Positions 1-29,534 of a DNA stretch of 29,534 bases are shown in pieces. The number at the start of each line of letters is the position of its first letter. Positions within the stretch are counted from its first letter, which is position 1. The DNA is from Prevotella sp. (GTDB lineage Bacteria > Bacteroidota > Bacteroidia > Bacteroidales > Bacteroidaceae), in the NCBI GenBank assembly GCA_024681875.1, contig JAILAA010000204.1, positions 1 through 29,534 of the forward strand, read 5' to 3'. The position numbers were made by a program, and so were the translations under genes. The notes under the pieces were generated by a model that saw nothing but the letters and a program-made list of their open reading frames with translations, was not told the origin of the DNA and ran no database searches.

Positions 1-1746
1 CTCATTGCCGACGAACACAGCCTCTACAGCTACGTCCCTCCCTCCCCTCAGCCCTTCGGACAGCCCCCCTCGGGCAGGGAGGCAGCTGTAACAAAGTTGG
101 CAAGCGGATTTAACCTTATCAAGGCACTGTTCATCGATCGATGGGATCGTCTGTGGCTTGCCACCTATCAAGGTCTCTACTGTTTTTTCAACCGACATTT
201 CGTCAATTACACACTCAGCGACAGCGACGACATTGCTCGTAGCGTCGGAGTTATGGCCACGGAGGAACACGGACTTACACGGAACATCTATGGGAATCCG
301 TGTTCATCCGTTGCAAATAAGAGGAAAATCCGTGGGAATCCGTGTTCATCCGTTGCAAATAATGCCGTGGCAAGTCCGGTGCTGGGGACGCTGAACGGAA
401 AGATTATCAGTGGCGGGCGGATAATCTATGACAACCCCAATGACTTCTTTGTGCCCAGCGCCGCCGTCATCGACAGTTGTGTGTATCTGGCTGGCCGCAG
501 TGACATTGCCTGCATCAAGGACAGCACGCTGCAATGGTTAGGCCTTCCCTTCGACCGCTACCAGTTCATCACCGAAGCCAACGGCCGCCTTGTCATCGGC
601 ACACGTCAGGTCATCGCCGTCTATAATCCGCAGACCGGAAGACTCGACACGCTCAGCACCGACATCCCCCACCCCTGGTGTGCAGCTGCCGACAACGAGG
701 GCCGATTATGGGTGGGTAGCACCTTCGGCCTGTCCCTCATAGAGAATCAGGAGACAGTGAGCCCCATACCTTTTCCTCAGAAACTCATTATAACCACGAT
801 GGAAAGCGACTCGCAGGGCGCCGTTTTCTTCGCCTCGTGCGACTCTCTGTTCCTTATCCGCAATGGTGAGGTTCATGAACTCAGCAGTCAGATACCCCAG
901 CTCAGCGGCCATGAGGTACGCTCGCTGCACGTGTCACCGAAAGGTTTTTTGGTGGTGGCTGCCATCGACGGACTCTTCGTGTGCCGTGTCACTGACGACT
1001 ACCGCCTCACCGACATCTGCTTTTTCAACCACCTGAACGGCTTCACGATTGTGGAACCACAGAAGGCACGAATGGCCGAAAGCACCGACGGCATAGTATG
1101 GCTTTGTGGACTAGAACAGGTAACGTCCTTCCGCCCTTCCGAGCTGGTGGCAGATGCCCAGGCTGACACCTTCATCTCCCCACCCATGCGCTGGTGGCAG
1201 CACTGGTGGGTCTGGCTCATCGGCCTTTTGTTGCTGACAGCAGTGATTTGGCTGACAGTAAGATGGATAGAGGAGCGACGTAGCCGGCGCAAACTGTTGC
1301 GTATACAGCGCCAGAAGCAGGAGCGTGAGCAACTCATCCGTGCCATCCGCGAAGAGGCGATGAAAGCAAACGATACACTCCTGGCCAAAGACATTGTGAA
1401 AATGACCGCCGCCACGCCCAAGCCGAAGCGACTCACCCTGCGTTCGCAGACCGGATCATTGGTAGTGGATGCCGATGACATCGTCTTCCTAAAAGCTGAC
1501 GGCAACTACACACAGTTGCACACCTTCTACAGCACAGATCTCGTGATGACGGGAATAGGCGCCATTGCGAAGCAGTTAGATGCGCCATACTTCGTGCGCG
1601 CCGACCGCAGCACGCTGGTAAACATCTGTTTTATCAGCCGCCTTGACACAGTCAACCGCAGCTGCATCTTCCGCTCACACGACGGCAAAGAATTGAAAAC
1701 CAATCTGATGCTGCCCGCATTTAAGCGACTGGCGGGCATCCTTTAG
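1..1746 (+). CDS. Membrane-anchored beta-propeller / LytTR transcriptional regulator (5' partial)
   Basis: The frame is open from base 1, so the N-terminus lies outside the window; the first possible in-window start (TTG at 97) is probably not the real one. The visible 581 residues hold two-component-regulator-propeller-like blades (for example LWLATYQGLYCF and LWVGSTFGLSLI), then one transmembrane helix at about residues 400-422, a basic coiled-coil stretch, and a C-terminal LytTR DNA-binding domain from about 486 (VFLKADGNYTQLHT, then FVRADRSTLVN). No histidine kinase or receiver domain is visible, so signal sensed by the propeller would have to pass directly through the membrane to the LytTR domain. 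It ends 39 bases before the corrinoid fusion gene on the same strand and could regulate or be co-transcribed with it; this is inference. The propeller carries two foreign-looking repeat insertions (36-82 and 260-362), both in-frame. Confidence 0.82.
   Translation, partial: LIADEHSLYSYVPPSPQPFGQPPSGREAAVTKLASGFNLIKALFIDRWDRLWLATYQGLYCFFNRHFVNYTLSDSDDIARSVGVMATEEHGLTRNIYGNPCSSVANKRKIRGNPCSSVANNAVASPVLGTLNGKIISGGRIIYDNPNDFFVPSAAVIDSCVYLAGRSDIACIKDSTLQWLGLPFDRYQFITEANGRLVIGTRQVIAVYNPQTGRLDTLSTDIPHPWCAAADNEGRLWVGSTFGLSLIENQETVSPIPFPQKLIITTMESDSQGAVFFASCDSLFLIRNGEVHELSSQIPQLSGHEVRSLHVSPKGFLVVAAIDGLFVCRVTDDYRLTDICFFNHLNGFTIVEPQKARMAESTDGIVWLCGLEQVTSFRPSELVADAQADTFISPPMRWWQHWWVWLIGLLLLTAVIWLTVRWIEERRSRRKLLRIQRQKQEREQLIRAIREEAMKANDTLLAKDIVKMTAATPKPKRLTLRSQTGSLVVDADDIVFLKADGNYTQLHTFYSTDLVMTGIGAIAKQLDAPYFVRADRSTLVNICFISRLDTVNRSCIFRSHDGKELKTNLMLPAFKRLAGIL
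36..82. repeat. GC-rich palindromic element inside the propeller/LytTR gene
   Basis: This C-run/G-run stretch starts with CCTCCCT and ends with AGGGAGG, with an inner part containing CAGCCCTTCGGACAGCCC. It is read in-frame as PPSPQPFGQPPSGREA, low-complexity sequence unlike a propeller blade. It is the most divergent member of the family found at 2852, 2961, 3965, 4071, 4991, 6162, 6209 and 16885. Confidence 0.5.
260..362. repeat. ATCCGTG-type inverted/direct repeat inserted in-frame
   Basis: A 30-base unit occurs at 291-320 and again, identical, at 333-362. The period is 42 bases (14 codons), so the reading frame is kept and the peptide GNPCSSVAN appears twice. The segment at 260-275 is a 14/16 inverted copy of the core AATCCGTGTTCATCCG at 295-310. 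The same sequence family recurs at 9441-9499. Confidence 0.85.
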
Positions 1747-1785
1747 TACACTCTCACCTCACACCCACACCTCTCACCCCATAAA
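1747..1785. repeat. CTCTCACC-type low-complexity repeat in the spacer
   Basis: The 39-base spacer between the regulator stop codon and the next ATG consists almost wholly of CTCTCACCTCACAC-type units. The reverse complement of an in-frame insertion in recF (10394-10428) has nearly the same sequence, so this is a dispersed family. Confidence 0.7.
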
Positions 1786-4740
1786 ATGAGCACCTGGAAA
1801 ACTAATCTCGAAGAAACGAAACAGCGATACATCGACTGGTGGAACCACAAAGGCATCGTGCTGAACATGTGGGAGCACTTCCAACAAGGCGTCATGCCTC
1901 ATGCCGATGTGCCCCAACCCAAGCCGCCTCGCGACCTGAACCAGAAATGGTTCGACCCCGTTTGGCGTGCCGACTACCTCGACTGGTACGTGGCCCACTC
2001 CTGTCTTAAGGCCGACATCCTGCCCGTAGCGAACACGCAACTGGGCCCCGGCTCGTTAGCCGCCATCCTCGGCGGCATCTTCGAGGGCGGCGAGGACACC
2101 ATCTGGATTCATCCCAACCCAAATTTCAGTGATGACATCGTCTTCGATCCGCAGCACCCCAACTGGCTCCTTCACAAAGACCTGTTGCGTGCCTGCAAAC
2201 GAAAGGCACGGGGCCACTACTACGTGGGAATGCCCGACTTGATGGAAGGCCTCGACGTGCTGGCCGCCCTGAAAGGCACCGACCAGGTGCTGATGGACAC
2301 GGTGATGCAACCCGAAGTAGTTGAGCGGCAAATGCAGCAGATCAACGATATCTATTTCAAGGTTTTCGACGAGCTCTACGATATCATCCGCGAAGGCGAC
2401 GAGATGGCCTTCTGTTACTTCTCCAGTTGGGCCCCGGGCAAGATGACGAAACTACAGAGCGACATCTCGACGATGATCAGTACCGACGACTACCACCGCT
2501 TCGTGCAGCCCTTCATCCGCGAGCAGTGCCAGAAGATTCCCTATACGCTCTATCACCTCGACGGCGTCGGCGCCATGCACCACCTCGACGCACTTTTAGA
2601 AATAGACGAGTTGAACGCCATTCAATGGACGCCGGGTGTGGGAGAGCCACAAGGTGGCAGCCCGAAGTGGTACGACCTCTACCGCCGCATCCTCGATGCA
2701 GGCAAGAGTGTCATGGCCTGCTGGGTGACACTCGACGAGTTGCGCCCATTGCTCGACGCCATCGGCACCGAGGGCGTCCACATCGAAATGGACTTCCACA
2801 ACGAGCAAGAGGTGGAGGAGGCGATGGAGATAGTGGAGAGGATGGAAAAAAGCCCCTCCCTTATAGGGAAGGGAGAAATTAGACTTGCAACAGACAGTGA
2901 TGTTGACAACAAGGTAGAGGAAATCATACAAATTGTAGAAAACTCTGCTGCAGAGGTAATCTCTCCCCTTCCTACAAGGGAGGGGCTGGGGGTGGGTCTG
3001 CAGGGGGAGGGTCTTCTTCTCCTCCTCGATGGTGCGATGGGCACGATGATTCAGCAGTACCATTTGCGCGAGGAGGACTATCGCGGGGCACGCTTCGCCA
3101 ATCATCCCATCGACCTGAAGGGCTGCAACGACGTGCTTTCGCTGACGGCGCCATTCATCGTGCGCGACATCCACCGCAAGTATCTCGCCGCTGGCGCCGA
3201 CATCATCGAGACGAACACCTTCAACGCACAACGCATCTCCATGGCCGACTATGGTCTGCAAGACCATGTACGCGACATCAACCTCGCCGCCGCCCGCCTC
3301 GCCCGCCAGTGCGCCGACGAGTTTTCCTCGTCGGACAAGCCCCGTTTTGTCGCCGGCAGCATCGGCCCTACCAACGGAACCACATCTGTTGCCACCAGTG
3401 ATAAGCCATTGTCGAAGGAAACAGTTCGCAATGCCTATGAAGAGCAGATAATGGCGCTGGCCGATGGCGGCGTAGATGTACTACTCATCGAAACCATCTT
3501 TGACGTGGAGAATGCCCGGTTAGCTATCGAAGCCGCTCAGAAGACAGCCCCGCAATTGCCCATCATGCTCAGTTTCTCGGTAGCCACCCCCGACGGCCAC
3601 AATATGTTAGGGCAGAACATTCCCGAATTTCTTTCTCACATCTCTCCCCTACCCGCTCAGCTCATTTCAATCGGCATTAACTGTGTGACAGACGTAACAC
3701 AGATGACGCCGCTCATCAAAGAGCTGGCCCGTTTCGGCAAAGGTGTCAGCTTCTATCCCAATGCAGGTTTGCCCAATGCCAAAGGGCAGTACACAAAAAC
3801 ACCTGAAAGCCTGCTGCAAGACTTATGGCCACTATTGGAGGGCCACCACCTCAGCATCGTCGGCGGCTGCTGTGGCACCACCGACAAGCATATAGCACTG
3901 ATGGCAAAGGCCATCGAGCCGGTGCCGGGGATTAGGCTGTCAGGAATGATTCCCCAACAACAGACTCTCCCCCAGCCCCTCCCTATCAGGGAGGGGAGGA
4001 ATGTCCTTGCTAATCTGCAAGACAAACTTGCTAAACAGAAAGATGACAGCTCGCCGATGAATGGAGTAGCCTCTCCCCTCCCTCACAGGGAGGGGCAAGG
4101 GGGTGGGTCTATAAAGGAGGCCATCATTGCCGGCGACAGCGCTGCCGCCATCGCTGCCACTCAGGAAGCCATCGCAACAGGCGAAGAGCCGCAGACGCTC
4201 ATCAACGAGCAGATGATTGGCGCCATGAGCGAGGTGGGCCACCGATTCCAGGAAGGCAAGGCCTTCGTGCCACAGCTGCTGATGGCAGGGCGCGCCATGA
4301 AAGCCGCACTGGGCGAGTTGCAGCCGCTGATGGCCGGTACGGCGAGGACATCGTTAGGCAAGGTGGTCATCGGCACGGTGAAGGGCGATCTGCACGACAT
4401 CGGCAAGAATCTTGTGGCCTCCATGCTCGAGGGCTGCGGCTTCGAGGTGGTAAACATCGGCATTGACGTCTCGGCCGACAAGTTCATCGAGGCCGTCCGC
4501 GAGAACCAGCCTGACATCCTTTGCATGAGCGCCCTGCTCACCACGACAATGGGCTATATGAAGGAGGTTATCGAGGCTTTGGAGAGAGCCGGCATCCGCA
4601 ACAAAGTGAAGGTGATGGTAGGCGGAGCCCCTGTCACACAGGGATTCGCCGACGAGATAGGCGCCGACGGCTACAGCGACAACGCCAACTCTGCCGTTAC
4701 TGTTGCCAAGCAATTGCTTGGGAAAACAAACACATTGTAA
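1786..4740 (+). CDS. Trifunctional corrinoid methyltransferase fusion: UroD-like + homocysteine S-methyltransferase + B12-binding
   Basis: Three domains of B12-dependent methyl transfer are fused. Residues 1 to about 395 are UroD-like (the fold shared by uroporphyrinogen decarboxylase, MtaA/CmuA-type methyltransferases and MetE). Residues about 412-715 are the homocysteine methyltransferase domain of MetH, with DGAMGTM at 415 and Zn ligands C633, C695 and C696 (GGCCGTT). Residues about 777-984 are a helical cap plus cobalamin-binding domain with the DxHxxG motif (D868, H870, G873; lower axial ligand H870). The MetH pterin domain and SAM-activation domain are absent. The likely route is methyl donor to corrinoid (UroD-like domain) and then to homocysteine, giving methionine in the cytoplasm; donor unknown. 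The UroD-like domain has H257-L-D259 where MtaA-type enzymes have HxC, so it lacks that Zn site. Both interdomain regions (356-412, 723-777) contain palindromic repeats. The start follows a 39-base spacer with no clear ribosome binding site. Confidence 0.88.
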   Translation: MSTWKTNLEETKQRYIDWWNHKGIVLNMWEHFQQGVMPHADVPQPKPPRDLNQKWFDPVWRADYLDWYVAHSCLKADILPVANTQLGPGSLAAILGGIFEGGEDTIWIHPNPNFSDDIVFDPQHPNWLLHKDLLRACKRKARGHYYVGMPDLMEGLDVLAALKGTDQVLMDTVMQPEVVERQMQQINDIYFKVFDELYDIIREGDEMAFCYFSSWAPGKMTKLQSDISTMISTDDYHRFVQPFIREQCQKIPYTLYHLDGVGAMHHLDALLEIDELNAIQWTPGVGEPQGGSPKWYDLYRRILDAGKSVMACWVTLDELRPLLDAIGTEGVHIEMDFHNEQEVEEAMEIVERMEKSPSLIGKGEIRLATDSDVDNKVEEIIQIVENSAAEVISPLPTREGLGVGLQGEGLLLLLDGAMGTMIQQYHLREEDYRGARFANHPIDLKGCNDVLSLTAPFIVRDIHRKYLAAGADIIETNTFNAQRISMADYGLQDHVRDINLAAARLARQCADEFSSSDKPRFVAGSIGPTNGTTSVATSDKPLSKETVRNAYEEQIMALADGGVDVLLIETIFDVENARLAIEAAQKTAPQLPIMLSFSVATPDGHNMLGQNIPEFLSHISPLPAQLISIGINCVTDVTQMTPLIKELARFGKGVSFYPNAGLPNAKGQYTKTPESLLQDLWPLLEGHHLSIVGGCCGTTDKHIALMAKAIEPVPGIRLSGMIPQQQTLPQPLPIREGRNVLANLQDKLAKQKDDSSPMNGVASPLPHREGQGGGSIKEAIIAGDSAAAIAATQEAIATGEEPQTLINEQMIGAMSEVGHRFQEGKAFVPQLLMAGRAMKAALGELQPLMAGTARTSLGKVVIGTVKGDLHDIGKNLVASMLEGCGFEVVNIGIDVSADKFIEAVRENQPDILCMSALLTTTMGYMKEVIEALERAGIRNKVKVMVGGAPVTQGFADEIGADGYSDNANSAVTVAKQLLGKTNTL
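2852..2875. repeat. GC-rich palindromic element, fusion gene copy 1
   Basis: CCCTCCCT and AGGGAAGGG arms flank a short TATA centre. It is read as SPSLIGKGE, a different phase from the other copies, and interrupts the C-terminal part of the UroD-like domain (residues 356-365). Confidence 0.75.
2961..3010. repeat. GC-rich palindromic element, fusion gene copy 2
   Basis: CTCTCCCCTTCCT, ACA, AGGGAGGGG, followed by a G-rich tail (CTGGGGGTGGGTCT). It is read as ISPLPTREGLGVG immediately before the homocysteine methyltransferase domain. The G-rich tail is shared with the copy at 4071. Confidence 0.85.
3965..4003. repeat. GC-rich palindromic element, fusion gene copy 3 (inverted orientation)
   Basis: The tail (CTCTCCCCCAGCCCC) lies on the left here, so the element is inverted relative to 2961 and 4071, yet it is still read as PLPIREG. 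It sits in the linker between the homocysteine methyltransferase and B12 domains. Confidence 0.85.
4071..4110. repeat. GC-rich palindromic element, fusion gene copy 4
   Basis: CTCTCCCCTCCCT, CAC, AGGGAGGGG with the tail CAAGGGGGTGGGTCT. It is read as ASPLPHREGQGGGS just before the helical B12 cap domain. Confidence 0.87.
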
Positions 4741-4744
4741 GACG

Positions 4745-5521
4745 CTATGTTTCAGTTGTCCGAGAAAAATCCGCAGGCTTCGGATTTTTGTCCGACCTGT
4801 TCGGATTTTTGTCCGAAGCCTGCGGATTTTTTCGGACGATTTTGACACGCTTATAGCATTTCGACATATTGCATAATCCACAAGAGTAGTCAAGCCGACT
4901 AACTTCTTTTCCTAAACCGATAAGACCACTTACACTCTTGATGGGCACCATGAGTGAACTATCGGTGAGCCGTACACCACAGGTCTGATTCCCCTCCTTC
5001 GGGAAGGAGGGGTGCCCAAAGGGCGGGGTGGTAGCGAAAGCGGAGAAGAGCAGTTGCTGCTCACTGACATGCCAGCCACAATAGCCGGGAGAGAAACGGT
5101 TGGTGTGGTGCCAACCCAGTTTGTCAATATTCTGCTGCAGGTGTTCCTCCATCCTGTCGGCACATTTTTCGGCAATGACGCTGCCCAGCGCATCGGCTAT
5201 GAACACACGCACCATGTCGTCCTCCTCCTTCAGCTGCTGTTGCCAGGCCTCGTATTCCACTCCGGCAGTACAGATGAACAGGGCATAGGCCTCACTGCCG
5301 CGCAACTGTCGCTCGATGATGCTTCCCATGTTGAAAGGAGGCAGGTCGCGAGTGACGAAGAAACAGAATCGCGGCTGCAACCACTGGCGCACCTCGTTGA
5401 CCACAGCCTCCGTCTCGTGCTGCGTCTGTTCGTCAGGCGTAGTGCCACCGTAGCCCATCTGGTCATAGATGTCGGCAGGTGTGATGAAAAGGTCGTTGAA
5501 GGATAACTGCTTAATAGTCAT
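4745..5521 (-). CDS. Stand-alone corrinoid-protein reactivation protein (MetH activation-domain family)
   Basis: The 258-residue protein resembles the S-adenosylmethionine-dependent activation domain at the C-terminus of MetH. It has the R-x-x-x-G-Y signature (R142, G146, Y147 in NRFSPGYCGW) and the downstream TCGVRLTDSSLM-type segment. In canonical MetH this domain re-methylates oxidised cob(II)alamin using SAM and an electron donor. Here it is separate, which fits the absence of such a domain from the convergent fusion gene. Near the C-terminus is a CGLCxxxxCxxR cluster (about residues 214-224) that could bind a metal or iron-sulfur cluster. It follows the MtaA-like gene by 16 bases, so they are probably one operon. 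A palindromic element inserts about 14 residues (HPSFPKEG region) before TCGVRL, and the last 30 or so residues come from an inverted repeat (4758-4837), so the native end may be near CYKR. Confidence 0.82.
   Translation of the reverse strand: MTIKQLSFNDLFITPADIYDQMGYGGTTPDEQTQHETEAVVNEVRQWLQPRFCFFVTRDLPPFNMGSIIERQLRGSEAYALFICTAGVEYEAWQQQLKEEDDMVRVFIADALGSVIAEKCADRMEEHLQQNIDKLGWHHTNRFSPGYCGWHVSEQQLLFSAFATTPPFGHPSFPKEGNQTCGVRLTDSSLMVPIKSVSGLIGLGKEVSRLDYSCGLCNMSKCYKRVKIVRKNPQASDKNPNRSDKNPKPADFSRTTET
4758..4837. terminator. Perfect 20-bp inverted repeat between convergent genes; possible bidirectional terminator
   Basis: AAAAATCCGCAGGCTTCGGA at 4765-4784 is exactly complementary to 4812-4831. 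The stem extends six more pairs (4758-4763 with 4832-4837) past a single bulged G. The centre holds a second small hairpin (TCCGA/TCGGA), and the 17-base unit TTCGGATTTTTGTCCGA occurs twice, 21 bases apart (4779 and 4800). T-runs lie on both strands, as expected for a shared terminator of convergent genes. Unusually, it also encodes the C-terminal tail of the minus-strand gene (KNPQASDKNPNRSDKNPKP). Confidence 0.65.
4991..5032. repeat. GC-rich palindromic element inside the reactivation-protein gene
   Basis: CCCCTCCTT, CGGG, AAGGAGGGG, followed by TGCCCAAAGGGCGGGGTGG. It is read on the minus strand as PPFGHPSFPKEG, in a loop between two conserved parts of the activation domain. Confidence 0.8.
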
Positions 5522-5537
5522 GATACAAATGGGACTG

Positions 5538-6617
5538 CTACTGTGAATGCCGGGAATTGTACTCTTTCAGAGTTTGGAAGAATACATCCATGTTGGCTTC
5601 GGGTGTGTGTGGTGGCGTGTCACAGCCACTGCTCAGCACGAAGTTCGGGTGGCTCTCCATCTTTCCTAAGAGGTCGAGCACTGCGTGGCGCATCTGTTCG
5701 GGCGTACCGTCCTTGAAGACGCTGACGGGGTCGATGTTGCCCATAGCGAGAGCTGTTGGCGGCACGCCGGCGATAACCTCTTCCATTTTGCATTTATTAC
5801 CGAAGTGATAGGCGGCGGCGCCGGTTGTGACCATTGCCTTGGTGCAGTGGCCCGTATTGCCGCAGTTGTGCAGGATAAGCATGAACTCCTCGTCCTGCAC
5901 CTGCTCAACAATCTGCCTGACATACTGAGAAGAAAACGTGCGGCAGTCGTCGTCAGACAGCAACCCTGCTGCAGGCTCAGCCATCAGCACGCCGTTGGCA
6001 CCCGTCAGCTTCAGCGCCTGACAATACTTGGTGATAAACTGTGTACACTTGGCCAGCAGTTCGTGAGCTGCTTCAGGCTGTTCATAAATCAGCACCATGA
6101 TGTCTGAGAGGTCGTAGAGTCTACCCGCTAATGAAAAGGGACCGATGCAACCGGCAAAGAAGACCCGCCCCCACCCTTTCCCTGCAGGAAGGGGAGAAGT
6201 TACTTTTTGGCCCCCTCCATCCGCCCCCAAATGGGGGAGGCTATTGGCGACAAGGAGGTTGGCCTTTAGATATTCAGGGATGCGCCCAGCATGGAGCGAC
6301 GGCACCTGCAGGTTGCTGATGTCTGCCGCATTGTGCAGCAAACGTCCGACGACGGCTGGCACAGCATCATCGCTGAAGGCAATCTTTGCACCAAAAGCCT
6401 CGGCCTCGACCGTAAGGTCCATGATGGTACACGCAGCAGCGCTGGGGTATTTCCTTGCCAACGCAACTACAGCCTCGGCATGGACGCGCCCGTCGCTGAC
6501 AGCCTCACGCACGGTATGACCATTCATCTCGATGCCCGGGTGCGTCATTACTGGTATGGCCAGCACTTCTTTCCTCTGAAGGACACTGGCCACCCATGTT
6601 TTCATATTGATGCTCAT
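5538..6617 (-). CDS. MtaA/CmuA-type (UroD-family) corrinoid methyltransferase
   Basis: This 359-residue protein belongs to the UroD superfamily branch that moves methyl groups between corrinoid proteins and thiols. The family Zn site is present: H250-x-C252 (LHNCGNTG) and C332 (SSGCDTPP). The core motif AGCIGPFSLAGRLYD is also visible. The start is ATG at 6617, which overlaps the stop codon of the upstream peptidase gene as ATGA; a start at 6650 would lie well inside that gene. It is followed after 16 bases by the reactivation protein, and the fusion protein ends nearby on the other strand, so the three probably act on the same corrinoid. The real acceptor or donor is unknown; a role in methionine synthesis or demethylation is inference. 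About 25 residues (PHLGADGGGQ to KGWGR) directly before the AGCIGPF motif come from two adjacent palindromic elements. Confidence 0.83.
   Translation of the reverse strand: MSINMKTWVASVLQRKEVLAIPVMTHPGIEMNGHTVREAVSDGRVHAEAVVALARKYPSAAACTIMDLTVEAEAFGAKIAFSDDAVPAVVGRLLHNAADISNLQVPSLHAGRIPEYLKANLLVANSLPHLGADGGGQKVTSPLPAGKGWGRVFFAGCIGPFSLAGRLYDLSDIMVLIYEQPEAAHELLAKCTQFITKYCQALKLTGANGVLMAEPAAGLLSDDDCRTFSSQYVRQIVEQVQDEEFMLILHNCGNTGHCTKAMVTTGAAAYHFGNKCKMEEVIAGVPPTALAMGNIDPVSVFKDGTPEQMRHAVLDLLGKMESHPNFVLSSGCDTPPHTPEANMDVFFQTLKEYNSRHSQ
6162..6203. repeat. GC-rich palindromic element inside the MtaA-like gene, copy 1
   Basis: On the minus strand it is TCTCCCCTTCCT, GCA, GGGAAAGGG, then a G-rich tail ending GGGTCT. 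It is read as TSPLPAGKGWGRV, the same phase as the copies at 2961 and 4071. Confidence 0.85.
6209..6240. repeat. GC-rich palindromic element inside the MtaA-like gene, copy 2
   Basis: CCTCCCCC, ATTT, GGGGGCGGATGGAGGGGG on the minus strand, a variant of the same family placed a few bases from the copy at 6162. It is read as SLPHLGADGGG. Confidence 0.7.
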
Positions 6618-9061
6618 AGGTGTTTCTTTGGATAAAGTGCTTCCCACCAACTAGGGTCATCCTTCAGCCAGCGCTGGAACCAAGCCATCTGTGTAGCTAA
6701 CCATTTCTCGCGCTTGCCATAGTCGGTGATGTGGTGGTTCTGTCCCTCGACCTCAACAAGCGCCACTTCGCGTCCCAAAAGCTTCAAGGCAGTAAACATC
6801 TGCAGACTCTCAATCAGGGGAACGTTGGTGTCGGCGTTGCCATGAAGCAGGAGCAACGGCGTGTGAATCTTATCGGCATTGAACAGCGGACTTTGGTCTA
6901 CATAGAGTTGCTTGTGGCTCCAAGGATAGCTGTTGGCCATACTGACCTCGCTGTAGTTATAGCCCCAATAGCCCTCACCCCAATAGCTGGTATGGTTGGC
7001 GATGCCAGCGTGGCTGACGGCACAGGCGAAGATGTCGGTCTGTGTCTGCAGATACTGTGTCATAAAGCCGCCATAGCTGGCACCCATGCAGCCAATCTTC
7101 TCCGCATTGATAAACGGATGCTCGGCGCACAGTTTCTTCGTTCCCTCGATGATGTCCTCGGCAGGGCCACGACCGGCAGTGTTCACGTGGCGCGAGGCCC
7201 ACTCCTGCCCAAAGCCTGTAGCGCCGCTGGGCTGCAGGATATAGGCCACATAGCCTAATGAGTTCCACATCTGCGGTGCGTAGGGCGACTCGAAGTAGCG
7301 GCTCACGGGTGAGCAGCCACCGTAGTAGTAGACGATGAGCGGATATTTCTTCGTGGCATCGAAGTCGGCAGGCAGATAGAGACGCCCATAAACCGTATCG
7401 CCCTTGCTGTTGGTGAAGTTCCAGTCCTTGCACGTGCCGAGCGTAGCATCGCCAAGCGCCGTCTTGCCGTCGAAGATGATTTGAGACTTGAGTTTTGAGA
7501 TTTGAGGTTTAATATTTGTGATATAGGCCGATGCGGGTTCCATCGTCCTATACGACAAATAGGCCAGCGTTGAAGCATGTGCAGCCAAGTCCCAGCGGTA
7601 GGTATCGTCGCCGGGCAAAGGCAACTGCTCGATGGTGGCCGTCGCGGGATTAAGACGGAAGAGGTTCACGTAATCGCGGTCTTCGGCCGAGAAATAGACG
7701 AGACCGTCAGCCTGCGACCAGTCGACGTTCTCAACAGAGGGGTCGAAGTCTTTGGTCAGCGGCGTTACCTGCTTGGTAGCGATGTCATAGAGGAACAACT
7801 CGTTCTCGGTCATGCTCGGCGTGACACTGGCAGGTAGCTGGCAGCCTATACGGTCGAAGGCCTCGGGCGTACCTTGGAAGAGCAGCTGCTTGCCGTCGGG
7901 CGAGAACTGTGCCCCACTGAGGAACCCCACGCACTGCATGAGTGTATCGGCCTTCAGTGTCTGAACATCCATCAAGTAATAGTCCTGCACCTCCGTGGGG
8001 CGCTTGGCCAGACGGCTATAGGACGAGACAACAAGTAATGTCTTACCGTCAGCTGAGATGCTGCTGAGATATTCGCCCTTCGTACCGAAAGTGATGCGCT
8101 GAGCAATGCCCGATGCCAGGTCAAATTTCACCAAATAGTTGCGGTCGCGCCAGCCCGGCTGACGGTCATCCATCTCCAAGACCTCAAAGACGTCCTGGTC
8201 TTCCTTCGGGCCTTCTTCCTCGGCGGTGATGATGAGATAATCCTCGGTTGGACTGACGGTGTAGCCACCCTTCGGCACGTTAGTGGCAAAGACACTGCGC
8301 AGTCCTGTCAAAGGCTCAACCTTGTAGAGCATCCGCTTGTCATCTTCCCACACCTCTTCTATATATGCGCACGTACGAGGCAGCCAGCGCACATTCTGCG
8401 TAGGACGGCTGATGATACGCTGCGTCTTTACATCGCGTAGCTCGTACTCCCAGCGGCTGTTTCCGCCACGCTCGGTAATCTGATAGCTCACTGTGGCATA
8501 CACTCCATCGGCCGAGAGACTGATGCCGCGCACACGCCGCCCGTCGGTCAGGTCGTGCGCCATATAGGGATGCTCCTTGGCCAGCGTTGGCACAACGAGG
8601 CGGTTGGCATCGATGGTGACGCGGATGCTGTCGGTGTCACTCGGCTGCGCCAGAAACTTCACGGCCAGCGTGTGGTGCTCGGGCGCCAGCTTCAGCTCGC
8701 CGCCAGCCTCCTGGCCGTCGATGAAGAGCTTATAGTTCGTGGGGCCTTCCACGCTGATGGTTCCCTTCACAAAGTCGCTGTTGTTCAGGAAGAAGCTGAG
8801 CACGCCCACGCTCTTTGACTCACTGAGCGAGGGCAGCAGTCCTGCCTGCCATGTCGTAGTGGCTGCGGCATCGTGGGGCAGAGCTTCCAACAGCGATTTC
8901 TCATCGAACTTCGTGCCATCCACCTTGACGGTATCGATGGCGAAGGGCTGGGTCACGGCAAAAGGCCCTGCTAAATTGAACTCGTTGATTTCCGTTTTCT
9001 CTTGCGCCGCGACCGTCGTGGCCAGCAGCAGTGTTAACATTGGAATGTAGTGTTTCATCAT
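6614..9061 (-). CDS. Exported S9-family (prolyl oligopeptidase / DPP-like) serine peptidase
   Basis: The 815-residue protein begins with a signal peptide (MLTLLLATTVAAQ) with no lipobox cysteine, so it is probably periplasmic. The middle is a beta-propeller and the C-terminal 260 or so residues form an alpha/beta-hydrolase. The catalytic Ser is S662 in GASYGG, the Asp is D744 in HGNADTNVP, and the His is H776 or H777 in EGQNHH. S9 enzymes release dipeptides or cleave after proline in short peptides. Two ATGs in a row (9061, 9058) are equivalent starts. A near-consensus -7 box (TAATTTAG, 9078-9085 minus) lies just upstream. Its stop overlaps the start of the MtaA-like gene (ATGA), which puts an exported peptidase in an operon with cytosolic methyl-transfer proteins. 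Residues about 513-529 (PQISKLKSQ) come from a repeat between the propeller and the hydrolase domain. Confidence 0.92.
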   Translation of the reverse strand: MMKHYIPMLTLLLATTVAAQEKTEINEFNLAGPFAVTQPFAIDTVKVDGTKFDEKSLLEALPHDAAATTTWQAGLLPSLSESKSVGVLSFFLNNSDFVKGTISVEGPTNYKLFIDGQEAGGELKLAPEHHTLAVKFLAQPSDTDSIRVTIDANRLVVPTLAKEHPYMAHDLTDGRRVRGISLSADGVYATVSYQITERGGNSRWEYELRDVKTQRIISRPTQNVRWLPRTCAYIEEVWEDDKRMLYKVEPLTGLRSVFATNVPKGGYTVSPTEDYLIITAEEEGPKEDQDVFEVLEMDDRQPGWRDRNYLVKFDLASGIAQRITFGTKGEYLSSISADGKTLLVVSSYSRLAKRPTEVQDYYLMDVQTLKADTLMQCVGFLSGAQFSPDGKQLLFQGTPEAFDRIGCQLPASVTPSMTENELFLYDIATKQVTPLTKDFDPSVENVDWSQADGLVYFSAEDRDYVNLFRLNPATATIEQLPLPGDDTYRWDLAAHASTLAYLSYRTMEPASAYITNIKPQISKLKSQIIFDGKTALGDATLGTCKDWNFTNSKGDTVYGRLYLPADFDATKKYPLIVYYYGGCSPVSRYFESPYAPQMWNSLGYVAYILQPSGATGFGQEWASRHVNTAGRGPAEDIIEGTKKLCAEHPFINAEKIGCMGASYGGFMTQYLQTQTDIFACAVSHAGIANHTSYWGEGYWGYNYSEVSMANSYPWSHKQLYVDQSPLFNADKIHTPLLLLHGNADTNVPLIESLQMFTALKLLGREVALVEVEGQNHHITDYGKREKWLATQMAWFQRWLKDDPSWWEALYPKKHL
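7478..7515. repeat. TTTGAGA-type tandem repeat inserted in-frame in the peptidase
   Basis: The minus strand reads CTCAAATCTCAAAACTCAAG and continues with TCTCAAATC, a run of imperfect 10-base units. It encodes PQISKLKSQI, a Lys/Ser/Gln-rich stretch unlike the flanking sequence, at the propeller-to-hydrolase junction. Confidence 0.7.
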
Positions 9062-9137
9062 GTTCAGATTTATTCTGCTAAATTACTCATTTTCATTTAA
9101 ATAAACAGGATGCACTCTTGTACAAAAAAAGATGAAG

Positions 9138-9428
9138 TCAGCAGAATCGTATGTCGGCAATAATTTGTGCCCCAACATGCTGATTAAGCCGCTGGACAAA
9201 CTCCTGGCGCCTCATGCTCAAGTCAGCACGCAGGGCAGGAACAGAAAGCGAAACGAAGAGCGTCTGATTCTGTATGCGCACATTCGTAGTATAACGAGCA
9301 ACGGCTTCGCCAGCCACTACAGGCCACGACTCAACAAGGCGCTTCTGCAACAGTGGCGTCTCTAAGCCCAGAAAGCGCAGTTGCTGCATCACCAGCTTCT
9401 CTACAGGTTGTTCTCTTCGCTTAAACAT
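9138..9428 (-). CDS. DUF721 / DciA-like protein
   Basis: A 96-residue protein starting MFKRREQPVEKLVMQQ and containing the family pattern of a Trp-containing helix (VESWPVVAGEAVARYT) followed by a beta-rich part (LFVSLSVPALRADLSMRR). DUF721 proteins include the replicative-helicase loader DciA, and neighbourhood with recF fits a DNA-replication role. The frame is open upstream to 9503, but the extra 25 residues would be encoded by the ATCCGTG repeat at 9441-9499, so I chose ATG at 9428. A biochemical role for this particular protein is inference. Confidence 0.83.
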   Translation of the reverse strand: MFKRREQPVEKLVMQQLRFLGLETPLLQKRLVESWPVVAGEAVARYTTNVRIQNQTLFVSLSVPALRADLSMRRQEFVQRLNQHVGAQIIADIRFC

Positions 9429-9440
9429 CTTATCGTATTT

Positions 9441-9499
9441 GCAAGGGATGAACACGGATTCGCACGGATCGTCAGTATTAATCCGTGTCCATCCGTTGC
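9441..9499. repeat. ATCCGTG-type inverted repeat at the recF 3' end
   Basis: The arms at 9441-9460 and 9480-9499 are complementary at 18 of 20 positions. The family is the same as that at 260-362. It fills the recF/DUF721 spacer and also encodes the last residues of RecF (EQRMDTD) and its stop codon (9478-9480, minus). Confidence 0.85.
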
Positions 9500-10647
9500 T
9501 CAATTATTCCATCATTGACATGAAAGAGGCGATAGTCGCAGTCGCCATGAGAGAGGATCTGGTCCAAGTGGTCGCGGTTCGTGTCGGTAATGAATATCTG
9601 GCCGAACTGCTGACTAGCCACCAAATGAATGATCTGCTCCACACGATGTGCATCCAGCTTGTCGAAAATGTCGTCGAGAAGCAAGATGGGATGCCCCACC
9701 CCATTCTCCCTATAGGACTCATCGCCCTCATGGAATCCATTAGTCTCATTAGACTCATCCAAGATCTTATACTGTGCCAGTTTAAGGGCAATGACAAACG
9801 TCTTCTGCTGTCCCTGGCTGCCCTCACGGCGCATGGGATGACCGTTGATGAGAATCTCCAGGTCGTCGCGGTGGATGCCATGCAGTGAATAGCCCACAGC
9901 GCGGTCTTTATGGCGGTCGCGCCGGATGACGTCGAGCAGCGGCCCGCGCTGGCAATGTGAGACGTAGCTGAGTGACACGTCCTCATGGCCGTCGCTCACC
10001 CTCTGGTAGAAATGCTGGAAGACAGGCTCCAAGGCGGCGACAAAGGTGCTGCGCTTTGCCGACACCGTCTCGCCATAGCGCGCCATTTCCTCCTCAAGAA
10101 GCTCCATCAGCTGCGCGTCGGGCTCGTGATCCTCATCACGCAACAAAGCATTGCGCTGCAGCAACGCTTTGTTGTAGCGGTTGAGGGCATCTATATACGC
10201 ATGGTCGCGCTGCGCAATCGTCTGATCCATCAATCTACGGCGTTCATCGCTGGCACCTTCAATCAGTGACGTGTCAGCAGGCGACACCATGACCAGCGGA
10301 ATCAAACCGATGTGTTCAGACAGCCGCTGATATTCCTTTCCATTACGCTTGAAATGCTTCTTCTGCCCCTTCCTCATACCACAGAACAACTTAAGAGGTG
10401 AGAGGTGAGAGGTGTGAGGTGAGAGGTAGCTACCCTCCAACACGAAAAAATCCTCATCGTGGCGGATGGCAAGCGCATCCTGATTGCTGCTGGACGAGTG
10501 GCAGAAACTAAGAAAATAGATGGCGTCAAGCACGTTGGTCTTTCCCGCTCCGTTGTCGCCTATAAGACAATTTATTTTCGGCGAGAAATGCATCGCAGCC
10601 GACGCAATATTCTTGTAATTGGCAATGGAAAGTTGTTCTAAAAGCAT
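9478..10647 (-). CDS. recF: DNA replication and repair protein RecF
   Basis: RecF is an SMC-like ATPase that loads RecA at single-strand gaps. The Walker A motif is GDNGAGKT (residues 30-37), and the Walker B/D-loop region is ILLLDDIFDKLDAHR (about 318-332). At 389 residues it is longer than the usual 360 to 370. Two repeat-derived insertions explain this: about residues 74-85 (LSPHTSHLSPL) and about 295-316 (ESNETNGFHEGDESYRENG), the second immediately before the Walker B strand. The final residues come from a third repeat. It is divergent from the TPR gene; a -7 box TAAATTTG (10658-10665 minus) precedes the ATG closely. Confidence 0.95.
   Translation of the reverse strand: MLLEQLSIANYKNIASAAMHFSPKINCLIGDNGAGKTNVLDAIYFLSFCHSSSSNQDALAIRHDEDFFVLEGSYLSPHTSHLSPLKLFCGMRKGQKKHFKRNGKEYQRLSEHIGLIPLVMVSPADTSLIEGASDERRRLMDQTIAQRDHAYIDALNRYNKALLQRNALLRDEDHEPDAQLMELLEEEMARYGETVSAKRSTFVAALEPVFQHFYQRVSDGHEDVSLSYVSHCQRGPLLDVIRRDRHKDRAVGYSLHGIHRDDLEILINGHPMRREGSQGQQKTFVIALKLAQYKILDESNETNGFHEGDESYRENGVGHPILLLDDIFDKLDAHRVEQIIHLVASQQFGQIFITDTNRDHLDQILSHGDCDYRLFHVNDGIIEQRMDTD
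9700..9765. repeat. Imperfect ~10-base repeat inserted in-frame in recF, before Walker B
   Basis: On the minus strand there are repeated TGAGTCTAATGAGACTAATGG-like units (ATGAGTC, ATGAGAC, ATGAGTCCTA). They encode a polar, acidic run (SNETNGFHEGDESYREN) with no place in the RecF consensus. Confidence 0.55.
10394..10428. repeat. CTCTCACC-type tandem repeat inserted in-frame in recF
   Basis: AGGTGAGAGGTGAGAGGTGT followed by GAGGTGAGAGG on the plus strand. The minus strand reads LSPHTSHLSP in RecF. It belongs to the same family as the spacer at 1747-1785. Confidence 0.75.
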
Positions 10648-10657
10648 AATTTTTTTG

Positions 10658-10665
10658 CAAATTTA
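10658..10665 (-). promoter_or_regulatory. Bacteroidota -7 box for recF
   Basis: TAAATTTG on the minus strand matches TAnnTTTG, about 11 bases before the recF ATG, which implies a very short leader. The -33 element is not clear. Confidence 0.5.
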
Positions 10666-10729
10666 CGGCTTTTGTGGCAGAAAAGGAAAAAAAGATGGAA
10701 ATAAATTTCATCATCTGCGAGATTTTCAG

Positions 10730-10737
10730 TAATTTTG
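10730..10737 (+). promoter_or_regulatory. Bacteroidota -7 box for the TPR-ribH genes
   Basis: TAATTTTG followed by CGC matches TAnnTTTG, 50 bases before the ATG at 10788. The -33 element is weak. The 140-base divergent region also contains A-rich stretches and no gene. Confidence 0.6.
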
Positions 10738-10787
10738 CGCCCGCAAAACGCATTTCCTAAAAAGAAAAAGAACAAAACAAAAAAATA

Positions 10788-11534
10788 ATGGCAGAGAAAA
10801 ATTCAAAAATGGCCGCCGCTGAGACACAGCCGAGCCTGAACAAGAAAGAGGACTTCATCCTTAAGTACAAGAACATGATTATCGGCGGCGTTATCGCCGT
10901 TGTAGCCATCATTGTTGGCATTGTTTTCTGGAACAACCACAAGGCCGCCAAACTGCGTGAAGCTCAGACGCTCTCTTCCGTTCCGCAGATGAGCATGTAC
11001 AACGCCATGGAAGCGCTGCAGCGCGGCGTGGTTGACTTCAGCGAAGAAAACTATCAGGCCGCCCTCAACGGCGACAGCGCTTCAAAGAGCATGGGCTTCC
11101 TGAAGATAGCCGACGAATTCTCATCGACACGCGCCGGCAACGTGGCCAACCTTTATGCCGGACTTTGCTATGCCCATCTTGACAAGTGGGAGGAGGCCGT
11201 GAAGTATTTAGAGAAGTTTGACGACGCTGGCGACCTTCTCATCTCGCCCGCCGCACTTGGTGCACTTGGCAATGCCTACGCCCATGTGAACAAGCTGGAC
11301 GACGCAGTGAAGACCCTGCAAAAGGCAGGCGAAAAGGCCGACAATATCCTCCTGTCGCCTATCTACTATGTACAGGCTGGCGAGATTCTGGAGTCTCAGG
11401 GCAAGAAGGCCGAAGCATTGGAAATGTACAAGAAAGTGAAGAAGTACGAGCGTGTAAGAAACGTTGACGGTATCTCACAGACATCGCCCCTCGTTGAGCT
11501 GATTGATGAGTATATCGCACGCGTTTCTGACTAA
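10788..11534 (+). CDS. Membrane-anchored tetratricopeptide-repeat protein
   Basis: The 248-residue protein has a short polar N-terminus, one transmembrane helix at about residues 29-48 ([19 protein letters not shown]) and then TPR-like helices ([64 protein letters not shown]). The layout fits the YfgM-like/TPR_21 type of scaffold facing the periplasm. It lies 47 bases upstream of ribH on the same strand and probably shares its transcript. No specific function can be read from the sequence. Confidence 0.85.
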
Positions 11535-11581
11535 GCCGGTTTCTTGCCTCTTACTTTTTTCCATCTATTCTATTACGGAAA

Positions 11582-12052
11582 ATGGCTACACGCAACCTGT
11601 CAGCCTATGACGCGCAAAATGTGCCCGATGCGTCAAATATGATTTTCGGCATTGTCGTTGCCGAGTGGAATCCTGAGATTACCGGCGCGTTGCTTGAGGG
11701 CTGTGTCAATACGCTTGAGAAGCACGGAGCGTTGCCTGAGAACATTCACGTAAAGCGGGTACCCGGCTCCTTCGAGCTTATCTACGGTGCTCACCAGATG
11801 ACGCTCAACGACGGCTACGACGCAGTTATCATCCTTGGGTCTGTCGTCCGTGGAGAAACCCCTCATTTCGACTACATCTGCCAAGGTGTTACAGCAGGCA
11901 TCGCACGCCTGAACGCCACGAGCAGCATCCCCGTCATTTTCGGACTCTTGACCACTAACGACATGCAGCAGGCGCGCGACCGTGCAGGTGGCCGCTTAGG
12001 AAACAAGGGCGACGAATGTGCCGTGGTTGCCATTAAGATGGCAAAGTTCTAA
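11582..12052 (+). CDS. ribH: 6,7-dimethyl-8-ribityllumazine synthase
   Basis: It condenses 5-amino-6-ribitylamino-uracil with 3,4-dihydroxy-2-butanone 4-phosphate in riboflavin synthesis. The family motifs are all present: VAEWNPEIT near the N-terminus, [29 protein letters not shown] with the catalytic His at residue 95, and [15 protein letters not shown]. Its 156 residues are normal for the family, and ATG at 11582 is the natural start. A strong terminator follows immediately. No other rib genes and no FMN riboswitch are seen in the window. Confidence 0.96.
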
Positions 12053-12063
12053 GAAGCACATAT

Positions 12064-12110
12064 AAAAAAAACTATCGCTGGATTTTCATCAATCCAGCGA
12101 TAGTTTTTTT
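12064..12110. terminator. Rho-independent terminator after ribH (bidirectional)
   Basis: ACTATCGCTGGATT pairs perfectly with AATCCAGCGATAGT around the loop TTCATC, with an A-run before and a T-run after. It is symmetrical, so it can also end transcripts of the convergent gene at 12130. Confidence 0.93.
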
Positions 12111-12129
12111 ATGCAACTAAGCTCCAGGC

Positions 12130-14352
12130 TTACTTCACCAGCGTTTTCTTGCCATTCTTGCCTTCGGCCGAGCGGATGATGTACACCTGGCCCTTGCGCA
12201 TGCTGTAGACTCTCTTTCCACCGATGGTATATATCTGCATGTCGGCAGTGTTCACCTTGACGGTCTCAATAGCGGTTGTGACGTTGAAAGCGTAGGTATA
12301 GACATTATCGTCAGGCGTAGCGTCGCCCTCAACCTCTACCTTGGCAGTAATCTCCACGTTGCCCTCCGACAGTCCTTCAGTGCTGATAGTGACGGGGCAG
12401 ATGGCGCTCTTGCCAGCCATGACCGATATGATGCTTGTACCAATGACATTCTCGCCAACAAGAATCGACAGCGTAACGTCATTCACGTCAACATTGCCAT
12501 TATTATTGACATAGACGGAGAGCTCGGAGTTCTCTGCCGTGAGTTCAATAGTGCCTGTGATGGCGGTGATGGCCAAGTCGGTGACAGGCTCCTCAAGCAC
12601 GGTGACCTTGATGTAACAGCCAGCCTTTCCAGCCATGGCCTGCAGTTCATATACGCCAGCAGTGAAAGTATTAGCGAAACTGAAGACAACGTCCTGGTTG
12701 GCACCGGCAGCAAGCGATGAAATGGTTGTCTCGCCAAGCACTGTCAGACCATTATAGAGCTTGACCACTACCTCGTTGGCGTCCACTTCGCTGACATTCT
12801 CCACGTTCACCGTGACGTTTATGGTCTCCTCGTCAAACTCCACTTCCACGTCGTCAGCCGTCAGCGTAAACTCCGGCTCAACAACCACGGAACTGTCCAC
12901 AATATCATACTCCTTGGTCAGTGTAGTTGTTTCGGAAGTGTTATTCTCAGCTATGAGAGTAGCCACGACAATGGCTTTCTGGCCGGCAACGAGATTGTCG
13001 GTAGGCAGGGTGAACGAAGCGTAGCCGCCATCCTTTGCCTTCAAGGTTATGGTCTGTGGCGTCAGTGCTGTGCCGTTCAGGGTCACGTTGATGGTGGCGT
13101 CAACATCTATCTCGCTCTGGTTCTCACACCACACGCTGATGGTATTGCTCTCGGCAGCCAGGTCAATTTCGCTGATGCCCAATATCTGGGTCAGAGACAC
13201 AATAACAGTCTCATCAACGGGGGCTTCCTCGAAGGTCACAACAACCTCCTGCTGAGCCATCGTCTTTTCATAGGCTTTCACAACGACCCAAAGCCCCGTC
13301 TCTCCTGGAGTGAAACCGCCCTCAGGTGCTGCAACGGTGAAGGTTACCTGTTTTTCCTCGCCTGCACTCAGGCTTACGGTCTGAGGCTCCACAACATCCT
13401 GAATATTTCTCTGCAGCATCACCTGGACGCCCTCGGCGGCTACAGTCTCGCTGGTATTCTTCACCGTAGCTACAACCTGATAGCTTTCTGCCCCGTAAGG
13501 AACGGTTACATCCGTAGCGCTGACGCTGAAAGTAGCCTCGGGAGCCTTCTTCGTGAAGGTCACGGTTTTCTCCAGATTGAAAGCTTCGGCATTGTCGGCA
13601 GTCAACGACAGCTGGACTGTATGCTCGCCAGTCTCGAGGCCTTCAAGGTTGAACTTCACGTTCTGCCACTTTTCCTCACCAATGGCCAGTGTACCTATCT
13701 CCCAGATAGTATTCTCTGTTCCATCGACGGACACAGTTACCTTCGTATTCTCAGCAGCAGCGTTACCCTCGTTTTTGGCATAGACAACAAACACGCCATT
13801 AACGTCCATATCGTAAGTGTCGCCCAGTGTGTTGTTGGAGATATTGAGCACAGGAGCGGTCTCCACAGGACCAGTACTGCCGCCTGTATAGGTTACGGCA
13901 ATGGAACTGATGTAGCGGACACCTGTACGCTGAGATGCACGGAAAATGAGGCTGCCTGCCTCTCCTTCCCATGTACAAGTCATTGCTTCTGTGTCATTAG
14001 TGATGCCTGTAGTGCTCTCATTCTTTCCACTGGCATTACATGTAACCAAGCCAACACTGCCATTGCTGAATGTGAAGACAATTTTGGAAATCACGACATC
14101 TTCTGCCGTACCAGCCACTATCAGGCGGTTGCCATTATAAAAATAGACGCTGCTACCTGAATACTTAGGGGCAAAGTCACCGCCACCCTCTTCCCATTTC
14201 AGAGAGATATTCCCGTCAGGGTAGATGGTGGTAAGAGGATCGCCATTAGAAGCCTGCCAGGTCACAGTTGTCCCCATAGCTTCATCTGCAGAAACGCTGC
14301 CGCAGACCAATGTGAGGACTGCAAGCAGCAGAAAGCGTATTGATTTCTTCAT
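12130..14352 (-). CDS. Exported protein with about five CARDB-like repeats and a C-terminal sorting-like domain
   Basis: The 740-residue protein starts with a signal peptide (MKKSIRFLLLAVLTLVCGSVSA). An N-terminal beta-rich region of about 130 residues is followed by about five Ig/CARDB-like beta-sandwich repeats of about 100 residues each; the recurrent pattern is V.V.N...V.A..V.V.L, ending in a V.F/T..G strand. The C-terminus (MQIYTIGGKRVYSMRKGQVYI, then KKTLVK) resembles Bacteroidota C-terminal domains that direct secretion or surface anchoring, such as the type IX sorting domain. It lies 42 bases downstream of the propeller-like gene and is probably in one operon with it. A role as an adhesin or surface scaffold is inference; there is no catalytic motif. 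Confidence 0.78.
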   Translation of the reverse strand: MKKSIRFLLLAVLTLVCGSVSADEAMGTTVTWQASNGDPLTTIYPDGNISLKWEEGGGDFAPKYSGSSVYFYNGNRLIVAGTAEDVVISKIVFTFSNGSVGLVTCNASGKNESTTGITNDTEAMTCTWEGEAGSLIFRASQRTGVRYISSIAVTYTGGSTGPVETAPVLNISNNTLGDTYDMDVNGVFVVYAKNEGNAAAENTKVTVSVDGTENTIWEIGTLAIGEEKWQNVKFNLEGLETGEHTVQLSLTADNAEAFNLEKTVTFTKKAPEATFSVSATDVTVPYGAESYQVVATVKNTSETVAAEGVQVMLQRNIQDVVEPQTVSLSAGEEKQVTFTVAAPEGGFTPGETGLWVVVKAYEKTMAQQEVVVTFEEAPVDETVIVSLTQILGISEIDLAAESNTISVWCENQSEIDVDATINVTLNGTALTPQTITLKAKDGGYASFTLPTDNLVAGQKAIVVATLIAENNTSETTTLTKEYDIVDSSVVVEPEFTLTADDVEVEFDEETINVTVNVENVSEVDANEVVVKLYNGLTVLGETTISSLAAGANQDVVFSFANTFTAGVYELQAMAGKAGCYIKVTVLEEPVTDLAITAITGTIELTAENSELSVYVNNNGNVDVNDVTLSILVGENVIGTSIISVMAGKSAICPVTISTEGLSEGNVEITAKVEVEGDATPDDNVYTYAFNVTTAIETVKVNTADMQIYTIGGKRVYSMRKGQVYIIRSAEGKNGKKTLVK

Positions 14353-14394
14353 ACTTTGGGTTTGAGAAATTATTGTTTAAGGTTTCAATCACAG

Positions 14395-16083
14395 TTACAG
14401 GCGCACCTTCACAACCTTCTGCCCTACCTTTACAATGTAGAGGGCACCGCTGCCGAGACTGATATCAGCCTGTGGGCCACTGAGTTTCTGTGTACGCAGC
14501 AGGCGTCCATCGGCAGCATAGACATTGACGATGTCGCCGGCATTGGCGTTGCAGATGCGCAGGCCGCCCATTGTTCCCAACACCTTAGGCTGGTCAGCCT
14601 GTCTGGCAGCTTCGATTGCTGTTTCAGACATCTTCTCGAAGGTAACATAAAGCTTATTACGTACAGCGCTGACAGCAGGAGTCGTCACGGTATTGCCTTC
14701 AATGGTCAGCTCATTACCATTGAAGCTGACGCTGTGCACCCTCCATCCCTCAGCGGGCTGCAGGAAGTAGGTGTACTGCTTTCCTATCTCCACCTGCTGC
14801 CAGATGCTGCCATTGTCAGCATGTTGTAAAGCGATATAGGCGCCGTCCTCAGGTTCATCTGAGCCTTGGTTAAAGGGGTCTTCACTGGCATCGTCGCTGG
14901 GGTCGTCGCCGTCAATCCACAGGGCTGAGAAAATCCAGCGGTTGGTAATCTTCGCCAGACGTGTGGTCTCACCAGTGGTGACATCCACCTCATAAAGGGC
15001 GGTATCATACTTACCATTGGTGCGCCACTCTTTGTCGCTGAGCTGGCCCCACGAGCCCCATTCGTTAATGCCCTTGCCACTGTTGTAATAGCCCACCCAG
15101 TACATCTTATTGGGGTTGCTGGCAGCAAAGCAGGCTGCCTGGCGGCGGTACTGCGAACAGTAGCCGGTGGCAGGCACAGTAGGCGCATAGTCGGTATACG
15201 TCTCGCCGTCCTCGTCGGTCACTTGCACGGCAACCGTCTTCAGCAGTCCGGTTGACAGGTCAAACTCCCACAACTGGGCACCCGTCAGTTCGCCGTTTAC
15301 ATTGCGCATCTTACCGTCGTCATCAATGTATCCGTTGGCACCGCCGCTGGTCATGGCGAAGGCGCGTCCCTCACTGTTGATGGCGAAGGTGACGAAGTTA
15401 TAATAGTAGAGTCCGCGGGTGATGGGCGTCACCTTCATAGTGCCAAGGTCGATGGTGCACAGGGCATAGCCGGCGTCGCCGTCGGTCATGTCTGCATCCT
15501 GATCCTCAAAATAGTCAGGGTCGCTGGTAATCTCTTCAGGCAAGCTCTGGCCTGTAAGGTAGAAGAGGCCGTATACCTTGCCGTCCTTGGGGTTGTAACT
15601 CATGCCTGCCGACTCAAGCGTAGCGCTCTTCGGCTTGATTTCCGTAGAGAGCAGGTCACCAGTAGTGGCATCCCATGTGCGCACAGTAAACAGCTGTTCG
15701 TCGACGGTCGACTGTTCGTCGCGCGACATGACGGTGACAAGCTTACCATTGACGTAGGCGGCACCTGAGTTACCATACATCAGGTTGAAGTTGTCAGCCC
15801 ATATCTCTTTCTCATTGTCGCCCTTGATTTCAGATGCCACCACAGGAGGCTCTTTCTCGGGCGTAGTGAGCGATGTGCCGTTCCAGTTCATCTTGTAGAT
15901 GCCGTTGTCGACGATGAAGACAGCCTTTTGCAATTCTGCATTCCAGCCCAGATAAGTGGATGTCATCTGCTCGCCATCGTCATAGCGATTGTTGTGGCCG
16001 ATGCCCTTCAGCTTAACGTTTTGAGCATACGACACAGTCATAGAAAAGGCCACTAAGGCCAATAAAGTAAAAAAATTCTTCAT
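14395..16083 (-). CDS. Exported propeller-like protein with C-terminal sorting-like domain
   Basis: The 562-residue protein has a signal peptide (MKNFFTLLALVAFSMTVSYAQ). The body contains repeated short beta motifs with Asp/Gly turns (TWDATTGDLLSTE, LYEVDVTTGETTRLAKI, LWEFDLSTGLLKTVAV), as in beta-propeller proteins. The C-terminal segment (VNVYAADGRLLRTQKLSG to YIVKVGQKVVKVRL) again resembles a secretion/sorting domain. I do not recognise a named family. It is the first gene of a probable two-gene operon with 12130-14352, with a -7 box at 16139-16146. Confidence 0.72.
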   Translation of the reverse strand: MKNFFTLLALVAFSMTVSYAQNVKLKGIGHNNRYDDGEQMTSTYLGWNAELQKAVFIVDNGIYKMNWNGTSLTTPEKEPPVVASEIKGDNEKEIWADNFNLMYGNSGAAYVNGKLVTVMSRDEQSTVDEQLFTVRTWDATTGDLLSTEIKPKSATLESAGMSYNPKDGKVYGLFYLTGQSLPEEITSDPDYFEDQDADMTDGDAGYALCTIDLGTMKVTPITRGLYYYNFVTFAINSEGRAFAMTSGGANGYIDDDGKMRNVNGELTGAQLWEFDLSTGLLKTVAVQVTDEDGETYTDYAPTVPATGYCSQYRRQAACFAASNPNKMYWVGYYNSGKGINEWGSWGQLSDKEWRTNGKYDTALYEVDVTTGETTRLAKITNRWIFSALWIDGDDPSDDASEDPFNQGSDEPEDGAYIALQHADNGSIWQQVEIGKQYTYFLQPAEGWRVHSVSFNGNELTIEGNTVTTPAVSAVRNKLYVTFEKMSETAIEAARQADQPKVLGTMGGLRICNANAGDIVNVYAADGRLLRTQKLSGPQADISLGSGALYIVKVGQKVVKVRL

Positions 16084-16138
16084 TAAAAATAATAGTAGTT
16101 AGTTATTCTCTCTTTACAAGTTGCCACTTTTTGGACTG

Positions 16139-16146
16139 CAAAGGTA
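16139..16146 (-). promoter_or_regulatory. Bacteroidota -7 box for the exported-protein operon
   Basis: TACCTTTG followed by CAG on the minus strand matches TAnnTTTG, about 56 bases before the ATG at 16083. Confidence 0.6.
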
Positions 16147-16189
16147 GCAATAATTATTGAAAAAGTTGCATCTTATATTCAAAAAAGAT

Positions 16190-16197
16190 TATATTTG
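16190..16197 (+). promoter_or_regulatory. Plus-strand -7 box upstream of the palindrome
   Basis: TATATTTG followed by CC fits TAnnTTTG, and a TTG at 16166-16168 lies 21 bases upstream, a suitable -33 position. A transcript from here would enter the palindrome about 90 bases later. Confidence 0.45.
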
Positions 16198-16291
16198 CCA
16201 TTTCTATTTAACCACATTTAACCAGTTTATTTGGTTCAACTCTAATTTTGTTGAAAGTAATTTGTGTTTCTTCCTAACAGCAATCAATTTT

Positions 16292-16375
16292 ATGTTTCCG
16301 GGCGTAGGACATAAGTTTCAGGCGCAGAAACATGTGTTTCCGCACCGGAAACACATGTTTCACGCCCTGAAACAT
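16292..16375. repeat. Nested palindromic element (GAAACATGTGTTTC family)
   Basis: The inner arms at 16327-16342 and 16346-16361 are perfectly complementary over 16 bases around CAC. The outer arms at 16292-16305 and 16362-16375 match at 13 of 14 positions. A third partial copy (AAGTTTCAGGCGC, about 16313-16325) could compete for the right outer arm. Confidence 0.9.
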
Positions 16376-16498
16376 AAATTTCTCATTTGTATCAACCAAA
16401 TTGCAGAAGAAGCATTTTTTTCATAGGGATGTGTCAAGAGGTTGGGGGCTGTTTCGTATTTTTTTTGACAAAGGCTGTTCTTTTTCACAGAAAAGTTG

Positions 16499-16506
16499 TA
16501 TCTTTG
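16499..16506 (+). promoter_or_regulatory. Bacteroidota -7 box for the GH2 gene
   Basis: TATCTTTG followed by CACA fits TAnnTTTG, 34 bases before the chosen ATG at 16541. This makes an upstream start at 16496 unlikely. The -33 element is unclear. Confidence 0.65.
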
Positions 16507-16540
16507 CACATCTTATTATGAGGACAAACAGTTTACCTTC

Positions 16541-18388
16541 ATGAAAAAACTATTCCTTTCCCTTGTTCTTACTGCTTTTACGGCAATGGCAGGCACAGCT
16601 GCTGAGGTGCCGCTGATACAGAATGTAATGGCCCGTCACATCACCTCGCTTAACGGCCCGTGGCACTACATTGTTGACGTACAGGAGGAGGGATACTACG
16701 ACTACCGCATGAATCCCACGCGATGGGGATTCTTCATCAACGCCAAGCCGCAACGGCCCGAAGACCTTATCGAATATGACTTTGACAAGGCGCCCGTGAT
16801 GCAGATTCCCGGCGACTGGAACACGCAAGACGACCGTCTGTTTTTCTATGAGGGCACTGTGTGGTTTAAGAAATCTTTCCATCATTCCTCCGCCTCTTCC
16901 GAAGAGGAAGGAGACAAGGTCCTACTCTATTTCGGCGCTGCCAACTACGACTGCCGCGTATGGGTGAACGGGCGCGAGGCGGGTCACCACATTGGCGGCT
17001 TCACACCGTTTAACTACGACGTTACAGACCTGCTGAAGGAGGGTGAGAACGTCGTCATCGTCAAGGTGGACAACAAGCGCAAGGCTGAGGCCGTGCCCAC
17101 GCAGATCTTCGACTGGTGGAACTATGGCGGCCTGACACGCGACGTGCTTCTCGTGCGCGTACCATATTTATATATAGAGGACTATAGCCTCAAACTGCAG
17201 AAGCAGAACAGCCCCAAGTGGCGTGAGGTGGACTTCACGGCCAGCCTGAGCCAGAAAGAAGCCGGACGCACGGTGATGCTGAACATCCCCGAACTGCGCC
17301 TAAAGCAGGCGTGCGTCACCGATGCCGAGGGTAAGGTCAGCACCACGCTGCGCATACCCGCTAAGAAACTCTCGCTTTGGAGCCCCGACACCCCCAAGCG
17401 CTACCGTGTTGAACTGTCGCTCGCCGCTGATGCAGCCTCCGGTTCTGAGGTCGGTGACTTTGTTGCCGACAGCATCGGCTTTCGCACCATCGAAGCCCGC
17501 GGCAAGCAGATTCTTCTCAACGGCGAGCCTGTCTTCCTGCGCGGCATCAGCATCCATGAGGAGAAAGCCCACGGCGGCGGGCGAGCCAACAGCACCGCCG
17601 ACGCCCATGAACTGCTGAGCTGGGCCAAGGAGCTGGGCTGCAACTTCGTACGCCTGGCCCACTATCCGCACAACGAGTATGCCATCCGCGAGGCCGAGCG
17701 CATGGGCATCATGGTGTGGAGCGAGATTCCCTGCTACTGGACCATTGCCTGGACCAACCCCGACACCTACGCCAACGCACAGCGACAGCTCACCGACATG
17801 ATCAGCCGCGACAAGAACCGCGCCAACATCATCATTTGGAGCATCGCCAACGAAACGCCGCACTCACCACAGCGCGACGACTTCCTCGGCCGTCTGGCAC
17901 AACATGCCCGCTCACTCGACAACACGCGCCTCATCTCAATGGCGATGGAGGTGACAGGTGCCTCCAACTACAAGAACCGACTGCACGACAATATGCACGA
18001 GTATGTCGATGTTGTATCGTTCAACCAATACATCGGCTGGTACCGTGACGTCAATGATGCGCCGAAGATGGAGTGGGAAATTCCCTACGACAAGCCCGTC
18101 ATCGTCAGTGAATTCGGCGGCGGTGCCCGCTATGGCCTGCATGGTGCCGAGAACCAGCGCTGGACAGAGGAGTTCCAAGCCAAACTCTACCGAGAGAACA
18201 CTGCCATGCTTGATAAGATCGATGGACTCTGCGGCACCACGCCCTGGATCCTAAAGGACTTCCGTTCGCCGCGCCGCGTGCTTAACGGCATACAGGACTA
18301 CTATAACCGTAAAGGACTCTTCTCTGACAACGGAGAAAAGAAACAGGCCTTCTACATTTTGAAACAATGGTACGAAGGGAAGAAGTAA
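16541..18388 (+). CDS. Exported glycoside hydrolase family 2 enzyme (beta-galactosidase / beta-glucuronidase type)
   Basis: The 615-residue enzyme starts at ATG 16541 with a signal peptide (MKKLFLSLVLTAFTAMAGTAA); the upstream ATG at 16496 would precede the promoter. It shows the GH2 layout of jelly-roll N-domain (FGAANYDCRVWVNGREAGHHIGG), immunoglobulin-like domain and TIM barrel (FLRGISIHEE). The acid/base Glu is E438 (IWSIANETP) and the nucleophile is E524 (VIVSEFGGG). The short length and missing C-terminal domains point to a glucuronidase-like or small galactosidase-like member rather than LacZ; the substrate cannot be fixed by eye. A short palindrome (16885-16914) adds polar residues (HHSSASSEEEG) in the jelly-roll domain. 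The stop codon abuts the TAAGAAG tandem array. Confidence 0.92.
   Translation: MKKLFLSLVLTAFTAMAGTAAEVPLIQNVMARHITSLNGPWHYIVDVQEEGYYDYRMNPTRWGFFINAKPQRPEDLIEYDFDKAPVMQIPGDWNTQDDRLFFYEGTVWFKKSFHHSSASSEEEGDKVLLYFGAANYDCRVWVNGREAGHHIGGFTPFNYDVTDLLKEGENVVIVKVDNKRKAEAVPTQIFDWWNYGGLTRDVLLVRVPYLYIEDYSLKLQKQNSPKWREVDFTASLSQKEAGRTVMLNIPELRLKQACVTDAEGKVSTTLRIPAKKLSLWSPDTPKRYRVELSLAADAASGSEVGDFVADSIGFRTIEARGKQILLNGEPVFLRGISIHEEKAHGGGRANSTADAHELLSWAKELGCNFVRLAHYPHNEYAIREAERMGIMVWSEIPCYWTIAWTNPDTYANAQRQLTDMISRDKNRANIIIWSIANETPHSPQRDDFLGRLAQHARSLDNTRLISMAMEVTGASNYKNRLHDNMHEYVDVVSFNQYIGWYRDVNDAPKMEWEIPYDKPVIVSEFGGGARYGLHGAENQRWTEEFQAKLYRENTAMLDKIDGLCGTTPWILKDFRSPRRVLNGIQDYYNRKGLFSDNGEKKQAFYILKQWYEGKK
16885..16914. 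repeat. Short palindromic element inside the GH2 gene
   Basis: CCTCTTC (16893-16899) pairs with GAAGAGG (16901-16907), flanked by TCCTCCG and AAGGAGA. It resembles the family copy at 4991 in shape but is less GC-rich. It is read as SSASSEEEGD in a loop. Confidence 0.5.
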
Positions 18389-18451
18389 GAGGGAAGATGG
18401 AAGAGGTAAGAAGTAAGAAGTAAGAAGTAAGAAGTAAGAAGGAAGAAGAAC
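18389..18451. repeat. TAAGAAG heptamer tandem array
   Basis: Five perfect TAAGAAG units occupy 18407-18441, followed by GAAGAAG; degenerate units reach back to the GH2 stop codon (AAGAAGTAAGAG). The array fills the spacer up to three bases before the next ATG. Confidence 0.92.
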
Positions 18452-19915
18452 ATGAAAATAGGATTTGACAACGAGAAATATCTCAAAATTCAGTCAGAGC
18501 ACATCCGTGAACGCATAGCGCAGTTTGACGGCAAGCTCTATTTAGAGTTGGGCGGCAAGCTCTTCGACGACCACCACGCCTCGCGCGTACTGCCTGGCTT
18601 CAAGCCTGACTCCAAGCTCCGTATGCTGGCACAGCTGCAGAACGAGCTGGAGATTGTCATCGTGGTCTCGGCCGACGACATAGAGAAGAACAAGGTGCGC
18701 GCCGACCTGGGCATTACCTACGACGAGGATGTGCTGCGCTTGCGCGACGAGTTTATGAAACGCCAGTTCATGGTGGGCAGCGTCGTCATCACCCATTACA
18801 ACGGCCAGCACGCCGCCGACCAGTTCCGCCACCGTCTGGAACGTCTCGACATACGGTCCTACGTGCATTATCTTATCGACGGCTATCCGCACAATGTGGA
18901 ACTGATAGCCAGCGACGATGGCTTCGGCAAAAACGACTATGTGGAGACATCACGACAGCTCGTCGTCGTCACCGCCCCTGGTCCTGGCAGCGGCAAGATG
19001 GCCGTCTGTCTCAGCCAGCTCTACAACGAGAACAAGCGCGGTATCCACGCCGGATACGCCAAGTTTGAGACTTTCCCCGTATGGAATCTGCCACTGAAGC
19101 ACCCAGTGAACATCGCCTACGAGGCCGCCACTGCCGATTTGAACGACGTGAATATGATTGACCCGTTCCATTTGGAGGCCTACGATAAGATTGCCGTCAA
19201 CTACAACCGCGACATCGAGATATTCCCTGTGCTCAACGCACTCTTTGAAGGTATCTACGGAGGCAGCCCGTATAAGTCGCCTACCGACATGGGCGTCAAC
19301 ATGGTCGGCTTCTGCATCAGCAACGACGAGGTGTGCTGTAATGCATCGCGCGAAGAGATCATCCGCCGCTACTACGATGCCACGAACAAGATGGCCGAGG
19401 GTGCCGACAATGAGAACGAGGTGAACAAGATACTGATGCTGTTCAATCAGGCGAAGATTACCACCGCCTACCGCCGCGTCACCGTAGCCGCTGCCGCGAA
19501 GAAGGAGCTGAGCGGGCACACTGCTGCCGCCATGGAGCTGGACGACGGCACCATCATCACTTCAAAGTCATCGCCCCTACTGGGTTGTTCAGCCGCCCTC
19601 CTGCTAAACGTCATGAAGCACTTGGCCGGCATCGCCCACGAGGCAAAACTCATACCGCAGAGCCTCATAGAGCCGGTGCAGAAGACGAAGACCGAATATC
19701 TGGGCGCAAGGAATCCACGACTCCACACCGACGAGGTGCTGGTGGCGCTGAGCGTGCTGAGCCGCACCGACGAGCAATGCCGTCGCGCACTGGAACAGTT
19801 GCCCCGTGTACGCTACTGCCAGGTGCACAGCACCGTAATGCTGAGCGAGGTAGACCGCAAGATCTTCAAGAAACTGGGCTGCGGCCTCACCTGCGACCCT
19901 GTCAAGAAGAAGTAA
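18452..19915 (+). CDS. DUF1846 family protein
   Basis: The 487-residue cytosolic protein matches the DUF1846 family in length and in motifs such as GFDNEKYLKIQSEHI at the N-terminus, FDGKLYLELGGKLFDDHHASRVLPGF (broken here as FDGKLYLELGGKLFDD and HHASRVLPGF) and the glycine-rich P-loop-like TAPGPGSGKMA (about residues 172-182). Late conserved segments are SPLLGCSAALLLN and EYLGARNPRLHTDEVL. Structures of family members are known but no reaction has been assigned. It is separated from the GH2 gene only by a heptamer array, and from panE by an AT-rich repeat region. No signal peptide or transmembrane helix. Confidence 0.92.
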   Translation: MKIGFDNEKYLKIQSEHIRERIAQFDGKLYLELGGKLFDDHHASRVLPGFKPDSKLRMLAQLQNELEIVIVVSADDIEKNKVRADLGITYDEDVLRLRDEFMKRQFMVGSVVITHYNGQHAADQFRHRLERLDIRSYVHYLIDGYPHNVELIASDDGFGKNDYVETSRQLVVVTAPGPGSGKMAVCLSQLYNENKRGIHAGYAKFETFPVWNLPLKHPVNIAYEAATADLNDVNMIDPFHLEAYDKIAVNYNRDIEIFPVLNALFEGIYGGSPYKSPTDMGVNMVGFCISNDEVCCNASREEIIRRYYDATNKMAEGADNENEVNKILMLFNQAKITTAYRRVTVAAAAKKELSGHTAAAMELDDGTIITSKSSPLLGCSAALLLNVMKHLAGIAHEAKLIPQSLIEPVQKTKTEYLGARNPRLHTDEVLVALSVLSRTDEQCRRALEQLPRVRYCQVHSTVMLSEVDRKIFKKLGCGLTCDPVKKK

Positions 19916-20077
19916 ATAAATAATGATTGATTTACAATTTGACGATTTACGATTTACTATTTATTTGTCAATTTGATGTATTTATCGATTTATCGTGAAG
20001 AATGAAAAACAAATTGAAAATCATAAAATCACAAAATCAATAGTAAATAGTAAATAACAAAATAGTAAATAAGATTG
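19916..20077. repeat. AT-rich ATTTACG/AGTAAAT repeat region
   Basis: The 162-base spacer is built from degenerate units, GATTTACGATTTACTATTTA on the left and AATAGTAAATAGTAAATAAC on the right. The two halves are roughly inverted, so the transcript could fold back. I see no gene here. Confidence 0.75.
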
Positions 20078-20989
20078 ATGACCTACGCAGTTATCGGTAC
20101 AGGAGCCATCGGCGGCTATTATGGTGCACGGCTGGCTCAAAGCGGAAAGCAGGTTTGCTTCCTGCTGCATAGCGATTATGACTATGTAAAGGAACACGGC
20201 CTACAGGTGGATTCGTGCAACGGATCGTTCCACTTGGACAGCCCCTTGGTATACAACGACACACAACTGATGCCCAAGGCCGACGTAGTGCTGGTATGCC
20301 TGAAATCGGTCAACAACCACCTGCTCGCCTCGCTGCTGCCTCCCCTACTCCACCCTCAGACGCTGGTGGTACTCATACAGAACGGTATCGGTGTGGAAGA
20401 CGATGTACAAGCCATGTTCCCCGGCGTGCAGCTCGCTGCCGGCCTGGCTTTTATCTGCTCGGCAAAGACAGAGCCCGGACGCATCGACCACCAATGCTAC
20501 GGTCAGATAAACCTGGCAGGATTCTCGTGCGGCGAGACCCTTTTGCAGCAGGTCTGCGCCGACTTCAACGCAGCCGGCGTGAAAGCAGGATTAGTGGAAT
20601 ACCAAGAGGCCCGGTGGAAAAAGGCTGTCTGGAACATGCCCTTCAACGGAATGACCGTCGCCTTGCACACGCAGACCGACCTGCTGCTCAAGCATCCCGC
20701 AACACGCCAGCTCATCCGCGAGCAAATGATGGAGGTCATTGGCGCCGCTCAACACCTCGGCGTGAAGAACATCGACGAAAGCTTTGCCGACCTGATGATC
20801 AGCATGACTGACGAGATGACGCCCTACTCGCCTTCCATGCGCCTTGACTACGATTTCCACCGGCCCATGGAGATAGAGTATCTCTACGCCCGTCCCATCA
20901 AGATAGCAGCTGCCGCAGGATTTGCCATGCCCCGTCTGGAGATGCTCATGCACGAGTTGCAGTTTCTCGAAAGTTCACATACACGATGA
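20078..20989 (+). CDS. panE: 2-dehydropantoate 2-reductase
   Basis: It reduces ketopantoate to pantoate with NADPH in pantothenate/CoA synthesis. The Rossmann motif is AVIGTGAIGGYYGARLA at the N-terminus. The catalytic Lys-x3-Asn pair is K182 and N186 (KKAVWNMPFNGMT), and VLIQNGIG is also typical. ATG at 20078 is preferred over the TTG at 20075. It overlaps the trkH-like gene by four bases (ATGA), so the two are co-translated. KPR-family homologues can act on other 2-oxo acids, so the exact substrate is likely but not certain. Confidence 0.9.
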   Translation: MTYAVIGTGAIGGYYGARLAQSGKQVCFLLHSDYDYVKEHGLQVDSCNGSFHLDSPLVYNDTQLMPKADVVLVCLKSVNNHLLASLLPPLLHPQTLVVLIQNGIGVEDDVQAMFPGVQLAAGLAFICSAKTEPGRIDHQCYGQINLAGFSCGETLLQQVCADFNAAGVKAGLVEYQEARWKKAVWNMPFNGMTVALHTQTDLLLKHPATRQLIREQMMEVIGAAQHLGVKNIDESFADLMISMTDEMTPYSPSMRLDYDFHRPMEIEYLYARPIKIAAAAGFAMPRLEMLMHELQFLESSHTR

Positions 20990-22440
20990 TTAACTGGAAG
21001 CTCATAGCAAAGATTCTGGGTTCGTTGCTCTTCATCGAGGCGTTCTTCATGGCGTGCTGCCTCATTATGACCATTATCTACAATGAGGCAGACATACCCA
21101 TGTTCATCACGTCGACCGCTACGACGCTGACGGGCGCTTTCCTCTTCCGTTACTGGGGACACGAGGCAGAGAACTCGTTAAGTCGCCGCGATGCCTACGT
21201 TGTTGTGACGCTGGTGTGGGTGGTGTTCTCACTCTTCGGCATGATGCCCTTCCTGCTCAGCGGGTCAGTGACAAACCTGGCCGACGCTTATTTCGAGACG
21301 ATGTCGGGCTTCACCACCACGGGTGCCACGGTCATCGACGACGTGGAGTCATTGTCGCATGGCCTGCTGTTCTGGCGCTCACTGATGCAGTGGATAGGCG
21401 GCCTGGGCATCGTGTTCTTCACAATTGCCATTCTGCCCTCGTTGGTGGGCGGCAGCGTGAAGGTGTTCGCAGCAGAGGCCACCGGCCCTATGCGGTCAAA
21501 GCTGCATCCGAGGCTGTCGACCAGCTCAAAATGGATTTGGACCATCTATCTGCTGCTGACAGTAGTTTGCGGCGTGTCGTTCTGGCTGTGCGGCATGGAC
21601 TGGTTTGATGCCGCCAACTACTCGATGACGACAACGGCCACTGGCGGTTTCTCCACACACAACGGAAGTATTTTCCTCGCCTCACCCGTCATCGAATACC
21701 TGGCTATCCTCTTCCAGTTCCTTGCAGGCATCAACTTTACGCTGCTATATCTTTTCTTCTTCAAGCTAAGGGCTGGTGCTATCTTGCGTAACTCTGAGTT
21801 CAAACTCTATGTCATCACCATTATTGGCGCCACACTGTGGATTATGTACCTGCTCATCTCACGAATGGATTACGACGTAGAGGAGGCATTGCGCTCGTCG
21901 CTGTTCCAAGTGGTGTCATTCATCACCACCACAGGCCTGAGCAATACTGATGCGGGCACTTGGCCACACATCACATGGGTTATCCTGGGGGTGCTGATGT
22001 TCATGGGAGCCTGCGCAGGCAGCACTACGGGCGGTTTCAAGAGCATCCGCGTGTTGATGCTGCTGCGCGTCATGCGTAATGAGCTCCACCATATCCTTCA
22101 TCCAAATGCTGTACTGCCTGTACGCCTGGCCGGACAGAACATACCGCAGAGCCGACTGGTGACGCTACTGGCCTTTTTCACGCTCTATATCATCATGCTG
22201 CTCGTCACTGCCGTGGCAATGGCACTCTCAGGCATCGACATCACCAACGCGCTGACCATTTCGTTAAGCCTTATCAGCAATGTGGGCGCCGGGCTGGATA
22301 CAAATATCGGCCCACAGATGTCGTGGGCCGATCTTAGCGACGGGTTGAAGTGGCTTTGTTCTTTCCTAATGCTCGTCGGCCGTCTGGAAATCATCGCCGT
22401 ACTTGTGCTCTTCACCCGCTCGTTCTGGAAGAGGAGTTAA
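20986..22440 (+). CDS. trkH: TrkH/KtrB-family potassium uptake channel subunit
   Basis: The 484-residue integral membrane protein has four pore-loop repeats: MSGFTTTGATVID, YSMTTTATGGFSTHN, VVSFITTTGLSNTD and SLISNVGAGLDTNIG. Each has the filter glycine expected for a K+ path. The other conserved segment, WIGGLGIVFFTIAILP, follows the first filter. It normally works with a cytosolic NAD-binding TrkA/KtrA subunit, which is not in this window. It overlaps panE as ATGA, and its stop lies nine bases from the convergent GH51 stop with no terminator visible. Confidence 0.95.
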   Translation: MINWKLIAKILGSLLFIEAFFMACCLIMTIIYNEADIPMFITSTATTLTGAFLFRYWGHEAENSLSRRDAYVVVTLVWVVFSLFGMMPFLLSGSVTNLADAYFETMSGFTTTGATVIDDVESLSHGLLFWRSLMQWIGGLGIVFFTIAILPSLVGGSVKVFAAEATGPMRSKLHPRLSTSSKWIWTIYLLLTVVCGVSFWLCGMDWFDAANYSMTTTATGGFSTHNGSIFLASPVIEYLAILFQFLAGINFTLLYLFFFKLRAGAILRNSEFKLYVITIIGATLWIMYLLISRMDYDVEEALRSSLFQVVSFITTTGLSNTDAGTWPHITWVILGVLMFMGACAGSTTGGFKSIRVLMLLRVMRNELHHILHPNAVLPVRLAGQNIPQSRLVTLLAFFTLYIIMLLVTAVAMALSGIDITNALTISLSLISNVGAGLDTNIGPQMSWADLSDGLKWLCSFLMLVGRLEIIAVLVLFTRSFWKRS

Positions 22441-22449
22441 ACCTATTTC

Positions 22450-24462
22450 TTACAACTGATACTCCAGCATTACCATGCTGTACGGCTGCAGGTCGAGCGT
22501 GAACTTCTTCTTGGCCTTCAACTGCTCGGTCTGTGGGGCAATGGGCTGGGCATCGTAGTTGTTTTCCTGGTCAGGAGCACCAGTGAGCACAGTCTTCGTA
22601 GCCATCTTCTTCAGACCGAAACGGCTCAGATTGACGTTGGCCTTCTTCGGCTGGTCGCCGGCGTTCACCATCTTCACATAAAGCTTGCGCGTCTTCACGT
22701 TCAGGATAACACTCTGACCGTAATGCACGTCGGCCTGAGGCTGTTCCACGCCGGGGGCGTCGCCCTCAAACGAGACACAGTCGCCATAGTAATACTGGCC
22801 GCTGGACTGGCCGAACAGCTGCTGCACGTAGTAGCTGCAGGTAAGGAACGGACGCTCGTTGTCGTAGTAGATGAGGTCGGGGTTCCACTGTGTGCCGTTC
22901 TTGCGGGCGAAGAGAGGCGCATAGCTGGTCATGCATACCACGTCGGCGTTGCGCTCCACGTGGAGCAGGTAGAGACCCTCGGCCAGGGCGTCGATGAGCT
23001 TCTTGTCCTTGGCTGCATACTCGCCCAGGTAGACCTTCGTCTTGCGGTCACGCGGATAGTTGTCGTACTGGCGCTTGTTCAGGAAGTAGTCGTTCTTCTC
23101 GTAGTAGTGCTCGTCTAGAATGGGCATGTCGAGCTCTTCGGCCAACTTCCAGCCGGCTTCAAAGTCGGGATTGCCCTCATGTGAGCCGGGGCCGGCGGTG
23201 CCCACGATGATGATTTCGGGATGGGCCTTCATCACGCGCTCATAGATATACTTGAAGCGCTCGATGAACTCGGGCGAAATCTTCTCCTCGTTGCCAATGC
23301 CCAAGTATTTCAGGTTGAAGGGCTTCGGATGACCTGCATCGGCACGCATCTTGGCCCATTTGTTGGTGGCAGGGTCGCCGTTGGCCCACTCGATGAGGTC
23401 AATGGCCTCAGCCACCCACTCGTCCATCTCGCTCATGGGCACGACGTCCTGGGCCTGTGTGGGCCACATGTTCCAACCGCCGTTGGTGCCCTGACAGCTC
23501 ACGCCGCTGGGCAGGATGGGCACAGGCTCCATGCCGAGGTCTTCGCAGAACTGGAAATACTCAAAGTAGCCCAGTCCCACGCTCTGGTGGTAGCCCCAGG
23601 TGTTCTTCAGCTGTCGGCGCTGCTCCTTCGGGCCGATGGTGGTCTTCCAGCGGTAGGTGTTCCAGAAACCGTCGCCACCACCGTGCACCACGCATCCGCC
23701 GGGGAAGCGCATAAACTTCGGGTGCAGGTCGGCCAAGGCCTGTGCCAGGTCCTTGCGCAGTCCGTGACCCTTGTAGGTGTCCTCGGGCATCAGCGACACC
23801 TGGTCGATGTCGAGGTCGCCCACGGTGAGGACGAGAATCTGCAGGTTGGCCTTCTGGCAGTCCTCGGTGGGTGTCAGCACGGCCTCATATTTCTGCCATG
23901 ACGTGCTGCTCACGTCTAATGTCGTCTCGTCCAATACGATGGGGTCGGCGCCCCAGCCCTCTCCGGGCTTGGCTAATACCACGCGTACCTGCTTGGCACC
24001 ACCGATGTTGCGCAGGAAAACGGAGAAGTCGTACTTCGCGCCGGCCTTCACCGAAATGCCGTCGAAGCCGTCGTTCTGCAGACCGAATCCTTTCCAGCCC
24101 TTGTAGTCTTTGAATTCCTTCGTGCGCTCGGTGTGCAGGCGCATGTAGGTGGCATTGTTAGGGTGGAGCGGATTGTCCATGCGCACTTGCAGGGTGCCTA
24201 AGGAGTGCCCCGGACGTATCTGCTTCCATGCTGTGCCGGCGCCCCATCCGTCACGGTCGGCAGGACTGTACTCGAAAGAGCCGTTCTGAATGAGCTCGGC
24301 ATAGAGGCCGCCGTCGGCAGAGTTGTTGATGTCTTCGAAGAAGATGCCGACGAGTTCATCGCTGATGGCCTTGCCGCCTTTCGGGGCGCTCATGGGCCGC
24401 TGGGCGCTGAGGCCCATGGTGGCTGCCATCAACAAGGCAGCCATTGCTGTTAATTTCTTCAT
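22450..24462 (-). CDS. Exported GH51 alpha-L-arabinofuranosidase
   Basis: It removes alpha-L-arabinofuranosyl side groups from arabinoxylan or arabinan. The 670-residue protein has a signal peptide (MAALLMAATMGLSA), an N-terminal beta-sandwich with carbohydrate-binding-like sequence, a TIM barrel with acid/base E392 (GIGNEE) and nucleophile E481 (VYLGEYAA), and a C-terminal beta domain (LDLQPYSMVMLEY). It lies 28 bases downstream of a GH43 gene on the same strand. Confidence 0.95.
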   Translation of the reverse strand: MKKLTAMAALLMAATMGLSAQRPMSAPKGGKAISDELVGIFFEDINNSADGGLYAELIQNGSFEYSPADRDGWGAGTAWKQIRPGHSLGTLQVRMDNPLHPNNATYMRLHTERTKEFKDYKGWKGFGLQNDGFDGISVKAGAKYDFSVFLRNIGGAKQVRVVLAKPGEGWGADPIVLDETTLDVSSTSWQKYEAVLTPTEDCQKANLQILVLTVGDLDIDQVSLMPEDTYKGHGLRKDLAQALADLHPKFMRFPGGCVVHGGGDGFWNTYRWKTTIGPKEQRRQLKNTWGYHQSVGLGYFEYFQFCEDLGMEPVPILPSGVSCQGTNGGWNMWPTQAQDVVPMSEMDEWVAEAIDLIEWANGDPATNKWAKMRADAGHPKPFNLKYLGIGNEEKISPEFIERFKYIYERVMKAHPEIIIVGTAGPGSHEGNPDFEAGWKLAEELDMPILDEHYYEKNDYFLNKRQYDNYPRDRKTKVYLGEYAAKDKKLIDALAEGLYLLHVERNADVVCMTSYAPLFARKNGTQWNPDLIYYDNERPFLTCSYYVQQLFGQSSGQYYYGDCVSFEGDAPGVEQPQADVHYGQSVILNVKTRKLYVKMVNAGDQPKKANVNLSRFGLKKMATKTVLTGAPDQENNYDAQPIAPQTEQLKAKKKFTLDLQPYSMVMLEYQL

Positions 24463-24490
24463 TGATTTATTATTAATTTAAAAATGCTGA

Positions 24491-25951
24491 TTAGTGGTTG
24501 CGGAAGTTCCACTTCGAGTTGTCGCTGCTGAAGTCATACTCAGCGAGAGTGGGTGTGCTGTCGCCTGCGGAGTAAAGGCAATACTTCTGGTTATTGCCCT
24601 CCTGGCCGGGGATGACGTAGGGCATGATGCGATAGGTGCCGTCGGTGAGCTGCTCGATGCGCCAGAGCTGTTCGTCGAGGTCGGCCAGTTCCCTCGTAAC
24701 AACCTCCAGCTTGTCGGTGGCGGTCAGGGCGCGGTTGGTACCCTCGATGCGGATGACATAGAGCGGGCCTGCGATGGTGCCTCCACGCTGGGGAACGGGC
24801 ACAACCTGCCACTTCTGCCACGGACGGAACATATAGTCGCTGCAGCGCACGGCAATCTCGCCCTCGGGCCAAGAACCCTGTACCTCGGCCAGCGTCTGGT
24901 TGGCCACGGGCTTCACGGGCTGCTGCATCTGGTCGCGGTTGAACCATCCCATGCGCTCCTGCTGCATGCGCACGAAGTCGACTGCCAGCTCCAAGGAGTA
25001 GCCGCGGCGCTCGCTTTCAATCTCGTAGACGCCCTCCTTGACCTGCTCGCCGGCGTAGGGCCAGTCGTTCTTCCAAAGCAACGGACGGATGGCCAATGTA
25101 GAGCGGCCGCCCATGTCGAAGTCAGCCTCCCAGTGGAACGACATGATCTCGACGCCTTCATCGATGATGGTACGTCCGAAATGTCCGGCACCCGTCTTGC
25201 GGTCGCCTGCAGCGATGACCATACGGCCTCCGCCGTGGTACATGTCGCGTCCCACATTATCTATATAGGGGCCTTCCACGCTGCGCGAGCGACCCACCAC
25301 AATGTTATAGGTGGAGTTCACGCCGTCGCAACAAGTGCCGTGGGTGCCGAGAAGGTAGTACCAGCCGTTGCGGTAGATGAGGTCGGTGGCCTCACAGTCG
25401 ATGGCGATGTCCTTCTCCTTGTTGCCGCTGACACGGAAGCCCGTCTTCGGGTCAAGCTCAATGAGTCGGATGGTGCCGAAATAGGTACCGTAGCTCACCC
25501 ACAGACGTCCCGTCGTGGGGTCGAGCAACATGCCGGGGTCGATGGCGTCCTGATCTTCCATGCCGTCGCTGCTGCATACCTCAACGGCCTCTGTCCACTT
25601 GAAGTCAGGACTCTTCGGATCGAGTGTCTTGTTCCACATGGTAAGGATGCGGCCGCTATGACCGCCACCCAGTCCACCACCAGTAGCACCGTAGATGCAG
25701 AGGTAGCGGTCACCAATCTTCATAATATCAGGGGCTGCGCCGCCGCCTGGGCGCTCAGCGCCACTGTTCCACGTCCAGCCATTTTCACTGATAAGGCCTC
25801 CGCCGCCTGTGCCAAAGGTGTAGTATTTGCCCTCACATTCGGCGATGGTCGACGGGTCGTGGATGTAGGGTGCACCCACTTGCGCCCTTGCAGGGCTAAA
25901 TGATAAAGAACAAATGATAAATGATAAACCTGTCAGATATTTTGTTTTCAT
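24491..25951 (-). CDS. Exported GH43 arabinan/arabinoxylan-acting enzyme with a C-terminal trefoil-like region
   Basis: The five-bladed GH43 propeller begins after a signal peptide with the catalytic-base Asp D32 (YIHDPSTIAEC). Other motifs are DAIDPGM and CEATDLIYRNGWYYL, in which E187 is the probable acid. The sequence resembles endo-arabinanase-type members. The last 120 or so residues (WQKWQVVPV, TNRALTATD, QLWRIEQLTDGTYRIMP, KYCLYSAGD) look like a ricin-type beta-trefoil, a carbohydrate-binding fold. The start is ATG 25951 rather than the TTG at 25957. An octamer tandem array lies directly upstream, and the GH51 gene follows. Confidence 0.88.
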   Translation of the reverse strand: MKTKYLTGLSFIICSLSFSPARAQVGAPYIHDPSTIAECEGKYYTFGTGGGGLISENGWTWNSGAERPGGGAAPDIMKIGDRYLCIYGATGGGLGGGHSGRILTMWNKTLDPKSPDFKWTEAVEVCSSDGMEDQDAIDPGMLLDPTTGRLWVSYGTYFGTIRLIELDPKTGFRVSGNKEKDIAIDCEATDLIYRNGWYYLLGTHGTCCDGVNSTYNIVVGRSRSVEGPYIDNVGRDMYHGGGRMVIAAGDRKTGAGHFGRTIIDEGVEIMSFHWEADFDMGGRSTLAIRPLLWKNDWPYAGEQVKEGVYEIESERRGYSLELAVDFVRMQQERMGWFNRDQMQQPVKPVANQTLAEVQGSWPEGEIAVRCSDYMFRPWQKWQVVPVPQRGGTIAGPLYVIRIEGTNRALTATDKLEVVTRELADLDEQLWRIEQLTDGTYRIMPYVIPGQEGNNQKYCLYSAGDSTPTLAEYDFSSDNSKWNFRNH

Positions 25952-25964
25952 AATCAATTGAATT

Positions 25965-26076
25965 CGTTATGTCGTTATTTCGTTATTACGTTATGTCGTT
26001 ATTACGTTATGTCGTTATTACGTTATGTCGTTATCACGTTATTACGTCATTACGTTATTTCCTTGTCACGTTATTT
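25965..26076. repeat. CGTTATNN octamer tandem array
   Basis: Fourteen consecutive octamers, mostly CGTTATTA, CGTTATGT or CGTTATTT; between 25981 and 26028 the pair CGTTATTACGTTATGT is repeated three times without change. The array fills the spacer between two GH43 genes, and its last unit contains the stop codon of the upstream gene (26071-26073). There are no spacers, so it is not CRISPR. Confidence 0.95.
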
Positions 26077-28197
26077 CGAGGAAAGCGTTACGTTATAATT
26101 CGTGACAGGTTTGCCCTGCTCGTCAAGGAAACGGACGCAGAAGTCGCTCATGCCCGGGCCGTTGATGATGGCACCGCGCAGAATGTTTCGGCCTTTCTTC
26201 AGCGTGAGACGCTGCGACATGGCGTCGTCCTTCACCATGCGCCGGTCGCCGCTGAGCAGCAGGGCTTCCTCGCCGTTGAGCCACCACATCGAGGCTGAGT
26301 TGGAGCCAACGGCAAGGCGCACGTTCTCGATGTCTTCGTCGCAGTCGATGATGGTGACTGCCCAGAAGAGCACGCCGTAGACCTTCTCTCCGTATTTCTC
26401 GGCGAAGCGAAAGAGCTTCACGTTAAACATGTTGCTTTCCAAGGCGTGCCACGTCAGCGTTTGCTTCACGGTCTTCACCTTCGGGCCCTCAGGCATCTGC
26501 TGGGCACCACGACCAAAGCCTGCGGGGGCCTGCTCCTGCTGGAACACGGCCGTCACCTTCTGGCCATTCTTGGGCAGGATGGTCTGCTGGCCTTTGAAGT
26601 ATTCGCGATTAAAGTGCTCGCGCAGATAGCTGTCGGTGAAGACGGTATTGCCGCTGTTGGGTTTGTCAATGGGCTCCAAGAGCATCCAGCGGCGGATGAA
26701 GCCTTCGTCGTCGGGGTGCGATGGCATCGCACCAGACGGGACGGAGGTGAAGTAGTCGGGGCGGTTCTTGAACTGCACCCAGTCAACACTAAGCGCGCCG
26801 TTGCCCTCGTTGGTAATGACGAGGTCGGTAACGCCCTTAGGTGTGTACTCAAGGTTAGCGGCCTGCGAGAGCCACTGGTTAGTGAGATCACGACGGAAGC
26901 GGGCCATCATAGGGTCGGTGGTCGGCTCGGGCTTCACCGTCAGCTTGATGCGGGCAATGACCTTGCCTTTTTCACTCTTCTCGCGGATACTGAACTCGGT
27001 GTTGTCGGCAGCCTTCACGTTGATAATCAGATAGCCGTCCTTGATGCAGCTGAAGTCTACGTCGTTGTATTTCAGCCAGCTGCCCTTTGTCGGCAAGGTA
27101 GCCTGATAGCTGCGGAAGGTGTTCACAGTGTCGATGAGCTCCTCAGTCACATCGCTGCTGGCAGTGCTGAAGCGGTCAATCTCAATCTTCTCCGTAGCCT
27201 TGTTGATGCCTACGCCTCGCAGGGTTTGCTTCACCTCCTGGATGGTGCCGTCGGCATTGAAGTAAAGCTTCTCAATGCAGGCAGAGCGGCGCTTGTCGTC
27301 GTTCGGAGAGAAATAGTTGTGGTGATAGAACAGGTACCATTGGCCCTGGTAGTTGACAATGCTGTGGTGGTTGGTCCAGCAACCGTTGGGCTGCTCGGCC
27401 ATGATCAGTCCCTTGTATTCGTAGGGCCCCATCGGATTCTTGCTCATGGCGTAGCCAAGAACTTCAGTGTTCTCCCTCACATACGGATAGGTCAGATAAT
27501 AGTTGCCGTTGTATTCGAAGGCAAACGGTCCCTCGGCCTGACGGTTGGGCAGGTCCTTGAGGCAGTTGACGCCCATCATCTCAAACTCGCGGTCACCAAA
27601 CTTCACCATCTCGGTCGGGGTGTCGTCGGCCAGCTCCTTCATGTTGGGCTTGAGCTTGGCGCAACGTCCATTGCCCCAGAAGATGTAGGCATTGCCGTCG
27701 GAGGCCTGAAGCACGCATGGGTCGATGCCGTTGATGCCCTTGATAGGCTCCGGCTCAGGGATGAACGGCCCTGTGGGACTGTCGGCAATGGCAACACCTA
27801 CGCCGAAGCCTCGCATGGCCCCATTAGGTGTTGACGGGAAGTAGAAATAATACTTGCCATTTCTCTCCACGCAATCGGGCGCCCACATGGAATAGGAATT
27901 GGGCCTTACCCAAGGCACCTTGTTCTGCGTGACGATGACGCCGTGGTCGGTCCAGTCGGTCAGATTATCCGACGAGAACACATGATAGTCTTCCATGCAG
28001 AACCAGTTCGGGCGAAGATTGGCGCCCTCCGGCGTAGAAGGATCTGGCGGGAAGATGTCGTGTGAGGGGTAGAGATAGACGCGCCCATTGAAGACACGAG
28101 CCGTCGGGTCAGCCGTGAACTGGTCACGGATAATTGGATTCTGAGCCGCCAGCATAAGCGGCATTCCCAAGAGCAATAAGCCGATGATTCTCTTCAT
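26071..28197 (-). CDS. Exported GH43 enzyme with CBM6-like and extra C-terminal domains
   Basis: The signal peptide (MKRIIGLLLLGMPLMLAAQ) is followed by a GH43 propeller with catalytic base D30 (TADPTARVF), YSMWAPDCVERNGKYYFYFP and acid E222 (QAEGPFAFEYNGNYYLTYP). The middle (about residues 360-480, ending ALSVDWVQFK) looks like a CBM6-type xylan-binding module. The last 200 or so residues, with WMLLEPIDKPNSGNTVFTDS near the start and SASMWWLNGEEALLLSGDRR later, form a further beta-rich region I cannot name. The likely role is xylosidase/arabinofuranosidase action on arabinoxylan. It is first in a probable GH43-GH43-GH51 operon and divergent from the GH10 gene. Confidence 0.88.
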   Translation of the reverse strand: MKRIIGLLLLGMPLMLAAQNPIIRDQFTADPTARVFNGRVYLYPSHDIFPPDPSTPEGANLRPNWFCMEDYHVFSSDNLTDWTDHGVIVTQNKVPWVRPNSYSMWAPDCVERNGKYYFYFPSTPNGAMRGFGVGVAIADSPTGPFIPEPEPIKGINGIDPCVLQASDGNAYIFWGNGRCAKLKPNMKELADDTPTEMVKFGDREFEMMGVNCLKDLPNRQAEGPFAFEYNGNYYLTYPYVRENTEVLGYAMSKNPMGPYEYKGLIMAEQPNGCWTNHHSIVNYQGQWYLFYHHNYFSPNDDKRRSACIEKLYFNADGTIQEVKQTLRGVGINKATEKIEIDRFSTASSDVTEELIDTVNTFRSYQATLPTKGSWLKYNDVDFSCIKDGYLIINVKAADNTEFSIREKSEKGKVIARIKLTVKPEPTTDPMMARFRRDLTNQWLSQAANLEYTPKGVTDLVITNEGNGALSVDWVQFKNRPDYFTSVPSGAMPSHPDDEGFIRRWMLLEPIDKPNSGNTVFTDSYLREHFNREYFKGQQTILPKNGQKVTAVFQQEQAPAGFGRGAQQMPEGPKVKTVKQTLTWHALESNMFNVKLFRFAEKYGEKVYGVLFWAVTIIDCDEDIENVRLAVGSNSASMWWLNGEEALLLSGDRRMVKDDAMSQRLTLKKGRNILRGAIINGPGMSDFCVRFLDEQGKPVTNYNVTLSSK

Positions 28198-28247
28198 TTC
28201 GATAATGGTTGATAATGTGATTCTGTGTCAGATACGGTAATTTGGTG

Positions 28248-28255
28248 CAAATTTA
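28248..28255 (-). promoter_or_regulatory. Bacteroidota -7 box for the GH43-GH43-GH51 genes
   Basis: TAAATTTG followed by CACC on the minus strand fits TAnnTTTG, about 50 bases before the ATG at 28197. The -33 element is weak. Confidence 0.6.
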
Positions 28256-28362
28256 CAAAAAAAGAGCTGGAGTGTGTTTTCTATTTGTTTCATTTTTATC
28301 TCTTATTGTCTCATCGCACGAATTAAGCCCTATTAACCTGCCTCCTTATCAATAAATATGTA

Positions 28363-28370
28363 TAACTTTG
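28363..28370 (+). promoter_or_regulatory. Bacteroidota -7 box for the GH10 xylanase
   Basis: TAACTTTG followed by CAGC fits TAnnTTTG, 43 bases before the ATG at 28413. It lies back-to-back with the promoter at 28248 in a 215-base divergent region. Confidence 0.65.
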
Positions 28371-28412
28371 CAGCAAGCAAATCTTTTTTATCAACAACCA
28401 AAAACATAACAC

Positions 28413-29534
28413 ATGAAAAAATTTTTCTTAGCCCTGTTGGCGATGACGGCCATATCCGCCACCAGCACATGGGCACAATTCCGTCAGGTAGACCCTAGAG
28501 CCAACGTCGGTCTGAAGGATGCCTACAAAGATTATTTCACCATTGGCGTCGCCCTTAACCAGCGTAACGTGAGCGATGAGGCTCAGATGGCACTCATCAA
28601 GAAAGAGTTCAACAGCGTGACAGCTGAGAACGACTGGAAGCCAGGAGAGATACACCCTCAAGAGGGCGTATGGAACTTTGAGCGCGCCGACAAGATTGCT
28701 AACTTCTGCCGCCAGAACGGCATCAAGATGCGCGGCCACTGCCTTTGCTGGCACTCGCAGTTTGCCGACTGGATGTTCACCGACAAGAAGGGCAAGCCCG
28801 TTACGAAGGAGGTGTTCTACGAGCGCCTGCGTGAGCACATCCACACCGTGGTGAACCGCTATAAGGACGTGGTCTATGCCTGGGACGTGGTCAACGAGGC
28901 CATGGCCGACGACGGCGGTGGTCCCCGCTGGGGCCGTCGTCCAGGTGAGGAGCCCAGCCCCTACCGCCAGAGCCGTCACTTCCAGCTCTGCGGCGATGAG
29001 TTCATTGCCAAGGCTTTCCAGTTTGCCCGTGAGGCCGACCCCAACACACTGCTGTTCTACAACGACTACAGCTGTGTGGACGAAGGCAAGCGCGAGCGTA
29101 TATATAATATGGTAAAGAAGATGAAGGACGCCGGCGTGCCCATCGACGGTATCGGCATGCAGGGCCACTACAACATCTACTTCCCCGATGAGGCTCAGCT
29201 TGAGAAGGCCATCGTGCGCTTCAAGGAGATTGTGAATCACATCAACATCACCGAGCTCGACCTGCGCATGAACAACGAGAGCGGCGGCCAGCTGATGTTC
29301 TCACGCGGTGAGGCTCGTCCTATGCCCGGATACATGGGAACGCTGCAGACCGACCAGTACGCACGCCTGTTCAAGGTGTTCCGCAAGCATGCTGACGTCA
29401 TCGACAACGTCACCTTCTGGAACCTCGGCGACCGTGACTCGTGGCTCGGCGTGAACAACCACCCGCTGCCCTTCGACGAGAACTACCGTCCGAAGGCCTG
29501 CTACCGTGCCATCCGCGACTTCGACCCCGTGCTC
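28413..29534 (+). CDS. Exported GH10 endo-1,4-beta-xylanase (3' partial)
   Basis: The frame stays open to the window end (374 codons) with no stop, so the gene is cut by the edge. The signal peptide is MKKFFLALLAMTAISATSTWA. GH10 motifs in order are FTIGVALNQRN, FNSVTAENDWKPG, RGHCLCWHSQ, the acid/base WDVVNEAM (E162) and the nucleophile ITELDLRM (E281), then NVTFWNLGDRDSWL. It cuts the xylan main chain, complementing the neighbouring arabinofuranosidases and GH43 enzymes. Nearly the whole catalytic domain is present, so little should be missing. Confidence 0.96.
   Translation, partial: MKKFFLALLAMTAISATSTWAQFRQVDPRANVGLKDAYKDYFTIGVALNQRNVSDEAQMALIKKEFNSVTAENDWKPGEIHPQEGVWNFERADKIANFCRQNGIKMRGHCLCWHSQFADWMFTDKKGKPVTKEVFYERLREHIHTVVNRYKDVVYAWDVVNEAMADDGGGPRWGRRPGEEPSPYRQSRHFQLCGDEFIAKAFQFAREADPNTLLFYNDYSCVDEGKRERIYNMVKKMKDAGVPIDGIGMQGHYNIYFPDEAQLEKAIVRFKEIVNHINITELDLRMNNESGGQLMFSRGEARPMPGYMGTLQTDQYARLFKVFRKHADVIDNVTFWNLGDRDSWLGVNNHPLPFDENYRPKACYRAIRDFDPVL

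What the first reader, a model, noticed from the sequence alone, without database searches (positions are those of the whole stretch)
36..6240. Eight GC-rich palindromic elements in four adjacent genes, all inside coding sequence
Elements built on CCCTCCCT-x3-AGGGAGGGG lie at 36, 2852, 2961, 3965, 4071, 4991, 6162 and 6209, with one more distant relative at 16885. All are in-frame and free of stop codons, and none lies in an intergenic region of this window. Rickettsia palindromic elements are the known parallel for repeats that spread through protein-coding genes.
Basis: partly seen in the sequence, partly recalled or inferred. Interest (0 to 1): 0.78.

Follow-up and report, generated by a model that had tools for sequence, protein, structure and literature searches.

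The report
Translated palindromic repeats with a nuclease
Short GC-rich palindromes sit in frame inside protein genes of rumen Prevotella, and relatives of these repeats bracket a small nuclease gene that can itself sit in frame inside essential enzymes, which points to mobile DNA that survives by being translated as part of host proteins.

Summary
The core observation is real. Five half-elements of one palindromic family (CAGACCCACCCCCAnCCCCTCCCT-loop-AGGGAGGGGAGnnnTTAC) lie in frame in two genes of this Prevotellaceae-like window. Five relatives' genomes hold 30-65 half-element matches each. Of 124 units classified, 72 are inverted pairs (commonest span 115-118 nt); 87 units lie inside genes, 23 at gene edges, 14 between genes, near random placement. 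Hosts include GuaA, LeuA, DnaG, AlaRS and MetH. New here: DUF559 (Vsr-like) nuclease genes of the genus are bracketed by inverted GC-rich hairpins (32 of 41 loci; 0 of 140 control genes). Genomes with DUF559 are enriched for the repeats (odds ratio 9.7 for 10 or more copies; Y1 transposase 1.4, not significant). The nuclease can itself sit in frame inside LeuRS, IleRS, MetRS, MetH and other enzymes, with no splicing domain found in eight scanned. Best reading: DUF559 is the mobile parent, the window's copies are miniature or end-only derivatives, and insertions that stay translatable survive. Movement by the nuclease is inferred, not shown.

The parts
2852..2884 (+). half-element (truncated: the match lacks the outer GACCCACCCC tail) encoding SPSLIGKGEI; left member of a pair whose interior is the host linker helix
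   Evidence: (E 1.6e-6); interior resembles the linker of orthologues
2952..3000 (-). half-element encoding ISPLPTREGLGVGL; right member of the same pair
   Evidence: (E 1.3e-11)
3961..4009 (+). half-element encoding QTLPQPLPIREGRN; left member of the second pair, in linker 2
   Evidence: (E 1.4e-11)
4062..4111 (-). half-element encoding ASPLPHREGQGGGS; right member of the second pair
   Evidence: E 3.1e-12; also matches the end of a DUF559 nuclease locus, L211, E 6.5e-6
6160..6208 (+). single half-element in the URO-D gene, encoding QKVTSPLPAGKGWGRV on the gene's strand; also at the same place in L003
   Evidence: E 7.5e-12; orthologue comparison
6209..6241 (-). second hairpin of a different type beside it, part of the same insert; resembles by eye the ends of DUF559 locus L263
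   Evidence: sequence; L263 ends; likeness judged by eye, no automated hit
4979..5032 (-). hairpin insert of a third type, 14 extra residues in the Met_synt_B12-like protein
   Evidence: absent in 39 of 39 orthologues; not found by the outside profile
34..87 (+). GC-rich insert of about 14 residues in the propeller/LytTR protein (limits approximate)
   Evidence: absent in L002, replaced by a different insert in L003, the only two orthologues found
1786..4740 (+). host gene 1: N-terminal part without a Pfam match, homocysteine S-methyltransferase and two B12-binding domains; both pairs lie in its two interdomain linkers
   Evidence: Pfam; 80 orthologues; inserts fall at residues about 356-405 and 726-775; the model has pLDDT < 50 at 358-374, 385-397 and 726-773
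4745..5521 (-). host gene 2: Met_synt_B12 activation-domain-like protein
   Evidence: Pfam
5538..6617 (-). host gene 3: URO-D family protein
   Evidence: Pfam; gene limits
1..1746 (+). host gene 4: two-component propeller / LytTR protein (start outside the window)
   Evidence: Pfam

Best explanation
The repeats are translated, in-frame copies of a mobile palindromic element. The full-length element is an inverted pair of hairpin half-elements, about 116 nt, open in two frames of one strand. Its parent carries a DUF559 (Vsr-like, EDxHD-type) nuclease gene between the same kind of ends. The nuclease is thought to cut a target and let repair copy the element, or one end of it, into the break. Insertions land at many sites in genes; those that stay in frame, in a readable orientation and in a linker or surface loop persist. 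Shown here: the family, its spread inside genes, orthologues without it, hairpin-bracketed nuclease genes, co-occurrence across genomes, and in-frame nuclease insertions in enzymes. Inferred: that the nuclease moves the miniature copies, the cut-and-copy step, the loop preference beyond the few cases compared, and that host proteins keep working.
For: (1) Spread: 65, 52, 52, 51 and 30 model matches at E<=1e-3 in five relatives' genomes; a strict pattern has 10-52 matches in each of seven genomes and 0 for the reversed control. (2) Inside genes: 87 of 124 units inside, 23 at an edge, 14 intergenic; random 115-nt placement in the same regions gives 78/16/6 %; 69 of the 87 have at least 100 nt and clear coding signal on both sides. 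Hosts by Pfam in 20 proteins scanned: AlaRS, GuaA, LeuA, DnaG, MetH, FeoB and others. (3) Readable: the consensus is open in 2 of 6 frames, both on one strand; of 37 in-gene pairs tested 22 lie in that orientation, 3 in the other, 12 unclear, but 12 copies, chosen in gene orientation, made the consensus, so the independent part is smaller. (4) Orthologues without them: 1786-4740 gene, URO-D, activation-domain gene, GuaA. (5) DUF559 loci have inverted hairpins around them: 32 of 41 at E<1e-5, 0 of 140 control genes. (6) In 200 genomes of the genus DUF559 and the family co-occur: any match 100/21/31/48, p 4e-10; 10 or more 67/54/9/70, odds ratio 9.65, p 1.4e-10; Spearman 0.62 on capped counts. 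Y1_Tnp: odds ratio 1.39, p 0.31 for 10 or more; 0 of 6 Y1 loci have a half-element nearby. (7) In G045 11 of 30 matches have exactly the hairpin of the nuclease gene's ends, 9 of them elsewhere. (8) Nuclease in frame in enzymes; 202 of 237 proteins kept have at least 100 residues on both sides of the nuclease, and 113 of these have hairpin-type linker motifs on both sides.
Against: G001 and G006 have 52 and 51 matches and no PF04480 match, and 9 of 79 DUF559-free genomes have 10 or more; many are MAGs, so gaps or loss are possible, but another mobiliser is not excluded. 9 of 41 DUF559 loci gave no flanking repeat at E<1e-5: one is a 33-residue fragment, one a short contig-end locus, one has weaker repeats (E 7.8e-5), one has half-elements by profile only, five have no evident reason. 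Insert length is a multiple of three in only 23 of 44 measurable in-gene pairs. No target-site duplication and no clean empty site at DNA level were found. Any-copy association with Y1 is weak but nominally significant (p 0.036). Kinship was not corrected. No activity, transcript or peptide was seen.
Confidence: 0.7

Rival explanations
1. The repeats are REP/REPIN-like elements moved by a RAYT (Y1, HUH-type) transposase, and the DUF559 genes are passengers that happen to sit between repeat copies.
For: Half-elements in inverted pairs look like REPINs; 111 of 200 genomes have a Y1_Tnp match; any copy versus Y1 gives odds ratio 1.92, p 0.036.
Against: 10 or more copies versus Y1: odds ratio 1.39, p 0.31; versus DUF559: 9.65, p 1.4e-10. 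0 of 6 Y1 loci have a half-element nearby. 32 of 41 DUF559 loci have matched inverted ends, of different hairpin types in different loci, which a passenger would hardly show. The consensus carries neither a GTAG nor a CGTC tag.
Confidence: 0.12
2. Neutral accumulation: hairpin DNA is scattered by replication or repair errors such as template switching, without a dedicated enzyme, and loops and linkers merely tolerate it; the same linkers also hold simple repeats in other species.
For: The two linkers of the 1786-4740 gene hold different repeats in different species; another repeat at 256-361 is also in frame. Adjacent halves 100-300 nt apart are '+-' in 8 of 8 cases, and several of these enclose host sequence.
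Against: A full-length form with a conserved interior, 30-65 half-element matches per genome, and hairpin-matched nuclease genes point to an element with a parent.
Confidence: 0.13
3. The inserts are removed before the protein is finished (self-splicing RNA, ribosome hopping, or protein splicing).
For: Insertion inside conserved domains of essential enzymes would be harmless if removed.
Against: Removal at the RNA level would not need an open frame, yet 87 of 124 units sit in genes whose frame stays open through them, though my gene caller favours open frames. No Hint or intein domain among the Pfam matches of 8 nuclease-bearing proteins. No Rfam family reaches its threshold in the window.
Confidence: 0.05

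Closest known systems
Rickettsia palindromic elements (RPE)
   Same: Palindromic repeats inserted in frame inside genes of known function and tolerated as extra peptide (PMC3733652, passages and section 15 read; the rest recalled).
   Different: Different lineage; here paired GC-rich hairpins, and nuclease genes with the same kind of ends; as far as I recall no parent gene is known for RPE. RPE sequences were not compared.
REP / REPIN elements and RAYT transposases
   Same: Short hairpins, often as dimers, many copies, a cognate enzyme family; some intragenic copies are known (PMC3733652, section 15 read).
   Different: REPs are mostly intergenic (PMC3733652) while these are mostly intragenic; no GTAG/CGTC tag; linked to DUF559 more than to Y1.
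EDxHD / Vsr-like homing endonucleases (I-Bth0305I)
   Same: The DUF559 domain of L286 matches PDB 3r3p, 'Mobile intron protein', E 6.6e-5, and 3hrl, E 6e-16; that 3r3p is I-Bth0305I is recalled. PMC9403480 (passages read) files a DUF559 gene in the EDxHD family. Insertions beside the same conserved motifs recur (by eye).
   Different: No intron or intein seen around it; it is bracketed by hairpins and left inside the host protein, with miniature copies lacking the gene.
Inteins
   Same: In-frame insertion of a nuclease in essential enzymes.
   Different: No splicing (Hint) domain among Pfam matches of 8 proteins, so the insert probably stays in the protein.
MITEs
   Same: Small, without genes, inverted ends, with larger relatives that carry a gene.
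   Different: The larger relative carries a nuclease rather than a DDE transposase; hairpin ends; no target duplication seen.

Membership tests
Rickettsia palindromic elements | palindromic repeat inserted in frame in protein-coding genes, absent from orthologues | tested here: met
Rickettsia palindromic elements | sequence kinship to a described RPE family | not tested
   no RPE sequence was compared; Rfam gathering scan of the window gave 0 matches
REP (GTAG or CGTC superfamilies) | GTAG or CGTC tag at one end | tested here: not met
   consensus of 12 half-elements has GTAA on the inner side and neither tag; tags from the title and passages of PMC3733652
REP (GTAG or CGTC superfamilies) | mostly intergenic | tested here: not met
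   14 of 124 units intergenic
REPIN/RAYT system | association with a Y1 (RAYT) transposase | tested here: inconclusive
   10 or more copies vs Y1: odds ratio 1.39, p 0.31; any copy 1.92, p 0.036; 0 of 6 Y1 loci have a half-element nearby
MITE | inverted ends, no gene of its own, larger relative with matching ends | tested here: met
MITE | target-site duplication | tested here: inconclusive
   none seen; no clean empty site available
EDxHD / Vsr-like homing endonuclease | sequence kinship of the nuclease domain | tested here: met
   3r3p E 6.6e-5, 3hrl E 6e-16
EDxHD / Vsr-like homing endonuclease | site-specific cleavage and homing | not testable with these tools
   only indirect: same-site insertions in MetRS and MetH of different contigs (by eye)
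Intein | Hint-type protein-splicing domain | tested here: not met
   no such Pfam match in 8 nuclease-bearing proteins

The most novel reading that the evidence does not exclude
A separate class of mobile element in Bacteroidota: a DUF559 (Vsr-like) nuclease between GC-rich hairpin ends that inserts in frame into essential genes and stays in the finished protein as a tolerated extra domain, with hairpin-encoded Pro/Gly linkers, and that mobilises swarms of 50-120 nt derivatives which decorate proteins genome-wide. It would be a splicing-free counterpart of inteins with its own MITE-like satellites.
Probability: 0.55. Interest if true: 0.93.

Novelty: new variant of a known kind. Interest (0 to 1): 0.85.

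Why it matters
What moves palindromic repeats that sit inside protein genes is, as far as I know, open for the Rickettsia elements. Here a concrete candidate enzyme is tied to such repeats by matched ends, co-occurrence and hairpin type. The nuclease-bearing form inside LeuRS, IleRS, MetRS and MetH would be a third way, besides introns and inteins, for a nuclease gene to live inside an essential gene. It would explain odd Pro/Gly-rich inserts in predicted Bacteroidota proteins and give DUF559, a family named only by number, a testable role.

Tried and rejected
Rejected: (a) conserved protein segments: orthologues show hypervariable linkers or no such insert. (b) A known structured RNA: Rfam gathering scan of the window, 0 matches. 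(c) RAYT as mobiliser: weaker or no association. (d) Intein: no Hint domain in 8 proteins. (e) A first, laxer palindrome pattern (2 mismatches per arm) gave 194 matches against 158 in a Markov resample and was dropped as uninformative. (f) 16885 as a family member: not supported.

Led nowhere: an exact insertion boundary or target duplication from GuaA DNA of seven genomes; a clean mod-3 rule for insert length (inside genes 23/12/9 with 5 unmeasured; at edges 6/6/4 with 1 unmeasured; intergenic 3/0/0 with 3 unmeasured). Blast of 33 nuclease-locus ends against the window hit only near 2987 and 4097, not at 36, 4991 or 6209; 10 shuffles gave 0 hits. Nine literature searches listed nothing, judged by titles and abstract starts, that described hairpin-bracketed DUF559 elements or translated palindromes in Prevotella; passages were read in PMC9403480, PMC12907096 and PMC3733652 and section 15 of the last. 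The library holds only open-licence papers.

Limits: genes for searches were called by my own script, which favours open frames. Fetched regions are the better-scoring matches (about E<=2e-6) of five of the seven relatives' genomes searched; a few contig-end matches were left out by choice. The 140 control genes come from L001-L080, not from the DUF559 genomes. In one search, L281, L282, L284 and L288 were not scanned with Pfam; L281, L284 and L288 are named by eye and L282's host was not identified.
Full report
What is in the window. The window comes from a Prevotellaceae-like genome: 235 genome-contig stretches encode relatives of its 1786-4740 protein; of the best 80 kept, 72 are titled Prevotella or Prevotellaceae, mostly MAGs, best segments 60-79 % identical. 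The window's own genome is not held. Pfam sees a homocysteine S-methyltransferase and two B12-binding domains after an N-terminal part without a match; the 80 orthologues match over nearly the whole length, apart from one cut by a contig end, so the fusion itself is old. Its two interdomain linkers vary strongly in length and content.

The element. Twelve copies from five genomes align to a half-element of about 50 nt, consensus CAGACCCACCCCCAnCCCCTCCCTGTnAGGGAGGGGAGAGGTTACTTT. Half-elements occur alone or as inverted pairs with the CAGACC ends outside: in the fetched regions and the window, adjacent halves less than 100 nt apart are '+-' in 64 cases and '--' in 1. Pairs span 94-300 nt, most often 115-118, and 20 pairs of 112-120 nt align; about a dozen of them share a recognisable interior. 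A profile without the window's copies finds five half-elements in the window at E 1.6e-6 to 3.1e-12.

Genome-wide spread. A covariance model (R1) gives 65, 52, 52, 51 and 30 half-element matches at E<=1e-3 in G003, G001, G004, G006 and G002. A strict pattern gives 10-52 matches in each of seven genomes and none for the reversed control. I fetched 97 regions around the stronger matches, called genes with my own periodic-Markov script (90 % coding in L001-L080) and classified 124 units, three of them the window's: 87 inside a gene (49 pairs, 38 single), 23 at a gene edge, 14 intergenic. Random placement of 115-nt segments in the same regions gives 78, 16 and 6 %. 69 of the 87 remain when at least 100 nt and clear coding signal are required on both sides. 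So genes are only mildly avoided. By contrast, most REPs lie between genes (PMC3733652, section 15 read).

In-frame insertion. Inserts read as peptides such as QTHPQPLPAGRG...SPPSQGGAGGGS. Pfam scans of 20 host proteins place them in AlaRS, GuaA, LeuA, MetH, DnaG, FeoB, ABC transporters, KDO transferase and glycosidases, several within a single conserved domain. The consensus full-length element is open in two of six frames, both on one strand; of 37 in-gene pairs tested, 22 lie in that orientation, 3 in the other and 12 are unclear. The consensus was made from 12 copies that I had chosen in gene orientation, so this bias is partly built in. In GuaA, G004 carries a copy of about 117 nt within the glutaminase (GATase) domain, where G002, G005, G007, G015 and G021 have no such insert and others have different short ones. 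In the URO-D gene, the window and L003 share the family's insert and the other 38 proteins compared do not; in the activation-domain gene 39 of 39 others lack the window's insert. The predicted structure of the 1786-4740 protein puts most of both inserts in segments with pLDDT below 50 (mean 74.9, pTM 0.47).

The nuclease. Three wide '+-' pairs (in L135, L150 and L176) enclose a gene that PF04480 (DUF559) matches at the same places. In seven genomes PF04480 has 12 matches, one a 33-residue fragment; inverted GC-rich hairpin repeats lie around the other 11, five of them of the window's family in '+-' order, one of these five (L208) seen by profile rather than by blast. With a fixed blast test on 41 DUF559 loci (these 12 and 29 from 200 genomes of the genus), 32 have an inverted repeat at E<1e-5 between the 600-nt flanks; of 140 control genes none has. 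The nine failures are a fragment, a short contig-end locus, one with weaker repeats (E 7.8e-5), L208, and five without an evident reason. By a loose motif, 21 of 33 end sequences share the C-rich-tail-plus-hairpin layout.

Association. In 200 genomes of the genus, DUF559 occurs in 121 and R1 matches in 131. Both 100, DUF559 only 21, R1 only 31, neither 48, p 4e-10; for 10 or more R1 matches 67/54/9/70, odds ratio 9.65; Spearman 0.62 on capped counts. The same genomes give for Y1_Tnp (111 of 200) odds ratio 1.39, p 0.31 for 10 or more and 1.92, p 0.036 for any. Kinship was not corrected. Hairpin types agree: in G045, 11 of 30 matches have exactly the hairpin of the nuclease gene's ends, 2 at that gene and 9 elsewhere; in G171 and G188 the nuclease gene's hairpin also recurs elsewhere, often in G171 and in one pair in G188 (read by eye).

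Reading. The window's copies are end-derived or miniature relatives of a nuclease-bearing element that is tolerated inside proteins. The link from nuclease to movement rests on association and matched ends only. Two facts do not fit well: genomes with many copies and no DUF559 match (G001, G006 and 9 of 79 in the survey), and half-element pairs that enclose host coding sequence yet keep the '+-' orientation, as at 2852-2999.

Noticed in passing
window 256-361 and 9433-9499: A second, unrelated repeat (CCGTGTTCATCCGTTGC...) is in frame twice in the first gene and occurs once more, inverted, at 9433-9499; the orthologue in L002 lacks the residues.
   Followed up: partly
window 25965-26084, 18380-18455, 10393-10426: Short tandem repeats of 7-8 nt units: the first two at gene junctions, the third inside the 9478-10647 gene. 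Simple repeats also fill the linkers of orthologues of the 1786-4740 gene in other species.
   Followed up: no
window 4765-4831: A 20-nt perfect inverted repeat (AAAAATCCGCAGGCTTCGGA) inside the 3' end of the 4745-5521 gene, read in frame.
   Followed up: no
L114 4259-4519, L161 3471-3721, L204 2501-2789, L124 5313-5515: Inverted half-element pairs that seem to enclose host coding sequence (glycosidase, KDO transferase, others; judged by eye) rather than the element's interior.
   Followed up: partly
P0013 (MetH, 1549 aa): A methionine synthase with two separate DUF559 domains inserted in frame.
   Followed up: no
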